A DNA stretch of 64,000 nucleotides from Psychroserpens mesophilus (GTDB lineage Bacteria; Bacteroidota; Bacteroidia; Flavobacteriales; Flavobacteriaceae). The notes under the pieces were generated by a model. That model was not told the DNA's origin and did no database searches. It worked only from the letters and a program-made list of their open reading frames with translations. The position numbers and the translations under genes are program-made. The stretch lies in assembly GCF_000826645.1 (NCBI RefSeq), contig NZ_JXJP01000008.1, positions 124,001 to 188,000 on the forward strand, in the 5' to 3' direction. Below, one piece after another: positions 1 to 64,000 of the stretch (positions are counted from its first letter, which is position 1; every line of letters begins with the position of its first letter).

Positions 1-1393
1 TTTCTAGAGCTTCCAATCCGTTGATTTGTTTTTGTTCCTGAGCTGCTACTGCGCCTTTGAAAGAACCGTCAGTTTTTGCAGCTAAATCGTACAACGCTTT
101 AAATTGCTGCTTTAAGTATTGCTTTTGTTCTGAAAAATCAATGTCAACTTCTGAAATTTGATTCGTGACTTTGGTCTTTAGTGCATCCTGATTTAAGAAC
201 AAATCTGAGATTTTGACATCAAGTTTGTCTAACTTTTCTTTTTGCTTTTCAGTAATCAACAACGCTGAATTACGAAGCAGTAACATTGGAAACACAACAT
301 CATAACTTTCAAAAACAGATTTCAACTGTAGCCAATACGCTAATTCGCCTCCTCCACCAATATAACAAAGATTTGGCAACACGACTTCTTGATATAAAGG
401 TCGCAAAATTACATTAGGCGAAAACCGCTCTGGCACCTCATTGAGGTGTTTTAGTATCTCACTCTTGCTGAAAGTTATGTTAGTGTTATTGACAAAAAAG
501 GTATCATCATTTTCAACGATTCGCTCACGAATACCTTCAGTGATGTAAAACAGATTAATCGCTCTTGGATTGACTTGTATTTTATAGTTTCCCTCTAAAG
601 TATTCAGTTGTTGATTCGCTTCAGAAACTTTAGCAAACGAGGTTTGTTTTACAAGTTCTTCTTCAACATACGGAATGAATTGTTGCTTTAAAGCATGATC
701 ATTTCCATCAACAATTACCAATCCGAAATCCTTAAACAAAGCATTTACCAAATCATGCATGGCTTCAGCCAAATTGGAATGATTGAGATATGCGTTTTTG
801 AAATAAGATTTTAATTCGGAAGCATTAGCTGTTCCAGTTAATTGAGAGCCAAATACTTCAAAAACCTTATCCAAACCTTCAAGATTTAATTCTCCAACAG
901 CTCCTGAAGCACCTCTATTCCATTGTACCTTTTTACCTTTAAAATTGAAGAAATTGATTTCTGCAAAATCGTGATCTTCGGAAGCCATCCAGTAAATCGG
1001 TACAAAATTATAATCAGGATAGGCTGCTTTTAGTTCTTTACACAAATTTATGGTCGAAATAATCTTGTAGAAAAAATATAATGGACCAGTAAATAAATTC
1101 AATTGATGACCCGTAACAACCGTAAAGGTGTTTGAGTGTTCAAGTAAATCAATATGTGTTTGCGTAAGTTTTGAAACCGAAGTATTCGCGTATTGCTTAT
1201 TTAGAGTTTCAACTAATATCTGTCTGGTTTCATCCTTAAAACTTAACTGCTTTTCTTCAATTTGAGCCTTAAAATTCTCAAGCTTAGGAAACCGATTATA
1301 AAATGGTTTTAAAGTGTCCTTTTCATCTAAATAATCACATATTAAAGATGAAAAATAGTTAGTGTCTCTAAACGATAAACAATCAGTTGGCAT
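1..1393 (-). CDS. bshC: Putative cysteine ligase BshC, 3' end beyond the window
   Basis: The reading frame is open from an ATG at 1393 (MPTDCLSFRDTNYF...) to the left edge, giving 464 codons without a stop. BshC is thought to catalyse the last step of bacillithiol synthesis, adding cysteine to glucosaminyl malate in the cytosol. Supporting segments are VVTGHQLNLFTGPLYFFYKI near residue 95, VPIYWMASEDHDFAEI, and the glycine-rich CYIGGGGELAYWLQLK in the second half. A lysine- and glutamine-rich stretch at the visible end fits the coiled-coil region of the family, which is usually about 530 residues, so roughly 65 residues are missing. It is followed upstream by guaB on the same strand with a 113-base gap. 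The assignment is firm on sequence recognition. That this organism makes bacillithiol is inference. Confidence 0.9.
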   Translation of the reverse strand, partial: MPTDCLSFRDTNYFSSLICDYLDEKDTLKPFYNRFPKLENFKAQIEEKQLSFKDETRQILVETLNKQYANTSVSKLTQTHIDLLEHSNTFTVVTGHQLNLFTGPLYFFYKIISTINLCKELKAAYPDYNFVPIYWMASEDHDFAEINFFNFKGKKVQWNRGASGAVGELNLEGLDKVFEVFGSQLTGTANASELKSYFKNAYLNHSNLAEAMHDLVNALFKDFGLVIVDGNDHALKQQFIPYVEEELVKQTSFAKVSEANQQLNTLEGNYKIQVNPRAINLFYITEGIRERIVENDDTFFVNNTNITFSKSEILKHLNEVPERFSPNVILRPLYQEVVLPNLCYIGGGGELAYWLQLKSVFESYDVVFPMLLLRNSALLITEKQKEKLDKLDVKISDLFLNQDALKTKVTNQISEVDIDFSEQKQYLKQQFKALYDLAAKTDGSFKGAVAAQEQKQINGLEALE

Positions 1394-1506
1394 AAATACA
1401 ATTCTATTGAAGCGTAAATATACAGTTATTGCGTTTTTTGGATTGCTAAATTTTAGTTAATTCCTGAGAATAACTATCGAATAGGGATAAAACTAAAGCT
1501 GAAAAA

Positions 1507-2979
1507 TTATCTTGAATAATTAGGTGCTTCCTTAGTAATGGTGACATCGTGAGGATGACTTTCATTAATTCCAGAACTAGTAATTTTCACAAAACGACCC
1601 GTTTCCTTTAGGGTTTCAATATTTTTAGCACCACAATAGCCCATTCCAGCTCGAAGTCCGCCAATAAACTGATGAATACTTTCAACCAGATCACCTTTAT
1701 AAGGCACACGACCAACGATACCTTCAGGTACTAATTTTTTAATATCGTCTTCAACATCCTGGAAGTAGCGATCTTTACTTCCTTGTTTCATAGCTTCCAC
1801 AGAACCCATTCCACGATACGACTTAAATTTTCGTCCTTCGTAAATAATGGTTTCTCCCGGACTTTCTTTTGTTCCAGCTAATAGTGAACCAAGCATCACA
1901 CTATCTGCACCAGCAGCAATCGCTTTTGGAATATCTCCAGTATAACGAATTCCACCATCAGCAATCACAGGAACACCAGAACCTTTAATGGCTGCAGCTA
2001 CTTCTAAAACTGCAGAAAACTGAGGGAATCCGACACCTGCAACCACACGAGTTGTACAAATAGACCCAGGACCAATTCCGACTTTAACCGCATCAGCTCC
2101 AGCATCTACTAAATATTTAGCCGCTTCAGCAGTCGCAATGTTACCGACAATAACATCCAGTTTAGGAAACTTCTTTTTAATCTCTTTTAACACCATCACC
2201 ACACCTTTGGTATGACCATGAGCAGTATCAATAATCACAGCATCAACTCCAGCTTTCACAAGTGCTGAGGCTCTGTCAACGGCATCACCTGTAACTCCAA
2301 TGGCAGCTGCAACACGAAGTCTTCCGTATTGATCTTTATTAGCATTAGGTTTTTGAGTGACTTTAGTAATATCTCTGAAAGTAATTAAACCTTTTAATTT
2401 ATAATCTTCGTCAACAATCAGTAGTTTTTCAATTTTATTTTGCTGAAGAATTTTCTCTGCATCTTTTAATGAGGTTCCTACCGATGCTGTGACTAAATTC
2501 TCTTTTGTCATAACCTCAATGATTGGTCGGTCATTAGCATGTTCAAAACGCAAATCACGATTGGTAACGATTCCTTTTAAAATCCCCTGATCATCAACAA
2601 TTGGAATCCCTCCAATGCTATGCTCTGCCATATTTTGCTTGGCGTCGGAAACTTTAGCGGTTAGAGGTAAGGTCACAGGATCTATAATCATTCCACTTTC
2701 AGCACGTTTTACTTTACGTACTTTTTCAGCTTGTTGATCGATAGTCATATTTTTATGAAGCACACCGATACCACCTTCTTGAGCCATGGCAATTGCCATT
2801 TTACTTTCGGTAACGGTATCCATTGCTGCAGAAACTACAGGAATATTTATAGTGATGTTACGTGTAAATTTAGTTTGAATGTTTACCTCCCTTGGTAACA
2901 CTTCAGAAAATGCTGGTACTAAAAGGACGTCGTCGTAAGTAAGACCTTCGCCTACAATTTTATTTTCGTGTGCTGTCAT
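1507..2979 (-). CDS. guaB: Inosine-5'-monophosphate dehydrogenase
   Basis: This 490-residue protein oxidises IMP to XMP with NAD+, the first committed step of guanine nucleotide synthesis. The order is the N-terminal barrel segment ([14 protein letters not shown]), a pair of CBS domains at roughly 95-210 that insert into the barrel, then the catalytic loop GPGSICTTR with the nucleophilic Cys at about residue 308. The flap motif YRGMGS and the K+/IMP-binding segment GGIRYTGD are also present. Length is typical for the family (about 490). The start ATG is supported by a -7-type element TAAATTTG on the minus strand at 3006-3013, about 27 bases upstream; no clear -33 TTTG accompanies it. It lies upstream of bshC on the same strand. 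Very secure. Confidence 0.98.
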
Positions 2980-3150
2980 GATGCAATTACGGTTATAATT
3001 GCGAGCAAATTTACACTTTTTTTATGGACTATAGATGATTCCCTAAGATTTAATATCTGAAAATCTCGATTTTTTTAGAACCTAAAATTATTGGTTATCA
3101 ATACCTTATTAACTAAAGGTTAAAATTATTTTTATTTATTCTAAATAAAC

Positions 3151-3181
3151 TTTGAATTATATTAATTCGTACTTAAATTTG
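3151..3181 (+). promoter_or_regulatory. Bacteroidota-type housekeeping promoter
   Basis: TTTG at 3151-3154 and TAAATTTG at 3174-3181 are separated by 19 bases. This matches the Bacteroidota consensus TTTG-N(about 19-21)-TAnnTTTG. It lies 40 bases before the ATG at 3221 of the TonB-dependent receptor and inside any longer reading of that gene, so it supports the later start. Confidence 0.7.
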
Positions 3182-3220
3182 CACCTTCAAATCAAGTTAT
3201 ATTTAATCAGTCTAAATAAA

Positions 3221-5446
3221 ATGAAACTAAACCTGATCCCATTTTTCCTGTTAATCATAGGAGTTGCCACAGCCCAAAATGACCCACAAGAGGTGAAAAC
3301 CGACTCAATACAACAGCTGGATGAAGTCTTACTAAAAGCCAATGTTATTTTTGGAAATAAGTATCAAGCAAAAAATAGAACGGGTTCATCTTATTACATT
3401 TCTCCTAAAGAATTAGCTAAGTTTAATTATACTGATATAAACAGAGTTCTTAAGACCGTTCCTGGTGTTAACATTTTCGAAGAAGACGGATTTGGTCTTC
3501 GTCCGAATATCAGTTTAAGAGGAACCTCGCCAGAGCGAAGTGCAAAAATCTCAATAATGGAAGATGGTGTGCTTATTGCACCTGCACCTTACAGTGCTCC
3601 AGCTGCTTATTATTTTCCGTCTGTTGCCAGAATGGAAGCTGTTGAAATTTTAAAAGGTAGTAGTCAGGTACAATATGGTCCGTTTACGACAGGAGGTGCT
3701 ATCAATTTGGTTTCAAGTCAAATTCCTGATGCCTTTACAGGACGCCTAAAAGCAAGTACAGGAAGTTTTAACACCAGTCAACTTCACGCCAAAATTGGTG
3801 ATCACAAGGATATTTTTGGTTACAGTGTTGAATATTTAAACTTTAGTTCTGATGGTTTTAAAAACTTACCCGACGGAAGCAACACAGGTTTTGACAAAAA
3901 TGATGTTGTGGCTAAATTTAGAATCAATAGTAAAGCCGATGCTGCATTCCAACAGGCTTTAGATATTAAATTTCAATATTCAGACGAGGTATCGAATGAG
4001 ACCTATTTAGGGCTAACTCAGGAAGATTTTAACCGTAATCCGTTTGATCGTTATGCCAGCTCTCAGGAAGATGTTATGACCAATGATCATATTCAGATCA
4101 TGATGACACACCAGATGGATGTTTCAAATCGGATGAGAATCACAACAACAGGTTATTATAACGGATTTTCAAGAAACTGGTATAAATTGAATGATGTTGT
4201 TGCAAATGGAACTAAAGTTGGCATAGCCGACATACTTGAACGTCCTTCAGAATTTTCGGATTATTTAACTATTGTAAATGGATCAGTAAATTCTGATGCT
4301 GATGCACTAATTGTAAAGGCAAACAACCGAGATTATACGTCTAAAGGTGTTCAAACTAAATTTGATTTCCATTGGTCTGGTGAAACGACCTTTCATGATC
4401 TGGAAATTGGTTTACGATATCACTATGATGAAGAGGATCGTTTTCAGTGGAAAGATGGTTACAGTATCGTCAATAGTGATATGATTTTAACTTCAGAAGG
4501 TGTTCCTGGAAGTGATGCTAACAGAATTAGTAGCGCAAATGCTTTTGCTGCCTTCGCGATGTATAAACTTAAATATAAAAAATTAACTGTTACTCCTGGA
4601 CTTCGTTATGAGCATATTGTTTTAAGACGTGATGATTTTGGAACCAATGATTCCGGAAGAACTGGGAATGCCTTATCCAGCAGAGAGAATAAAGTTGATA
4701 TCTTTATTCCAGGTATGGGATTTAATTATAAATTTAATTCTGATGCTTCTGTATTTGGTGGCGTACATAAAGGTTTCTCACCTCCTAGCAATCAAGAAGG
4801 TCAAAAAGCTGAAGAGAGTATCAATTACGAACTGGGAACGCGTTTCAATTTCAAAGGTATTCGAGGAGAAGTTGTAGCTTTCTATAACGATTACAGTAAT
4901 TTATTAGGAAGCGACCTGGCTGCAACAGGTGGCACAGGTTCACTGGAACAATTTAATGCTGGTGAAGTGAGCGTTAGAGGTGTGGAGTTATTACTTAATT
5001 ATGATTTACTACAAAAGAATTCTAAGTTTACTTTGCCTCTAACTTTTGGATACACGTTTACCGATACAGAATTTCAAAACAGTTTTGGTAGTGATGACAG
5101 TCTTTGGGGAGAAGTTACTGAAGGCGATGAATTACCATACATTGCAAAACATCAATTTAACGCTTCAATTTCTTTAGAGCATCAAGCATTTGAACTAAAT
5201 CTAAACGGCCGTTTTAATGGTGCATTTAGAACCTCTGCTGGCACTGAAACTATTACAGATGCAAATGGTGTAACATCTAACTTTATCTTAGATTTCTCCG
5301 GAAAATACCACCTCACAAAATACTTTAGTCTAACAGGTCAAGTAATCAATCTCTTGGATGAAACATATGCTGTTTCAAGAGTACCTGCTGGCATAAGACC
5401 AGGCCATCCCTTTGGTGCTTACGCAGGATTAGAGTTAAGATTCTAA
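3221..5446 (+). CDS. FecA-like TonB-dependent outer-membrane receptor
   Basis: A 741-residue outer-membrane receptor, probably for a ferric-siderophore or ferric-citrate-type ligand. It begins with a signal peptide (MKLNLIPFFLLIIGVATAQ), then a probable TonB box (LDEVLLKA). The plug domain contains LKTVPGVNIFEEDGFGLRPN and RGTSPERSAKISIMEDGVLI followed by APAPYSAP, the arrangement typical of the FecA (iron dicitrate) branch. The remainder is a 22-strand-type barrel ending in an aromatic terminal strand (GLELRF). The ATG at 3221 is preferred because an upstream in-frame ATG at 3152 would encode residues before the signal peptide and overlap the promoter. No carboxypeptidase-like or STN domain is present and no sigma/FecR pair lies beside it. 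The ligand is inferred from family only. Confidence 0.9.
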   Translation: MKLNLIPFFLLIIGVATAQNDPQEVKTDSIQQLDEVLLKANVIFGNKYQAKNRTGSSYYISPKELAKFNYTDINRVLKTVPGVNIFEEDGFGLRPNISLRGTSPERSAKISIMEDGVLIAPAPYSAPAAYYFPSVARMEAVEILKGSSQVQYGPFTTGGAINLVSSQIPDAFTGRLKASTGSFNTSQLHAKIGDHKDIFGYSVEYLNFSSDGFKNLPDGSNTGFDKNDVVAKFRINSKADAAFQQALDIKFQYSDEVSNETYLGLTQEDFNRNPFDRYASSQEDVMTNDHIQIMMTHQMDVSNRMRITTTGYYNGFSRNWYKLNDVVANGTKVGIADILERPSEFSDYLTIVNGSVNSDADALIVKANNRDYTSKGVQTKFDFHWSGETTFHDLEIGLRYHYDEEDRFQWKDGYSIVNSDMILTSEGVPGSDANRISSANAFAAFAMYKLKYKKLTVTPGLRYEHIVLRRDDFGTNDSGRTGNALSSRENKVDIFIPGMGFNYKFNSDASVFGGVHKGFSPPSNQEGQKAEESINYELGTRFNFKGIRGEVVAFYNDYSNLLGSDLAATGGTGSLEQFNAGEVSVRGVELLLNYDLLQKNSKFTLPLTFGYTFTDTEFQNSFGSDDSLWGEVTEGDELPYIAKHQFNASISLEHQAFELNLNGRFNGAFRTSAGTETITDANGVTSNFILDFSGKYHLTKYFSLTGQVINLLDETYAVSRVPAGIRPGHPFGAYAGLELRF

Positions 5447-5466
5447 AATTAATATAATCTAGTAAC

Positions 5467-5498
5467 AAAGCGTCATGTTAACCAGTGGCGCTTTTTTT
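5467..5498. terminator. Bidirectional hairpin terminator between convergent genes
   Basis: AAAGCGTCA at 5467-5475 pairs with TGGCGCTTT at 5486-5494 (one G-T pair), followed by a T run to 5498. It sits between the ends of the receptor gene and the HMG-CoA-lyase-like gene and can serve both strands. Confidence 0.75.
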
Positions 5499-6360
5499 AG
5501 TGATACGCATTAAAGATTTTAGTTGCTTCATTATAGGCGCTTTCAAAACTCATGGCGTTGAGAGTATTATGCTTATTTGAAGTGAAATAAGAGAGTAATT
5601 TTTCGGTTGGCATATTACCTGTAAGTTCATCTTTTGCCATCGGGCAACCTCCAAATCCTTGAATAGCTCCATCAAAACGCATGCAACCAGCCTTGTAAGC
5701 CGCATCGACTTTTTCAAACCACGTTGTTGGTGTGGTATGTAAATGCGCTCCAAACTCAATATTTGGATATTTAAGAATTAAATTTGAAAATAGGTAATCT
5801 ATATTTTCGGGATCTGAACTTCCAATAGTATCACTCAACGATAAAATTTTCACTCCCATATTGCTTAGTCGCTCTGTCCAATCACCTACGATATCGACGT
5901 TCCAAGGATCTCCATATGGATTTCCAAAACCCATTGAAATATAAACTACAACTTCTTTGTTATGCGTATTTGCCAGTTCCAAAATTTCCGAAAGCGTTAC
6001 AACCGATTGTGCAATCGTTTTATGTGTATTACGCATTTGGAAGTTTTCAGAGATTGAAAACGGATATCCTAAATAATTAATTTCAGGATGCTGACAAGCA
6101 TCAGACGCACCTCTTGTATTAGCAATAATTGCTAAAAGCTTGCTGGTAGTTTTTGATAAATCAAGTTTGGATAACACTTCAGCTGTATCTACCATTTGAG
6201 GAATGGCTTTTGGTGATACAAAACTTCCGAAGTCAATAGTATCAAAACCTACTCTTAACAAGGATTGAATGTACTGAACTTTTTTCTCTGTAGGAATAAA
6301 ATCCTTAATGCCTTGCATAGCATCTCTTGGACATTCAATTATTTTAAGTGCTTTATTCAT
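5497..6360 (-). CDS. Hydroxymethylglutaryl-CoA lyase family protein
   Basis: A 287-residue TIM-barrel aldolase of the HMGL-like family, which cleaves HMG-CoA to acetoacetate and acetyl-CoA at the end of leucine breakdown. Visible family features are ECPRDAMQGIKDFIPTEKK at the N-terminus (the R-D substrate and metal residues), FGSFVSPKAIPQMVDT, the metal-ligand HLHTT in the second half, and the signature GFGGCPMAKDELTGNMPTEK carrying the catalytic Cys. Length is slightly short of the usual 300. A TATATTTG (-7-type) element at 6367-6374 on the minus strand ends only 6 bases before the ATG, so the mRNA may be leaderless. It lies 38 bases downstream of the LysE gene on the same strand. Related aldolases on other acyl-CoAs cannot be excluded. 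Confidence 0.87.
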   Translation of the reverse strand: MNKALKIIECPRDAMQGIKDFIPTEKKVQYIQSLLRVGFDTIDFGSFVSPKAIPQMVDTAEVLSKLDLSKTTSKLLAIIANTRGASDACQHPEINYLGYPFSISENFQMRNTHKTIAQSVVTLSEILELANTHNKEVVVYISMGFGNPYGDPWNVDIVGDWTERLSNMGVKILSLSDTIGSSDPENIDYLFSNLILKYPNIEFGAHLHTTPTTWFEKVDAAYKAGCMRFDGAIQGFGGCPMAKDELTGNMPTEKLLSYFTSNKHNTLNAMSFESAYNEATKIFNAYH

Positions 6361-6398
6361 CTAGCCCAAATATAGTAATTAAGATTCTGTTTTTAAAC

Positions 6399-7025
6399 CT
6401 ATTTTTCAGAAGTAAAAATTAGAATAGCAATACCTACAAATACAATGATTTGTAACCATTTCAAATAAAAACCAAGACGTTTATGTTGCTTTATATAATT
6501 TGAAATTGAACCTGCTAAAATGGCTATAGTTGAGAAAATTACTGCAGAAACGAACATGAATAACAAGCCTAAAACATAAAATTGTGTAATGGTGCTCATC
6601 GTTTCACTGAATAAAAATCCAGGGAAAAAAGCTAGAAAAAATATCGAAACTTTCGGATTTAACACATTCATGATAAATCCTTGTTTAAACAATTGCCACA
6701 TACTTTTTTCAGGAATGTCTTCTGAAGTTAAACTCAATTCAGCCTTAGACCGAAATACTTTAAAAGCCAAATATAACAAATACGATGCTCCAAATAATTT
6801 GATAATAAAAAACAGTGAATCACTTTCCTTTATAATAGCAGATACTCCAAAAGCGACTAGAGTTGTATGTACCAAACAACCTGAAATTAAACCAGCAACA
6901 GTTGCTAAGCCAAATATCTTTCCGTTTACAATACTTTGCATCAGCACATAAATATTATCAGGTCCTGGTGATATTGCTAATACGGAAGTAGCAATTATAA
7001 ATGATATGAGAAGATCGACGTTCAG
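6399..7025 (-). CDS. LysE/RhtB family amino-acid exporter, non-ATG start
   Basis: A LysE-type inner-membrane exporter with about five or six hydrophobic segments. The hallmark SPGPDNIYVLMQS lies at the N-terminus, followed by GLISGCLVHTTLVAFGVSAI and the FKQGFIMNVLNPKVSIFFLAFFPGF segment, which is highly characteristic. The first ATG or GTG in frame (GTG at 6947) would cut off SPGPDN and the first membrane segment. The frame stays open upstream to a stop just before 7040, but with no ATG, GTG or TTG. I therefore place the start at CTG 7025, giving LNVDLLISFIIATSVLAISP and 208 residues, the usual family length and N-terminal form. An ATA at 7040 is the alternative. Substrate unknown. Confidence 0.85.
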   Translation of the reverse strand: MNVDLLISFIIATSVLAISPGPDNIYVLMQSIVNGKIFGLATVAGLISGCLVHTTLVAFGVSAIIKESDSLFFIIKLFGASYLLYLAFKVFRSKAELSLTSEDIPEKSMWQLFKQGFIMNVLNPKVSIFFLAFFPGFLFSETMSTITQFYVLGLLFMFVSAVIFSTIAILAGSISNYIKQHKRLGFYLKWLQIIVFVGIAILIFTSEK

Positions 7026-7126
7026 AGTAGTGTCTTTTATTCAAAAATAATATTAAAAAACGTGATATACTGTAAGTATTTTATATTCAATCACGACTGA
7101 ATCTAAATACTATTAACATATTGCTC

Positions 7127-8080
7127 ATGAAAAACTTTACGTCAGTACTAAAATCGCTCATTCTTTTAACAGCAATCCTACAAACAGATATTGGATTTTC
7201 ACAGTCAGCAGCTAGCTATAATATTACATTTACAAGTGTCTGGGAGAATGAAACTGTTGATCCTGTAAACGGAAATAGCACAGCAGCAATACCTGGAAAT
7301 GCGCACTGGTCAAATCTAGTAGGTGCAACACATAACAGTAATTATACGTTAGTCGAAATGGGAACATTGGCTTCAACTGGTGTGAAAAATGTTGCAGAGA
7401 CAGGAAACAATACTGCACTTATGATGGAAGTCATGAATGAAATTAATTTTACTGGAAACGCCAACCAGTGGTTGCAAGAATCATTTTCTCCTTTTCATAA
7501 CATTAGCACTGCAACTCTTAGCAATATTGTAGTTACTTCAGAGTTCCCACTATTGAGTTTAGTATCTATGATTGCTCCTAGTCCAGATTGGATGATTGCT
7601 GTTAACAGTATCCATTTAAGAGCAGGTGGTTCATGGGCTAACGAAATAGTTATTCCTTTGTTTCCTTACGATGCTGGAACCGATAGTGGCACAATGTACA
7701 CATCAGCCAATATGCCAACGTCGCCAAGTCCAGAGCCTATTTCAGATTTAATAAATCAAGGTCCTTTTAATGCGAAACCTATCGGAACACTTACAATAAC
7801 ACTTAATCAAGTCCTTAGTGTAGATGATCAAGCCATAACAAAAGTACTTCTATCTCCAAATCCTTCAAATGGATTGATTACTATCAGTACTACTAATGCA
7901 AATATTTTGAAAACCGCTTCTGTGTTTGACGTTTTGGGAAAACAAGTGTTTGCGTATTCGAAAACAGATCGAGATTCTAATTCAAGTATAGATCTATCAC
8001 ACTTAAATAAAGGTATTTATTTAGTAAGACTACAGCTTGACAATGGCTCACTCTCTACCAAAAGATTAGTTCTCAATTAA
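7127..8080 (+). CDS. Spondin-domain protein with T9SS sorting signal
   Basis: A 317-residue secreted protein. A signal peptide (ending near TDIGFSQS) is followed by a spondin N-terminal domain at about 30-225, recognised by YNITFTSVWE, HWSNLVGATHNSNYTL, SMIAPSPDWMIAVNSIHL and PYDAGTDSGTMYTS. The last 75 residues form a type A T9SS C-terminal domain (LSPNPSNGLITIST, DVLGKQVF, LNKGIYLVRLQLDNG, KRLVLN), which directs export across the outer membrane and surface attachment. The ATG at 7127 is preferred to the in-frame TTG at 7121. The bacterial role of spondin domains is not settled; in animals they occur in extracellular-matrix proteins. A second T9SS cargo gene follows on the same strand. Confidence 0.88.
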   Translation: MKNFTSVLKSLILLTAILQTDIGFSQSAASYNITFTSVWENETVDPVNGNSTAAIPGNAHWSNLVGATHNSNYTLVEMGTLASTGVKNVAETGNNTALMMEVMNEINFTGNANQWLQESFSPFHNISTATLSNIVVTSEFPLLSLVSMIAPSPDWMIAVNSIHLRAGGSWANEIVIPLFPYDAGTDSGTMYTSANMPTSPSPEPISDLINQGPFNAKPIGTLTITLNQVLSVDDQAITKVLLSPNPSNGLITISTTNANILKTASVFDVLGKQVFAYSKTDRDSNSSIDLSHLNKGIYLVRLQLDNGSLSTKRLVLN

Positions 8081-8189
8081 TAAAACGTTGTAAATTTTAG
8101 TCTTTTTTCTAAGTGTTTTATCTATTATTTACGCTAATATTTACACCATTGTAATAAATTGTATATTTTTAGGACTAAATTTCAACTAG

Positions 8190-10115
8190 ATGACCATAAA
8201 AATTACTTTAAAGAAGACCATTTTATCAATTGCTTTATTAGCATTTTTTAATTTAACTACACAAGCACAAGATGCAACTTGTGGCACAATTGAATCACCA
8301 GAATCTCTTGAGTTTTTCAATAACAATAAAGAACAAATTCTGAACATAGAACAAGCATTTTTGAGTGGCGAATTACGTTCTAGCAATGCTGTTACTTCTG
8401 TTCCAGTGAAAGCTCATGTATTAAGAACATCTTCAGGAACAGGTGGTTTATCGGTTGCTAGTTTAAATAGTGCTATGGCTATTATGAATGCCTATTATGC
8501 TGGCGCAAATATTGAATTCTTTTTATGCGATGGCATCAATTACATCGACGATAGCACTTATTATGATTACTTCGACAGTCAGGAAGCTGCATTAACATCT
8601 AATAATGTTCCAGGTCTCATAAACATATACTTTGCAAACTCTGTTACAAGAGTTAATACGGAAGGTAATTATGCTATTTGTGGCTATGCATATTATCCAG
8701 GTGGTGCAGACACTATCTTAATGGATAATTCTTGCGCATTAAATGGAAGTACTCTGGCGCATGAAATGGGACATTTTTTCTCTTTACGTCATACTCATGG
8801 TGGTACTCCAAATGAATTGGTGGATGGATCAAATTGTGAAACTGAAGGCGATTACATTTGTGACACACCAGCAGATCCACAATTATCTTATTCTAATGTA
8901 AATTCATCATGTAATTACACAGGGTTTGATATTGATGCTAATGGTGATTTTTATGTGCCTTATACAGACAATATCATGTCTTATTCTAGAAAAGAATGTA
9001 GAATAGCATTTACACCTCAGCAACTAGCAAGGATTTATGCAACTCAGCAATTGGTTAGAAATTATTTTAATTGTGCTAGTATAAATGCTGATTTTATTGC
9101 AGACAACACCAATACCTGTGAGGATACGTTAACGGTTAATTTTACTGACAATAGTTTTGGTGCTACATCATGGGAATGGGATGTTGATGGTGATGATGTC
9201 GTTGATTACACAACTCAAAATCCAACACACACCTATATAACAGCAGGAACTTACGATGTGACATTAACCATCTCTAATGCACAAAACACAATTTCTAAAT
9301 CAAATCTTGAGTACATTCAAGTCGGTGCTCTAAACTCGGTTCCTCTAGTAGAGAGTTTTGAAAGTTTTACGCAACCTGCTTCTGAAGGCTGGACAACAAC
9401 TAATACTTCAGGATCAGATTTTCAATGGTTCACACAAAGTGGTCCAACAACATCTAGTGATACTGGTCCTTTTTATGATAATACTACAGGAAGCACTGCT
9501 GGAATATTTTTATATACTGAAGCATCTGGATCTAACCTTGGTGACGTAGCCGAATATATTTCACCTTGTATCAATGTAAACTATTCTGATGCTCAACTTG
9601 AATTTGCATATCATATGTACGGAAATTCTATGGGTGAATTGCATGTTGATATCGATTCTGGTTCTGGATTCACAAACGATATTACACCAGCAATTATTGG
9701 TCAACAACAAACAAGTCCTACTGATCCTTATTTAACAAGACAAGTTGATCTTTCTGCCTATGCAGGACAAACGATTAAAGTACGCTTTAGAGCTATTAGA
9801 GGAAGCAGTTTTAATAGTGATATCGCTATAGATGATATTAATCTTACAGGTAACACCCTCTTGTCTACTGAGTCGTTTACAGCAAATTCAATAAGCATTT
9901 ATCCGAATCCGGTAAATAACAATGTCATTAATATTAAGCTTAATGGTTCTTATGACAATCTAAACTATACCATTGTTAATATATTAGGACAAACCATTTC
10001 TGAAGGACCGCTACGAAACAATCAAATAGATGTTTCAAACTTGTCATCAGGTAGTTACTTATTACTTCTAGATTCTGATGGTCAAAAGGCTATTAAGAAG
10101 TTTGTGAAGTTATAA
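8190..10115 (+). CDS. Secreted M43-type zinc metalloprotease with PKD and T9SS domains
   Basis: A 641-residue secreted protease. A signal peptide ends near TTQAQ. The catalytic domain carries HEMGHFFSLRH starting at residue 191 (zinc ligands H191, H195 and H201, catalytic E192) and the Met-turn NIMSYSRKECR, as in pappalysin/cytophagalysin M43 enzymes. A PKD domain follows at roughly 300-375 (WEWDVDGDDVVDYTTQNP... HTYITAGTYDVTLTI). Next is a MAM/jelly-roll-like region (EYISPCINVNYSDAQLEFAYHMYG, VRFRAIRGSSFNSDIAIDDI). The C-terminus is a T9SS sorting domain (SIYPNPVNNN... KKFVKL). Several cysteines near the active site probably form disulphides. The substrate is unknown, but extracellular protein degradation is likely. 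Confidence 0.92.
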   Translation: MTIKITLKKTILSIALLAFFNLTTQAQDATCGTIESPESLEFFNNNKEQILNIEQAFLSGELRSSNAVTSVPVKAHVLRTSSGTGGLSVASLNSAMAIMNAYYAGANIEFFLCDGINYIDDSTYYDYFDSQEAALTSNNVPGLINIYFANSVTRVNTEGNYAICGYAYYPGGADTILMDNSCALNGSTLAHEMGHFFSLRHTHGGTPNELVDGSNCETEGDYICDTPADPQLSYSNVNSSCNYTGFDIDANGDFYVPYTDNIMSYSRKECRIAFTPQQLARIYATQQLVRNYFNCASINADFIADNTNTCEDTLTVNFTDNSFGATSWEWDVDGDDVVDYTTQNPTHTYITAGTYDVTLTISNAQNTISKSNLEYIQVGALNSVPLVESFESFTQPASEGWTTTNTSGSDFQWFTQSGPTTSSDTGPFYDNTTGSTAGIFLYTEASGSNLGDVAEYISPCINVNYSDAQLEFAYHMYGNSMGELHVDIDSGSGFTNDITPAIIGQQQTSPTDPYLTRQVDLSAYAGQTIKVRFRAIRGSSFNSDIAIDDINLTGNTLLSTESFTANSISIYPNPVNNNVINIKLNGSYDNLNYTIVNILGQTISEGPLRNNQIDVSNLSSGSYLLLLDSDGQKAIKKFVKL

Positions 10116-10134
10116 AAGCAAATCATATTTCATT

Positions 10135-10170
10135 AAAAAGCGAGTTGAACTATTTCAATTCGCTTTTTTT
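10135..10170. terminator. Hairpin terminator between M43 protease gene and pyrD
   Basis: AAAAAGCGAGTTGAA (10135-10149) pairs with TTTCAATTCGCTTTT (from 10153) with one bulge, followed by a T run to 10170. The right arm overlaps the stop codon of the convergent pyrD gene. Confidence 0.7.
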
Positions 10171-11177
10171 ATTAGTGCTTTGTTGATTTGTTTGATCAAT
10201 TTCGGACCTTCATAAATAAATCCAGTATAGAGCTGAACTAAATCTGCTCCTGCTTCAATTTTTTCAAGCGCATCTTCAGCAGAATGAATGCCTCCTACTC
10301 CAATAATTGGAAAGGCCTTATTACTGTTTTTAGCTAAAAACCGAATCACTTCAGTTGAACGATGTGTTAGTGGTTTACCACTCAAGCCTCCAGTCTCTTT
10401 TTTATTTTCAGATTGCAAACCTTCTCTTGAAATGGTTGTATTCGTGGCTATTACGCCATCTATTTTGGTTTCAGAAACAATATCTATTATATCCATTAAT
10501 TGCTCATTAGTGAGATCTGGAGCTATTTTCAGCAGTATAGGTTTTGGATTTTGCTTTTTTGAATTTTGAAACTTTAAAACTTTTAAAAGTTTTGTTAGCG
10601 GTTCTTTGTCTTGGAGAGCTCTTAGGTTTGGTGTATTTGGTGAACTTACATTGACCACAAAATAATCCACATAATCAAACAAGGCATTAAAACACAACTT
10701 ATAATCCTCAACGGCATTCTCATTAGGAGTTATTTTATTCTTTCCAATATTTCCACCAATGAGCACACCTTTATTTTGTTTGAGACGTTTTACAGCGTCT
10801 TCCACACCTCCATTATTAAAACCCATTCGGTTAATAATAGCAGAATCGTCTTTTAATCTGAACAATCGTTTCTTTGGATTACCTTCTTGAGGCTTGGGTG
10901 TAAGCGTTCCAATTTCGATAAAACCAAAACCAAAATTTGACAACTCATTATAAAGTTTCGCATCTTTATCAAAACCAGCAGCGAGACCAACAGGGTTTTT
11001 AAAATGCAATCCGAAAAGTTGACGCTCTAAAGATGAATCTTCAACTACATACATACTTCTAAAAAGTGATTTAACTCCAGGAATTTTAGACGAAAAGCGA
11101 ATCAACGAAAATGTAAAATGATGGATCTTTTCAGGATCAAAAAGAAAGAAAAGTGGTCGGATTAACAGCTTATACAT
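10155..11177 (-). CDS. pyrD: Dihydroorotate dehydrogenase (quinone), class 2
   Basis: A 340-residue membrane-associated flavoenzyme that oxidises dihydroorotate to orotate with quinone in pyrimidine synthesis. The N-terminal helical extension ([20 protein letters not shown]) is the membrane-binding part specific to class 2. FMN and substrate motifs follow: [59 protein letters not shown] (catalytic Ser, as expected for class 2), ATNTTISR and [16 protein letters not shown]. The ATG at 11177 is chosen over 11198 because a TATTTTTG -7-type element at 11196-11203 covers the longer start and the family begins at this methionine. Secure. Confidence 0.96.
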
Positions 11178-11311
11178 AAAACATGGTTTACACTGCAAAA
11201 ATAAGAATCTAATTGCTTTCTTACGTCGTTAATTCGTGTAAAATATGTTATTTATCATGTTTATTCTGCAATAGTTTCTCTATTTTTGATAATCAATAAA
11301 ATCTAAAAATC

Positions 11312-12142
11312 ATGAAAAAAATTATTATTCCTGTAGATTTCTCTCAGCATTCAGAATATGCTTTAGAAACAGCAGCTGCACTTGCAAAAAAACATAATTC
11401 AGAACTTATTATCATGCACATGTTAGAACTTTCTGAATCTATATTTTCAGCTTCTAGCTCTGAACGGAATGAAGAAACAGCTTTCATGTTGATGGTTACT
11501 AACAAAAAATTTGAGAGTTTTTTAGATAAACCCTACCTGGAAGGTATTTCAATTACACCAATGATTAAGCATCATAAGGTTTTAAAAGAAGTTGACGAGG
11601 TTGCGAGCGAATTAAAAGCTGATTTGATTGTCATGGGTTCTAGAGGACATAACGATTATGATGGTGTACTTTTAGGTTCAAATACAGAAAAAGTTGTGCG
11701 CTACAGTAAGACACCGCTTCTAGTTGTTAAATCTAAACCAAAAACTATAGACTTTGAACATATTGTTATAGCAACTGATTTCTCAGCAGAAAGTGCTTCT
11801 GCACTAAATAAAGCAATGGAATTATTAGGTAGTTTAGGAAAAAAAGTAACGTTATTGCATATCAATCTTCCAAATGCACATTTCCAGAGCACCAATGAAA
11901 TTGAAGAAAAAATGTCTAAATTTTCAACATTAGCTAAACATAAAGATTGGAAAGATCATGTGGTTTTAATCTCTGACTACAATGTTGAAGAAGCCATATT
12001 AGGATATGCAGACAAGCACAAAGTTGATGCCATTGGGATGATTACTCAAGGTCGAAAAGGTATTAGTCATTTATTTGGAGGAAGTATTTCAGAAGACTTA
12101 GTGAATCACTCTAAAATTCCGGTTTTTACTTTCAAAAAATAA
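11312..12142 (+). CDS. Tandem universal stress protein
   Basis: A 276-residue cytosolic protein of two UspA domains (about 1-145 and 148-276), each starting with the family pattern (KKIIIPVDFSQHSEYAL; EHIVIATDFSAESASAL). The first domain keeps the ATP-binding G-2x-G-9x-G(S) signature in VMGSRGHNDYDGVLLGSNT; the second has the related TQGRKGISHLFGGSIS, so both may bind nucleotide. Two-domain Usp proteins are common in Flavobacteriaceae and are linked to stress and redox or energy limitation; the specific role is unknown. TATTTTTG at 11281-11288 is a plausible -7 element 24 bases before the ATG. It is followed by its own terminator. Confidence 0.9.
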   Translation: MKKIIIPVDFSQHSEYALETAAALAKKHNSELIIMHMLELSESIFSASSSERNEETAFMLMVTNKKFESFLDKPYLEGISITPMIKHHKVLKEVDEVASELKADLIVMGSRGHNDYDGVLLGSNTEKVVRYSKTPLLVVKSKPKTIDFEHIVIATDFSAESASALNKAMELLGSLGKKVTLLHINLPNAHFQSTNEIEEKMSKFSTLAKHKDWKDHVVLISDYNVEEAILGYADKHKVDAIGMITQGRKGISHLFGGSISEDLVNHSKIPVFTFKK

Positions 12143-12160
12143 AGACCTATAATTCAGAAT

Positions 12161-12194
12161 AAAAGCATCTTAATTAATTTTAAGGTGCTTTTTT
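12161..12194 (+). terminator. Hairpin terminator after the universal stress gene
   Basis: AAAAGCATCTTAA (12161-12173) pairs with TTAAGGTGCTTTT (12180-12192), one G-T pair, with a T run to 12194. Confidence 0.75.
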
Positions 12195-12263
12195 ATGTCG
12201 TAAATTTATAAACAATACTTTCTAATTGCCATTTGAATTTTTAATTTTGAAAAAACCTCAATA

Positions 12264-13508
12264 ATGATAAATAAACAACACCTTATCAACAGATTTATTA
12301 GTTACGTAACAATTGATACCGAATCTGATCCAGAAAGCAACACTACTCCAAGTACATCTAAACAATGGGATTTAGCCAATAAATTAGCTGAAGAACTCAA
12401 AACCATTGGAATGAGTGATGTAACCATCGACGATAAGGCATACATCATGGCAACATTACCAAGCAATGTCAATCACGAGGTGCCAACTATTGGTTTTATA
12501 TCGCATTTTGATACCTCTCCCGATTTTACTGGAGCTAACGTAAAGCCTCGTATCGTTGTAAATTATAATGGAAAAGATATTATGCTAAATGAGGCTGAAA
12601 ATATTATTTTGTCTCCCGAATATTTTGAAGATTTATTACTCTACAAAGGAAATACGTTAATCGTGACCGACGGAACCACACTTTTAGGAGCTGATGATAA
12701 AGCAGGAATTACTGAAATTGTGTCTGCAATGGAATACTTAATTAAACATCCAGAAATTAAACATGGAAACATCAGGATAGGTTTCACACCAGACGAAGAA
12801 ATAGGTCGAGGTGCGCATCATTTTGATGTGGAAAAATTTGGAGCTGATTGGGCATATACCATGGATGGAAGTCAAATTGGCGAATTGGAATATGAAAATT
12901 TTAATGCAGCAGGAGCAAAAGTGCATATTAAAGGAAAAATTGTTCATCCTGGTTATGCCAAAGGAAAAATGGTGAACTCCATGTATATCGCTACAACTTT
13001 TATCAACTCGTTACCAAGATTAGAAACACCAGAGCATACTGAAGGCTATCAAGGGTTCTTTCACCTATATGGCATTGATGGTAAAGTAGATGAAACGACA
13101 TTACAATACATTATAAGAGATCACGATAAAGACCATTTTGAAGCTCGAAAAGAGGTAATGCAAAAGCTTGCTGATGATATCAATTCTGAATATGGACGTG
13201 AAGTTATTACCATAGACATCAAAGATCAATATTTCAATATGAAAGAAAAGGTAGAACCTGTAATGCATATTGTTGATATTGCTGAAGAAGCTATGAAACA
13301 ATTAGGCATTGAACCATTAATTAAACCTATTCGTGGTGGAACCGATGGCTCTCAATTGAGTTATATGGGATTGCCTTGCCCAAATATTTTTGCTGGTGGA
13401 CATAATTTTCATGGTCGTTATGAATATGTTCCTGTGGAAAGCATGATAAAAGCTACTGAAGTGATTTGTAAAATTGCTGAACTGACTGCTGAAAATGCTT
13501 CTAAATAA
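12264..13508 (+). CDS. pepT: Peptidase T (tripeptide aminopeptidase)
   Basis: A 414-residue M20-family zinc peptidase that removes the N-terminal residue from tripeptides in the cytosol. Metal-site motifs are all present: [14 protein letters not shown] (His ligand and catalytic Asp), [16 protein letters not shown] (bridging Asp), [15 protein letters not shown] (general-base and ligand Glu), [19 protein letters not shown] (Asp ligand) and [15 protein letters not shown] (His ligand near the C-terminus). Length matches the family (about 410). A TAATTTTG -7-type element lies at 12242-12249. The DUF1801/YdeI gene begins 11 bases after the stop and may be co-transcribed. Secure. Confidence 0.97.
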
Positions 13509-13519
13509 AATTAAAACTT

Positions 13520-14119
13520 ATGAAGAAAGTCTATTCCGTTGAAGAGTACATCGAAACGAATTCTCATTTTGGTGAAGCCTTAATTCTGTTAAGAGAGATT
13601 ATAAATTCTACTGAACTGAATGAATCTATAAAATGGAGTGCTCCTGTATATGACTTAAATGGAAAAAATGTTGTCGGACTTGGTGCTTTTAAAAACCATT
13701 TTGGGATTTGGTTTTTTAATGGTGTATTTCTTAAAGATGAACACAACGTATTGGTTAATGCTCAGGAAAATAAAACCAAAGCCTTACGGCAAATGCGATT
13801 TGAGTCTATTAATGATATAGACAAGAATTTAGTTTTGGCTTACGTGAAAGAAGCCATTGAAAATCAAAAACAAGGAAAAGAAATCAAACCCAAACGTGCT
13901 ACAAAAAAAGTAGATATTCCTAAGGAACTAAAAACACATTTTAAAATGCACACTGACCTAGAATCGAATTTTAAAGCATTGACACCAGGTAAACAAAGAG
14001 AATATTGTAGCTATATATCCGAAGCTAAAAGAGAGGCGACAAAGCAATCAAGACTTGATAAAATCACACCCATGATTTTAAAAGGTGTTGGCTTACACGA
14101 TAAATATAAGAATTGTTGA
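13520..14119 (+). CDS. DUF1801 / YdeI (OmdA-type) protein
   Basis: A 199-residue cytosolic protein with two parts. Residues about 1-115 match DUF1801 (ESIKWSAPVYDLNGKNVVGLGAFKNHFGIWFFNG), an iron-chaperone-like fold. Residues about 130-199 match the YdeI / bacteriocin-protection helical domain (KELKTHFKMHTDLESNFKAL, TPGKQREYCSYISEAKREAT, SRLDKITPMILKGVGLHDKY). Proteins of this arrangement are common in Flavobacteriaceae, but no reaction is established. It starts 11 bases after pepT. Family assignment is good; function is unknown. Confidence 0.85.
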   Translation: MKKVYSVEEYIETNSHFGEALILLREIINSTELNESIKWSAPVYDLNGKNVVGLGAFKNHFGIWFFNGVFLKDEHNVLVNAQENKTKALRQMRFESINDIDKNLVLAYVKEAIENQKQGKEIKPKRATKKVDIPKELKTHFKMHTDLESNFKALTPGKQREYCSYISEAKREATKQSRLDKITPMILKGVGLHDKYKNC

Positions 14120-14183
14120 TGCTGTTGTAATTGTTAGTTGAATAACTAATATATAATTCGAAATAAAAATTAATAACCAAAAC

Positions 14184-14254
14184 ATGTCATGCTGAGCAAA
14201 GCAAAAGATAAATACCTCGATATGGTGGCCTTTCGACTGCGCTCAAGGTGACAT
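14184..14254. repeat. Degenerate palindromic dispersed repeat (REP-like)
   Basis: The left arm ATGTCATGCTGAGC (from 14184) and the right arm TTTCGACTGCGCTCAAGGTGACAT (14231-14254) are imperfect inverted copies around about 33 bases. The arms resemble a dispersed intergenic palindrome that I recall from many Bacteroidota genomes (GTCATGCTGAGC... GCTCAGGGTGACA). A diverged right-arm-like fragment occurs again at 44510-44531. Its G+C content stands out from the AT-rich surroundings. No protein is encoded. Confidence 0.65.
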
Positions 14255-14312
14255 TATAATTTATAATAAACGATAATTTTAAGTATTATAATGAATTATT
14301 ATGCTTGAGAAC

Positions 14313-14350
14313 TATATAAAAAAAGCTCCAATTGGAGCTTTTTTTATATA
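14313..14350. terminator. Perfect 38-bp palindrome, bidirectional terminator
   Basis: A 19-base arm ending in AAAAAAAGCTCCAA (14313-14331) is the exact reverse complement of 14332-14350. The core GCTCC/GGAGC is flanked by A and T runs, so it can terminate both yajC (minus) and any plus-strand transcript from the pepT side. Confidence 0.8.
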
Positions 14351-14361
14351 AGTTGAAAACG

Positions 14362-14643
14362 TTATTTCTCAGCTACTGAAGTATTGACTTTCTTACTCAT
14401 TTCCATAGAAATAGCAGAACGTTCAAACTTAATCTTTCCAGCCATCGTTTCAATCACACAACTATTGTCTTTATCATTTAAGTCAATAATTTTTCCGTGT
14501 AATCCACTTTTTGTAATCACCTTGTCACCACGCTTTAATTCAGCTGCAAACTTCTTTTCTTGCTTTGCACGCTTCATTTGAGGTGCTATCATAAAGAAAT
14601 AAACCACTGCAAACATGGCTACAAAAGGTAGTAAATCCATCAT
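14362..14643 (-). CDS. yajC: Preprotein translocase subunit YajC
   Basis: A 93-residue inner-membrane protein that associates with SecDF in Sec-dependent export. It has one N-terminal transmembrane helix (LLPFVAMFAVVYFFMIAPQM), the conserved MKRAKQEKKF turn, and the small cytosolic domain AELKRGDKVITKSGLHGKIIDLNDKDNSCVIE... in the family order. Length is typical. It is the last gene of a minus-strand nusB - DUF1573 - yajC group, 13 bases after the DUF1573 lipoprotein gene, an order often seen in Bacteroidota. Confidence 0.95.
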   Translation of the reverse strand: MMDLLPFVAMFAVVYFFMIAPQMKRAKQEKKFAAELKRGDKVITKSGLHGKIIDLNDKDNSCVIETMAGKIKFERSAISMEMSKKVNTSVAEK

Positions 14644-14656
14644 GGGTTGTAACGTT

Positions 14657-15157
14657 TTAGTTTACTGATTTGATTGATGCAGAACCTGCTTTTTTAGCTG
14701 GAGCATTTGGATCTGGCTCAATAAACGCTTTAATTTTTACAACTTCAGAACCTTTTTCTGTATTTGTTGTTAACGTAATACTTTTACTTACTTGATTATT
14801 TCCTTTTCCATTGAATTTTACAGTAAATTCAGCAGACTCACCTGGAGCTAAAGGATCTTTCTTCCAATCTGAAGGCACTGTACATCCGCATGTACTTTTA
14901 ATATTGCTCACTACTAATGGTGAATCACCAGTATTAGTGTATCTAAATTTTGTTTCAACTGGAGTTCCGTTAACGATAGTTCCAAAATCATGTTCTGTTT
15001 CATCAAAAGAAATCACTGGAAATTCACTAGATGTTGCATCTCTTTCTGCAGCTGCTGCTACATTATCTGAATTAATTTTACTTGCAGCGTTTTCTTCTTT
15101 ACAAGATGTAAAAGCCACCATACAAAGTGCACTTAATCCTAATATTACTTTTTTCAT
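14657..15157 (-). CDS. DUF1573-domain lipoprotein
   Basis: A 166-residue predicted lipoprotein. The signal peptide ends in a lipobox with Cys at residue 19 (MVAFTSCKEE). The body is a DUF1573 immunoglobulin-like domain (FDETEHDFGTIVNGTPVETKFRYTN, followed by SNIKSTCGCTVPSDW and FTVKFNGKG), with the CGC motif that is a signature of the family. The role is unestablished. It lies between nusB and yajC. A weak promoter candidate lies at 15205-15234. Confidence 0.9.
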   Translation of the reverse strand: MKKVILGLSALCMVAFTSCKEENAASKINSDNVAAAAERDATSSEFPVISFDETEHDFGTIVNGTPVETKFRYTNTGDSPLVVSNIKSTCGCTVPSDWKKDPLAPGESAEFTVKFNGKGNNQVSKSITLTTNTEKGSEVVKIKAFIEPDPNAPAKKAGSASIKSVN

Positions 15158-15204
15158 TGCTATAATTTTAAATTAAACTTTTAAAATGTTTTTGTTTAAG
15201 GCGA

Positions 15205-15234
15205 TAAAAGTAATGATAATTTCATCGAATCAAA
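15205..15234 (-). promoter_or_regulatory. Possible promoter of the DUF1573-yajC pair
   Basis: On the minus strand, TTTG (15234-15231) is followed after 18 bases by TACTTTTA (15212-15205), one mismatch from TAnnTTTG. The spacing is one short of usual, so this is tentative. Confidence 0.35.
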
Positions 15235-15293
15235 ATTTTTTAGCATTTTTTTAAATGAAAAAACGAACCTTAACACTAGATTTTTAAAGGATT

Positions 15294-16238
15294 TTAAAGC
15301 AATCCTCGACCTACTTTATTAAATTTATTTTCGGCTTTGTAGTCTTTTACAATTTTATCTAAAATGCCATTAATAAAGTTGCTACTTTTTGGTGTAGAAT
15401 ATTCTTTTGCAATTTCTAAATATTCATTAATTGTGACTTTTACAGGAATTGATGGAAACTTTTGAAATTCGCAAATAGCCATTTGCATTAATACAGTATC
15501 TATTTGTGTAATTCTTTCAGAATCCCAGTTTTTGGTCTTAGAAGCAATCTCATCACTAAAATTACTTTGATTTAAAATAGTTTTTTTGAGCAATTCTATT
15601 CCGAAGTCCCTATCATCCTCATCTTTAAAAAGTTTTGGAAGGAAATGCTTTTCTGCCGTAGAAGGTTTTAATTTTTTCAAAAGCTTTAAAACACTTGTAT
15701 TAACCACAGGAATATCATCTAACCACGTTAATTTTTTGTCTTCGAAATAATCGTATAGCTTGTCATTTGGAGCAATAATATCTTCAAAAACTGATATAAT
15801 AAACGCTTTGTCTTCTTTAAAAGTCGATGTTGAAGTCGCCATGTAATCTTTATAGAGATCACTTTCTGTGATGGCTTTAAATGTAAGATCTACATATTCA
15901 AAATCTAAGTACCAAGGATTCAACTTGCGATGCTCTAATTCTGCTTTAAGTACTTCATTAGAACTAAGCATTACTAAAACTTCATTTTTAATGAATTTTA
16001 GATTCGGATTTTTCTCAGCTTTAGTTGCTAAAAACTTTTTTTGCGTTTTATTCTGATGATCTTCAGCTTTCTTATGAACCTCAATGATAAGAGACAACAC
16101 ACTAAGATAGAGGTCATACATACTGTTTAAACTATGATTGAGAAAGCTGTCACTTACCTTTAAATCTTCACTCTCATTACCTTTAAAAGCGTAGAGGGCT
16201 TGCATGACTTTAATACGTATATGTCTTCTGTTTAGCAT
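15294..16238 (-). CDS. nusB: Transcription antitermination factor NusB, long Bacteroidota form
   Basis: A 314-residue protein. NusB binds boxA RNA together with S10 (NusE) in rRNA antitermination. The N-terminus has the conserved RRHIRIKVMQALYAF; the C-terminal half contains the main NusB fold (WDSERITQIDTVLMQMAICEF, PSIPVKVTINEYLEIAKEYS, SNFINGILDKIVKDY). Compared with the roughly 140-residue E. coli protein, it carries about 150 extra residues in the middle, a form I associate with Bacteroidota. A promoter at 16302-16333 precedes it. It begins the minus-strand group nusB - DUF1573 - yajC, although the 136-base gap after it suggests a separate promoter downstream. Confidence 0.94.
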   Translation of the reverse strand: MLNRRHIRIKVMQALYAFKGNESEDLKVSDSFLNHSLNSMYDLYLSVLSLIIEVHKKAEDHQNKTQKKFLATKAEKNPNLKFIKNEVLVMLSSNEVLKAELEHRKLNPWYLDFEYVDLTFKAITESDLYKDYMATSTSTFKEDKAFIISVFEDIIAPNDKLYDYFEDKKLTWLDDIPVVNTSVLKLLKKLKPSTAEKHFLPKLFKDEDDRDFGIELLKKTILNQSNFSDEIASKTKNWDSERITQIDTVLMQMAICEFQKFPSIPVKVTINEYLEIAKEYSTPKSSNFINGILDKIVKDYKAENKFNKVGRGLL

Positions 16239-16301
16239 GTAAAGAACTTTAAATAAGTGCGTTAAGGAATTATATGATACTTACGTTATTATTAACGCTT
16301 G

Positions 16302-16333
16302 CAAAAATACTATAATTTTAAATGTCAGAACAA
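16302..16333 (-). promoter_or_regulatory. Promoter of nusB
   Basis: On the minus strand TTG (16333-16331) and TATTTTTG (16309-16302) are separated by 21 bases, fitting the Bacteroidota consensus. The -7 element is about 63 bases before the nusB ATG, and the -33 element abuts the stop codon of the preceding dehydrogenase gene. Confidence 0.5.
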
Positions 16334-17437
16334 TTATTTGCTCTGTTCTCGTTTACGTGTTTCAATACGCTCATTGGCAATATTGAGAGCCGCTACGTTT
16401 GTTGTTACGTTGTTAGCCTTTGCTCTAATTAGTATTTCTTCAGTTGTATTATAAATATTTTCTGTCTTGCGAATAATTTCTTGTTTGTCATAATTTTCTA
16501 ATTCCGCATAAACATTTATTATGCCTCCTGCATTGATTAAGAAATCTGGTGCATAAACAATACCTCTTTCCTGAAGTATTCTGCTATGCTTATCTTCAAT
16601 AGCCAACTGGTTATTAGCAGCTCCAGCAATTACCTGAGCCTTCAATTTATAAATAGTATCATCATTTATGGTTGCTCCCAAAGCGCATGGTGCATAGATG
16701 TCCATATCTTCAGCATAAATGTCTTGGCCACCATAAATAGTAACATCATATTTAGACTTTACAAGCTCTAAGCGTTCCTGACTAATATCTGCAATAGTGA
16801 CTCTAGCGCCTTCATTTACCAAATGCTCAACAAGTGCTTCTCCTACATGACCAATACCTTGAACAAATACAGACTTATCTTCTAAAATATCACTACCAAA
16901 TTTAAATTTAGCAGCAGCTTTCATTCCCATAAATACGCCATAAGCCGTAATAGGTGATGGATTTCCGGCTCCTCCTTTGCTTTCAGAAATGCCTGTTACA
17001 TAAGGTGTCACTTCCCGAACTAAATCCATATCTTCTGTCGTCATCCCGACATCTTCAGCAGTAATATACTTGCCGCTCAAAGAATTTACGAATTCACCAA
17101 ACTTTTTCATCAATTCAGGTGTCTTCTGTGTTTTGGCATCTCCAATGATAACAGCTTTTCCGCCTCCTAGATTTAAACCAGTAATAGCCGATTTAAAAGT
17201 CATCCCTCTAGACAACCTCAAAACATCATTTAAAGCTTCCCATTCATTGTTGTAATTCCACATTCTTGTGCCTCCTAAAGCAGGTCCTAAAACTGTGTTA
17301 TGAATACCGATTATTGCTTTTAAACCAGTATCTTTGTCATTGCAAAAAACAATTTGCTCGTGATTATCAAAGGATAATTGCCCAAAAACAGGGTCTATTT
17401 TATGAAGTTCTTTTGAACTGATAACATCTGATGTCAT
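16334..17437 (-). CDS. Leu/Val/Phe/Glu dehydrogenase family enzyme
   Basis: A 367-residue NAD-dependent amino-acid dehydrogenase, closest in appearance to leucine/valine dehydrogenases, which interconvert branched-chain amino acids and 2-oxo acids. Motifs: GPALGGTRMW, the catalytic-lysine segment SRGMTFKSAITGLNLGGGKAVIIGD, ITAEDVGMTTEDM, the Rossmann segment VFVQGIGHVGEALVEHLVNEGARVTIAD, and APCALGATIND. The ATG at 17437 is chosen because a consensus promoter at 17487-17518 overlaps an alternative start at 17488. Length is typical (about 365). Exact substrate preference cannot be read from sequence here. Confidence 0.9.
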   Translation of the reverse strand: MTSDVISSKELHKIDPVFGQLSFDNHEQIVFCNDKDTGLKAIIGIHNTVLGPALGGTRMWNYNNEWEALNDVLRLSRGMTFKSAITGLNLGGGKAVIIGDAKTQKTPELMKKFGEFVNSLSGKYITAEDVGMTTEDMDLVREVTPYVTGISESKGGAGNPSPITAYGVFMGMKAAAKFKFGSDILEDKSVFVQGIGHVGEALVEHLVNEGARVTIADISQERLELVKSKYDVTIYGGQDIYAEDMDIYAPCALGATINDDTIYKLKAQVIAGAANNQLAIEDKHSRILQERGIVYAPDFLINAGGIINVYAELENYDKQEIIRKTENIYNTTEEILIRAKANNVTTNVAALNIANERIETRKREQSK

Positions 17438-17486
17438 GTGATTTTTATTTTGTAAGCTATTTTGCATTTTACACAAAATAGCGAGC

Positions 17487-17518
17487 AAAAATAAATCAAT
17501 ATTAGAGTATTAACAAAA
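17487..17518 (-). promoter_or_regulatory. Consensus promoter of the amino-acid dehydrogenase gene
   Basis: On the minus strand TTTG (17518-17515) is followed after exactly 20 bases by TATTTTTG (17494-17487), a full match to the Bacteroidota consensus. It lies 49 bases before the ATG at 17437. Confidence 0.75.
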
Positions 17519-17570
17519 ATATAGATGATAATTTATACATCTGTTAACAACTTGAAGCTCCATTTTTTTC

Positions 17571-19325
17571 ATGAAGGAATTAAAACACATTAATAAATAC
17601 TTCTATAAATACAAATATCGTCTGCTACTAGGCGTTGTCATTACCATTTGTGCTAAAGTATTTGCGCTTTTCACGCCTAGACTCATTGGTAAATCTATTA
17701 CAACGATCTCAAAAGGTCTTAACAATGAAATTAGCAATGACATATTTAAGCAAGAACTTGCCACCAATATCATGTATTTAATTGGCGCTGCTGTTGTAGC
17801 TGGTATCTTTACGTTTTTAATGCGTCAGACGATTATAAACGTCTCACGTTATATTGAGTACGATTTAAAAAACGAAGTGTATCAACAATACCAACGTTTA
17901 TCACTTAATTTCTATAAATCGAATAGAACTGGAGATTTGATGAACCGAATTAGTGAAGATGTCACAAAAGTTAGAATGTACACTGGTCCAGCCATTATGT
18001 ACACATTTAACATGATTACTTTATTTATTGTCGCATTAATTTACATGCTAAGCGTAGCTCCGAAGCTTACACTTTATACCATGTTGCCATTGCCGTTTTT
18101 GTCCTTTATTATTTATAAACTTAGCAAAGTCATAAATAAGAGAAGTACTATTGTGCAACAGTATTTATCTAACTTATCGGCTTATACGCAAGAATCCTTT
18201 AGTGGAATCTCGATTATTAAGGCTTATGGTATTGAAGATGAAAATAATTTAGCTTTTAATAAACTTTCTGAAGACAGCAAACAAAAACAAATCGATTTAA
18301 CTAAAGTTCAGGCTTTGTTTTTCCCTTCAATGATTTTACTCATTGGTATTAGTAATATTCTGGTCGCTTATATTGGAGGCGTACAATACATCAATGGCGA
18401 AATACAAGACATTGGTACCATCGCTGAGTTTTTAATTTATGTAAACATGCTCACTTGGCCAGTGGCTACAGTAGGTTGGGTGACGAATTTAGTACAACAA
18501 GCTGAAGCCTCACAAAAGCGTATTAATGAGTTTTTAAAGCAGGAACCCGAAATTAAAAACAATACGATTGAACAAAGCAAAATTGAAGGTAATATCGAAT
18601 TTAAAGATGTTACTTTTATTTATCCTGACACCAATATTAAAGCGTTGGATTCAGTTTCATTTTCACTTGAAAAAGGGCAAACTTTAGCCATTCTCGGAAA
18701 AACGGGTTCTGGAAAATCTACCATTCTGGATTTGATTGGCAGACTGTACGATGTTCAAGGCGGACGTATAACTATTGACGGAAAAACCATAGATCAAGTT
18801 AACCTAACTAATTTGAGAGATAGTATTGGTTATGTGCCTCAGGACGCATTTTTATTTTCAGATACCATTGAAAATAATATCATGTTTGGAAAGGAAGATG
18901 CTACGGAAGCTGAAGTGATTGAAGCTGCAAAAAATGCCTATGTCCACAAAAATATCAAGAAGTTTACAAATGGATATAAAACCAAATTAGGTGAACGTGG
19001 CATTACTCTTTCTGGTGGACAAAAACAGCGTATTTCAATTGCAAGGGCCTTAATTAAAGCGCCTAACATTATGCTTTTTGATGATTGTTTATCTGCTGTT
19101 GATACAGAAACTGAAGAGAAAATCTTAAATAGTCTTAAAAAAGTATCACATGGCAAAACAACTATTATTGTGAGTCATCGCGTATCAGCTGCAAAACACG
19201 CTGATAAGATTATTGTTCTCGACGACGGAAAAATTGTTCAAAACGGTACACATGAACACTTGATTAACCTTGATGGCTACTACAAAGAACTCTACTTGAA
19301 ACAGCTTAGCACAAAAGAATTATAA
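17571..19325 (+). CDS. ABC exporter, fused permease and ATPase
   Basis: A 584-residue half-transporter of the MsbA/multidrug type that would act as a homodimer or heterodimer in the inner membrane. Six hydrophobic segments occupy about 15-305, followed by the nucleotide-binding domain: Walker A GKTGSGKST at 377-385, Q-loop YVPQDAFLFS, signature LSGGQ at 480-484, Walker B IMLFDDCLSAVD and H-loop IIVSHR. Length is typical. No partner half-transporter lies next to it, which favours a homodimer. The substrate (lipid, peptide or drug) cannot be assigned. The start is the first ATG, preceded by the divergent dehydrogenase promoter region. Confidence 0.93.
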   Translation: MKELKHINKYFYKYKYRLLLGVVITICAKVFALFTPRLIGKSITTISKGLNNEISNDIFKQELATNIMYLIGAAVVAGIFTFLMRQTIINVSRYIEYDLKNEVYQQYQRLSLNFYKSNRTGDLMNRISEDVTKVRMYTGPAIMYTFNMITLFIVALIYMLSVAPKLTLYTMLPLPFLSFIIYKLSKVINKRSTIVQQYLSNLSAYTQESFSGISIIKAYGIEDENNLAFNKLSEDSKQKQIDLTKVQALFFPSMILLIGISNILVAYIGGVQYINGEIQDIGTIAEFLIYVNMLTWPVATVGWVTNLVQQAEASQKRINEFLKQEPEIKNNTIEQSKIEGNIEFKDVTFIYPDTNIKALDSVSFSLEKGQTLAILGKTGSGKSTILDLIGRLYDVQGGRITIDGKTIDQVNLTNLRDSIGYVPQDAFLFSDTIENNIMFGKEDATEAEVIEAAKNAYVHKNIKKFTNGYKTKLGERGITLSGGQKQRISIARALIKAPNIMLFDDCLSAVDTETEEKILNSLKKVSHGKTTIIVSHRVSAAKHADKIIVLDDGKIVQNGTHEHLINLDGYYKELYLKQLSTKEL

Positions 19326-19397
19326 TAATTTGTTGCTTACTATACTTTTTTTTTAGATTTTTGAAGCACTAACAACTCAAAAAATTAAAAATTAGCT

Positions 19398-19802
19398 ATG
19401 AGTGATCACGGAATGATGGAGAAAGAAGAAATTTTCTCAAAAGTATTAAGAGCAGGAAGACGAACTTACTTCTTTGATGTAAGATCAACCAAAGCTGGAG
19501 ATTACTATCTAACAATTACTGAAAGTAAAAAATTCACGAATGATGATGGATCTTTCCATTATAAAAAACATAAAATCTATCTATACAAAGAAGATTTTAA
19601 TGAATTTAATGAGATTTTAAAGGAAATGACAGATTATATCATCGATGAAAAAGGCGATGAAGTTATAAGTGAAAGACATCAAAAAGATTTCAAAAAAGAA
19701 GATTATTCAACACCTAACGATGACTTAGCCGAAGGTGGTGAATCTGTTGATGATTCTGATTCTGCAGACAAGTTTACAGATATTAACTTTGAAGACATCT
19801 AA
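19398..19802 (+). CDS. DUF3276 (PUR-type) nucleic-acid-binding protein
   Basis: A 134-residue small protein of the DUF3276 family, whose fold belongs to the PUR-alpha group that binds single-stranded DNA or RNA. Visible conserved parts are EEIFSKVLRAGRRTYFFDVR, AGDYYLTITESKK, and HKIYLYKEDFNEFNEILKEM. The C-terminal third is acidic and low-complexity (DDLAEGGESVDDSDSADKFTD), probably disordered. Proteins of this type are widespread and highly expressed in Bacteroidota; the in vivo target is unknown. It has its own strong terminator. Confidence 0.88.
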   Translation: MSDHGMMEKEEIFSKVLRAGRRTYFFDVRSTKAGDYYLTITESKKFTNDDGSFHYKKHKIYLYKEDFNEFNEILKEMTDYIIDEKGDEVISERHQKDFKKEDYSTPNDDLAEGGESVDDSDSADKFTDINFEDI

Positions 19803-19827
19803 CAATAGCTTTTGTTAAAACCTATTT

Positions 19828-19857
19828 AAACCGTTACATTTCGTAACGGTTTTTTTA
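19828..19857 (+). terminator. Hairpin terminator after the DUF3276 gene
   Basis: AAACCGTTAC (19828-19837) and GTAACGGTTT (19843-19852) form a perfect 10-bp stem with a 5-base loop and a T run to 19857. Confidence 0.88.
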
Positions 19858-19891
19858 TTTTTATACGTTTCTAATATCAACTCCCTATTTT

Positions 19892-22393
19892 ATGAGATTT
19901 ATTTTGTGTGTTATCACGTTATGTTGCTTATCATTACAGGCACAAACAACAGATTTATCCTATTACCTTCCCCAAAATACAACATACGATTCTAAAATCC
20001 CTACTCCAGAATCAGTCATAGGACATCAGGTTGGTGAATGGCATATTACACATGACAGACTCGTTAGTTACATGCAGATTTTAGCAAAATCTTCAGATAG
20101 AATACATATTGAAAACAGAGGGAAAACTTTTGAAGGCAGACCTCTGCTCCTTCTTACAATTACATCGCCAGAAAACCATTCTGATATCGAAAATATAAGA
20201 ACCACACATATTTCAGCTACCGAAAACAATAGCGCGAATGTCGACAACATGCCAATAGTCGTTTATCAAGGGTTCTCAATTCATGGTAACGAAGCAAGTG
20301 GTTCAAATGCAGCAATGCTTGTAGCTTATTACTTGGCTGCAGCTCAAAGTGAAGATGTAAAAAACTTGTTGGATAATACTATTATTTTATTTGATCCAGC
20401 CTATAACCCAGATGGTTTACAACGATTTGCTTATTGGGCAAATACGAATAAAAGTAAACACTTAAATCCTGATCCTAATGATCGTGAATATGATGAAGTT
20501 TGGCCTGGCGGACGAACAAACCACTATTGGTTTGACATGAACAGAGACTGGCTGCCTGTTCAATTACCAGAATCTAAAGTTCGTATTGAAAGTTTCCATA
20601 AATGGTTACCAAATATCTTAACCGATCATCATGAAATGGGAACAAATTCTACGTTCTTTTTTCAACCAGGAATTCCTTCTAGAACTCATCCGCTCACACC
20701 AAAACTCAATCAGCAACTTACAAAATCTATCGGAAATTATCACGCTAAAGCTCTAGACAAAATAGGGTCTTTGTATTACACTGAAGAGAATTTTGATGAC
20801 TTTTACTACGGAAAAGGTTCTACATTTCCTGATATCAATGGAGGCATTGGTATTTTATTTGAACAAGGCAGTTCTCGTGGACATATTCAAGAAAGTGTAA
20901 ATGGAATTATAACCTTTCCATTTACAATTCGCAACCAATTTACAGCTGCTTTATCTACTTTAGAAGCAGGAAAAAATATGCGAAAAGATATTTTACAATA
21001 TCAGCATGATTTTTATAAAAATGCACGTACTGAAGCGAGTAAAGAAAACGGAAAAGCTATCATATTTGGAGATGAAAAAGATGCAGCAAAAACCTTTCAT
21101 TTAGCCGAAGTATTAAAGCGTCATCAAATTGAATTTCATGAACTTAAAAGTGATTTTAAAACCAATGGAAAGCAATTCAAAAAAGGGTATAGTTATGTCA
21201 TTCCTAAAAATCAGAAAAATACACGACTCATAAACGCGATGTTTGAAAAACGAACCACATTTCAGGACAGCTTGTTTTATGATGTGTCTGCCTGGACGTT
21301 TCCTTTAGCTTTCGGTCTGGATTATGCTGATGATGTTTCAACGACTATTGCAGGTGTAAAAGTTGAAGATTTACAAATGAAAACTGGTTCTGTATCATCG
21401 AAAAGCAATTATGCGTATCTGATGGAGTGGCATGAGTATTATGCGCCAAAAGCGTTAAGCGCTATTCTTGGTAGCGGATTAAGAGCAAAAGTTGGCATGA
21501 GTCAATTTAAAACTAATGGTAAAATCTACGACTACGGAACCATTTTGATTCCAGTTCAAAATCAGAATAAATCTCCTGAAGACTTATATGCATTCTTACA
21601 AAAAGTAGCTAAAGATAGTCACCTTCAAATTGATGCTGTCACAACAGGTTTAACCGAAGGAATTGACTTAGGAAGTAATCAGTTTAGTGCATTAACACAA
21701 CCCAAAGTTGCCATAATTGTTGGTGAAGGCATTAGAAGTTACGACGCTGGAGAAATCTGGCATGTATTTGATCAGCGCTACGACATGCCGATCACTAAAT
21801 TAGATACGAGAAACTTGGGCAGAACCGATTTAAGTCGTTACAATACGATTATTGTTCCGAGTGGCTCAATGGATAAAAGAGCAACCGATAACTTGAAAAA
21901 ATGGACTGAAAACGGAGGAACACTAATTGCTTACAGAAATGCTTTAAACTGGCTTGACCGAAATGACTTTTTAAAACTAGAATTTAAAAAGACAAAGCTA
22001 GTCGCCGAAGATATTTCTTATGAAGAACGAAGTGATTTTAGAGGTGCGCAAGTGATTGGTGGCGCCATTTTTGAAGCCAAACAAGACCGTTCGCATCCCA
22101 TTAATTTCGGATATAAAAATGATAGAATTGCATTATTCAGAAACAATACGATTTTTCTGAAACCAGACAAGCAGAGTTATAATAATCCATTACAATACAC
22201 TAAAAATCCGTTATTGAGCGGTTATGTTTCAAAACAAAATTTGGACAGTTTATCGCTTTCTGTTCCGTTTAAAGCGAATCGATTCAAATCTGGAAAAATC
22301 ATTACGTTTACAGACAATACCAATTTTAGAGCCTTTTGGTATGGTACAAATAAGTTGTTGATGAATGCTATTTTCTTTAGAGAGGAAATGTAG
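19892..22393 (+). CDS. M14-family zinc carboxypeptidase with glutaminase-like C-terminal domain
   Basis: An 833-residue secreted peptidase. The signal peptide (MRFILCVITLCCLSLQAQ) is followed by an M14 domain at about 40-370. Zinc ligands are H131 and E134 in GFSIHGNEASGSNAAM, with NPDGLQRFAYWAN, MNRDWLPVQLPESK and TDHHEMGTNSTFFFQPG supplying the rest. FEQGSSRG in the GIGILFEQGSSRG segment probably carries the catalytic Glu. The last 200 residues resemble a class I glutamine-amidotransferase-like fold (KVAIIVGEGIRSYDAGEIWH, YNTIIVPSGSM, LKKWTENGGTLIAYRNA), an arrangement found in other large Bacteroidota M14 proteins. No T9SS signal is seen, so it is likely periplasmic. An 8-bp tandem array begins 10 bases after its stop. 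Confidence 0.9.
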   Translation: MRFILCVITLCCLSLQAQTTDLSYYLPQNTTYDSKIPTPESVIGHQVGEWHITHDRLVSYMQILAKSSDRIHIENRGKTFEGRPLLLLTITSPENHSDIENIRTTHISATENNSANVDNMPIVVYQGFSIHGNEASGSNAAMLVAYYLAAAQSEDVKNLLDNTIILFDPAYNPDGLQRFAYWANTNKSKHLNPDPNDREYDEVWPGGRTNHYWFDMNRDWLPVQLPESKVRIESFHKWLPNILTDHHEMGTNSTFFFQPGIPSRTHPLTPKLNQQLTKSIGNYHAKALDKIGSLYYTEENFDDFYYGKGSTFPDINGGIGILFEQGSSRGHIQESVNGIITFPFTIRNQFTAALSTLEAGKNMRKDILQYQHDFYKNARTEASKENGKAIIFGDEKDAAKTFHLAEVLKRHQIEFHELKSDFKTNGKQFKKGYSYVIPKNQKNTRLINAMFEKRTTFQDSLFYDVSAWTFPLAFGLDYADDVSTTIAGVKVEDLQMKTGSVSSKSNYAYLMEWHEYYAPKALSAILGSGLRAKVGMSQFKTNGKIYDYGTILIPVQNQNKSPEDLYAFLQKVAKDSHLQIDAVTTGLTEGIDLGSNQFSALTQPKVAIIVGEGIRSYDAGEIWHVFDQRYDMPITKLDTRNLGRTDLSRYNTIIVPSGSMDKRATDNLKKWTENGGTLIAYRNALNWLDRNDFLKLEFKKTKLVAEDISYEERSDFRGAQVIGGAIFEAKQDRSHPINFGYKNDRIALFRNNTIFLKPDKQSYNNPLQYTKNPLLSGYVSKQNLDSLSLSVPFKANRFKSGKIITFTDNTNFRAFWYGTNKLLMNAIFFREEM

Positions 22394-22402
22394 GTGTTTG
22401 TT

Positions 22403-22466
22403 GTTGAGTTGTTGAGTTGTTGAGTTGTTGAGTTGTTGAATTGTTGAATTGTTGAATTGTTGAATT
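22403..22466. repeat. 8-bp tandem repeat, four GTTGAGTT then four GTTGAATT
   Basis: Eight contiguous 8-bp units occupy 64 bases. The first four are identical GTTGAGTT and the last four identical GTTGAATT, differing at one base. A partial unit precedes at 22400. The array lies 10 bases after the M14 peptidase stop and 63 bases before the end of the convergent csaA gene, in non-coding DNA. Its regularity fits slippage expansion from two founder units. Confidence 0.95.
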
Positions 22467-22528
22467 GAAAACTACTAAAAAAAACTTATCTCTTATACCT
22501 TCTCCCTTATCCCTTAGTACTAACATTA

Positions 22529-22864
22529 TTAAGACACCACACTCCCATTTTGAACTTTATGTTCTGGGTTGAGCAATATGACATCTTTACCGTTGACTGC
22601 TCCAAGAACTAAGCATTCGCTCATAAATTTTGCTATTTGCTTTTTTGGAAAATTAACCACAGCAACTATTTGTCGGTTGAGTAATGCGTCTTTCTCGTAT
22701 AAGGTTGTGATTTGGGCAGACGATTTTTTTATTCCTAAATCTCCAAAATCGATAGTTAACTGATATGCAGGCTGTCTCGCTTCAGGGAAATCATTGACTT
22801 CTACAATAGTTCCAACACGTAAATCTACTTTTGTGAAGTCTTCAAAAGTTATTATATTATCCAT
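22529..22864 (-). CDS. csaA: tRNA-binding-domain protein CsaA
   Basis: A 111-residue OB-fold protein matching CsaA, a dimeric tRNA-binding protein also described as a chaperone linked to protein export. Motifs: DFTKVDLRVGTIVEVNDFPE, PAYQLTIDFGDLGIKKSSAQIT, VVNFPKKQIAKFMSECLVLGA. Length is that of stand-alone CsaA. The start codon is only 20 bases from that of the divergent redoxin gene, so the two 5' regions overlap. Confidence 0.92.
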   Translation of the reverse strand: MDNIITFEDFTKVDLRVGTIVEVNDFPEARQPAYQLTIDFGDLGIKKSSAQITTLYEKDALLNRQIVAVVNFPKKQIAKFMSECLVLGAVNGKDVILLNPEHKVQNGSVVS

Positions 22865-22884
22865 AACTTAAAAATATAAAAAAA

Positions 22885-23439
22885 ATGGCACTTACACCTT
22901 CAAATATGTTACCCTTAGGAACTTCAGCACCAAAATTCAATCTTATAAATACCATAGATGACACCATGGTTTCCTTAGATGAGGCTAAAGGTATTAAAGG
23001 AACCGTTATCATGTTTATATGTAATCATTGTCCGTTTGTAAAGCATGTCAATGCAGAACTAGTACAATTAGCAAAAGATTATGTAACAAAAGGTATAAAA
23101 TGTATTGCCATTTCAAGCAATGATGCCGAAAACTATCCGGAAGATGCTCCCGATAAAATGAAGGAGAATGCCATTCAGCAAGGTTTTATTTTTCCGTATT
23201 TATATGATAAAACTCAAGAAGTTGCCAAAGCTTATGACGCAGCTTGTACGCCAGATTTCTATGTGTTTGATAAAAATTCTAAGCTAGTGTATCGAGGGCA
23301 ATTAGACCAATCGAGACCAGGAAATGGTTCGCCTGTTACTGGTAGAGATTTACGTCAAGCCATTGATAATGTAATCAATGAACAGCCTGTTAGTGAAGAA
23401 CAGAAACCAAGTATGGGCTGTAATATCAAATGGAAATAG
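22885..23439 (+). CDS. Thioredoxin-like (AhpC/TSA-type) redoxin
   Basis: A 184-residue thioredoxin-fold protein. The active-site segment MFICNHCPFVKH (C-x-x-C at about residues 46-49) is typical of a redoxin family common in Bacteroidota, Cyanobacteria and plants. The resolving half contains AISSNDAENYPEDAPDKM, YDAACTPDFYVFDKN and YRGQLDQSRPGNGSPVTG. A late GCNIKWK motif at the C-terminus adds another Cys. There is no signal peptide, so it is probably cytosolic. A thiol reductase or peroxidase role is inferred from the fold. The initiator lies 20 bases from that of csaA on the opposite strand. Confidence 0.88.
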   Translation: MALTPSNMLPLGTSAPKFNLINTIDDTMVSLDEAKGIKGTVIMFICNHCPFVKHVNAELVQLAKDYVTKGIKCIAISSNDAENYPEDAPDKMKENAIQQGFIFPYLYDKTQEVAKAYDAACTPDFYVFDKNSKLVYRGQLDQSRPGNGSPVTGRDLRQAIDNVINEQPVSEEQKPSMGCNIKWK

Positions 23440-23440
23440 A

Positions 23441-23470
23441 AAAGCATTCACAAATGTGAATGCCTTTCCT
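23441..23470. terminator. Hairpin between redoxin and fasciclin genes
   Basis: GCATTCACA (23444-23452) pairs with TGTGAATGC (23455-23463), flanked by AAA and a short pyrimidine run. It lies between convergent genes. The T tract is interrupted, so termination may be weak on the plus strand. Confidence 0.6.
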
Positions 23471-23493
23471 CCTTCTCATAGCAATTTTCCTAA

Positions 23494-24006
23494 TTATTTA
23501 GGCATCACTACGCAATCAATCACATGTATCACACCATTACTACCCATAACATCAGTAGCAGTAATTTCACTGTAATTTCCGTTTTGGTCTTTTAACCAGA
23601 TTTTATCATCTTTTTGTAGCACTGTAAGTATTGCGCCGTTAAGTGCTTTCAATTCAACTTTACCATTACCTTTCTTTAAAGCTGCGACAACATCTGCTGC
23701 AGCAAGTTTTCCTGAGACAACATGATACGTTAAAATGTTGGCTAAAGCTTTTTGATTTTTCTTCTCTAAGAGCGAATTTAACGTTGCTGAGTCAATTTTA
23801 GCAAACGCTGCGTTTGTAGGCGCAAATACTGTAAAAGGACCATCACCTTGCAAAGCTTTAACTAATTCAGCTGCTTTAAGAGCAGTTACTAATGTTGAGA
23901 AATTTTCATTCCCAACTGCAACATCTACAATTGTTCCTTGTGCCACGACATTATTATTAAATGTTAATGCTACGAACGTTGATAAAATAAATACTAGTTT
24001 TTTCAT
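23494..24006 (-). CDS. Secreted single-domain fasciclin (FAS1) protein
   Basis: A 170-residue exported protein. A signal peptide (MKKLVFILSTFVALTF... VVAQ) is followed by one FAS1 domain with its two signature boxes: GPFTVFAPTNAAFAKI and, at the C-terminus, GSNGVIHVIDCVVMPK, plus NILTYHVVSGKL between them. The ATG at 24006 is preferred over 24069, because the longer form would put 21 polar residues before the signal peptide. It is divergent from a sigma factor / RskA-like anti-sigma pair, the same gene content as the mycobacterial sigK-rskA-mpt70/mpt83 locus, so it is a likely target of that sigma factor. FAS1 domains mediate adhesion in other systems; here the ligand is unknown. Confidence 0.9.
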   Translation of the reverse strand: MKKLVFILSTFVALTFNNNVVAQGTIVDVAVGNENFSTLVTALKAAELVKALQGDGPFTVFAPTNAAFAKIDSATLNSLLEKKNQKALANILTYHVVSGKLAAADVVAALKKGNGKVELKALNGAILTVLQKDDKIWLKDQNGNYSEITATDVMGSNGVIHVIDCVVMPK

Positions 24007-24039
24007 AATTTTTTTATTTGTATTGGTTAAACTAATGAC

Positions 24040-24063
24040 GTACTTCTTTTCGTTTTGAAGTAC
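24040..24063. promoter_or_regulatory. Inverted repeat between fasciclin gene and sigma-factor gene
   Basis: GTACTTC (24040-24046) and GAAGTAC (24057-24063) are perfect 7-base inverted arms around a 10-base T-rich centre (TTTTCGTTTT). It lies 34 bases before the fasciclin start and about 74 bases before the sigma start. It could be an operator or an RNA hairpin in the fasciclin leader; there is no T tail for termination. Confidence 0.5.
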
Positions 24064-24136
24064 TTTCATTTATATTTACACAGCATTATTAGCTATGGAT
24101 GAGTCATTGCTATATTTTGTGAAATCTTTAACATTC

Positions 24137-24694
24137 ATGAGCGACGACAAAGCCCTTATATTAAAACTTAAAAGCAAAGATGAAACTGCTTTGAGTCTTG
24201 TATATGATAAATATTCGGCAGCACTTTACGGCGTAATTATCAGAATGTGTAAAGATGAAGATGCTGCAAAAAATTTATTGCAGGATACATTCATGACCAT
24301 TTGGGAAAAATCTGATCGTTACGATTTTGAAAAAGGTCGGTTTTACACATGGGCTTACAGAATAGCAAAGAATAAAACGTTAAACTTTTTAAGGAAGCCA
24401 AATCATCTCATCCAAATCGCAGATTTAAGTGTATATAAAGATAGAACTGAAGATGTTACTCGAAACATTGATGATTTAAAATTAAAAGGAACCATAAAAC
24501 GTTTAGAACCTCATCATCAAAAAGCAATAGAACTTGTATATTTTAACGGATTAACCCATCGCGAAGCTCATGAAGAAATGAACGTCCCTTTAGGAACGTT
24601 TAAATCCTACATAAGACAAGCCTTAAAACAACTCCAAGAATCATATGTAACAGTTATTGCGTTTTTAATGATCTTAATTGAGGGAATAAGATGA
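24137..24694 (+). CDS. RNA polymerase sigma-70 factor, ECF, SigK-like
   Basis: A 185-residue ECF sigma factor. Region 2 spans SLVYDKYSAALYGVIIRMCKDEDAAKNLLQDTFMTIWEKS and FYTWAYRIAKNKTLNFLRK, and region 4 has the helix-turn-helix LTHREAHEEMNVPLGTFKSYIRQAL. The 'GTFKSYIR' form and the RskA partner place it near SigK/SigL-type factors. An upstream in-frame ATG at 24095 would add 14 hydrophobic residues; I prefer 24137 (MSDDKAL), which fits family N-termini. Its TGA overlaps the anti-sigma ATG (ATGA at 24691-24694), so the two are translationally coupled. Confidence 0.88.
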   Translation: MSDDKALILKLKSKDETALSLVYDKYSAALYGVIIRMCKDEDAAKNLLQDTFMTIWEKSDRYDFEKGRFYTWAYRIAKNKTLNFLRKPNHLIQIADLSVYKDRTEDVTRNIDDLKLKGTIKRLEPHHQKAIELVYFNGLTHREAHEEMNVPLGTFKSYIRQALKQLQESYVTVIAFLMILIEGIR

Positions 24695-25470
24695 TGGATA
24701 AAACTTACATACAAGACCAAGGAATACTTGAACTATATGTGTTGGGTGAACTTAATGAAAGTGAACAACAACAGGTAGAGGAAGCCTTAACCCAATATCC
24801 AGATTTAAGAAGTGAATTAGAACGCATTGAAATCAAATTCGAAACTTTGGCTTTTGAACAAGCTATTGAAGCTCCAGATTCCGTTAAAAATGCTTTATTG
24901 AAAGAGGCATCTCTTATGAATTCTAAAACCCTTCCCTTAAGTTATACTAAAAACAATAGAAGTTATATGGCTATTGCAGCGAGTATAACTGGATTGCTGT
25001 TAGTTGGTTCTATCTACTTGTATTTAGAATGGACTACTGCTAAAAATAAGCTAAAACTTGTGGAGGATCAAAATAAAGAGCTCAATATTAAAATTGATGA
25101 TCTAGCAAATGATCTTGATACAACCAGATCATTATTTGCTTTAATAAACAATCCGAATACTGAGAAATACATCCTGAAAGGAAATGAATTAATGCCAGAT
25201 GCTAAAGTTATTAGTTACGTTAATAATTCAGAAAAATCTGTAGTTATTAATACTGAATACCTACCTGAACTTGATAATGAGCATGATTACCAAATGTGGG
25301 CAGATGTTCAAGGTGAAATGATTGATATGGGCATTATTGATACCCATCAAACAATGTTAGCTATGAACTACATTGAAAATTCAGAATCTTTAAATATCAC
25401 TATTGAACCTGCTGGAGGAAATGACCATCCAACAGTGTCAAAACTAATTACAAATGTATATTTAAAATAA
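24691..25470 (+). CDS. RskA-like membrane anti-sigma factor
   Basis: A 259-residue single-pass protein. Residues 1-70 form a cytosolic anti-sigma domain without a zinc-finger motif (ILELYVLGELNESEQQQVEE, as in the RskA N-terminus). A transmembrane helix lies at about 91-110 (AIAASITGLLLVGSIYLYLE), then a short coiled coil (KNKLKLVEDQNKELNIKIDDLANDLD). The exported C-terminal domain matches the anti-sigma-K family (YQMWADVQGEMIDMGIIDT... LNITIEPAGGNDHPT). It presumably holds the upstream sigma factor at the membrane until a signal triggers proteolysis. Its ATG overlaps the sigma stop by ATGA. Confidence 0.88.
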   Translation: MMDKTYIQDQGILELYVLGELNESEQQQVEEALTQYPDLRSELERIEIKFETLAFEQAIEAPDSVKNALLKEASLMNSKTLPLSYTKNNRSYMAIAASITGLLLVGSIYLYLEWTTAKNKLKLVEDQNKELNIKIDDLANDLDTTRSLFALINNPNTEKYILKGNELMPDAKVISYVNNSEKSVVINTEYLPELDNEHDYQMWADVQGEMIDMGIIDTHQTMLAMNYIENSESLNITIEPAGGNDHPTVSKLITNVYLK

Positions 25471-25499
25471 AATCTATCAATTTTTATATTGATAGATTT
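25470..25499. terminator. Hairpin between rskA-like gene and tonB
   Basis: AAATCTATCAA (25470-25480) pairs exactly with TTGATAGATTT (25489-25499) around an 8-base loop. It lies between convergent genes. The T run is short, so efficiency is uncertain. Confidence 0.6.
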
Positions 25500-25552
25500 C
25501 ATTGGATTCAACTGCGAAGTCTCAGTCTTTTATTAAAATCTTTTTCATGACT

Positions 25553-26287
25553 CTATTGCTGTTCATATTTAAAATGAATAGGAATACTGTACGGCATACT
25601 TACTGCTCTACCTCGTTGTTTCCCTGGAGTCATTTTAGGTAATAGACTAATAATACGTTCAGCCTCTTTTTCTAAAATTTTATCTGGACCTCTACTTCTT
25701 ATTTTTGTCACATTTCCATTTTTATCAATAACGAATAGAACATATACTTTTCCATGCATTTCTAATTCAAGTGCTCTTTCAGGATATTTGAAATTATTAT
25801 TCACGTGCTCTAGCATTTTAGCCTGAAAGCAATCAATCTGTTGCTGTTTGGTTCCTCCTTCACATCCAGGAAACACAGGAACGTTTTCAATGACAGCAAA
25901 CGGAACTTCAATATCATCTTCTACTTCCTCTACGTCTACTTCCTCTACACTAGCAACATATTCTTCAATAGCATCGCTTTGTCCAATCTCACTACTCTCA
26001 ATAATAGTTTCTTCAACCTCTACCTGATCTTCAACAACTTTAATATCGTCTGGAACTAGCGCTGGTGGTGGAGGTGGTGGAGGTGGTGGAACGTCTAAAT
26101 TTACAATTGGAATATCTTCTTCAATAAAATCATCAACTTGCACAATATCTCGTGCAGTGACGTCTTGTTCGTATGTTTTATGTTCAAACATAATATACGT
26201 GATCAATAACATCAAATTCAAGCCGACAGCAAAATAGAGACTACTATTTCTGCCTACTTCTACGTCTGGGTTTTTTTTAACTTGCAT
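25553..26287 (-). CDS. tonB: Energy transducer TonB
   Basis: A 244-residue TonB protein that couples the inner-membrane proton gradient (through ExbB-ExbD) to outer-membrane receptors. It has an N-terminal transmembrane anchor (SLYFAVGLNLMLLITYIMFE), a proline run (VPPPPPPPPPALVP) and a long acidic periplasmic linker rich in EVEE/VEEVEDD. The C-terminal TonB domain has YPERALELEMHGKVYVLFVIDKNGNVTKIRSRGP and ends at PYSIPIHFKYEQQ. No exbB or exbD is nearby. It is downstream of a TonB-dependent receptor on the same strand with an 89-base gap, so the two may work together. Confidence 0.93.
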   Translation of the reverse strand: MQVKKNPDVEVGRNSSLYFAVGLNLMLLITYIMFEHKTYEQDVTARDIVQVDDFIEEDIPIVNLDVPPPPPPPPPALVPDDIKVVEDQVEVEETIIESSEIGQSDAIEEYVASVEEVDVEEVEDDIEVPFAVIENVPVFPGCEGGTKQQQIDCFQAKMLEHVNNNFKYPERALELEMHGKVYVLFVIDKNGNVTKIRSRGPDKILEKEAERIISLLPKMTPGKQRGRAVSMPYSIPIHFKYEQQ

Positions 26288-26376
26288 AACTCTTAAATTT
26301 TATAGTATGAAGTTACTGTAAGATCCTCAGAAAAAATATGATAATTATCATGTCACCACATTCTGAAAAGTTAATT

Positions 26377-28530
26377 TTACAAATTATCTAATTGATTGTC
26401 AGTTCCGTCCTCACTAATTGTCCAGAAGAATCCAATAAAGAAAAACTGATCTGCAGCAGGTTGTAGAGAACGTCTAGCAAAATTTCCATTAGCGTCTGGA
26501 GTATTTGCATATTGATATCCATTGATGTTTTTAAAAGCAAAAATATTGTTTACAGAAGCATATAAAATCTTTTGTGGACTGATCAAATACGCCCAGTTTA
26601 AACTCACACTATTAAACGATTTGGTTTTCTCACCTAAAAATTCGTTGGTATTAGGGTTTGTATATGGTCGTCCTGAAGCATAGTTATAAGAAAACCCAAC
26701 TTGACTTTTCCAATCATCAATCCAGTATTTTGCTACTGCCGAAAAGTTGTGTGTATTAGCAAAATTAGGCTGTGCTTGAATAGGATAATTTCTATAATCT
26801 CGTTCGGTATCTAAATAAGAGTAACTGATCCAGTAATCTGTATTTTTTATACTTTTATTATCTCTCCAAAAGACATCTAAACCTTGAGCAAATCCAGAAC
26901 CTGAGTTGTCAAACACAGAATTAAAGCCTTCAAATTCTGTATCAAACTTTACCAGATTATTATAATCTTTGTGGTATAGTTCTGCTCTAAATAGACGTCC
27001 GTCGTTTACATATTGGTAATTCAGGATGTAATGCTTGGTATTTTGGGTCTGTACTTCTGAATTAAATTTTAAAATACCATTGTTAGCATTTTGATAAAAA
27101 TCACCATATGCTAAAGATAGTTGTCCGTTTGTCGAGGTTTTATAGGCTATAGAGGCTCTAGGCGCAATATTAAATTCGTTCGAAAGTTCATAATTATCAG
27201 CTCTCACTCCTACTTTCAATGCTAAATTTTTATTAAAGATTATATCGGATTCAACAAAAGCTGCTGAATTATTATTTGAAAATCCGTAGCTACCTGTAAA
27301 ACTATCAGATTGTATGGCTTCATCAAACTTTGTAGTAAAATGCTCTAAACCGAAACTAAGTTTAAATCTACTATTAAAGCGTTTTTTAAGTTTGAATTTT
27401 GCATGAGCAGAATTTTCGCTGTCATCTACACTCAAGGCGTCATTAAAACCAACGTCTGTTCTAGCAATGGTGTAACTTAGACCTGATTGAACAGACCAAT
27501 TGTTACCTAAAATACCTTGATAGGATACATTGGTATAAAAGTTTCGGTTATTTAGTTTAAAGCGAGTTCCGTTAGCATTGTTAATATCATCTTGAATCAA
27601 ATCAAAATTTGACGTATCAAAAGCTGCATAAAATTTTAACATGCCTGTTTCAAATTTCTGCCGAAAAACAGCTTCACCTTGAGCACCTTCGTAAGGCTTC
27701 TTCCAATCGTTTCTATCTGGATACAGGGCAATATAAGGTGCTAAATTTATGTAAGACGCATTGACACTTAACGATGTGTTTTTCCATTTTTCTGTATGAC
27801 CTAAGCTACCACCAACACTCATAATTCCAATATCAGTCTTTTCCTGATCTGGTTCATCGATGGTATTTAATAGTAAAACACTAGACAATGCATTACCAAA
27901 TTCTGCAGAATAACCACCTGTTGAAAAGGTAATACCATCAAACAAAAATGGTGAATAACGACCTCGTGTAGGAATATTATTCGCAGTAGGTGAATACGGT
28001 GTAAACACGCGAATGCCATCAATAAAAATTTGCGTTTCGTTAGCATCTCCTCCTCTCACGAATAATCGTCCGTCCTCAGCTACTGTAGATGTCCCAGGCA
28101 AAGTTTGTAATGCACCAACAAAATCGCCAACTGCACTCGCTGTAGTGACGACATCTAAAGGTTTTAATACAGACACTTTACTGTTATCATTAGCTTCAAA
28201 CGTTCCTGCTGATATAACCACGGTATCTAGTGCGTTGACATCTTCTCTTAATTTAATCTGAAGATTATTGAGCGTTGAAACATCACCTGCAATTGTTTTG
28301 GTTTCATATGATAAATATGAAATCGTTAATAATTGAGTTCCCGTTTCGGTAGTTTTAAATAAAAATTCTCCATTATCATTTGTAGTTGCACCATCATACG
28401 TGCCATCTAAATACACATTGGCACCAATAACAGGTTGATTTTTAGTATCGGTCACTTTTCCACTTATAGTCGTTTGCGCAAAAGAAAGTGTCGTGATTAA
28501 GACTGATAAAATAAATGTTGAAAGTTTCAT
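26377..28530 (-). CDS. TonB-dependent receptor with carboxypeptidase-like N-terminal domain
   Basis: A 717-residue outer-membrane receptor. After the signal peptide (MKLSTFILSVLITTLSFAQ) comes a carboxypeptidase-regulatory-like (CarboxypepD_reg) domain (TTISGKVTDTKNQPVIGANVYLDGTYDGATT). A plug then contains LDTVVISAGTFEAND and VGALQTLPGTSTVAEDGRLFVRGGDANETQIFIDGIRV. The barrel begins around 210 and contains RASIAYKTSTNGQLSLAYGDF. The size (717) is smaller than SusC-type receptors and no SusD partner is present, suggesting a metal or small-molecule ligand. tonB lies just downstream. Substrate not determinable from sequence. Confidence 0.92.
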   Translation of the reverse strand: MKLSTFILSVLITTLSFAQTTISGKVTDTKNQPVIGANVYLDGTYDGATTNDNGEFLFKTTETGTQLLTISYLSYETKTIAGDVSTLNNLQIKLREDVNALDTVVISAGTFEANDNSKVSVLKPLDVVTTASAVGDFVGALQTLPGTSTVAEDGRLFVRGGDANETQIFIDGIRVFTPYSPTANNIPTRGRYSPFLFDGITFSTGGYSAEFGNALSSVLLLNTIDEPDQEKTDIGIMSVGGSLGHTEKWKNTSLSVNASYINLAPYIALYPDRNDWKKPYEGAQGEAVFRQKFETGMLKFYAAFDTSNFDLIQDDINNANGTRFKLNNRNFYTNVSYQGILGNNWSVQSGLSYTIARTDVGFNDALSVDDSENSAHAKFKLKKRFNSRFKLSFGLEHFTTKFDEAIQSDSFTGSYGFSNNNSAAFVESDIIFNKNLALKVGVRADNYELSNEFNIAPRASIAYKTSTNGQLSLAYGDFYQNANNGILKFNSEVQTQNTKHYILNYQYVNDGRLFRAELYHKDYNNLVKFDTEFEGFNSVFDNSGSGFAQGLDVFWRDNKSIKNTDYWISYSYLDTERDYRNYPIQAQPNFANTHNFSAVAKYWIDDWKSQVGFSYNYASGRPYTNPNTNEFLGEKTKSFNSVSLNWAYLISPQKILYASVNNIFAFKNINGYQYANTPDANGNFARRSLQPAADQFFFIGFFWTISEDGTDNQLDNL

Positions 28531-28667
28531 GGTTTGGTTGTTTTTAGTTGTTCGATTTCTAATTGATGAAACAAACTTCTTATATTTATCAGATTACCAA
28601 AATTCTAATGTACTGAATTGTTAATATTGAATGATGAATTGCATATTTTTACAAAAACCTTTTTGAA

Positions 28668-29348
28668 ATGCTTTCTAAATCTGAGCAAAAATTCACATCT
28701 ATCTATGCTATCATTGTAATCATCGAATTGCTATGTGCATCCATTACTAGTTTAACCTCAATACGTTATTTCACAAAACCTCTGATAGTTTTATCGCTGT
28801 TATTATTTTTCTTATTTCGGAGTCAGTTGATTACTAAAAATGTTCGAATATTGACGATACTTGCGCTTTTATGTTCGTTATCTGGTGACATTGCACTATT
28901 ATTTGACGGCATTAGTCCAAATTATTTTATGCTGGGTTTAGGATCTTTTTTAGTAGCACATGTGATGTATGTTCTTATATTTTTAAAACAAAGAGACCCT
29001 TATAAATCACCAGTACGTTTTACAGCTCTTATGTTATGTTATGCTGCACTTTTATTTTATATGATGAAAGACGGTTTAGGAAATTTATTAATTCCTGTAA
29101 TCGTGTATATGATTGTCATTTTAAGTATGTCGACAACTGCGTATTTGAGGCAGAAACAAGACCATGTCATGAGTTATAACTGGGTTTTCACAGGTGCCAT
29201 TTTATTTATGGTATCTGACAGCATTTTAGCATTAGATAAGTTTTTTCAACCTCTAGCCTTAAGTTCTATTTTTATTATGCTAACCTATGCTTTAGCACAG
29301 TATTGTATTGTTATCGGAATTTTAAAGCACAACGGAAATTTGCGTTAA
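28668..29348 (+). CDS. Lysoplasmalogenase-like (YhhN family) membrane protein
   Basis: A 226-residue polytopic inner-membrane protein with about seven or eight hydrophobic helices. It matches the YhhN/TMEM86 family: YFTKPLIVLSLLLFF, SLSGDIALLF, FMLGLGSFLVAHVMYVLIF, and the late segment FTGAILFMVSDSILALDKFF. Some members hydrolyse the vinyl-ether bond of lysoplasmalogens; whether this one does is unknown. It is divergent from the TonB-dependent receptor and followed by a small terminator. Confidence 0.85.
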   Translation: MLSKSEQKFTSIYAIIVIIELLCASITSLTSIRYFTKPLIVLSLLLFFLFRSQLITKNVRILTILALLCSLSGDIALLFDGISPNYFMLGLGSFLVAHVMYVLIFLKQRDPYKSPVRFTALMLCYAALLFYMMKDGLGNLLIPVIVYMIVILSMSTTAYLRQKQDHVMSYNWVFTGAILFMVSDSILALDKFFQPLALSSIFIMLTYALAQYCIVIGILKHNGNLR

Positions 29349-29371
29349 GGATGGAAACGGCATCCTTTTTT
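29347..29371 (+). terminator. Hairpin terminator after the YhhN-family gene
   Basis: AAGGATG (29347-29353) and CATCCTT (29361-29367) form a 7-bp stem with a GAAACGG loop, then a T run to 29371. The left arm overlaps the stop codon. Confidence 0.7.
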
Positions 29372-29452
29372 GTGGTTACGAATTTTTTAATGACGTTATC
29401 ATATAAAACAAAAAAGATATAGTGGACAGCCTGACCGAAGGTAACGCCCCAA

Positions 29453-30724
29453 TTATTTTTTAAATGGCCTAATAATTAAGCGCGCTGCTTTATCAAAATT
29501 AATGTAATTGTAGGTCCAATTAAAAAACACAATGACTCTGTTTCTAAAACCTACCAAGGACATCAGGTGAATAAACATCCAAACGAACCAAGCGAAAAAA
29601 CCACCAAACTTGAAGTGTTTTAGGTCGACAACCGCTTTATTTCTTCCGATGGTAGCCATAGAACCTTTATCGTTATATACAAAAGGCTTCATAGGTTTAT
29701 TCTTGATTTTTCTGAGCAGATTTTCACCGAGTAATTTTCCTTGCTGAATTGCTGGTTGAGCGACTTGTGGATGACCATTTGGGTAAGCTTCAGTAGCCAT
29801 TAGGGCAATATCGCCCACTGCAAAAATAGTATCGTAGCCTTCAATTTGATTGAAGTGATTAACCTTATAACGGTTGCTTTTTTCTATTAACACTTCAGCT
29901 TTCAATCCGTGAACAGGAGCACCAGTTACACCTGCGGCCCAAATTAAAGTTTCGGATTGAAATTCAAGATCTGTATTGGTTTTTACCAAGTTTCCATTGT
30001 AATCCTTAACGTGGGTATTGCAATGTACATTAACACCCAGGTCAGTCAAAAATTGTTCAGCTTTCTGAGACGCAAATTTGCTCATAGGAGGCAAAACTCT
30101 TTCAGCGCCTTCAAGCAAATGGATGTGCATGTCTGTAGGATTCAAGTCTTTATAATCTCTTGGAAGAATATTATTTTTAAGCTCTGCAATTGCACCTGCA
30201 AGTTCAACACCAGTAGGTCCTGCGCCGACAATTACAAAATTTAGAAAAGCCTCACGTTCTTGTTTAGAATTGGCTATAGCAGCTTTTTCAAAATTTTGAA
30301 GAATCAAACTTCTAATATCAAGTGCCTGAGGAACACTTTTCATTGGCATACTATGCGCTTTAATTGTATCGTTTCCGAAAAAATTTGTTTTAGTACCCGT
30401 AGCAATGATTAAGTAATCAAATTCAATAATACCAATAGAGGTTTTTATAGTGTTGTTCTCAGGATAAATTTCTTCTACTTCAGCTAATCTGAAAAAGGTC
30501 GTTTTATGTTTCTTAATAATTTTCCGAAGTGGATAAGCGATAGAATCTGGTTCTAAGCCTGAACTAGAAACCTGATATAAAAGTGGCTGAAACGTGTGAT
30601 AATTATGCTTATCAATGAGAACGACCTGCAGGTTTTTATTAGCCAATGTTTTTACTAATTTAACACCTGCAAATCCGCCTCCTATGATAACAACTCGAGG
30701 CAAATTTGATATGGGAATATTCAT
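29453..30724 (-). CDS. Type II NADH dehydrogenase (NDH-2)
   Basis: A 423-residue FAD-dependent oxidoreductase that passes electrons from NADH to quinone without pumping protons. Two dinucleotide-binding sites are clear: RVVIIGGGFAGVKLVKTL at the N-terminus for FAD and FVIVGAGPTGVELAGAIAEL mid-protein for NADH. TIFAVGDIALM and AQPAIQQGKLLGENLLRKI are the usual C-terminal FAD/quinone motifs. A hydrophobic C-terminal segment (FGGFFAWFVWMFIHLMSLVGF) probably anchors it to the membrane. The ATG at 30724 is chosen over 30766 because the extra residues precede the Rossmann fold without family match, and TATCTTTG (-7-type) lies at 30748-30755. Confidence 0.92.
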   Translation of the reverse strand: MNIPISNLPRVVIIGGGFAGVKLVKTLANKNLQVVLIDKHNYHTFQPLLYQVSSSGLEPDSIAYPLRKIIKKHKTTFFRLAEVEEIYPENNTIKTSIGIIEFDYLIIATGTKTNFFGNDTIKAHSMPMKSVPQALDIRSLILQNFEKAAIANSKQEREAFLNFVIVGAGPTGVELAGAIAELKNNILPRDYKDLNPTDMHIHLLEGAERVLPPMSKFASQKAEQFLTDLGVNVHCNTHVKDYNGNLVKTNTDLEFQSETLIWAAGVTGAPVHGLKAEVLIEKSNRYKVNHFNQIEGYDTIFAVGDIALMATEAYPNGHPQVAQPAIQQGKLLGENLLRKIKNKPMKPFVYNDKGSMATIGRNKAVVDLKHFKFGGFFAWFVWMFIHLMSLVGFRNRVIVFFNWTYNYINFDKAARLIIRPFKK

Positions 30725-30800
30725 AATTTTAATTAAAACTATCCATACAAAGATAAGTTTTAGCAAGACTAAAATCTTATTTTTGAAGATTACTTAAAAC

Positions 30801-30815
30801 AAAATGTAACATTTT
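30801..30815. promoter_or_regulatory. 15-bp palindrome upstream of the second sigma-factor gene
   Basis: AAAATGT-A-ACATTTT is a perfect odd palindrome at 30801-30815, between divergent NDH-2 and sigma-factor genes and 41 bases before the sigma start. It has the size of a dimeric regulator site. AT-rich palindromes arise easily in this base composition, so evidence is limited. Confidence 0.35.
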
Positions 30816-30855
30816 AAACAGGAGAGCTACTTATAGTTAACTAACCGATAAAAAT

Positions 30856-31350
30856 TTGGATAAATCACTAGAACATAGTTTTGTTGAATTACTCGAAAAA
30901 CATCAAAACATAGTGCACAAGGTCTGTAGATTATACACCAACAATCAGGATGCGCACAATGACTTGTTTCAAGAGATAACTATACAGTTATGGAAAGCCT
31001 ATCCAAAGTTTCGAGGTGATGCTAAGTTTAGTACTTGGATGTATCGTGTAGGTTTAAATACAGCAATTACACTGTATCGCAAATCAAAACGAAGAATACG
31101 CACTGAGGAGTTTGAAAATGTTCAGTTTAAAATAAAATCTGAGCCTTATGACGATACCGAAGAACAGCAATTAAAACTATTGTACAAAGCTGTTCATCAG
31201 CTTAATGACATTGAAAAAGCATTGGTGTTTTTATATCTCGAAGACAAAAATTATAATGAAATAAGTGAAACCCTTGGTATTTCTGAAGTAAATGCACGTG
31301 TTAAAATGAACAGGGTTAAGAAAAAATTAAGAACAATATTAAATCCGTAA
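30856..31350 (+). CDS. RNA polymerase ECF sigma factor, TTG start
   Basis: A 164-residue ECF-type sigma factor. Region 2 covers HKVCRLYTNNQDAHNDLFQEITIQLWKAYPKF and FSTWMYRVGLNTAITLYRK; region 4 covers LEDKNYNEISETLGISEVNARVKMNRVKKKL. The start is a TTG at 30856; an in-frame stop 18 bases upstream leaves no ATG that keeps region 2. The next gene, a small membrane protein, begins 4 bases after its stop, a typical sigma / membrane-partner pair. The regulon is unknown. Confidence 0.9.
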   Translation: MDKSLEHSFVELLEKHQNIVHKVCRLYTNNQDAHNDLFQEITIQLWKAYPKFRGDAKFSTWMYRVGLNTAITLYRKSKRRIRTEEFENVQFKIKSEPYDDTEEQQLKLLYKAVHQLNDIEKALVFLYLEDKNYNEISETLGISEVNARVKMNRVKKKLRTILNP

Positions 31351-31354
31351 TCCT

Positions 31355-31996
31355 ATGGATGAATTAGAATTATTAAAAAAAGACTGGAAGAAAGAAGATC
31401 AGGTCTATCCTAAAGTATCATATAATGACATTTATAATATGATATTGAGTAAGTCATCTTCAATAGTAAAATGGATATTTATAATAAGTATCTTAGAATT
31501 TGTCTTTTGGTTATTTATTTCCTTCGGTTTGAAAGCTTCAGGTTATAATTTAGAATTGGCTGGTATGAATAAAAATGCAGGTTTTATAATAATCTCAATT
31601 TTTTCTTATGCGGTTTTAGCCTATTTCTTCTATAGGTTTTATATCAATTATAAGACTATTAATACCACTGATAATGCCAAAACCCTAATGGAAAATATTT
31701 TAAAAACCAGACGAACTGTTAAACAGTACGTGTTTTTCAATTTAGTGGTTTTAGTGATAGGTGTTGCTTACATGATGCCTTACGCAATCAATCATGACGA
31801 AAGCTCAAGGGTATTGTTAGAAAACGCAAAAGCGAGTGGTGAACTATTTAAATATTACGCCAGTATAGCCTTAGTGACTATTATAGGCTTAGTAATCGCT
31901 ATAAGTGTGTTACTCCTATTTTACTGGCTTATTTATGGTATTCTTTTAAAACGTTTGAATAGAAATTACTTTGAACTTAAAAAGCTAGAGGTTTAA
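31355..31996 (+). CDS. Membrane protein paired with a sigma factor, possible anti-sigma
   Basis: A 213-residue protein I cannot place in a named family. It has a polar N-terminus of about 40 residues (MDELELLKKDWKKEDQVYPKVSYNDIYNMIL) and four hydrophobic segments near 45-65, 80-105, 128-145 and 170-200. It starts 4 bases after the sigma-factor stop, so it is almost certainly co-transcribed. The order of a short cytosolic segment followed by a membrane domain is common among unrelated partners of Bacteroidota ECF factors. The anti-sigma role is inferred from context only. Confidence 0.75.
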   Translation: MDELELLKKDWKKEDQVYPKVSYNDIYNMILSKSSSIVKWIFIISILEFVFWLFISFGLKASGYNLELAGMNKNAGFIIISIFSYAVLAYFFYRFYINYKTINTTDNAKTLMENILKTRRTVKQYVFFNLVVLVIGVAYMMPYAINHDESSRVLLENAKASGELFKYYASIALVTIIGLVIAISVLLLFYWLIYGILLKRLNRNYFELKKLEV

Positions 31997-32132
31997 ATGA
32001 CGTAACGCATAACCCTCAATATTGAAGATCATGATGTAAGCTATTACGTTACTTGGCTCGGAATTGAAACTGTTTAAGTTAACAATATTCAGGTATTCAA
32101 AAACAGAGCATCCTAAAGACAACAGCTACAAA

Positions 32133-32933
32133 CTACCAGTTTCGTAGTTCTTGATTTAGTCGTTCTTTTTCTTCTAATTCTTCTTGAGGAATCACTTTTA
32201 AAAATGAAGGATGTTGCTCAATAGCATATTCGATTTTTTCAACAATGTCAGCTATACTTTCATTCTCATAATCAATTTGCAAAGGTGCTTTTATCTCAAA
32301 AGATTGATACACATTTTTCTTTTTAACGCGAAGTCCTTTTTTATCAAATGAGCGTCGAAAACCGTCTATAACGATAGGTACTACAATGGGCTTGTATTGT
32401 TTAATAATATGTGCCGTTCCTTTACGAATAGGCTTAAATGGTGTTGTTGTTCCTTGTGGAAATGTCACTACCCAACCATCATCTAATGCTGTTTTGATAC
32501 TGGTAATGTCACTCATTTTCACTTGTCTGTTCACATCTTTTCCTTCTGAACGCCAAGTACGCTCAATACTAATTGAGCCTGTGTAAGCAAAAATTTTAGG
32601 AAGCAAACCAGATTTCATAGTTTCTTTAGCAGCCACGTAGTACATGTTTAGTTTAGGATTCCATAAGTACCCTACATTTTTTATACTATCAAGGCGTCCG
32701 CTAAGGCTCGCATTAAAGACATGAAACATGGCAATAACATCAGCAAAGTACGTTTGATGATTTGAAATAAAAAGCACGTTTGTATCAGGAAGATTTTTTA
32801 TAATGTCTGAACCTTCTATTTGTAGTTCATTAAAACCTCTAAATCTTCGGTGTGTTAAAGCACCCAAAATTCTGATTAGCCATTTTTTTACAAAAAGTAT
32901 GTGCCCAAAAGGGTTTCTTTTAAATAATCCCAT
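32133..32933 (-). CDS. PlsC-like 1-acylglycerol-3-phosphate acyltransferase, variant motifs
   Basis: A 266-residue acyltransferase of the PlsC/LPLAT type, which would acylate lysophosphatidate or another lyso-lipid at the inner membrane. Motif I reads ISNHQTYFADV, with five residues between His and Asp instead of the usual four. Motif III reads FPQGTTTPF, with Gln and Thr where FPEGTRS is usual. The hydrophobic IVVPIVIDGF motif IV is normal. The N-terminal KKWLIRILG segment could contact the membrane. These changes are consistent through the protein and do not look like decay. Whether it is a catalyst of the normal type is uncertain. Confidence 0.83.
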   Translation of the reverse strand: MGLFKRNPFGHILFVKKWLIRILGALTHRRFRGFNELQIEGSDIIKNLPDTNVLFISNHQTYFADVIAMFHVFNASLSGRLDSIKNVGYLWNPKLNMYYVAAKETMKSGLLPKIFAYTGSISIERTWRSEGKDVNRQVKMSDITSIKTALDDGWVVTFPQGTTTPFKPIRKGTAHIIKQYKPIVVPIVIDGFRRSFDKKGLRVKKKNVYQSFEIKAPLQIDYENESIADIVEKIEYAIEQHPSFLKVIPQEELEEKERLNQELRNW

Positions 32934-32981
32934 TAAATCATTGTTATTAAGCGGAAAGACAAACTTACAAAAAACTCCTAC

Positions 32982-33623
32982 TTAGAGCACTTTTTTTAAC
33001 AAGTCTTTCACTTCACTTAGCATCATAGCAGTTGCGCCCCAAACCACATGATTATTTAATTTGAAAGCTGGAACCTCAACACGAAGGTCATATGATGTTG
33101 GCACAGTGGTTTGGAAAACAGTTGATTCATCTAAAAAATGTGAGAGTGGCACTTCAATTAAGTCTTCAACTTCTTCATCTTGTTTAATAAACTTTGGAGT
33201 TTGCTGAGTTACTCCAAAAAACGGATGCACTGTAAAATTGCTTGGTGGTATATACATAGGTGTCATTCGTTTTAAAACTTCAACAGCATCCCTTGGCACG
33301 CCAACTTCTTCGTGGGTTTCTCTTAAAGCTGTCACTTCTAAATCTAAATCATTGTCTTCTAGTTTCCCTCCAGGAAATCCGACTTGAGCCGAATGCACGC
33401 CTTTATAGGTTTTTCTCAAGATTAATATCAAATGTGTTTCATGATCTTGGTTAGGATAAAACAAGGCCAAAACGGCTGCTTGCTTTGCTGTTTTCATCAA
33501 CGCTCTGTTACGCTCCATCAATTCCAAACGATATGGAGGCGACATTTTAATCTGAGATGCTTCGCCTGGAAGTTCTAGATTTTTTATTTTTGATACCGAT
33601 TTTAAAAATGTATTGAAATCCAT
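32982..33623 (-). CDS. Nudix hydrolase, CoA-pyrophosphatase type
   Basis: A 213-residue Nudix enzyme like NudL/CoAse, which cleaves CoA and its derivatives to phosphopantetheine and 3',5'-ADP. The CoAse marker AALVALFYPNQDHETHLILILR-type stretch before the box, the upstream GVHSAQVGFPGGK and the Nudix box ending ALRETHEEVGVP are visible. The Glu of the canonical GX5E part is absent, which is normal for this subfamily. The start codon is 8 bases from that of the divergent cyclophilin gene. Confidence 0.88.
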   Translation of the reverse strand: MDFNTFLKSVSKIKNLELPGEASQIKMSPPYRLELMERNRALMKTAKQAAVLALFYPNQDHETHLILILRKTYKGVHSAQVGFPGGKLEDNDLDLEVTALRETHEEVGVPRDAVEVLKRMTPMYIPPSNFTVHPFFGVTQQTPKFIKQDEEVEDLIEVPLSHFLDESTVFQTTVPTSYDLRVEVPAFKLNNHVVWGATAMMLSEVKDLLKKVL

Positions 33624-33631
33624 CTTAAAAA

Positions 33632-34345
33632 ATGAAGCGACTTTTTTTTATAGTGATTAGCATGTGCTTAATGAATTGTGAAGATAAACAATCTCGTAAG
33701 AAAACAAATACCATAACTTCAGATTCCTTAGCTATTACTCAAAAAAAAGAACATTATAAATCAAAAAGTGCATCACAAAAAACGCCTAAAAGAGAATATC
33801 CTATTCTAACTGAAAATAATGCTATGGACTTCTTTCTGCAGTATGAAAAAGAGCACAAAGAAAATAAAGTCCGTCTGGTAACCGATTTTGGAAACATTGA
33901 TATCCTACTATTCAACGAGACGAAATTCCATCGTGCAAACTTCATTTATCTTATAAAACAAGGCTATTTTGATAATACACAATTTTATCGTGTTATTGAA
34001 AATTACATCGTGCAAGGAGGCAGTACTGATGATAGAGATGTCATGAAACGACGACGAAAAATCGGCAAATACTTACTACCTACAGATACCAAACGTGGCT
34101 TTAAACATGACAGAGGCGTTATTTCCATGCCTAGTAGTGATATTGACAATCCGCATAAATTGGCATCACCTTATGAATTTTTTATCACCTTGAGAGATGT
34201 GTATCAACTGGATGGTGATTATACAATTTTTGGAAAGGTTATTAACGGACTGGATGTTTGTGATAAAATAGCCGAAGTCGAAACAGATGATGGCGATTGG
34301 CCTTTACAGAATGTCTATATCAGAACCGTAGAAATTATCGAATAA
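33632..34345 (+). CDS. Cyclophilin-type peptidyl-prolyl isomerase lipoprotein
   Basis: A 237-residue predicted lipoprotein (signal peptide with Cys at residue 16, CLMNCEDK) carrying a cyclophilin domain at about 85-237: VRLVTDFGNIDILLFNETKFHRANFIYLIKQGYFD, then FYRVIENYIVQGGSTD, HDRGVISMPSSD and YTIFGKVINGLDVCDKI. It would assist folding in the periplasm or at the outer membrane. Several canonical active-site residues are altered (the usual F-H-R and Q-G-G-D motifs are only partly retained: FYRVI, IVQGGST), as is common in this group. It is divergent from the Nudix gene with 8 bases between the starts. Confidence 0.9.
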   Translation: MKRLFFIVISMCLMNCEDKQSRKKTNTITSDSLAITQKKEHYKSKSASQKTPKREYPILTENNAMDFFLQYEKEHKENKVRLVTDFGNIDILLFNETKFHRANFIYLIKQGYFDNTQFYRVIENYIVQGGSTDDRDVMKRRRKIGKYLLPTDTKRGFKHDRGVISMPSSDIDNPHKLASPYEFFITLRDVYQLDGDYTIFGKVINGLDVCDKIAEVETDDGDWPLQNVYIRTVEIIE

Positions 34346-34504
34346 GGTTTGTCGCTTAGGTGTTAAGGAAATTTGTCTTCATCTCAACACCAATCAACTT
34401 TGCAACAAACAAGTGAACAACTCACTTTTTAACATATCTGAAACATAATTTCAAGCTAATTTTCGATATCTTGAGCCACACTAAAACTAATTCAAATTAA
34501 CACA

Positions 34505-36667
34505 ATGATTTCAAAATCAATTAAAGCTGCTGTTTTATGCAGTATCGTACTTTTTGCAAGTTGCAAAAAAGACGAAAAACAATCCGATAACAATGAACAA
34601 TCAACTGCAATGAGTAACAATATGTTGTTACAAGAATGGACAGGTCCTTATGAAGGTGTACCTGCATTTGATAGAATGAAAGTCGATGACATCAAGGACG
34701 CTATCTTAACTGGAATAGAATTGAGTCTTGAAGATATCGATGCCATTGCAAATTCTGAAGAAGCACCAACGTTTGAAAATACGATTGTAGCGATGGAGAG
34801 TTCTGGAAAAGAACTTGACAGAGTCTATACCTATTACGGAATTATGAGTAGCAATATGTCGTCTCCTGAATTCAGAGATATTCGTGCAGAATTAGCGCCT
34901 AAGCTATCAGATTACAGTTCAAAAATTTCTCAAAACAAAAAGCTTTTTGAGCGCATTAAAGCTGTTTATGATGCCTCTCAAAAAAATCCCTTACCAGCAG
35001 ACCAGCAACGTGTAGTAGATTTAACCTACAAAAGTTTTGAAATGAATGGTGCTAATCTTGATGAAGCTAAGAAAAAACGTTACGCTGAAATCAATAAAGA
35101 ATTATCTACACTTTACACAACCTTCTCAAGTAACGTGCTTCACGATGAAGAAAATTATGTTACATATCTAAACGAAGACCAGTTAGGTGGTTTATCAGAA
35201 TCATTTATCAAATCGGCTGCTAAAATTGCCAAAGATAAAGGTCAGGAAGGCAAATATGCGATAACTAATACGCGTTCTTCAATGGATCCGTTTTTAACGT
35301 ATTCAACAGATCGTGAATTGCGCAAGCAAGTATGGACGAACTACTACTCGCGTGGTGACAATGGTGATGAGTATGACAATAATCAACTTATTGCAGATAT
35401 CTTAAAATTACGTAGAGAACGTGTAGAACTCTTAGGCTATGATAATTACGCGCAATGGCGTTTACAAGATCGCATGGCTAAAACGCCTGAAAATGCTATG
35501 GATTTAATGATGGCTGTTTGGCCAGCTGCCATTGCACGAGTTGAAGAAGAAGTTCAAGACATGCAAACGGTTGCAAACGAACTTGGTGACAACATTACCA
35601 TTGAACCTTGGGATTACAGATATTACGCTGAAAAAGTACGTAAGAAAAAATACGACTTAGATAGTGATGAAGTCAAACAATACCTTCAACTTGACAAATT
35701 AACTCAGGCTTTATTTTATACAGCCGGACGATTATTTAATTATAAATTCACACCTGTAGAAGAAGGCTCTGTTCCTGTATTTCATGAAGATGTGAAGGTT
35801 TGGGAAGTTACCGATAAAGATACAGGAAAACACATTGGTTTATGGTATTTAGATCCTTATGCTCGTGAAGGAAAGCGTTCTGGTGCTTGGGCAACAACCT
35901 ACAGAAGTTATACGTCTTATGAAGGTGAAACTAATGTATTGGCATCTAACAATTCTAATTTTGTTAAACCTGCTCCTGGTGAAGCTGTACTTGTGTCTTG
36001 GGATGATGCAACAACATTTTTTCATGAGTTCGGACATGCTTTACATTTCTTCTCAAGTAATGTAAAATACCCAACACTTAATGGTGGTGTTAGAGATTAC
36101 ACGGAATTCCAATCGCAGTTATTAGAACGCTGGTTGTCTACCGATGAAGTGATCAATCAGTTTTTAGTACACAATAAAACAGGTGAGCCAATTCCGGCTT
36201 CTTTAGTTGAAAAAATTAAGAAGGCTTCTACTTTTAATCAAGGTTTTGGAACCACGGAATACTTAGCGTCTGCTTTAATGGATATGAAATTACACTTAGC
36301 AGATCCTGAAAATATAGATATTGATAAGTTTGAACGTGAAACTCTAGCCGAACTTAACATGCCAGAAGAATTACCAATGCGTCATAGAACGCCACATTTC
36401 GGACATGTATTTTCAGGTGAAGGTTATGCCACTGCGTATTATGGTTATATGTGGGCAGATGTACTAACTTCTGATGCTTCCGAAGCATTTAAAGAAGCAC
36501 CAGGTGGTTTCTACGATGCCGATGTTGCCGAAAAACTAGTAAAATACTTATTTGCGCCTAGAAATTCTATGGATCCTGCCGAAGCGTATCGTCTTTTTAG
36601 AGGTCGTGATGCTAAAATTGAAGCATTAATGAGAGATCGAGGATTTCCTGTGCCAACCACTAAGTAA
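34505..36667 (+). CDS. M3-family metallopeptidase (peptidyl-dipeptidase Dcp type), lipoprotein
   Basis: A 720-residue zinc peptidase. A signal peptide ends with lipobox Cys at residue 20 (VLFASCKKD), so it is likely anchored in the periplasm. The M3 fold follows in order: GVPAFDRMKVDDIKDAILTGIE, YTYYGIMSSNMSSPE, and the active-site HEFGHALHFF with HEXXH from residue 507. The downstream Glu ligand and the RDYTEFQSQLLERWL segment follow. MDMKLHLADPENIDIDKFE and the HFGHVFSGEGYATAYYGYMWADVL motif near the end are typical of Dcp. It likely degrades peptides imported or produced in the periplasm. A second dipeptidase-type enzyme of another clan (M2) is encoded at 58717. Confidence 0.95.
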   Translation: MISKSIKAAVLCSIVLFASCKKDEKQSDNNEQSTAMSNNMLLQEWTGPYEGVPAFDRMKVDDIKDAILTGIELSLEDIDAIANSEEAPTFENTIVAMESSGKELDRVYTYYGIMSSNMSSPEFRDIRAELAPKLSDYSSKISQNKKLFERIKAVYDASQKNPLPADQQRVVDLTYKSFEMNGANLDEAKKKRYAEINKELSTLYTTFSSNVLHDEENYVTYLNEDQLGGLSESFIKSAAKIAKDKGQEGKYAITNTRSSMDPFLTYSTDRELRKQVWTNYYSRGDNGDEYDNNQLIADILKLRRERVELLGYDNYAQWRLQDRMAKTPENAMDLMMAVWPAAIARVEEEVQDMQTVANELGDNITIEPWDYRYYAEKVRKKKYDLDSDEVKQYLQLDKLTQALFYTAGRLFNYKFTPVEEGSVPVFHEDVKVWEVTDKDTGKHIGLWYLDPYAREGKRSGAWATTYRSYTSYEGETNVLASNNSNFVKPAPGEAVLVSWDDATTFFHEFGHALHFFSSNVKYPTLNGGVRDYTEFQSQLLERWLSTDEVINQFLVHNKTGEPIPASLVEKIKKASTFNQGFGTTEYLASALMDMKLHLADPENIDIDKFERETLAELNMPEELPMRHRTPHFGHVFSGEGYATAYYGYMWADVLTSDASEAFKEAPGGFYDADVAEKLVKYLFAPRNSMDPAEAYRLFRGRDAKIEALMRDRGFPVPTTK

Positions 36668-36678
36668 TTTAAATTAAA

Positions 36679-36724
36679 AAAATCCCATTATCTGGTTTTA
36701 AACTCAGGTAATGGGATTTTCTAT
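36679..36724. terminator. Hairpin terminator after the M3 peptidase gene
   Basis: A 16-base arm AAAATCCCATTATCTG (36679-36694) pairs with CAGGTAATGGGATTTT (36705-36720), one T-G pair, around a 10-base loop. The A and T runs serve both directions between convergent genes. Confidence 0.85.
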
Positions 36725-36767
36725 TTTAATGAAGTATTGTTATAAATATAAAGCTTACTAGAAACTC

Positions 36768-37379
36768 TCAATTGTCATCTTTATACAAACTAGGTAGACT
36801 AATTTTAAACTTTACTGCTAACAGGCGTGTTACAATGACAATAGTTCCAGCGATAACAAATATAAAATTCGTATCTGCCATAAATTCTCTGAGTAAAAAA
36901 TAGGTGAGTCCGCCCAGTATACAAGCGGTTGCATAAATTTCTTTTCTGAAAATTACCGGAATTTCATTACACAAAATATCTCTGATAACACCACCAAAAC
37001 ATGCTGTCATGGTTCCTAAAGCGATGCAAATAATGGGATGCAATTCTGCAATGATACCTTTTTCAATTCCAACAACTGTGTATAGACCAATTCCAATGGT
37101 ATCGAACAAGAATAAAGATTTACGCAAATAATTCAGTTTACTTTTAAATACAATAGCAAATACAGTAGCACCAAAAATCACATAGACGTAAGTCATGTTG
37201 GTCATCCATGACACAGGTTGTATTCCGATTAAAACATCACGAAGAGAACCACCTCCAACTGCCGTTACAAATGCAATAATAAGTACTCCAAAAGGATCCA
37301 TACGTTTATTAAGTGCTACCAGAACACCCGAAATAGCAAATGCTATAGTTCCTAAAATATCTAAGACTTGAAAAAACAT
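36768..37379 (-). CDS. TRIC/UPF0126-type membrane channel protein
   Basis: A 203-residue inner-membrane protein with six or seven helices formed by two repeated halves, as in the prokaryotic TRIC cation-channel (UPF0126/YicG) family. Diagnostic segments are FAISGVLVALNKRMDPFGVLIIAFVTAVGGGSLRD in the first half and the matching GTMTACFGGVIRDILCNEIPVIFRKEIYATACILGG in the second, each with a glycine-kinked GGG(S/V)xRD motif. Family members have been crystallised as K+-permeable trimers; some annotations propose amino-acid transport. No genetic neighbour clarifies the role. Confidence 0.9.
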   Translation of the reverse strand: MFFQVLDILGTIAFAISGVLVALNKRMDPFGVLIIAFVTAVGGGSLRDVLIGIQPVSWMTNMTYVYVIFGATVFAIVFKSKLNYLRKSLFLFDTIGIGLYTVVGIEKGIIAELHPIICIALGTMTACFGGVIRDILCNEIPVIFRKEIYATACILGGLTYFLLREFMADTNFIFVIAGTIVIVTRLLAVKFKISLPSLYKDDN

Positions 37380-37511
37380 AAATTGATTAAACTAGATGAG
37401 GTAAAAGTACTCAACTCTGTTATATATATTTAATGAAGCGAATTAATTCTGAAATTAATAACCAATTTTATAATCAGTGATTACAAAAGTTAAAAATACT
37501 TTACAATTCGC

Positions 37512-38228
37512 TTACATATTTTGTGTGTAATAATTGTAATCTTTAATGGCAGTATCTACAAATTCGATAGGCTTTTGTAGTGGCTCGACTTCCATAACTT
37601 TAATCATTCTGTTGTATAAAGACAAGATAATATTATGCTGTCCTTTGGTTATGGCTTGATCATAGAGATTTTTTATAAGTTGCATTTCGTCATCTTTAAA
37701 AACTGTGACTTGACTATAGGTTGGAACATAACCACTTGGAATTTCCTTCAACAATGTATCGTTTATCGTCAATTTCACTTTCTCACTAATTACCGTTGTA
37801 CCAGCCGCAATATCTCCAACACGCTGACCGTTTCCTCGAATGAGTATCGTTAATACCGCCAATCCACCACTAGTTAGCGAAACATCTACAATACGAAGAA
37901 TCCATCTCACAAAATAATTAGCAAAACTGGGTTTAGAGCCATCAAGTTTAACAACTCTGGTCTTCATAGTATATTTACCAATCGTTTGTCCGTTCCAAAA
38001 GGTCTCTAATAGCACATAGTACAGAAATGCAGGTAAAGACACTAAGAGCCATAATGCCCAAAAGTCTCTCATATCTAAATCTATGGATATCATGATCATA
38101 ATCATACCAAAAATATACAACCCAATAATCAAGGTATCAAGTAGGTAAGCCAACAATCTGTCTCCTAGGTTGGCTACATTTTGTTGAATACCCACATTTT
38201 GGGCTGTTTCTATTTGAAATTCCTCCAT
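37512..38228 (-). CDS. RDD-family membrane protein
   Basis: A 238-residue protein with an RDD domain: QNVGIQQNVANLGDRLLAYLLDTLIIGLYIFGMIM, FWNGQTIGKYTMKTRVVKLDG and a third helix GGLAVLTILIRGNGQRVGDIAAGTTVI. Arg/Asp positions typical of the family are conserved. The last 90 residues are cytosolic and helical. It is divergent from the spoIIM-moxR operon with 35 bases between start codons. RDD, SpoIIM, MoxR and DUF58 genes recur together in Bacteroidota and Actinobacteria, so this gene probably belongs to the same functional unit. Biochemical role unknown. Confidence 0.9.
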   Translation of the reverse strand: MEEFQIETAQNVGIQQNVANLGDRLLAYLLDTLIIGLYIFGMIMIMISIDLDMRDFWALWLLVSLPAFLYYVLLETFWNGQTIGKYTMKTRVVKLDGSKPSFANYFVRWILRIVDVSLTSGGLAVLTILIRGNGQRVGDIAAGTTVISEKVKLTINDTLLKEIPSGYVPTYSQVTVFKDDEMQLIKNLYDQAITKGQHNIILSLYNRMIKVMEVEPLQKPIEFVDTAIKDYNYYTQNM

Positions 38229-38263
38229 ATTTTCTTTTCTTTGAAAGTAAATTAAGTCCTCTA

Positions 38264-39241
38264 ATGCGAGAAGCTGCTTTCGTTAAGCAAAATAAAGACA
38301 AATGGTTAAGATTTGAAAGCGTTCTTTCAAATAATAATACAATTGATCCTAATGAACTTTCTGATTTATACATAGAAATTACAGATCACCTGAGTTATGC
38401 TAAAACCTTTTACCGAAACAGTAATACAGAGCGTTATTTAAATCAAATAGCATCTCAGGCGCATCAAAAAATTTACAAAACTAAAAAAGAACCTAAAAAT
38501 CGGTTGATTTCATTTTTTAAAACTGAATTCCCAACCATGTTTTATCAGCATCATCGCGAGTTGTTAATTTCGTTTTTAGTCTTTCTATTGTTCTGTATTG
38601 TAGGAGCTTACTCTGCAGCAACCGAAGGTGACTTCGTTCGCTCAATTCTTGGAGATGCTTATGTAAACATGACTATCGAAAATATTGAAAATGACGACCC
38701 AATGGCAGTTTACAAACAAATGGGCGAATTTAATATGGCTTTAGGCATCACAATAAACAATATAAGAGTGGCACTTATGGCCTTTGCCTATGGTATTATG
38801 TTTGGAGTTGGCTCTTTATTTATCATGATGCAAAATGCTATTATGCTCGGAAGCTTTCAATACTTCTTTTATGAAAAGGGTCTATTATGGGAATCGGTTC
38901 GAACCATCTGGATACATGGAACCTTTGAAATCTCTGTCATTATCATTGCTGGTTGCTCTGGATTGGTTTTGGGTAATGGAATGCTCTTTACCGGAACTTA
39001 TACCAGATTAGAATCGTTTAAACGTGGCGTCATTAACGGACTTAAAATTTTAATAAGTACTATTCCCTTTTTTATAGTTGCTGGCTTACTTGAAGGCTTT
39101 GTTACCAGACATACTGAAATGCCAGATTGGCTAGCGATACTCATAATTGGAGGATCGCTCTTTATTGTTATTTATTATTACGTAATTTATCCAATACAGC
39201 TACATAGAAAGTCCCAAAACATACAACTAAATGAACTTTAA
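38264..39241 (+). CDS. SpoIIM-family (stage II sporulation M-like) membrane protein
   Basis: A 325-residue protein with a cytosolic N-terminus (about 1-100, MREAAFVKQNKDKWLRFESVL) and five or six membrane helices. The SpoIIM/DUF95 hallmark FNMALGITINNIRVALMAFAYGIMFGVGSLFIMMQNAIMLG and the WIHGTFEISVIIIAGCSGLVLG segment are present. It opens the SpoIIM - membrane protein - DUF4129 - DUF4350 - MoxR - DUF58 gene string, with the next gene starting 15 bases after its stop. In non-sporulating bacteria the family has no proven role. Confidence 0.9.
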   Translation: MREAAFVKQNKDKWLRFESVLSNNNTIDPNELSDLYIEITDHLSYAKTFYRNSNTERYLNQIASQAHQKIYKTKKEPKNRLISFFKTEFPTMFYQHHRELLISFLVFLLFCIVGAYSAATEGDFVRSILGDAYVNMTIENIENDDPMAVYKQMGEFNMALGITINNIRVALMAFAYGIMFGVGSLFIMMQNAIMLGSFQYFFYEKGLLWESVRTIWIHGTFEISVIIIAGCSGLVLGNGMLFTGTYTRLESFKRGVINGLKILISTIPFFIVAGLLEGFVTRHTEMPDWLAILIIGGSLFIVIYYYVIYPIQLHRKSQNIQLNEL

Positions 39242-39256
39242 ACTAATTCGTACACC

Positions 39257-40132
39257 ATGAAAAGTTTCATAGAATTAAAAAAACAACGTGAATTCGGAGA
39301 ATTATTAGCAGATACGTTTGCTTTTATTAGAAATGAATTCAAACCTTTCTTTGGTGCTCTCATAAACATATCAGGCCCTTACGTAGCCTTATTTTTGTTT
39401 GCTATGGTATTTTATATGTATATCGTTGGCGATCAATTCAATTTTGATTTAATTCAATCTAACCAGTTTTATAGTAGTCCGTTGAAACTAATTTCAGCCT
39501 ATGGTCTATATTTTGGCACTGCAATTCTTGCCTATACGTTTACGACATCAACTGTATTGCACTACATAAAATCGTATGTTAAACATAAAGGCATTGTAAA
39601 TGTTGAAGAAGTGAAACGTGATGTTTATAAATATCTATGGCGTTTTCTTGGTCTCTCAATTCTAAAGGGACTTACTATATTTATATCCTTTTTAATTTGT
39701 TGCTTACCCGTTTTTTATTTTGTGGTTCCTATGGTCGTAGTCTTACCCATTTTGGTCTTTGAAGAAATTGGTGCTTCCGATGCGTATGCAAAAAGCTTTC
39801 CGCTTATAAAAGATGAATTTTGGATAACATTAGCCACAATACTAGTATTTTTAATCATTTACTGGGTAGTATCCAGTGTTTTTGCCATCCCAACTATAAT
39901 CTACACCTATGCAAAAATGGGTATTTTTAGTGGCGAGATAGATCCTGGTAGTCTGGATACCTTTGTGGATCCTGTTTATATTTTTCTAAATGTTTTAAGC
40001 CAGTTCTTTCAATACATACTTAACGTTATTACCATTGTAGGATCGGCATTTATATACTTCAATTTAAATGAACGTAAATACTTTTCGGGTACACTAGAGC
40101 GTATTAATTCACTTGGGAAATCTGAAGAATAA
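39257..40132 (+). CDS. Membrane protein of the MoxR operon
   Basis: A 291-residue polytopic protein with about six hydrophobic helices (ALFLFAMVFYMYIVG, LISAYGLYFGTAILAYTFTTS, GLTIFISFLICCLPVFYFVV, LATILVFLIIYWVVSSVFAIP). No enzymatic motif is seen, and I do not recognise a named family. Its stop codon is immediately followed by the start of the DUF4129 gene (TAA then ATG, no spacer). Position between SpoIIM and DUF4129 genes suggests a role in a shared membrane complex. Confidence 0.78.
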   Translation: MKSFIELKKQREFGELLADTFAFIRNEFKPFFGALINISGPYVALFLFAMVFYMYIVGDQFNFDLIQSNQFYSSPLKLISAYGLYFGTAILAYTFTTSTVLHYIKSYVKHKGIVNVEEVKRDVYKYLWRFLGLSILKGLTIFISFLICCLPVFYFVVPMVVVLPILVFEEIGASDAYAKSFPLIKDEFWITLATILVFLIIYWVVSSVFAIPTIIYTYAKMGIFSGEIDPGSLDTFVDPVYIFLNVLSQFFQYILNVITIVGSAFIYFNLNERKYFSGTLERINSLGKSEE

Positions 40133-40876
40133 ATGACAGTACTCAAGTTATTTTTCTGTATTCTTTTAACTGTTCCATTGCTTACAATAGCTCAGGACAA
40201 GAATGTAGTGGAAAACTTTGACCAGACTGATCTTGATGTGAAGAAGATTTCAGAAGAAGATCTTGAAACATTTAAAGCTGATGAGGATTTTAATTATATC
40301 GAAGTTGAACCTGAAGATAATTTTATTGTTAGAGCGTTCAATAGGTTTTCTGAATGGGTTAGCAATATTATTCGTGAGATTATTGAGGCTATTTTTGGCG
40401 TTGGAGAAGCACAAGGCCTTTTGTATTTTATTTTCAATGTTTTACCTTATCTGATTTTAGCTTTCCTGATTTTCTTGCTGATACGATTCTTCTTAAGGGT
40501 TAATTCCAGAACACTTATCACTGGACAAAATGAATCGGCTGGCTTTCAGTTTACTGAAGATGAACAAATTATCAAAAACGAAGATATTAATGCCTTGATT
40601 GATAATGCTATTGCACAAAAGAATTATAGATTAGCGATTCGCTATTATTATCTTTTATCGCTAAAATACCTTACAGAAAAACAAGTCATTACCTGGCAAC
40701 AAGAAAAAACAAATGAAGATTACATTACCGAAATAGAATCAGAATCTATTAAAAGTAATTTCAAAAATATCACCAGAATTTATGATTATGTATGGTATGG
40801 TGAATTTAATATTGATGAGTTACGATTTGAAAGTTTAAAGATTCCTTTTGAATCCCTAAACAACAGCGTCAAGTAA
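40133..40876 (+). CDS. DUF4129-domain membrane protein
   Basis: A 247-residue protein. It begins with a signal-anchor or signal peptide (KLFFCILLTVPLLTIAQD), an extracytoplasmic part rich in acidic residues, a transmembrane helix (FNVLPYLILAFLIFLLIRFFL) at about 100-120, and a C-terminal DUF4129 domain (INALIDNAIAQKNYRLAIRYYYLLSLKYLTEKQVITWQQEKTN). DUF4129 is regularly encoded beside MoxR and DUF58 genes; no activity is known. It abuts the previous gene and the next gene starts 2 bases after its stop. Confidence 0.87.
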   Translation: MTVLKLFFCILLTVPLLTIAQDKNVVENFDQTDLDVKKISEEDLETFKADEDFNYIEVEPEDNFIVRAFNRFSEWVSNIIREIIEAIFGVGEAQGLLYFIFNVLPYLILAFLIFLLIRFFLRVNSRTLITGQNESAGFQFTEDEQIIKNEDINALIDNAIAQKNYRLAIRYYYLLSLKYLTEKQVITWQQEKTNEDYITEIESESIKSNFKNITRIYDYVWYGEFNIDELRFESLKIPFESLNNSVK

Positions 40877-40878
40877 TT

Positions 40879-42120
40879 GTGAGCAAAAAGGTAAAATTTT
40901 ATATCGTCTTAACAGCAGTGGCAATCTTCGGAATTGTACTCATGGAGTATTCCAAGCCTAAACAGGTGAATTGGTTTACCTCGTATGCGAAGCATCATAA
41001 AATCCCGTTTGGCACTTATGTCTTCAACGAACAACTGGAACGATTGTTTAGCCATTCTGAAATTATAAACCTTGAAACACCTCCTTATCTCAATCTATCT
41101 CAAACTGATTCGATAAATGGCACGTATGTGTTTATTAATAATACCATTCAATTTGGCAATACTGAGCTAGACAGGTTGCTCGATTGGACCTCTAAAGGTA
41201 ATACGTTATTTATAGCTTCAGAAGACTTCGAAGATCAGCTTTTAGACACTTTAAACCTAGACATAGACATCATTAGTATTTTTGAAGTAGAAGGTGATAC
41301 GTTTCAATTTCAGCTTAGTAACCATCTTTTAGACACAACAACAGTCGCTTTTGACAGGACTAAATATGTGTCCCATTTTAATAAAATTGACACGCTTAAC
41401 ACCAAAATAATTAGCACAGTAAAAGGCTTTAAATTTGATGAGGAAGCTGAGGATTCTACGATAACTGAAACACCTATAAACTTTATAAGACAACCTTTTG
41501 GAGATGGTACAATATATTTAAGCACATTTCCTCAAGCCTTTACAAATTACTTCATTTTAAATAGTCCGAATCAAAATTATACTGCAGGAATAATGTCGTA
41601 TATAGACCAATCTAAACCTATATATGTCGACCATTATTACAAATCGGGCAAATCGTATTATACGTCACCAATGTACATAATGCTTAATAACAAAGCACTA
41701 AAATGGGCTTATTACATCATGCTTATAGGCGTTGTAATTTATATTATTTTTGAAGGAAAACGCAAACAAAGAGCAATTCCTATTGTTAAACCGCTTCGTA
41801 ATCAAACCTTAGATTTTACAAGAACTATTGCCAATATGTATTATGAAAAAGGAAAGCATTATGAGATAGCACAACATAAGATTCAGCATTTTTTAGAATA
41901 TATCAGAACACATTTACACTTAAGCACTACAATTATTGATGATGAATTTTTGAAAAACCTTGCTGCTAGAAGTAACAATAGTGTAGATGACACAAAACAC
42001 CTGTTTACGACTATTGCAGAATTTGATAAAAACACCAGACTTAACAACATACAATTAGAGCGATTAAATGAGCTCATTGAAACTTTTAAAAGTAATAACT
42101 CATGGAAGAAAAAGACCTAG
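40879..42120 (+). CDS. DUF4350-domain membrane protein, GTG start
   Basis: A 413-residue protein anchored by an N-terminal helix (FYIVLTAVAIFGIVLMEYS). A DUF4350-type domain follows (WFTSYAKHHKIPFGTYVFNEQLERLFS, YVFINNTIQFGNTELDRLLDWTSKGNTLFIASEDF), then a second helix near 277-294 (WAYYIMLIGVVIYIIFEG) and a cytosolic helical tail. The GTG at 40879, 2 bases after the preceding stop, is the only start that keeps the anchor. Its 3' end overlaps moxR by 19 bases, implying tight translational coupling. Confidence 0.85.
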   Translation: MSKKVKFYIVLTAVAIFGIVLMEYSKPKQVNWFTSYAKHHKIPFGTYVFNEQLERLFSHSEIINLETPPYLNLSQTDSINGTYVFINNTIQFGNTELDRLLDWTSKGNTLFIASEDFEDQLLDTLNLDIDIISIFEVEGDTFQFQLSNHLLDTTTVAFDRTKYVSHFNKIDTLNTKIISTVKGFKFDEEAEDSTITETPINFIRQPFGDGTIYLSTFPQAFTNYFILNSPNQNYTAGIMSYIDQSKPIYVDHYYKSGKSYYTSPMYIMLNNKALKWAYYIMLIGVVIYIIFEGKRKQRAIPIVKPLRNQTLDFTRTIANMYYEKGKHYEIAQHKIQHFLEYIRTHLHLSTTIIDDEFLKNLAARSNNSVDDTKHLFTTIAEFDKNTRLNNIQLERLNELIETFKSNNSWKKKT

Positions 42121-43085
42121 ATTTTAACAATAGAATTCCTTTAGAGGATTTAAAAAATGCTGTTGATAGCATAAAGCACGAACTACGTAAAGTTATTGTT
42201 GGTCAAGATCAATTTGTAGAATTATTGATTGTCGCACTTTTAGCTGACGGACACGTATTGATTGAAGGTGTACCTGGTATTGCAAAAACCATTACAGCGA
42301 AGTTATTTGCTAAAGTTTTAAAAACTAATTTTAGTCGCATTCAATTTACTCCAGATTTGATGCCTAGTGATGTTTTGGGAACTTCAATCTTAAACATGAA
42401 AGACTCTGAATTTGAATTCAAGCCAGGACCAATTTTTTCAAATATCGTACTTATTGATGAAATCAACAGAGCTCCTGCAAAAACTCAGGCAGCACTTTTT
42501 GAAACTATGGAAGAACGTCAAGCAACTATTGATGGTAAAACATACAAATTTGAAGCTCCTTTTATGGTCTTAGCCACTCAAAACCCAATCGAACAAGAAG
42601 GAACGTATGCTTTACCTGAAGCTCAATTAGACCGATTTATTTTTAAAATTAAAGTGGACTATCCTAGTTTAGAAGATGAAATAAAAATCATTGAATCACA
42701 TCACAAACGTCAGGGCAAATTACCTCAAACACTAATTGAACCTGTCTTAGACACCAAAAGCCTTGAAGACTATAAAGCAAAAACACAAGCCATTGTTGTT
42801 GAGGAAAAAATCATCAAATACATCGCAGAAATCGTTTCTAAAACCAGAAACCATCCACATTTGTATTTAGGTGGTTCACCAAGGGCTTCAATTTCGATAT
42901 TAAATACAGCTAAAGCATTTGCAGCTATAAACGGACGAGATTTTGTGATTCCTGAAGATGTAAAAAAAGCCGTTGATCCAGTTTTAAATCACAGAATTAT
43001 TTTAACTCCAGAACGCGAGATGGAAGGCATGACCACAGAGCAAGTGATAGAAATGATTGTTCAATCTGTTGAAGTCCCTCGTTAA
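42102..43085 (+). CDS. MoxR-family AAA+ ATPase
   Basis: A 327-residue AAA+ protein. Walker A is the family variant EGVPGIAKTI, Walker B is VLIDEINRAPAKTQAALFETMEE, with ATQNPIEQEGTYALPEAQLDRF (sensor 1 and arginine-finger area) and SPRASISILNTAKAFAAI (sensor 2 in the C-terminal helical domain). MoxR ATPases act as chaperones for assembly or activation of protein complexes, usually with VWA-domain or DUF58 partners encoded alongside. Here DUF58 follows 59 bases downstream. No VWA gene is present in the window. Confidence 0.95.
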   Translation: MEEKDLDFNNRIPLEDLKNAVDSIKHELRKVIVGQDQFVELLIVALLADGHVLIEGVPGIAKTITAKLFAKVLKTNFSRIQFTPDLMPSDVLGTSILNMKDSEFEFKPGPIFSNIVLIDEINRAPAKTQAALFETMEERQATIDGKTYKFEAPFMVLATQNPIEQEGTYALPEAQLDRFIFKIKVDYPSLEDEIKIIESHHKRQGKLPQTLIEPVLDTKSLEDYKAKTQAIVVEEKIIKYIAEIVSKTRNHPHLYLGGSPRASISILNTAKAFAAINGRDFVIPEDVKKAVDPVLNHRIILTPEREMEGMTTEQVIEMIVQSVEVPR

Positions 43086-43144
43086 GCGTTGTTTGGTGTT
43101 AGAAATAAAATATCAATCTAAAGACATACCTGTTAAAATATAAA

Positions 43145-44476
43145 ATGAAATTCCTGAAGTCAATATACATTCATAAGCAATTCTACATCTATTTAGCTGT
43201 AGTTTCGGTGTGCTTTCTAGTGTCTTACTGGCTTCCTCTTTTATATCCAATTGCCTGGATTCTTGCAATTGTATTGACAGTTCTTCTTTTTACCGACATT
43301 CTTCTACTCTATCGCTTTAAAAAAGCCTTTTCTGCACGACGCTTATTACCTGACAAACTTTCTAATAGTGACGAAAATGCTATTCCACTAACCTTAAATA
43401 ACCGTTATCCGTTTCAGATTTTTGTAGATGTCATTGATGAGTTACCCATTCAATTTCAAAAACGGGATTTTTCATATAAAATTAGTTTAAAACCAAATGA
43501 ACATCATGATTTTATTTATGATGTACGACCTGTGGAACGTGGTGAGTATGTTTTTGGAAACCTAAACGTTTATATTTCTACCAGATTACTTATTGTGAAA
43601 CGTAAATACCAGTTTCAAAATGAACAAATGGTTCCTGTTTATCCGTCATTCATTCAAATGCAGAAATATGATTTTTTAGCTATAGGAAATCATCTCACGC
43701 AAATCGGACTCAAAAAAATACGACGAATTGGCCATACTTCAGAGTTTGAACAAATAAAAAATTATGTCGTTGGTGACGACTACAGAACCATCAACTGGAA
43801 AGCTACAGCTAAACAAGCGCAATTGATGGTAAATCAATTTCAGGATGAAAAATCACAACCTATCTACTCTGTTATTGATACTGGACGTGTGATGAAAATG
43901 CCTTTTAATGGTTTAAAGCTTTTAGATTACTCTATAAATTCGGCTTTAGCTTTTAGTAATGTAGCTTTAAAAAAACATGATAAAGTAGGCTTAATAACGT
44001 TTTCAAAAAACATTGAGCATGTTCTTCCTGCAATTCATAAATTAACGTATCTGAATAAGATTTTAGAAGCCTTATACAGCATCAATACCCAGTTTAATGA
44101 TAGTGACTACGGGTTGTTATATGCACAAATCAAACGAAAAGTAACACATCGAAGTTTGTTATTGCTTTACACAAATTTTGAACACATAAGCGCCTTAAAA
44201 CGTCAATTACCTTACTTACAAGCCATTTCAAAAAAGCACATGTTAGTGGTCATTCTTTTTGAAAATACGGAGTTAGAAACACTGATTTCTTCAAATGCTG
44301 AAGACATACAAAGTATATATCACAAAACCATAGCTGAAAAATTTGCTTATGAAAAACGACTCATGGTCAAAGAACTTCAAAAACACGGCATTCAGAGTAT
44401 TTTAACTGCTCCTGAAGAATTAACCATCAATACGATTAACAAGTACTTGGAGATTAAGGCAAGAGGATTGTTGTAA
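43145..44476 (+). CDS. DUF58-domain protein of the MoxR operon
   Basis: A 443-residue protein with two N-terminal transmembrane helices (YIYLAVVSVCFLVSYWLPLLYP, IAWILAIVLTVLLFTDILL) and a DUF58 core (GHTSEFEQIKNYVVGDDYRTINWKATAKQAQLMVNQFQDEKSQP) fused to a VWA-like region that follows (IYSVIDTGRVM... YSINSALAFSNVALKKHDKVGLITFS). The MIDAS DxSxS is not conserved (DTGRV). DUF58 proteins are the usual partner of MoxR ATPases. It is the last gene of the operon; an isolated repeat fragment follows at 44510. Confidence 0.9.
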   Translation: MKFLKSIYIHKQFYIYLAVVSVCFLVSYWLPLLYPIAWILAIVLTVLLFTDILLLYRFKKAFSARRLLPDKLSNSDENAIPLTLNNRYPFQIFVDVIDELPIQFQKRDFSYKISLKPNEHHDFIYDVRPVERGEYVFGNLNVYISTRLLIVKRKYQFQNEQMVPVYPSFIQMQKYDFLAIGNHLTQIGLKKIRRIGHTSEFEQIKNYVVGDDYRTINWKATAKQAQLMVNQFQDEKSQPIYSVIDTGRVMKMPFNGLKLLDYSINSALAFSNVALKKHDKVGLITFSKNIEHVLPAIHKLTYLNKILEALYSINTQFNDSDYGLLYAQIKRKVTHRSLLLLYTNFEHISALKRQLPYLQAISKKHMLVVILFENTELETLISSNAEDIQSIYHKTIAEKFAYEKRLMVKELQKHGIQSILTAPEELTINTINKYLEIKARGLL

Positions 44477-44509
44477 TATTTTTGAGTTGTTAAGACAAAA
44501 GGCTAAGCT

Positions 44510-44531
44510 TTTCGACTGTGCTCAAACTGAC
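44510..44531. repeat. Half copy of the palindromic repeat at 14184-14254
   Basis: TTTCGACTGTGCTCAAACTGAC (44510-44531) resembles the right arm of the repeat at 14231-14254 (TTTCGACTGCGCTCAAGGTGAC) with three mismatches. No matching left arm is visible beside it. It lies in the 81-base gap between two convergent genes. Confidence 0.55.
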
Positions 44532-44557
44532 GCTATAAATGCCAATCTAAAATCGTT

Positions 44558-46858
44558 TTACCAATACAATCGAAACATAAGGTTAGGTGTAAATCCTATG
44601 GAGAATTTATCAATCACTTCAATCTCATTATTAAAGTCATTGTTTCCGAAATATTCTCTACTTATTAGATTATTCTTATTGTAAACATTCCTGATTGAAA
44701 GTCCGATCTTACCTTTAATTCTAGAGTTTTCCGAAAAACTGAAACTATAGGTTGAAGAAAAATCCAGACGATGGTAATCTGGCAAACGCTTGGTATTAAT
44801 TCCATCATTAAATTCAAGTCCATCAGCACCAAGAGTCGATGGTGTATATGGTTTTCCTGTTTGCCATCGCCAACCTAAAGCCACTTGAAAATTTGAAATT
44901 TTATAACTCAATGATGTTGCTACAGAATGAATCACATTTGATCTTGATGTAAATGCATTGTTATTATTCAGGTTACGATAGGTGCTTTCCGAATTATTAA
45001 ATGAATAACTCACCCAAGAGTTGAACCCATTAAAGCGTTTTCGTAAAAACACATCAACACCATAACTATTTTGCTCGCCTAAATTGAACTGACTGTTTTG
45101 CGGATTCAAAAAACCCAATGACAAGGCTGTTATATTGTCTAAAGTTTTATAGTAATTGTCGATATCGATTGTCCATCCATTATTGGTATAAATGAACCCT
45201 AAAGACACTTGCTTACTGTTTATAATTGGAAAATCGTTACCATTTGCCAATCGCCAGAGTCTGTTCTCTAAAGATAAATCGCTAATTACTGTTTCATCAA
45301 TTTCACTGATGATTTGATTTTTAATCTCACCAGAAACCTGAAGTTTGACATTCTTAAATAATGGCTTGAATACTAAGAGTCGAGGTTCAAAACGATAGGC
45401 ATTTAACTCATCAAAATAAGTTGCTCTTGCACCAATAGACACATCAAATAATTTCGGATTTCTATAATCGTATTGCGCATATAAACTGTGGGTTTGCACT
45501 ACAGATTCATCCTGATCTAAAATAAATTCCAGATTACTTGTGTTTTTAAAAATATAACCAACATCCTTAAGCACATATTGATATCCTAAAGTCAGAATGT
45601 TATTTGAATTAATTGTTTGCTCAAACTCTGTTGAAACTCCAGAATCGAAAATTAGATTTCGCTTTTCAAAATGCGATGTTTCCTCATTAGCTTCAGAAGT
45701 GATGTAATTATAATCCAGTTCATAATCTGAAAAGAAGGCTGAAGTCATTTGCTTTAGGTTAGCATTCCATTGTGTATTCCAACCTAAACTATAACCTCTG
45801 TTTGTAATCGACATACGATCATTAAATGATTGATTTGTCTGAGAATTATTTACTGTGTAATCCAACTGATTATCAATTGAAATTATACTCGCAAACATGC
45901 TGTTATTTTCGTTTGGTTTATAATTTAATTTGATATTAAAATCTAAAAAACTGAAATCATTACCAGGATTATTTCCATTTGCAATTTTAGTACTCTCAAA
46001 TACTTTATCTGCCAGTCTATCAAAAGTAACCGACTGATATAAATTGGTATAACTTGATCTCACAGAGGCTTGAACACCTAATTTTTCTTTAACAATTGGT
46101 ACGTCTAGATAAGCATCAGCATTTATACCATTAAATCCGATTTGAGCTTTTAAATCATCTTCAATAGTTGAATTGGTAGTCATTGAAATCACACTCGAAG
46201 CACGTTCTCCATATCTTGGATGTGAACCTTTATTGATGAAATTCACATTTTTAGTCGCATTAGGATTGAATGGAGAAATCATTCCGAACAGATGCCCTTT
46301 ATGATAGATATTTATGCCATCCCAAATGAGTCGGTTTTGATCCATCTTTCCGCCTCGAACTAAAAACCCAGAAGCTGTTTCGTTCGGACTCACAACACCT
46401 GGTAATAATTGAATACTTTCTAAAACATCTGGCTCTGTAAGTCCAGGTAAAATACCAAGATGTGTTGGATTGATTTGGTACGAACCATCTTTGCGTTTTG
46501 AAATACCTTTGGCTAAATAACTATTGACAATTACTCTATCTAATTCTTGAATATTAGCTTCTTCATTGTTATTATAAACAATGATGTACCTATTGTCTAA
46601 AACTTCAAATTTAAGGCTGGTTTGTATTTCAATTTCTGAAAGCACCTCCTTTAAAGAGCGTTTTTCCCGTTTTAGAGTTACAGTTTTTTCCCCTAAAACA
46701 GAATCGTAATATGAAAAACGAACGTCATAAACCTCTTCAATAGTTTCAAAAGCTGTTTGTAAAGGAGTTGAATTGAAACTCATATACAATTTAGCCTCTT
46801 CTTGCGAAAAGGCTAAATGTGGTAAAACTACCAAAAAGCAAATAATCAATTTTTTCAC
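44558..46858 (-). CDS. STN-domain TonB-dependent receptor of a FecI/FecR locus
   Basis: A 766-residue outer-membrane receptor starting at GTG 46858, which overlaps the fecR stop codon by GTGA (46855-46858), so the pair is translationally coupled. After the signal peptide (MKKLIICFLVVLPHLAFSQ) is a secretin/TonB short N-terminal (STN) domain (LYMSFNSTPLQTAFETIEEVYDVRFSYYDS), the signalling domain that contacts FecR-type anti-sigma factors. The plug contains PGVVSPNETASGFLVRGGKMDQNRLIWDGINIY and the barrel ends with NLMFRLYW. No SusD-like gene accompanies it. It is probably a signal-transducing receptor; the ligand is unknown. Confidence 0.93.
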   Translation of the reverse strand: MKKLIICFLVVLPHLAFSQEEAKLYMSFNSTPLQTAFETIEEVYDVRFSYYDSVLGEKTVTLKREKRSLKEVLSEIEIQTSLKFEVLDNRYIIVYNNNEEANIQELDRVIVNSYLAKGISKRKDGSYQINPTHLGILPGLTEPDVLESIQLLPGVVSPNETASGFLVRGGKMDQNRLIWDGINIYHKGHLFGMISPFNPNATKNVNFINKGSHPRYGERASSVISMTTNSTIEDDLKAQIGFNGINADAYLDVPIVKEKLGVQASVRSSYTNLYQSVTFDRLADKVFESTKIANGNNPGNDFSFLDFNIKLNYKPNENNSMFASIISIDNQLDYTVNNSQTNQSFNDRMSITNRGYSLGWNTQWNANLKQMTSAFFSDYELDYNYITSEANEETSHFEKRNLIFDSGVSTEFEQTINSNNILTLGYQYVLKDVGYIFKNTSNLEFILDQDESVVQTHSLYAQYDYRNPKLFDVSIGARATYFDELNAYRFEPRLLVFKPLFKNVKLQVSGEIKNQIISEIDETVISDLSLENRLWRLANGNDFPIINSKQVSLGFIYTNNGWTIDIDNYYKTLDNITALSLGFLNPQNSQFNLGEQNSYGVDVFLRKRFNGFNSWVSYSFNNSESTYRNLNNNNAFTSRSNVIHSVATSLSYKISNFQVALGWRWQTGKPYTPSTLGADGLEFNDGINTKRLPDYHRLDFSSTYSFSFSENSRIKGKIGLSIRNVYNKNNLISREYFGNNDFNNEIEVIDKFSIGFTPNLMFRLYW

Positions 46859-47781
46859 TTTAAGTTCAAATAAATGTTTCCTTTTTCTTTTTCAAAATAT
46901 TGTATCTGTAAAGATTTAAAAACTGTTTGCAATGCAGTGTCCAAATTTTCATGAGTAAAACTACCCGTATAAATAATATTTGTATCAATAGCATCTGAAT
47001 GAATATCAATATTGTATTGCGATTCTAAAGCTGAAATGACATAGATCAAAGGCACACTTTTAAAACTACTTTCGCCATGAATCCAACTCGGATTAACATC
47101 AGGATTATTCCATGTTTCGATAGCATTTCCGTTGATTCGTCTCACAGAATTTGCAGGCAATAACATATAAGTTTCATCTTTAATAGCAACGCTTACTTTT
47201 CCTTCAAAACAAACCACTTCAAAGTAATCATTAACCGTGTTGACGTTAAATTGTGTTCCTAAAACCTGAACCTTGCCATTTTCGGTTTCTACAGTAAAGG
47301 TGCTTCCTTTTTTAACTTTAAAATAAGCCTCTCCTTTTAGTTGAAGTTTACGATTAGTTTCCCAGTTGTCTTCGTTGTAAGTTAAGGTAGATTTGGAGTT
47401 CATAATAACTTCAGAACCGTCTAACAAAGCAATGGTTTTTTGTTCACCATAACTGGTTTCAATGCTTACCATATCATTTCCGAGAATTGAAAATAATCCG
47501 AAAAACAACACAATAGACGCTGCAATACCAATTAGCCATGGATTGGTATGTAATTTACGAACGTTTCCTTTTTTATTGGAAATCTGCTCTTGAATTTTAG
47601 CAAATGATGTTTCAGTAGAAGCCTCTAAACCATCATAAATTTCAAGACCTTTTCTGATTTTTAAAAACGACTTGTAATCGTTTTCAGAAACCAATGCTTT
47701 GAGCTCAATATCTGAGAGTTCTCCTTCCAGCCATTGTGCTAAAAAGGTATCATTTGTATTATGTGATTCTTTATCTTTCAT
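46855..47781 (-). CDS. FecR-family anti-sigma factor / sensor
   Basis: A 308-residue single-pass protein. A cytosolic N-terminus (about 1-80, TFLAQWLEGELSDIELKALV) is followed by one transmembrane helix (NPWLIGIAASIVLFFGLFSIL), then a FecR domain (SIETSYGEQKTIALLDGSEVIMNSKSTLTY... KLQLKGEAYFKVKKGSTFTVETENGKVQVLGTQFNVN) and the DUF4974-like C-terminal domain (FKSVPLIYVISALESQYNIDI, YTGSFTHENLDTALQTVFKSL). It would relay the receptor signal to the upstream sigma factor. A candidate promoter for it lies at 47798-47824. Its stop overlaps the receptor start. Confidence 0.94.
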   Translation of the reverse strand: MKDKESHNTNDTFLAQWLEGELSDIELKALVSENDYKSFLKIRKGLEIYDGLEASTETSFAKIQEQISNKKGNVRKLHTNPWLIGIAASIVLFFGLFSILGNDMVSIETSYGEQKTIALLDGSEVIMNSKSTLTYNEDNWETNRKLQLKGEAYFKVKKGSTFTVETENGKVQVLGTQFNVNTVNDYFEVVCFEGKVSVAIKDETYMLLPANSVRRINGNAIETWNNPDVNPSWIHGESSFKSVPLIYVISALESQYNIDIHSDAIDTNIIYTGSFTHENLDTALQTVFKSLQIQYFEKEKGNIYLNLK

Positions 47782-47797
47782 GGTTTTCTAATAATAT

Positions 47798-47824
47798 GAC
47801 AACTGGATGATACAAAACCCTACT
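47798..47824 (-). promoter_or_regulatory. Candidate ECF promoter facing fecR
   Basis: On the minus strand, AGTAGGGT (47824-47817) and GTTGTC (47803-47798) are separated by 13 bases. The -10-like element ends 16 bases before the fecR start. The same two blocks with the same 13-base spacing occur in the opposite direction at 48406-48432, before the divergent lipoprotein gene. It lies just after the sigma-factor stop. Confidence 0.65.
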
Positions 47825-47837
47825 TTTAATTACAATT

Positions 47838-48377
47838 TTATACATGACCAATATGTTCTCTTATGACCAACAAAGCTGAATGCATTCGTTTTTCGACCGC
47901 TTTAATAGAAATACCAAGAAGCTCAGCAATTTCCTTGTACTTCTTTTTTTCAATTCTATTTAGCAGGAACACTTCTTTTTGTTTTTCAGGTAGCGAATTG
48001 ATCGTACGCTCTAACTTATCCATAAACTCCTTTTCTAACAGTATAAATTCGGGAGTTTCATTGGTTTGCTGATTTGAAATACCTTCACGATGTTTTCTTA
48101 CGACTTTTTCATGTTTTATGGTATTTAAGAATGTGTTTGTAGCTACAGTAAACAAATAGCTTTTGGCTTTATTATAATTAACCTTACTACAGTTATCCCA
48201 TAATTTTATAAACGTGTCTTGCAATATGTCTTCAGCCTGATCAAGATCCTGAGTTTTAAAAAAAATAAAACGTCTTAAATCCTTAGCGTACATTTTGTAG
48301 AGCGCTTCAAAAGTTTTTGAATGGCAAATATTTTGTTGATCTTTAGGCATTGGCTGTGTTAGAAATCGATGTTTCAA
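47838..48377 (-). CDS. FecI-like ECF sigma factor
   Basis: A 179-residue ECF sigma factor. Region 2 spans ALYKMYAKDLRRFIFFKTQDLDQAEDILQDTFIKLWDNC and KAKSYLFTVATNTFLNTIKHE; region 4 spans LPEKQKEVFLLNRIEKKKYKEIAELLGISIKAVEKRMHSAL. A later in-frame ATG at 48350 (MPKDQQN) may be the true start. Located directly upstream of fecR and a STN receptor, it is the typical FecI partner. Two candidate promoters of one type flank its gene and suggest that it drives fecR-receptor and the divergent lipoprotein. Confidence 0.93.
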   Translation of the reverse strand: MKHRFLTQPMPKDQQNICHSKTFEALYKMYAKDLRRFIFFKTQDLDQAEDILQDTFIKLWDNCSKVNYNKAKSYLFTVATNTFLNTIKHEKVVRKHREGISNQQTNETPEFILLEKEFMDKLERTINSLPEKQKEVFLLNRIEKKKYKEIAELLGISIKAVEKRMHSALLVIREHIGHV

Positions 48378-48405
48378 AACTAACTAAAAAATAATTAGAG
48401 AAAAA

Positions 48406-48432
48406 AGTAGGGTATTTTTTTTAAGCGTTGTC
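48406..48432 (+). promoter_or_regulatory. Candidate ECF promoter facing the lipoprotein gene
   Basis: AGTAGGGT (48406-48413) and GTTGTC (48427-48432) are separated by 13 bases, identical to the element at 47798-47824 in both blocks and spacing. The -10-like block is 47 bases before the ATG of the lipoprotein at 48480. The intervening bases differ apart from the AT-rich start, so the match is not a plain duplication. Confidence 0.65.
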
Positions 48433-48479
48433 TTAGTTATGATTAATCGCCAAAAAAATACATTAACCATAAAATTTCT

Positions 48480-50153
48480 ATGATGAAAAATTTTAAATTA
48501 ATACTTATAAGTTTTGCTATGATTGCAGGCTTATTTACATCCTGTTCTAATAACGATTCTATAGTTGAAGAGCAAAATATTGATAAAACTGAAGCTATAA
48601 CAGAATCCCTAAACCGACTTGCACAACAATTTAATGCTCAAGGCGATGTCATTCCATCGGCAAACCCATCGGGAAATATTGTATTTGATTACTGTTTTGA
48701 TTTTGTGTATCCATTAAACTTATCATATAATAATGGCACTACAGTAAGTGTAAGTAGTTTAGACGATTTGATTACAATTTTAATCAATTCAACAAACGAT
48801 TTATTCATTGATGGCGTTGAGTTTCCATTTCATGTTGAAACTTATAACGGTTCTGGAGCTATTGAAATAGTGACTATTAACAATGAAAATGAGTTTTATG
48901 ATTTGTTAGAAAGTTGTGATTTTGACTCGGTTAACACCTGCGAATGCTATGAAGTATTTGATCCTGTTTGCGTTGAAATTCAAGCTCCTGATGGTGAAAC
49001 ATTCACAATAACATATCCGAATGAGTGCTATGCCTTGTGTGATGGATTTACACCTAATGATTTTATAGAAAATTGTGTCAATGATTATAACAATCCTGGT
49101 GGGAATAATTGTTTTGAATTTGTGTTTCCATTAACAATAGTTACTAATGAAAATGTAACTATTACCGTAAATTCTCAGGCTGAATTAGACAATGCCCTAT
49201 ACAATGCTTACTATTTTGATTTTGTATATTCATTTGATGTTGTTGTAAATGATGAACTATTAACCATTGGAAATGAAGAAGCGTTTATAGCACTTTTAGA
49301 GTATTGCGACAGTAATGGTGGCTGTCCATGTCCTGGAGTTGTAGAGCCAGTGTGTGTTGAAGTTGAATCTCCGAGTGGAAATATCGAAATTATAACATTT
49401 TTAAATGCTTGTGAAGCCGAATGCGAAGGGTTTACAGAGGCAGATTTTGTAGATTGTGAAACTCAACAAGGACCATGTAATGAGCAAGAAATTATTCAAA
49501 ATTTAATTGAATGCACATGGCTTGCAAATACAAGTTTATTAAACAATATTATTGGATATGAGTTTAATATTGATGGCACTTTAATGCTAACAACTAACAC
49601 AGGATCTAATGAGCCTATTAATGGTACATGGAGTATTGAGACCAATACTGGCACTGGCGAAGTCTATATGTTTTTTGATTTACCAGAACCATACAATGTA
49701 GTATCAGATTTAGACTGGACTGTAACGGTTTGTGAAGCAAATGGCGTATTAATTTTAGAATCAGGAGATGAATCGATAATTTTTACACAAGATTGTAATG
49801 TGAATAATCCAGGTGAATGTAGTGAGCAAGAATTATATGCTAATTTACTGCAATGCAACTGGTATATGAATACAAGCCTTTATGATACTGTAAATGCCGA
49901 ATTAGCACAATTTTTTCAAAGCGGAATTATAGAGATTACAAGTGAAGGAACAAATCAAACGGTTGGTGGTGACTGGTGGTTGACATCAAATCCATCACAA
50001 GGATTTATTTTAATGTCATTTAATATTACAAGTTCACCATATAATGAATTTTCGCAATACGACTGGATTGTAACTGAATGTAATGAAGGCTATGTTTTCT
50101 TGACATCTGCTGATGGCAATGAATTTATCCAGTTTGAACGGTTTTGCAATTAA
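48480..50153 (+). CDS. Lipoprotein with two Kazal-like modules and two repeated C-terminal modules
   Basis: A 557-residue predicted lipoprotein (Cys22 in GLFTSCSNN). I do not recognise the whole protein. Two similar blocks of about 125 residues follow each other. Each has a YxFDFVYPL / CFEFVFPL unit with a later LLE-C motif (about 72-146 and 211-276) and then a Kazal-like module (154-199 and 282-326). Its cysteines are spaced C-x-C-x7-C-x18-C-x3-C-x10/11-C around PVCVE and N-C-x3-C. The C-terminal part has two similar lipocalin-like units (about 333-439 and 447-556; ECTWLANTSLLNN / QCNWYMNTSLYDT ... DLDWTVTVCEANGVLIL / QYDWIVTECNEGYVFL). It is divergent from a FecI/FecR/receptor set and preceded by a matching promoter element. 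Function unknown; a surface role is inferred. Confidence 0.8.
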   Translation: MMKNFKLILISFAMIAGLFTSCSNNDSIVEEQNIDKTEAITESLNRLAQQFNAQGDVIPSANPSGNIVFDYCFDFVYPLNLSYNNGTTVSVSSLDDLITILINSTNDLFIDGVEFPFHVETYNGSGAIEIVTINNENEFYDLLESCDFDSVNTCECYEVFDPVCVEIQAPDGETFTITYPNECYALCDGFTPNDFIENCVNDYNNPGGNNCFEFVFPLTIVTNENVTITVNSQAELDNALYNAYYFDFVYSFDVVVNDELLTIGNEEAFIALLEYCDSNGGCPCPGVVEPVCVEVESPSGNIEIITFLNACEAECEGFTEADFVDCETQQGPCNEQEIIQNLIECTWLANTSLLNNIIGYEFNIDGTLMLTTNTGSNEPINGTWSIETNTGTGEVYMFFDLPEPYNVVSDLDWTVTVCEANGVLILESGDESIIFTQDCNVNNPGECSEQELYANLLQCNWYMNTSLYDTVNAELAQFFQSGIIEITSEGTNQTVGGDWWLTSNPSQGFILMSFNITSSPYNEFSQYDWIVTECNEGYVFLTSADGNEFIQFERFCN

Positions 50154-50172
50154 AAAACTAATAAATTTTAAA

Positions 50173-50210
50173 AAAATAAGCCCTTTGAAACATCTCAAAG
50201 GGCTTATTTT
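50173..50210. terminator. Perfect 16-bp hairpin terminator
   Basis: AAAATAAGCCCTTTGA (50173-50188) is the exact reverse complement of 50195-50210, with a 6-base loop. A and T runs on the flanks let it serve both the lipoprotein gene and the convergent dps gene. Confidence 0.88.
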
Positions 50211-50225
50211 ATTTGCGATTATTCT

Positions 50226-50705
50226 TTAAACACTTTCACCTAACCAGGCTTTCATCATCCAAACTGTTTTTTCTTGTTCGGTTATGAAATCACTCATCAT
50301 AGAATTCGTTCCTTCATCATTGGCATCATCTGAAGCTGAAAGAATTTGTCGTTCTATTTTTAAGAGCTCAGTCAACGATTCAACGATTAATTTCACTGCT
50401 TTTTCATCTTCAGAAACATTTTTTCCAACTGGAACTTTTGCTGCTTTTATGTAATCATCAAAGGTGTGTAATGGCGTTTCACTCAACGTTAAAATACGCT
50501 CAGCGATTTCATCTACTTTTAAATTAGCATCAGTATATAATTCCTCAAATTTATTATGCAAATCAAAAAAACGTTTCCCCTTAATATTCCAGTGGATTCC
50601 TCTTAAATTTTGATAATAAATTTGAAAATTAGCTAACAAATGATTTAAATCGTTAGCGATTGCTTTTGACTTGTTGGTATCTAAACCTATACTATTTATT
50701 TTCAT
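50226..50705 (-). CDS. dps: Dps-family ferritin-like DNA-protecting protein
   Basis: A 159-residue ferritin-fold protein that forms dodecamers, oxidises Fe(II) with H2O2 and stores the iron. The ferroxidase residues are visible in NLRGIHWNIKGKRFFDLHNKFEELYTDANLKVDEIAERILTLSETP (His, Asp and Glu of the inter-subunit site). DDANDEGTNSMMSDFITEQEKTVWMMKAWLGES is the normal C-terminal helix. Length is typical. It is divergent from oxyR with about 100 bases between, a layout seen in other bacteria where OxyR activates dps. TAAATTTG at 50727-50734 is a -7-type element for it. Confidence 0.95.
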   Translation of the reverse strand: MKINSIGLDTNKSKAIANDLNHLLANFQIYYQNLRGIHWNIKGKRFFDLHNKFEELYTDANLKVDEIAERILTLSETPLHTFDDYIKAAKVPVGKNVSEDEKAVKLIVESLTELLKIERQILSASDDANDEGTNSMMSDFITEQEKTVWMMKAWLGESV

Positions 50706-50757
50706 GTCTTATTGTTTTTGTTAATACAAATTTAAAAAAAGATTAATTAAATTAATT

Positions 50758-50808
50758 ATAGTTTTTATGAATAGTATTTATATCTTTATAGTCTAAATGA
50801 ATAGATAT
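50758..50808. promoter_or_regulatory. Possible OxyR-binding region between dps and oxyR
   Basis: ATAG tetramers start at 50758, 50771, 50788 and 50801 (steps of 13, 17 and 13), and ATATCT (50780-50785) / AGATAT (50803-50808) form an inverted repeat reaching the oxyR start codon. ATAG repeats are elements of the E. coli OxyR site, though there they alternate with CTAT at 7-base gaps. The region is AT-rich, so this remains a suggestion. Confidence 0.35.
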
Positions 50809-51745
50809 GACTATAACACAGTTAAATTATGTTTTAGCAATAGCGGAACATAAAAATTTTACCAAAGCAGCAGAGAAATGTTACGTTACGCAACCTACAT
50901 TAAGCACTCAAATACAAAAACTAGAAGACGAATTAGATGTTTTAATTTTCGATAGGAGTAAAAAACCTATTGAGCTTACAGATGTTGGAAGAAAAATAGT
51001 ACTTCAGGCTAAGAATATTGTTGATGAATCTGAGAGGATTCAAGATATAGTAGATCAACAAAAAGGCTTTATTGGTGGCGAATTTAAACTTGGTATTATT
51101 CCAACAGTAATGCCAACGCTTTTGCCAATGTTTTTAAAAGCATTTATTAAAAAATATCCTAAAGTTAAGCTCAAAATTGAAGAATTGACCACCGAAGAGA
51201 TTATAGCTAGACTTAATGATGGACATTTAGACGCTGCCATTGCTGCTACACCTTTAGTTTTTGATACCATCAAAGAGCGCGTGTTATATTATGAACCTTT
51301 TGTAGCCTATGTTCCTAATGACCATCGTCTCTTTAAAAAGAAAAAATTAGAAACTGAAGATTTAGATATTGATGATTTGCTTTTATTAGAAGATGGACAT
51401 TGCTTTAGGGATGGTGTCATTAATCTTTGTAAATCCTTTAAAAATCACACAGATGATTCGTTTCAGTTAGAAAGTGGAAGCATTGAAACCCTAATCAAAT
51501 TATCAAATGAAGGTTTAGGAATGACTTTGTTGCCATATTTACACACTATGGAATTGAACGATAAACAACAAGAGAAACTTCGTCATTTTAACGACCCATC
51601 TCCTGCTCGGGAAGTGAGTCTCATTTATCATAAAAATGAATTAAAGATGCAAATTATAGATGCCTTGCACAACGTCATCTCTGGTATTATACGAGGTGCT
51701 ATTACTTTTCAGAATGTAAAAATTATTAGTCCGTTACCAAAATAA
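50807..51745 (+). CDS. oxyR: LysR-type peroxide regulator OxyR
   Basis: A 312-residue transcription regulator. The N-terminal winged helix-turn-helix (FTKAAEKCYVTQPTLSTQIQKLEDEL) is followed by a periplasmic-binding-type regulatory domain. Its redox pair is exactly at Cys199 and Cys208 (GHCFRDGVINLC), the numbering of E. coli OxyR, which form a disulphide on H2O2 exposure. Divergent dps is a probable target. Length and motif together make OxyR rather than a general LysR protein. It converges with a small gene at 51794 and shares a hairpin terminator with it. Confidence 0.95.
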   Translation: MTITQLNYVLAIAEHKNFTKAAEKCYVTQPTLSTQIQKLEDELDVLIFDRSKKPIELTDVGRKIVLQAKNIVDESERIQDIVDQQKGFIGGEFKLGIIPTVMPTLLPMFLKAFIKKYPKVKLKIEELTTEEIIARLNDGHLDAAIAATPLVFDTIKERVLYYEPFVAYVPNDHRLFKKKKLETEDLDIDDLLLLEDGHCFRDGVINLCKSFKNHTDDSFQLESGSIETLIKLSNEGLGMTLLPYLHTMELNDKQQEKLRHFNDPSPAREVSLIYHKNELKMQIIDALHNVISGIIRGAITFQNVKIISPLPK

Positions 51746-51764
51746 AATTTTGAAAACATCGCAT

Positions 51765-51793
51765 AAAAAAAGCGACTCGTGAGTCGCTTTTTT
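51765..51793. terminator. Bidirectional hairpin terminator after oxyR
   Basis: A run of A then GCGACTC (51766-51778) pairs with GAGTCGC followed by a T run (51781-51793). The stem is symmetric and lies between convergent genes. Confidence 0.82.
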
Positions 51794-51991
51794 CTATGGT
51801 TTTAGTAATATTAAACATTGATTTAATTCTGGATTCTGTAGAATCAAAGATTTGATGTAAATCTTAAGCTCTTCAATTTCGTATGGTAACAAACGACTAA
51901 GTGCTTTTTTTAATTCTCTACAGAACAACGTACTGTCAAAACTCACTTTTGCAAGTACTGTTTTGGTGTACTCGAACATTGCTCTTGCCAT
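51794..51991 (-). CDS. Small conserved-looking protein of unknown function
   Basis: A 65-residue basic-acidic mixed protein without signal peptide or membrane helix (MARAMFEYTKTVLAKVSFDS, then CRELKKALSRLLPYEIEELKIYIKS). It looks fully helical. It has its own upstream non-coding region, and a terminator abuts its stop codon, which argues for a true gene. I do not recognise a family and propose no function. Confidence 0.6.
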   Translation of the reverse strand: MARAMFEYTKTVLAKVSFDSTLFCRELKKALSRLLPYEIEELKIYIKSLILQNPELNQCLILLKP

Positions 51992-52122
51992 TTTTTAATT
52001 GGGTTTAGGTTTAGTTAAGTAGAAGTGTATATAGGCTTTTTGTTTATAATTACATTTTAAATTTAGTAAAAAAAATCAATGTTTCAACGTTCTAAACAAA
52101 AATTTAACAGAAACCTAGAACT

Positions 52123-52923
52123 CTAAAACCTATTATCGCCATCTAATAAATCGCCTAAACCACCTAAAATACTGCCTTCACCTTTATCTTTACCTCCACC
52201 TCTAGGTGCTGATGCTAATACGCGTCCTGCCAATCTGCTAAACGGTAAGGATTGAATATAAACTGTTCCTGGTCCTTGTAGTTTTGCAAAGAATAAACCT
52301 TCACCTCCAAAAACTGTGTTTTTTATGCCTCCAACAAATTCAATGTCATAATCTACACCTTGAGTAAAACCAACCAAACAACCTGTATCGACTTTCATCG
52401 TTTCTCCTGCTTGCAATACCTTTTTTGCCATCGTTCCTCCAGCATGCACAAATGCCATACCATCACCTTCCAGCTTTTGCATGATAAAACCCTCTCCTCC
52501 AAATAAGCCTCTTCCTAATTTTTTTGAAAATTCAATCCCAATACTAACACCTTTTGCTGCGCATAGAAATGCATCTTTCTGGCAAATGAACTTTCCTCTA
52601 AATTCGGTTAAATCTATAGGTATTATTTTACCTGGATAAGGCGAAGCAAAAGACACATTTCGTTTTCCTGTGAAATCATTATAGAATGCTGTCATGAATA
52701 AACTTTCACCTGTTAAAATTCGCTTACCAGCGCCTAAAATTTTTCCGAAGAATCCAGAATCTTTTTGTGATCCGTCCCCAAAAATAGTTTCCATTTTAAT
52801 GCCGTCGTCCATCATCATAAAACTTCCTGCCTCGGCAACAACGCCTTCTTGTGGATCAAGTTCAATCTCTACAAATTGCATTTCTTCGCCGTAAATTCTG
52901 TAATCTATTTCGTGTGATGTCAT
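52123..52923 (-). CDS. AIM24 / TIGR00266 family protein
   Basis: A 266-residue protein of the AIM24 (TIGR00266) double-beta-helix family. The repeats of the fold are visible: [71 protein letters not shown], then [36 protein letters not shown] and [25 protein letters not shown]. The tail is a glycine- and lysine-rich linker ([12 protein letters not shown]). Family members are found in bacteria and mitochondria; function is not established. No signal peptide, so cytosolic. Confidence 0.88.
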
Positions 52924-53039
52924 AATTATAACTATTTAATTGTTGATTTGCTTATATGTTGAATTCTTTCAGATTTTGTTACAAATCGCTTCAGATTTAA
53001 ATTAAATAAATTGCTACGTTCTTTGTCCTCGTAAAAACA

Positions 53040-53495
53040 TTATGATTTTAATTTTATACTCCATTCAAAATTAAATTCTGAAACCTGATCGCCATTTTTA
53101 TTTATCCCTTTCGAATTTAAAAGTATGGTTTGCCCTTCTCCTGTTTCAATAGCTTTTGCAATTGTCGCATCAATAGCTTTACCTTGATTGCAGGTAAACT
53201 GTATTCGGCCAGTAGCCTTTTTAGTGTAGGTTGCATTATTACTGGTCACTAACATTGACATTTTTTGTCCGCTAGATTTAATTTTAGTCATTACTAAAGC
53301 TCCAGTAGTTAATTCGGCTGCCATGCCTTGAACAGCCCAAAACATCGAGTTAAACGGATTTTGATTAATCCATCTATGCTTTACTGAAACAACACAAGCG
53401 TCATCAGTTAGCGACTTTGTACGCACACCACAAAAAAAAGCTGATGGCAATTTGAATACTAAAAATGTATTGAGTTTTCTTGGCGAAATGTTCAT
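53040..53495 (-). CDS. DUF4442 (hotdog-fold, thioesterase-like) protein
   Basis: A 151-residue protein of the DUF4442 hotdog-fold group, related to PaaI-type acyl-CoA thioesterases. Recognised from VSVKHRWINQNPFNSMFWAVQGMAAELTTGALVM and the central helix, with VTSNNATYTKKATGRIQFTCNQG in the second half. Catalytic acidic residues cannot be identified with certainty. It is 116 bases upstream of the AIM24 gene on the same strand, so co-transcription is possible but not shown. Confidence 0.82.
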   Translation of the reverse strand: MNISPRKLNTFLVFKLPSAFFCGVRTKSLTDDACVVSVKHRWINQNPFNSMFWAVQGMAAELTTGALVMTKIKSSGQKMSMLVTSNNATYTKKATGRIQFTCNQGKAIDATIAKAIETGEGQTILLNSKGINKNGDQVSEFNFEWSIKLKS

Positions 53496-53639
53496 GTTTA
53501 TTGGATATTTCAGCTAAAATATTGAAAATAATCCATATCTCAATTTGTTAATATTATGTTAATTTTAAGTACTATGCGTAACATAATACCTTCTTTTAGA
53601 CATATATTTGTATAAGAAATTACTATATGTTTTAAAATC

Positions 53640-54086
53640 ATGCTAGACAACCATCAGAAAAACATCGCAACATTCATTCATTTATCAACCTTTACAAGGT
53701 TTATAATACCTTTTGGAAATTTCATAGGCCCAATTGTATTATGGATGGCAAATAAAGAAAAATCAGAATTTGTAGATACTCACGGTAAACAAGCCATTAA
53801 CTTTCAAATGAGTATACTCCTTTATGCACTTATTTTGGGCATACTAACTGTACCCTTTTTTATTTTTAATGTCTTTAGTTCATTTAACTTTATTGATATA
53901 GACCTCTTTGAGGGCATTCATTTCAATATTTCAGAACCTTCGCCTCTATTATATATTGGTGGCGGATTAGGAGCGCTTGCCGTTATAGGTTTTATACTCG
54001 AACTTGTTTTTATAGTAATTGCGAGCCTCAAAGCAAGAGATGGCGAAATGTATCATTATCCCTTAACTATAGACTTTTTAAAATAA
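53640..54086 (+). CDS. DUF4870-domain membrane protein
   Basis: A 148-residue membrane protein of the DUF4870 (Tic20-like) type with three helices: HLSTFTRFIIPFGNFIGPIVLWM, INFQMSILLYALILGILTVPFFIF and a third near 108-135 (GALAVIGFILELVFIVIASL). The short conserved DTHGKQAINFQ links the first two helices as in the family. TATATTTG at 53603-53610 is a -7-type element 29 bases before the ATG. It lies 175 bases before the padR-pspC operon; in Bacteroidota, DUF4870 genes often neighbour PspC/PadR genes. Confidence 0.88.
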   Translation: MLDNHQKNIATFIHLSTFTRFIIPFGNFIGPIVLWMANKEKSEFVDTHGKQAINFQMSILLYALILGILTVPFFIFNVFSSFNFIDIDLFEGIHFNISEPSPLLYIGGGLGALAVIGFILELVFIVIASLKARDGEMYHYPLTIDFLK

Positions 54087-54134
54087 ATCAATCTTTCATC
54101 AAACAATCATCAATTATCAATCATCAATCAAAAA

Positions 54135-54173
54135 ATGAACAGTTTATTAAAATTTAATCGCTTTAGAATATGA
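54135..54173 (+). CDS. Micro-ORF of 12 codons before padR
   Basis: ATG at 54135 opens a 12-residue frame (MNSLLKFNRFRI) whose TGA at 54171-54173 overlaps the ATG of the next small ORF (ATGA at 54170-54173). Nothing else supports expression; it is listed because of the chained overlaps. Confidence 0.3.
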   Translation: MNSLLKFNRFRI

Positions 54174-54265
54174 CAAGAGCATCATCACACGCATTGTTAA
54201 ACAATCTAAATGTCTCAAATGCAAACGGCATAAGACCTTTAAAAAATATTAGAAAACACTTATGA
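54170..54265 (+). CDS. Small ORF of 31 codons coupled to padR
   Basis: ATG at 54170 opens a 31-residue frame (begins MTRASSHALLNN, ends IRKHL) whose TGA (54263-54265) overlaps the padR ATG by ATGA at 54262-54265. It overlaps the preceding 12-codon frame in the same way. It is basic and has no membrane helix. It could be a translational-coupling leader or a small protein, or a chance frame. Confidence 0.4.
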   Translation: MTRASSHALLNNLNVSNANGIRPLKNIRKHL

Positions 54266-54606
54266 AAATAGAAAACACAAAAGCACAAATGCGAAAAGGC
54301 GTTCTTGAGTATTGCATATTATCGGTCTTAAAAGATGAGGATGCGTATGTAGCAGAAATCTTAGGAACACTTAAAGACGCAAAGTTGCTTGTTGTAGAAG
54401 GTACCATTTATCCGCTACTAACAAGACTTAAAAATGCTGGATTACTCAATTACCGTTGGGAAGAATCCACATCAGGACCACCAAGAAAATATTACGGACT
54501 TACAGAAACGGGACAACTGTTTTTAAAAGAACTCAATGGCACTTGGACCGAATTACAAAATGCAGTTAACCTAGTAACCAGACAAAAATCAAAAAATAAT
54601 GAATAA
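54262..54606 (+). CDS. PadR-family transcriptional regulator
   Basis: A 114-residue winged-helix regulator: MRKGVLEYCILSVLKDEDAYVAEILGTLKD then the recognition and wing region VVEGTIYPLLTRLKNAGLLNYRWEESTSGPPRKYYGLTETG. Length is typical of the short PadR group. Its 3' end overlaps the PspC gene by 8 bases (54599-54606), and it probably represses its own operon, as known for PadR/PspC pairs by context. Effector unknown. Confidence 0.93.
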   Translation: MKIENTKAQMRKGVLEYCILSVLKDEDAYVAEILGTLKDAKLLVVEGTIYPLLTRLKNAGLLNYRWEESTSGPPRKYYGLTETGQLFLKELNGTWTELQNAVNLVTRQKSKNNE

Positions 54607-56380
54607 GACAGTCAACATAAATTTAGCAGGTATATTCTTCCATATAGATGAAGATGCATACTTAAAACTACAACGCTATCTTGAGGCTATAAAACGTTCA
54701 TTTACAGACTCTCAAGGTCAATCTGAAATTATTTCAGACATAGAAGCACGAATTGCAGAATTATTTAATGAGCGTGTTCAAAACGAAAAGCAAGTCATTA
54801 GAATCAAAGAAGTTGATGATGTCATCTCAATTATGGGACAACCAGAAGATTACTTAGTTGACGACGAGATTTTTGAAGATGAGCCTAAACAGTCTTACCA
54901 AAAAAAGGCGAATTCAAGACCTTCAAAAAAATTCTATCGCGACACGGACAACTCATATATAGGAGGTGTTTCGTCAGGATTGGCTCACTATTTTGGAATT
55001 GATCCAATTTGGATTCGTTTGATCTGGATTTTATTAATCTTTGGCGCTGGCACAGGTGTTTTGCTTTATATCTTATTATGGATTTTAGTTCCTGAAGCTA
55101 AAACAACTTCAGAAAAACTAACCATGACTGGAGAGCCTGTAAACATTAGCAACATCGAAAAAAAAATTAAAGACGGCTTTGATAGTGTTTCGCAAACAGT
55201 ATCTGACACAGTCAAAAATGTAGATTTACCCAAACAAGGGCAAAAAATTAAATCCTCATCAAAAACGTTTTTTGATACTATTGGCGACATTATCATGTTC
55301 TTCTTTAAAGTGTTTGCAAAATTTATTGGCATCATTTTAATAATAGTTGGAGCGGCTACTTTAATCTCATTACTAATATTTTGTTTAAGCTTAGGAGCCA
55401 TTGATATTGTTCATTTTCCAGGACTCGATCTTTTTGAAGCCGCAAATGCAGCTAACACACCTGTTTGGTTAATATCATTAATTGTATTATTTGCTATTGG
55501 CATACCATTTTTCTTTGTGTTTTACTTAGGATTAAAAATTCTGATTAATAACTTAAAATCGATTGGAAATGTGGCAAAATTCACCCTTTTAGGCCTTTGG
55601 TTAATGGCTATCATAGGAAGTGTTGTAATTGGCGTAAGACAAGCTAGCGAACATGCCTATGATGCCACAATTAGCAAAAAAGAACAGCTTAATATAAGAG
55701 CCAATGACACACTTACACTTGCTGTGGTTGGAAACACCTTATATAGCAGACAATTTGGTAGACATGGAAGTTCCTTACGCGCTGTTTACGATGAAAATGA
55801 TGAGAAACTTATCTACAGCAGAGATGTTAGATTAATAGTTCGTTCTACTAAAGATTCGGTAGCTTCCATATACGTAGAAAAAACAGCTGAAGGCAGAAAT
55901 TATAAAGAGGCCAAACTTAGAGCCCAAGAGATTAATTATAGTTACAACCTAAGCAATAAACGACTTGAAATAGACGGTTTTTTAACCACTAATTTTGAAA
56001 ACAAATTTAGAGATCAAGAAATAGAAGTCATTCTTTATCTTCCTGAAGGTACTGTTCTATATGCTGAAGAAAACACCTATTCGTACCATCGAAATTCAAG
56101 TTATTATAATGACATTTTAGATAATGGCATGGAAAATCAATATCTAGAAATCATTAACAACGGAGTCAGATGCTTAGATTGTCCGGCAGATGAAGAGTTT
56201 GAGTTAAAAGTTGATATTAAGGATGACGAAAGCGGACTCAAAATAGATGACGACGGTATTGAAATGAAAACCCAGGACAGCAGCTTGAAAATTGACGAAA
56301 ATGGCATTAAAGCTAAATCTGATAATGTCAATGTTAATATTGACGATAATGGTATTGAAATCACATCAGACGATAATTAA
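54599..56380 (+). CDS. PspC-domain membrane protein with C-terminal 15-residue repeats
   Basis: A 593-residue membrane protein. A cytosolic N-terminal part (about 1-110, KTVNINLAGIFFHIDEDAYLKLQRYLEAIKRSF) leads to the PspC domain (RDTDNSYIGGVSSGLAHYFGIDPIWIRLIWILLIFGAGTGVLLYILLWILVPE). At least three further helices follow (near 235-260, 290-320 and 330-350). The remaining 230 residues are probably periplasmic and end in three acidic repeats (545-560, 561-575, 576-593) of the pattern LKIDDDGIEMK. It belongs with PadR; PspC in E. coli relates to envelope stress. Its role in Bacteroidota is unproven. Confidence 0.9.
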   Translation: MNKTVNINLAGIFFHIDEDAYLKLQRYLEAIKRSFTDSQGQSEIISDIEARIAELFNERVQNEKQVIRIKEVDDVISIMGQPEDYLVDDEIFEDEPKQSYQKKANSRPSKKFYRDTDNSYIGGVSSGLAHYFGIDPIWIRLIWILLIFGAGTGVLLYILLWILVPEAKTTSEKLTMTGEPVNISNIEKKIKDGFDSVSQTVSDTVKNVDLPKQGQKIKSSSKTFFDTIGDIIMFFFKVFAKFIGIILIIVGAATLISLLIFCLSLGAIDIVHFPGLDLFEAANAANTPVWLISLIVLFAIGIPFFFVFYLGLKILINNLKSIGNVAKFTLLGLWLMAIIGSVVIGVRQASEHAYDATISKKEQLNIRANDTLTLAVVGNTLYSRQFGRHGSSLRAVYDENDEKLIYSRDVRLIVRSTKDSVASIYVEKTAEGRNYKEAKLRAQEINYSYNLSNKRLEIDGFLTTNFENKFRDQEIEVILYLPEGTVLYAEENTYSYHRNSSYYNDILDNGMENQYLEIINNGVRCLDCPADEEFELKVDIKDDESGLKIDDDGIEMKTQDSSLKIDENGIKAKSDNVNVNIDDNGIEITSDDN

Positions 56381-56406
56381 CAATTCAGCATTATAAATCA
56401 ACAGTT

Positions 56407-56450
56407 CAGGTATTTCAGTTTTGAAAATCAACGTAAAACTGGAATATTTG
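56407..56450 (+). repeat. Intra-operon inverted repeat before the DUF4440 gene
   Basis: CAGGTATTTCAGTTTT (56407-56422) and AAAACTGGAATATTTG (56435-56450) pair over 16 positions (with G-T pairs and one mismatch-type step) around a 12-base loop. No T run follows, so it looks like an mRNA stability or processing hairpin, not a terminator. It covers an alternative upstream start at 56421 for the next gene, favouring ATG 56469. Confidence 0.5.
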
Positions 56451-56468
56451 AATCATCAATCAAAATCA

Positions 56469-56960
56469 ATGAAAAAATCAACATGTATTGTATTAAGTAT
56501 CTTCGGAATTTTAACCAACCTAAATGCACAAATTTCAACAAATTCCGAAGTATTTAGTACTCTAAAAGCTAAAGATAGCTTACTGTTTGAACGTTCTTTT
56601 AACAACTGTGAAACACAATACCTTGAACAGCTAATTGCTCAAGATTTTGAATTCTATCATGACATTTCTGGAATTATCAATGCGAAAGATGAATTCATCC
56701 AGATTATGAAAAGTGGTATTTGCAACTCAAATAATTCAACCAAATCCAGACGAGAATTAGTTGAAGGCAGTTTAGAAGTTTTCTTATTAAAAAACAACGG
56801 AAAAGTTTATGGAGCCTTGCAAAATGGAGTACACAAATTTTTTGAAACCACTAATGGCAACACAGTTCCAGGAAGTATTGCAAAGTTTTCTCATCTGTGG
56901 ATTATTGAAGATGGAAGATGGTTTCTCAAACGGGTCATTAGTTTTGACCATACCATGTGA
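56469..56960 (+). CDS. DUF4440 / NTF2-like exported protein
   Basis: A 163-residue exported protein. The signal peptide (MKKSTCIVLSIFGILTNLNAQ) is followed by a DUF4440 (NTF2-like cone) domain: LKAKDSLLFERSFNNCETQYLEQLIAQDFEFYHDISGIINAKDEFI and FSHLWIIEDGRWFLKRVISFDH. The cavity is of a size that could bind a small ligand or carry out a reaction, but no catalytic residue set is evident. It sits between pspC and the GIN-domain genes in the same direction. Confidence 0.85.
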   Translation: MKKSTCIVLSIFGILTNLNAQISTNSEVFSTLKAKDSLLFERSFNNCETQYLEQLIAQDFEFYHDISGIINAKDEFIQIMKSGICNSNNSTKSRRELVEGSLEVFLLKNNGKVYGALQNGVHKFFETTNGNTVPGSIAKFSHLWIIEDGRWFLKRVISFDHTM

Positions 56961-57011
56961 TCAAAATATAAAGTAAATCAATCAAAAACCAACACATTAA
57001 AACAATCAATC

Positions 57012-57734
57012 ATGACAACATTAGTAAAAATTATCGTAACAACACTTTTAGGTGTGTTACTTGTGTCTTGTAACTTCGATTTAAATTTTGGAGTTAAAGG
57101 CAATGGCAATGTAACTACAACAGACAGAGCATTAAATGGCGAATTTAGCGCTATAGAAGTTAGTAGAGGTTTAGATGTATATTTAACACAGGGAGACACC
57201 GAAAGCATTAGAGTTCAGGCTGATGAAAATCTACAGGAAATTATAGTCGTGGAGATAGAAAATGGCGTCTTAAATATCTTTGCTGAAGAAAACATAAGTT
57301 CAGCTGCATCTAAAAAAATAATGGTCAGCTTTAAAAATATTGACAGGATATCTACCTCTAGTGGAAGCGATGTTATTTCTACAACTATCATAAAGGCAAA
57401 CGATCTTGAAATTTATACCTCAAGTGGTAGTGATGTAGAACTTGAAGTTGACGTTGAAAATCTCATTTGTGAATCCTCTAGTGGAAGCGATATCAAATTA
57501 TCAGGAAGTACTAATACGTTTAGAGCGGAAGCATCAAGCGGAAGCGATATAAAAGCTGGTAATTTGAAAGCCGTTAAAACCAGAGCGGAAGCAAATAGTG
57601 GAGCTGATATTACCGTAAACACTTCAGAAGAATTAACAGCCAGCGCCAATAGTGGTGGCGACATTAGATATTATGGAAATCCTGATAAAGTCGAAAAAAA
57701 CGACGGTCCATCTGGAAGTATTACTAAAAGATAA
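57012..57734 (+). CDS. GIN-domain (DUF2807) lipoprotein
   Basis: A 240-residue predicted lipoprotein (lipobox Cys20, LLVSCNFD) with a head-GIN (DUF2807) domain, a right-handed beta-helix. Repeated turns SSGSDV / SSGSDI / NSGADI / NSGGDI occur at about 20-residue intervals from residue 118 onward (e.g. EIYTSSGSDVELEVDVENLICESSSGSDIKLSG). The function of the GIN fold is unknown; it is thought to bind polysaccharide or another surface ligand. It lies directly before a second GIN-domain gene after a terminator. Confidence 0.88.
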   Translation: MTTLVKIIVTTLLGVLLVSCNFDLNFGVKGNGNVTTTDRALNGEFSAIEVSRGLDVYLTQGDTESIRVQADENLQEIIVVEIENGVLNIFAEENISSAASKKIMVSFKNIDRISTSSGSDVISTTIIKANDLEIYTSSGSDVELEVDVENLICESSSGSDIKLSGSTNTFRAEASSGSDIKAGNLKAVKTRAEANSGADITVNTSEELTASANSGGDIRYYGNPDKVEKNDGPSGSITKR

Positions 57735-57768
57735 TACACTAAAAATCAACTAACCAACTTGTTTTTTT

Positions 57769-57810
57769 AAACCATTTCGAACTCAGTTAAGAGTTTGGGA
57801 TGGTTTTTGT
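57769..57810 (+). terminator. Hairpin terminator after the first GIN-domain gene
   Basis: AAACCATTTCGAACTC (57769-57784) pairs with GAGTTTGGGATGGTTT (57791-57806) with two G-T pairs and one mismatch, then a T run to 57808. It ends the padR-pspC-DUF4440-GIN operon. Confidence 0.7.
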
Positions 57811-57842
57811 TTTATATTTGTTATAACACTTAATTTATACGA

Positions 57843-58679
57843 ATGAAAAACATTACCTTATTTCTACTCATTACTTTTGGTTTGAATACCATAGGTTTCA
57901 CCCAAGATACCGAAAAAGTAAAAGGAGATAGAAATGTAACAATTAAACAAACTTATGTAGACCCATTTAATACCATTGTAGTTGGTGAAGATTTTGAAAT
58001 TGAATTGTATTACAACAGTAAACCTTCTGTCGAAATTGAAACGGATGATAACTTACACCAATACATTAATATTGAAGTTATCGATAGTGTGCTCACTTTT
58101 AAAACGACGACAGACATTAGATCGAGAAAGGAACTTAAGATTAAAGTCAATTATAGCAACGGCTTCTCTCATATTGAAACTCGGGATAATGCCGAAATCA
58201 GATCGTTAACTTCACTTGAGCTTAAAGATGCTAGCCTAAAATGCTCAGGTGCTTCAAAAGCTTACCTCAATATAAAAGCTGGTAATTTTGACTTTATGAG
58301 TTTGGATAAAGCTAAAGTAAAACTCAACTTAACTGCAACTAAAACGAAACTGGAATTAAGTGATAATTGCAAATTAGATGCGCTCATCAATTCTAAAGAA
58401 ACAAAAGTAGATTTATACCAACGTGCTAACATTGACATAGAAGGTACTACAGATAATCTTCTTTTAACTACTGATAATAATGCACAATTTAATGGTAAGG
58501 ATTTCACTTCAAAAACCTGTACAGCCATATGCGAATTTGCAAGTGATGCCTACATTGAAGCTACCGAAACTATTACTATTGATGCCTCAGGTTCTAGTGA
58601 AATTTATTTATACGCTAACCCTAAAATTACAATCAATACATTTATGGATACTGCTAAACTTCAAAAGAAAGAAAAATAA
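57843..58679 (+). CDS. Second GIN-domain (DUF2807) exported protein
   Basis: A 278-residue exported protein with a normal signal peptide (MKNITLFLLITFGLNTIGFTQD), not a lipobox, unlike its neighbour. The DUF2807 domain begins FNTIVVGEDFEIELYYNSKPSVEIETDDNLHQYINIEVID and continues as beta-helix rungs, with less regular turns (SRKELKIKVNYSNGFSHIETRDNAEIRSLTS). It may be transcribed separately from the upstream operon, given the terminator at 57769-57810. The next gene, an M2 peptidase, starts 37 bases after its stop. Confidence 0.83.
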   Translation: MKNITLFLLITFGLNTIGFTQDTEKVKGDRNVTIKQTYVDPFNTIVVGEDFEIELYYNSKPSVEIETDDNLHQYINIEVIDSVLTFKTTTDIRSRKELKIKVNYSNGFSHIETRDNAEIRSLTSLELKDASLKCSGASKAYLNIKAGNFDFMSLDKAKVKLNLTATKTKLELSDNCKLDALINSKETKVDLYQRANIDIEGTTDNLLLTTDNNAQFNGKDFTSKTCTAICEFASDAYIEATETITIDASGSSEIYLYANPKITINTFMDTAKLQKKEK

Positions 58680-58716
58680 TCCAATATCAACTAACTTAAA
58701 CTCAAACTAATTTAAA

Positions 58717-60534
58717 ATGAAGAAAACAATTTTATTAATGACTGTTTTAATTACAGTTTTTTCATGTAAACAAGACGCAAAGACTACAGAAGTGGCTTCA
58801 GCTTCTAAAGAGGAGGTACAAGCCTTTTTAGATGATTATACAGCGTCATTTACCAAATTATATTATAATTCTGCTTTGGCAGAATGGGATGCGAATACAA
58901 GAATTGTAGCTGGTGACACGACCAATGCCTATAAGGTTCAAAAAGCCAATGAAGCATTTGCTAAATTTACTGGAAGCACAGAGGTTATTGAAAAGACGCG
59001 TAAATTTCTTGAAAGTAAAAACAATTTAGACATCGTACAAGTGCGACAGCTAAATACTATTTTATATGCTGCTGCTAACAATCCTGAAACAGTTTCAGAT
59101 TTAGTAAAAGAACGAATTACTGCTGAAAATGCTCAGAATGAAATGTTATTTGGATACGATTTTAAGGTTGATGGAAAATCGTTAACTACTGGAGATATTG
59201 ATAAAGTGCTACGTGAATCGAATGACGAAGCAGAGCGTCTAAAAAATTGGGAAGCTTCTAAAGAAGTTGGAAAAGGTTTAAAAGACGGTTTAGAAAACTT
59301 AAGAAAGTTACGTAATGAAACTGTGGGTGCTCTCGGATATGATGATTATTTCTCATACCAGGTTTCTAGTTATGGTATGTCTCGACAAGAAATGCTTGAG
59401 GAAATGAATAAAATGGTTAAGGAAGTTTGGCCTTTATACCGAGAATTACATACTTGGGCGCGCTATGAACTAGCAGAAAAATTTAAAGCTGACGTGCCAG
59501 AATACCTTCCAGCACATTGGCTACCTAATCGTTGGGGACAAGATTGGAGTGCTATGGTTACTGTTGAAGGTTTAGATATTGATGCTGCTTTAGCTGATAA
59601 AGATCCTGAATGGATTGTGAAGGAAGGAGAAAACTTTTATAAGAGTATTGGTTTTGATCCATTACCTGCAAGCTTTTATGAAAAATCAAGCATGTATCCA
59701 TTGCCTACTGATGCACCTTACAAAAAAAACAACCACGCCTCTGCGTGGCATATGGATCTAGAAAACGACCTACGTTGTTTAATGAGTGTTGAGCCTAACG
59801 CAGACTATTATGAGACTATTCACCATGAATTAGGTCATATTTACTATCATCAAGCCTATACCAATCCAAATGTTCCACCATTACTCCGTGAAGGCGCAAA
59901 TCGTGGTTACCACGAAGCTATAGGTAGTTTACTTGGTTTTGCTGCCATGCAAAAACCATTTTTAGCTGGTAAAGGTTTGGTGGATGCAGATGCAAAAATT
60001 GATGAAACTCAAAACCTCTTGAAAGAAGCCTTGAGTAACATTGTATTTTTACCATTTTCTGCTGGTGTAATGACCGAATTTGAAAATGCTTTATATGCTG
60101 AAAATTTACCTAAAGATCAATTTAATAAGAAATGGTGGGAATTGGCTAAAAAGTATCAAGGTATGGTTCCTCCTACAGATCGTGGTGAAGAATTTAATGA
60201 TGCTGCTTCTAAAACACATATCAATAATGATGCTGCTCAATACTATGACTATGCAGTATCTTATATTTTACTCTTTCAATTTCATGACCATATTGCTAAA
60301 AACATCTTAAAACAAGATCCTCATGCCACCAACTACTTTGGAAGTAAAGAAGTAGGAACCTTTTTAAGAGGTGTGCTAGAAACTGGTGCTAATAACGATT
60401 GGAGAGAATTGCTTAAAGAAAGTGTTGGTAGCGAAATGAGTGCAAAGCCAATGTTAGAATATTTTGAGCCTCTTATGGGTTATTTAAAAGAGCAAAATAA
60501 AGGGAGAACTTACACGCTTCCTGAAACTTTATAG
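58717..60534 (+). CDS. M2-family peptidase (ACE-like peptidyl-dipeptidase), lipoprotein
   Basis: A 605-residue zinc peptidase anchored by a lipobox (Cys17, VFSCKQD). It matches the ACE-like family M2: HEXXH in HHELGHIYYHQAYT with HELGH at 370-374, and the downstream Glu ligand in REGANRGYHEAIGSLLGFAAM. LPAHWLPNRWGQDWSAMV and the C-terminal SYILLFQFHDHIAKNIL are also family traits, and the length is normal for bacterial members. It would remove C-terminal dipeptides in the periplasm. The window also holds the M3 peptidase at 34505, which has the same reaction type but another clan. Confidence 0.93.
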   Translation: MKKTILLMTVLITVFSCKQDAKTTEVASASKEEVQAFLDDYTASFTKLYYNSALAEWDANTRIVAGDTTNAYKVQKANEAFAKFTGSTEVIEKTRKFLESKNNLDIVQVRQLNTILYAAANNPETVSDLVKERITAENAQNEMLFGYDFKVDGKSLTTGDIDKVLRESNDEAERLKNWEASKEVGKGLKDGLENLRKLRNETVGALGYDDYFSYQVSSYGMSRQEMLEEMNKMVKEVWPLYRELHTWARYELAEKFKADVPEYLPAHWLPNRWGQDWSAMVTVEGLDIDAALADKDPEWIVKEGENFYKSIGFDPLPASFYEKSSMYPLPTDAPYKKNNHASAWHMDLENDLRCLMSVEPNADYYETIHHELGHIYYHQAYTNPNVPPLLREGANRGYHEAIGSLLGFAAMQKPFLAGKGLVDADAKIDETQNLLKEALSNIVFLPFSAGVMTEFENALYAENLPKDQFNKKWWELAKKYQGMVPPTDRGEEFNDAASKTHINNDAAQYYDYAVSYILLFQFHDHIAKNILKQDPHATNYFGSKEVGTFLRGVLETGANNDWRELLKESVGSEMSAKPMLEYFEPLMGYLKEQNKGRTYTLPETL

Positions 60535-60551
60535 TCTTACTTAATATCATA

Positions 60552-60587
60552 AAAAAGTGCCTAAAGAAATTCTTTAGGCACTTTTTA
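60552..60587. terminator. Bidirectional hairpin terminator after the M2 peptidase gene
   Basis: A 17-base arm (60552-60568, core GTGCCTAAAGAA) is the exact reverse complement of 60570-60586. Flanking A and T runs make it usable on both strands between convergent genes. Confidence 0.88.
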
Positions 60588-60612
60588 TTTTTATAATAAT
60601 CTAATACATCTT

Positions 60613-61596
60613 CTAATTGTAAGTTGATGTACTCACTTCAAAATTTGAATCTTTAGCCGCTAAATAACGTTCAGCATCCAAAGCTGCCATACAGCCTGTT
60701 CCAGCAGCCGTAATAGCTTGTCTATAAACATGATCTGCGGCATCTCCACTAACAAAAACACCACCGACATTTGTTTTACTTGTACCAGGAACTGCATTGA
60801 TGATATATCCTGTTTCGTCTAAATTTAAAAAGTCTTTAAAAATATCCGTGTTTGGCTTATGACCAATGGCCACAAAAAATCCAGTTGCCGGAATCTCATG
60901 CGTTTCTTTGGTTTGATTATTTACCACGCGTACTCCAGTAACCACTTGACCATCACCTAAAACCTCATCCGTTTCTGTATTATAAAGTATTTCGATGTTC
61001 TCTGTATTTTTAACACGAGCAGCCATGATTTTTGAAGCTCTAAATTCATCACGTCTTACTAACATGGTCACTTTTTTACAAAGTTTTGATAAGTAGTGAG
61101 CTTCTTCACAAGCACTATCTCCTGCTCCAACAATAACAACCTCTTGATTTCTATAGAAAAATCCATCACAAACTGCACATGCAGAAACACCTCCACCAAG
61201 TTTTAAATATTTCTGTTCAGAATCTAAACCTAAATACTTAGCTGATGCTCCTGTTGAAATGATTACTGTATCACAATGAATTTCTTTAGTGTCGTTAACC
61301 CAAACTTTGTGTATATCTCCTGAAAAATCTACTTTAGTAATCCATCCATCACGAATATCTGTCCCAAATCGGGCAGCCTGATTTTGTAATTGAATCATCA
61401 TTTCTGGCCCAGTAATGCCATCTGGATATCCTGGGAAATTTTCAACATCATTAGTCGTTGTTAATTGTCCTCCTGGCTGTGTTCCTTGGTATAAAACGGG
61501 ATGCATGTTTGCTCTAGCAGCATAAATAGCAGCAGTATAACCTGCTGGTCCTGAGCCAATAATTAGGCATTTTACGTGTTCAATTGTGTCTGACAT
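60613..61596 (-). CDS. trxB: Thioredoxin reductase
   Basis: A 327-residue FAD-NADPH oxidoreductase that reduces thioredoxin. FAD site LIIGSGPAGYTAAIYAARANMHP at the N-terminus, active-site dithiol CAVCDGFFYR near residue 138, NADPH site VVIVGAGDSACEEAHYLSKL, and the C-terminal VGGVFVSGDAADHVYRQAITAAGTGCMAALDAERYL. It has slightly longer ends than E. coli TrxB (321). The preceding 260 bases contain no other gene. Secure. Confidence 0.97.
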   Translation of the reverse strand: MSDTIEHVKCLIIGSGPAGYTAAIYAARANMHPVLYQGTQPGGQLTTTNDVENFPGYPDGITGPEMMIQLQNQAARFGTDIRDGWITKVDFSGDIHKVWVNDTKEIHCDTVIISTGASAKYLGLDSEQKYLKLGGGVSACAVCDGFFYRNQEVVIVGAGDSACEEAHYLSKLCKKVTMLVRRDEFRASKIMAARVKNTENIEILYNTETDEVLGDGQVVTGVRVVNNQTKETHEIPATGFFVAIGHKPNTDIFKDFLNLDETGYIINAVPGTSKTNVGGVFVSGDAADHVYRQAITAAGTGCMAALDAERYLAAKDSNFEVSTSTYN

Positions 61597-61856
61597 ATGT
61601 TTTTTATATAGATATAAAATATTTAAATATTATTGTTTTAGCATCTCTAAAACCATTGACTTGTAGCCATCAACTTTAAATTTTAGATGTTCTAAATACT
61701 TAAACAAAAGTAGAAATTTTGATAGAAACCTTACATAGAAGTTATCAACAGTTACTATAAAGACATTGAGAGTTTCTATGTATTGAGTTAACTTTTAATA
61801 GATATCAGTCAACACACTTTTAAAACTAAACTTATTTTTAATTAAACGAAAAATAA

Positions 61857-62267
61857 ATGGGAATGATTTCAACAGACAAAAACATGATTAAGTTATATTA
61901 CAGTTCTAAATCATCAATAGGAGAGCAAACATATTCATATTTAAATGCATCATTTAAAGACATATTGGCAATAGATATTACCAAAACCAATGTCACTGGA
62001 AGTCAGTGGAAAGACATGGCTGAAAACCTTGGTGTTACTATTGGTGATTTGATTGATAAAGATCATCCTGATTTCACCAAATCGTATGATGACAAAACTA
62101 ATCTTGATGAAACTGACTGGATTAAAATTTTAAATAAAAGTCCAGAAGTATTAGTAAATCCGATTGTTATTTTAGGAGAGAAGTATATGCAAATCAAAAA
62201 CCCTTCGGGTATAGAGAAAAAATTAGAGGCGAATAGTAAAGGAATTGATGAGAAGAATCCTATTTAA
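61857..62267 (+). CDS. ArsC/Spx-fold protein without cysteines
   Basis: A 136-residue protein with the thioredoxin-like ArsC/Spx pattern: MIKLYYSSKSSIGEQTYSYL at the start, and LLNKSPEVL-type segment ILNKSPEVLVNPIVILGEKYMQIKNPSGIEKKL near the end (the family's P-I-V/L-x-x-G core). It contains no cysteine at all; the catalytic CX5R of ArsC or CxxC of Spx is replaced by KSSIGEQ. It is therefore unlikely to reduce arsenate. The start may be ATG 61857 or MIKLYY at 61884. Adjacent to general-stress-type genes. Family assignment moderate, function unknown. Confidence 0.72.
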   Translation: MGMISTDKNMIKLYYSSKSSIGEQTYSYLNASFKDILAIDITKTNVTGSQWKDMAENLGVTIGDLIDKDHPDFTKSYDDKTNLDETDWIKILNKSPEVLVNPIVILGEKYMQIKNPSGIEKKLEANSKGIDEKNPI

Positions 62268-62295
62268 AATTCATTTTCTAAAATTTATAAAACTT

Positions 62296-62338
62296 AAAAA
62301 AGGCATAAATTGAAATATTCAAATTATGCCTTTTTTTT
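62296..62338. terminator. Hairpin terminator after the ArsC-like gene
   Basis: AAAAAAGGCATAA (62296-62308) pairs with TTATGCCTTTTTT (62324-62336), extended by TTGAA/TTCAA inside, with a T run to 62338. Confidence 0.85.
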
Positions 62339-62364
62339 ATTGAGATTATATTAATAAGGTGTCT

Positions 62365-62523
62365 TTATTTCATAACACTCTTTAATAGAGAAATTACTAC
62401 TAATACCAAAAATATATAAAATATAATTTTAGCTATTCCGGCAGCAGCACCAGCTATTCCACCGAATCCTAAGACTGCAGCTATAATTGCGATTATTACA
62501 AATGTGATTGTCCAACGTAACAT
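62365..62523 (-). CDS. DUF1328-family small membrane protein
   Basis: A 52-residue membrane protein ([20 protein letters not shown], then [20 protein letters not shown], ending LLKSVMK). It matches the DUF1328/YtjA family: an opening L-R-W, a helix, the [14 protein letters not shown] turn, and a second helix. Two membrane segments are visible. Such genes are common in stress and stationary-phase groups. It is convergent with the ArsC-like gene and precedes the terminator at 62296 on the opposite strand. The function is not known. Confidence 0.88.
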
Positions 62524-62627
62524 AATGATTGTGTTTTAGTTATTAGAAATGATTTTCATTTCTTTGATATAAATATCTATTAAAATTAGCAGTTTACTTA
62601 GCTCATATGGACTTTACTTTAACCTTT

Positions 62628-63344
62628 TCACTGTAAATGAGAATGTTCACCAATACTTTGATAATTATCATGGTCTAAAATCTTTTCAAAAACATGATTA
62701 CGCTCATAAAACTCCTCTTTAATTGGATGCGACATGAAGTCTGGTGCGTCGTGATTTTGAATTAATTTTACTAATTCAGCATTACTTTTACCTTGTGATA
62801 ACCAATTATTATAATCTGATTTCTTAAACGTTAGTGGTCTTTTTTTACCCAAATGAGGAATTTCATTTAAGCTTGAACTGAAATTCACGACCAATAACGA
62901 ACATGTTAAAAACCCATCATTTAAAGTGTTATAAATCCCAGCGATACAAAACGGTTTATGATCTCTTAAATGAATGTGAAACGGCAATAATTTACCATTA
63001 TAGATCCTAGCAGTAAAAAAACCATTGACAATAATTAAGCACCTTCTTCTAGAAAATGCTTCAGAATACATGATTTCGTCTGAATCTAATTCGTTAACAT
63101 TAGTATTTAAGGTATTCGTAATATTTTGAAAACGATCCCAGTCATCGTCATAATCTTCAGGTAATATTCCCCAAATAGCGTAATCAATAATCTTAGGGTT
63201 ATCAGCTGTTAATATTGTCAAATTTGATTCGACTGTTCCATCAATAATTGCTCTAGGCTCGTATAATTTTGGAAATCTAAACTTCGCATCGAAATCATTT
63301 TCTATGGCATTTAAATTAGAGGTATCAGAGAGTTTATAAAACAT
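62628..63344 (-). CDS. SRAP-family (YedK/HMCES-like) protein lacking catalytic residues
   Basis: A 238-residue protein with the SRAP fold: AIWGILPEDYDDDWDRFQNITNTLNTNVNEL, the core SRRRCLIIVNGFFTARI... KPFCIAGIYN, and the late SSLNEIPHLGKKRPLTF. In normal SRAP proteins, Cys2 forms a covalent link to abasic sites in single-stranded DNA, aided by a Glu in the GFYEW motif and an Asn earlier. Here residue 2 is Phe (MFYKLSD), GFYEW has become GFFTA, and the Asn site reads RAIIDGT. The His of the H-x-x-x-K-R-x-P motif remains. It is either a non-catalytic paralogue or has another use of the fold. Signs of frameshift are absent. Confidence 0.82.
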   Translation of the reverse strand: MFYKLSDTSNLNAIENDFDAKFRFPKLYEPRAIIDGTVESNLTILTADNPKIIDYAIWGILPEDYDDDWDRFQNITNTLNTNVNELDSDEIMYSEAFSRRRCLIIVNGFFTARIYNGKLLPFHIHLRDHKPFCIAGIYNTLNDGFLTCSLLVVNFSSSLNEIPHLGKKRPLTFKKSDYNNWLSQGKSNAELVKLIQNHDAPDFMSHPIKEEFYERNHVFEKILDHDNYQSIGEHSHLQ

Positions 63345-63413
63345 TTTTTATTTAAAATAAATCATTTGCATATAAACCTGTTAACTCATATCCTATTAAA
63401 ATGTATGCATATC

Positions 63414-63441
63414 AAAAAACACCTCTATCGAGGTGTTTTTT
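63414..63441. terminator. Hairpin terminator downstream of the DUF2383 gene
   Basis: AAAAAACACCTC (63414-63425) pairs with GAGGTGTTTTTT (63430-63441) around TATC. It lies between the two minus-strand genes and probably terminates the DUF2383 transcript before the SRAP gene. Confidence 0.8.
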
Positions 63442-63471
63442 ATCAAATAATACAACTGAATGATTGTTGTA

Positions 63472-63921
63472 TTATCTTAAATCTTCTAATGTTTTGATAT
63501 TGGACAAGCCGTTTTCAATTGTACTTTTTTGAGATGTTAATAGAGTCTTCGTTGAAGTCGGTAAAGTTGTTTCACTTAAGACGTCATTATACTCTTCAAT
63601 TGCAGATTTTTCACCTCTTATTGCTTCTTCTAACATCGATTCTTCATCGTCTGATGAGAATAATGACTTCACATCCATCCACGCTCTATGAGCTTTTCCT
63701 GTTAAACTTCCACCTTTATCTACATCTTGATTAAATGCCTTAATCTCTGATTTTAATTCATGTCCGAAATTATAGCGTTCCTGAGCCTTTTGATTGAAAT
63801 AAGTCTTCAAGGCTGTGTGCTCAACATTTTCAGCAGCTTTTTTAAATCCTTTTTCTGCATCGTATGTTTTCTCTAATAATTCGTTTAATTTTTTTCCTAC
63901 ATTTTCAGTATAAGTTCCCAT
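63472..63921 (-). CDS. DUF2383 (PA2169-type) four-helix protein
   Basis: A 149-residue helical protein of the PA2169/DUF2383 family, with a ferritin-like four-helix pattern: LNELLEKTYDAEKGFKKAAENVEHTALKTYFNQKAQERYNFGHEL and SMLEEAIRGEKSAIEEYNDVLSETTLP. No signal peptide. Family members are often upregulated in general stress and desiccation, but no biochemical function is known. A terminator separates it from the SRAP gene downstream; the promoter would lie in the last 79 bases of the window, where I see no clear match to the consensus. Confidence 0.87.
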   Translation of the reverse strand: MGTYTENVGKKLNELLEKTYDAEKGFKKAAENVEHTALKTYFNQKAQERYNFGHELKSEIKAFNQDVDKGGSLTGKAHRAWMDVKSLFSSDDEESMLEEAIRGEKSAIEEYNDVLSETTLPTSTKTLLTSQKSTIENGLSNIKTLEDLR

Positions 63922-64000
63922 TATATAATTTTATTTTAGTTTAACAATAGTTTTATTTTCTGATGCCTATTGATTTACATCAAGGTTACTAAAAACCTTT

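Follow-up and report, generated by a model that had tools for sequence, protein, structure and literature searches.

A surface-signalling cassette of the FecI/FecR/FecA type lies in the 64,000-nucleotide stretch of Psychroserpens mesophilus DNA analysed here (the window), with the gene of a modular lipoprotein diverging from it. On balance we favour the reading that this lipoprotein, presumably displayed on the cell surface, is the dedicated output of the cassette and probably also its partner. The reading draws on gene linkage, on twin promoter motifs with few further sites in the genome, on a Kazal-type relationship of two of the modules, and on the shuffling of modules among homologues, all of them seen by sequence comparison.

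Profiles built in this analysis give the lipoprotein the architecture N-K-N-K-Lc-Lc, where N is an FxF-V-PL unit (boundaries set with Kazal matches masked), K a Kazal-like cysteine module and Lc a lipocalin-like module (Table 1). The first-pass annotation had proposed two units of each kind, and all six were located; the cysteine spacings that it gave (C-x-C-x7-C-x18-C-x3-C-x11-C in module 1, with x10 as the last interval in module 2) and the residue numbers are exact, and the lipocalin-like pair is supported by a fold match that is unspecific. All 48 proteins of the homologue set start with N-K, while the remainder is reshuffled, with up to five K modules and 0-2 Lc modules. The lipoprotein has no Pfam or NCBIfam family over cut-off, no SusD/RagB match in either collection at E up to 1 and no PADLOC match at E up to 0.01, and a scan 3' of the gene found no terminator.

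The signal peptide reads ...LFTSC22, followed by SNNDS, and Asp or Glu stands at +5 after the lipid-bearing Cys in 43 of the 48 homologue rows as parsed. Since an acidic residue near this Cys resembles the export signals of Bacteroidota surface lipoproteins described in the available text of PMC5080379, the window lipoprotein is probably located on the cell surface.

Table 1. Features of the lipoprotein gene, the divergent cassette and the region between them, in window coordinates.
Feature	Position	Strand	Residues	Basis or remark
Lipoprotein gene	48480..50153	+	557 aa	ATG start; ORF list and sequence
Signal peptide with lipobox Cys22	48480..48545	+		read from sequence
N module 1	48693..48917	+	72-146	module common to the wider family
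Kazal-like module 1	48939..49076	+	154-199	P1-equivalent Glu158
N module 2	49110..49307	+	211-276	profile annotation
Kazal-like module 2	49323..49457	+	282-326	P1-equivalent Gly286
Lipocalin-like module 1	49476..49796	+	333-439	profile annotation, predicted model
Lipocalin-like module 2	49818..50147	+	447-556	lower model confidence
Putative ECF-type promoter motif GTAGGGT-N14-TTGTCTTA, toward lipoprotein	48407..48435	+		alignment, genome scan
TAGTTTTG, fitting the housekeeping -7 box, toward fecI	48375..48382	-		conserved in alignment
fecI, FecI-type ECF sigma factor	47838..48377	-		ORF list, Pfam, NCBIfam
Second motif copy (1 mismatch) in fecI-fecR gap, toward fecR and receptor	47795..47823	-		genome scan
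fecR, FecR-type signal relay	46855..47781	-		ORF list, Pfam, NCBIfam
TonB-dependent receptor with N-terminal FecR_C/STN-like domain	44558..46858	-	766 aa	ORF list, Pfam

Gene linkage and promoter motifs

The three genes divergent from the lipoprotein gene are recognised by family models. FecI matches TIGR02985 with 137.6 bits (cut-off 126.4) and has Sigma70_r2 and r4_2 over cut-off; its start codon is probably the ATG at 48350, because the fecI ORFs of many relatives are 170 aa long. FecR carries PF04773 (E 1.9e-20) and FecR_C (PF16344), both over cut-off, and no Pfam model matched its N-terminal sigma-binding part. The receptor has a barrel over cut-off, a Plug domain at 24.0 bits (cut-off 23.9) and, in residues 25-93, FecR_C over cut-off and STN below it (E 0.027); it has no NCBIfam match.

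The lipoprotein gene diverges from fecI, fecR and the receptor gene in 20/20 close relatives and in 5/8 distant loci. The close relatives that bear names, as judged from a second collection of 59 loci, are mostly Psychroserpens and Winogradskyella. In that collection, many loci of which are orthologous to and partly from the same species as the first set, so that the counts are not independent, fecI diverges from the lipoprotein gene with fecR behind it at 46 of 59 loci; nine of the others have a lipoprotein match without fecI, and four a single short module match only. These surveys bear out the link to FecI/FecR loci asserted in the first-pass annotation. Within the genus, lipoprotein and orthologous receptor (67% identity or more) occur together in 19/23 genomes and are both missing from the other four, which hold only receptor paralogues at 34% or less. 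The genes dps and oxyR were dropped as candidate members of the system, being absent from the flanks of three loci where the cassette remains (L120, L124, L125).

The motif GTAGGGT-N14-TTGTCTTA, directed toward the lipoprotein, is common to 47 aligned intergenic regions. Adjoining fecI, the same regions share CAAAACTA, which is TAGTTTTG read toward fecI and which we take to fit the Bacteroidota housekeeping -7 box TAnnTTTG. The 3.68-Mb genome contains one exact site of the GTAGGGT motif, before the lipoprotein gene, and one with a single mismatch, before fecR and the receptor gene; four further sites have two mismatches, and all of these are within ORFs, although two also fall in the 250 bases ahead of another copy of a tandemly repeated lipoprotein gene. 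Relaxing the limit to three mismatches brings 89 sites, fewer than the 148 of the reversed control pattern, so that a wider enrichment is absent. In the window, two sites compare with 0.11 in shuffled sequences, and one of 100 shuffles reaches two. With up to two mismatches allowed, the fecR site is present at all 46 loci that have fecI among the 59 of the second collection, and the lipoprotein-upstream site at 43 of them; of the three misses, L103 is an ORF-start artefact with the motif present in the alignment, and L115 and L125 have three mismatches.

Alignment and genome scan thus support the FecI-type promoter motif that had been claimed before the lipoprotein gene. Both copies may be taken as promoters of the window FecI, and the simplest reading would be a sigma factor that serves the lipoprotein and fecR-receptor units and little else. 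Two lipoprotein genes carry the motif (0 and 1 mismatch) with no adjoining fecI, at L109 (5922-7473) and L052 (8942-10191), so a genome may hold another target away from the cassette; in that of L052 the cassette is at another place (L053). In the P. mesophilus genome itself, lipoprotein genes of about 200 aa that resemble each other closely stand in tandem on contig C1, near 455-456 kb (L140/L141), and a two-mismatch copy of the motif lies inside one gene, upstream of the next copy.

Beyond the Kazal branch, paralogous FecI/FecR/receptor loci often have a divergent lipoprotein with N and Lc modules and no Kazal module. Reading 20 such loci found an N-module lipoprotein at ten, one of which is 1.3 kb away and has no lipocalin-like modules. 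A profile of the N region, built from 13 non-Kazal proteins of paralogous loci, matches 178/249 Flavobacteriaceae genomes and 171/235 genera. We checked 70 strong matches from 70 genomes, 30 taken by score and 40 picked down the listed rows: fecI is divergent at 70/70 (four had seeded the profile; 66/66 for the others), Lc modules are present in 70/70 and the K module in 0/70. Weak matches from 16 genomes gave four with divergent fecI, two with a same-strand FecI-like ORF, one with a receptor-like ORF and nine with nothing in the flank.

The gaps flanking fecI in this wider family share a bipartite motif with a mean score of 13.5 of 15 at the 61 of 70 loci where both gaps are readable, against 12.7 for other loci, 12.3 for reversed and 12.2 for opposite-strand controls; these are averages, with no significance computed, from a test with a fixed 14-base spacer in which some best pairs look like low-complexity artefacts (e.g., L180, L181). 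Sub-branches of FecI cassettes show promoter variants of the forms GGTAGGA..., TCAGGAG... and TTGGGACA... with TTGTT or CTGTT (paralogous loci L060, L061, L069-L072, L074, L075 and L078), which suggests that parallel circuits may operate in one cell. Two paralogous cassettes beside ffh (L059 and L076) keep FecI, FecR, the receptor and a promoter-like motif, and the lipoprotein gene is absent. The lipoprotein may have been lost there, and these loci argue against a strict need for it.

Function of the lipoprotein

The first-pass annotation had pictured a protease inhibitor or a binding protein on the surface. Alignment with the leech inhibitor places P1 two residues behind Cys2, by the numbering that we use. 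Of the 99 Flavobacteriaceae modules parsed, 73 have Asp or Glu there, none has Lys or Arg, and four read as Cys, probably through mis-parsing. Outside Flavobacteriaceae, P1 is acidic in 10/24 modules and likewise never Lys or Arg. An acidic P1 is unsuited to trypsin-, chymotrypsin- or elastase-like targets. A mostly acidic P1 argues against inhibitors of the typical trypsin kind, and the options left are Glu/Asp-specific enzymes or binding without inhibition; with Pfam Kazal models also giving no match, an inhibitor in the usual sense is not supported. Sequence variation in the P1 loop somewhat exceeds that in the remainder of the module; real inhibitors also have a variable binding loop, but this is no proof of inhibition, and the case for inhibition by these modules is one of resemblance only. 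The open-access literature searched yielded no Kazal inhibitor with Glu at P1, and the available text of a review on glutamyl endopeptidases (PMC5508998) contains nothing on Kazal inhibitors.

The lipoprotein could nevertheless be pure output, a surface shield of protease inhibitors made of Kazal modules and potempin-like barrels that has no contact with the receptor, with the cassette triggered by a receptor that senses something else, e.g., a siderophore or a peptide. We regard this as doubtful, though it is the strongest of the alternatives. The P1 residues tell against it, and so does the match of its second component. Foldseek rows of high probability for the full lipoprotein model against the PDB are mostly lipocalin-like; among these barrels, ordinary lipocalin-like and designed ones do as well as potempin E or better, so the fold match is not specific to the potempins of Tannerella forsythia (8ehc, 8ehd). 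According to the available text of PMC7296668, a potempin gene stands immediately before a protease gene, and no such pair was seen at the window locus. Moreover, the part common to the whole family is the N module, and a Kazal module is missing from all 70 proteins sampled across the wider family. A sliding-clamp identity, which Foldseek also listed for the full model, was set aside as its rows are of low probability.

The composition of the lipoprotein raises another possibility. Its mature form has 3 Lys+Arg against 88 Asp+Glu; Lys+Arg make up 0.6% of the protein, compared with a mean of 10.8% in 56 ORFs of the window, where the next lowest value is 3.7%. The whole homologue set is alike in this respect (Lys+Arg 0-2.1% and Asp+Glu 14-32% in 48/48 proteins), and 16 examined relatives without Kazal modules have 18-37% Asp+Glu. 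The hyperacidic lipoprotein could thus be a cation-binding surface protein for calcium or another metal, tied to a metal-related receptor and merely stiffened by the disulfide-rich modules, and FecI/FecR/receptor systems are indeed classically related to iron in the available text of PMC9249621. We consider this improbable on present sequence evidence, because Lys+Arg range from 0.9 to 10.9% in the same 16 relatives and the depletion is therefore not general to the system. The scarcity of Lys and Arg would leave almost no trypsin sites in the window lipoprotein.

Kazal-type relationship of the cysteine modules

Kazal domains are closed by disulfides 1-5, 2-4 and 3-6. Module 1 has the hallmark of the domain, i.e., six cysteines, the PVC sequence and an Asn two residues before Cys4. 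In the full-length alignment of 48 homologues, Cys156, Pro162, Val163, Cys164, Asn181, Cys183, Ala185 and Gly189 are invariant, while at least 90% of the homologues retain Cys154, Cys187 and Cys199; the cysteine pattern is more than chance since these homologues were picked by homology and not by that pattern. In an alignment of 124 modules the invariance of Cys and Asn is in part built in, as the selection pattern requires them, but Ala185 and Gly189 are invariant as well and lie outside it.

A PDB-wide profile search with the modules returned Kazal inhibitors for nine of ten matches at E up to 10, some of them being names that we take to belong to the Kazal class; the best E is 0.0018 and three matches are under 0.01. 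In a single hhalign comparison with one canonical Flavobacteriales domain, itself over the Pfam Kazal_2 cut-off, the module scored a probability of 96.3 and E 1.5e-9. Together with the alignment, these comparisons support the claimed relationship to the Kazal type, which in our view holds at the level of sequence profiles. The family and structure searches suggested in the first-pass annotation had a mixed outcome. hmmscan against Pfam gave no Kazal model for the window lipoprotein at E up to 1 or for eight relatives at E up to 10, and PF07648 has no match in the genome; the Pfam Kazal cut-off is a conservative detection rule and not a structural definition. Likewise, Foldseek with the module model had no Kazal chain in the best 50 of 228 rows (top E 1.4), while Kazal chains lead a VIA second look at the same model, for which 512 candidates were supplied. 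Of the two outcomes that the first-pass annotation named as refuting it, a structure prediction showing no Kazal-type fold and homologues showing no link to FecI/FecR loci, neither came about, even though Foldseek by itself listed no Kazal chain.

The spacing between Cys3 and Cys4 is 17-18 in 90 of the 99 Flavobacteriaceae modules, rather than about 10, and modules with 13-14 also occur and bridge the gap to ordinary Kazal spacing. A private disulfide-rich fold of convergent spacing would agree with this long interval and with the silence of Pfam and Foldseek, but it is very improbable given the intermediates, the Kazal inhibitors that dominate the PDB profile matches, the hhalign score and the leading chains in the VIA look. 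The closest likeness is to non-classical Kazal inhibitors, namely the leech-derived tryptase inhibitor (2kmo, 1ldt) and the sea-anemone elastase inhibitor (1y1c), which we take to belong to this class. The window-type modules differ from both in having eight more residues from Cys3 to Cys4, in their mostly acidic P1 and in being part of a lipid-anchored bacterial mosaic. Elsewhere, four Saprospiraceae/Chitinophagales proteins (L129, L131, L132, L133) combine a Por secretion tail with between 3 and 10 Kazal-like modules, and three of them contain PKD domains.

Proposed circuit and its relation to known systems

We hypothesize that fecI is transcribed from its housekeeping-type promoter and that the N-terminal domain of the receptor would signal via FecR. 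The FecI thus freed would mainly transcribe two units, the lipoprotein gene and fecR-receptor, from the twin GTAGGGT-N14-TTGTCTTA promoters, which would raise the lipoprotein in step with its own sensor. All examined branches of the family have N modules; these would tie the lipoprotein to the cassette and may dock on the cognate receptor in the fashion of SusD-type lipoproteins. Because the N modules are shared, we infer that the lipoprotein is a partner of the receptor and not merely a product. The C-terminal array, which varies between species, would be the outward-facing part, and the non-classical Kazal modules with mostly acidic P1 could be binding modules or inhibitors of Glu/Asp-specific endopeptidases. 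Parts of this relay logic beyond the FecI review cited above are general background.

SusC/SusD are receptor-lipoprotein pairs of Bacteroidota. The window locus resembles them in encoding a lipoprotein together with a TonB-dependent outer-membrane receptor and differs in that the lipoprotein has no SusD match and the genes are divergent. The relay from receptor through FecR to FecI release and transcription is FecI logic described in the available text of PMC9249621. As in the ferric citrate system FecI/FecR/FecA of Escherichia coli treated there, the window locus combines a FecI-type ECF sigma factor, a FecR relay, a TonB-dependent receptor that bears an additional N-terminal domain of the signalling type, and a sigma-type motif before the receptor operon; unlike in that system, a divergent modular surface lipoprotein replaces the transport genes, and the motif sits within the regulatory operon, in the fecI-fecR gap. 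The available main text of that review never uses the word lipoprotein. Closer to the window locus are sigma/FecR loci of Flavobacterium johnsoniae with lipoproteins induced by phosphate depletion (PMC8115612, available text), which likewise join lipoproteins with receptors and sigma/FecR regulators; this is the nearest paper, and its available text makes no mention of the N-module lipoprotein family. Titles and abstract starts of the open-access literature searched gave no description of a sigma-lipoprotein circuit or a bacterial Kazal system like this one.

A bolder extension, which we rate as rather unlikely in its entirety, is that such cassettes are self-contained sensing devices throughout Flavobacteriaceae, each with one FecI sigma factor, one modular lipoprotein, its own anti-sigma factor and receptor, and a private promoter variant. 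The N modules would lock on the receptor and the variable array (Kazal, lipocalin-like) would serve as exchangeable bait, contact with a foreign protease or other protein being the signal to produce more bait.

What is surprising here is the Kazal module together with a compact and widely conserved sigma-lipoprotein circuit. The modules form a branch of Kazal-type domains in bacteria which escapes the Pfam models, set in a lipid-anchored mosaic whose arrangement depends on the species. To our knowledge, Bacteroidota commonly have FecI/FecR/receptor systems, many of them without a known signal or target. Gene order, co-occurrence and a motif tie a widespread lipoprotein family to such a cassette, and the rarity of the motif lets a small regulon be proposed on sequence evidence alone, which makes the function of these receptors directly testable.
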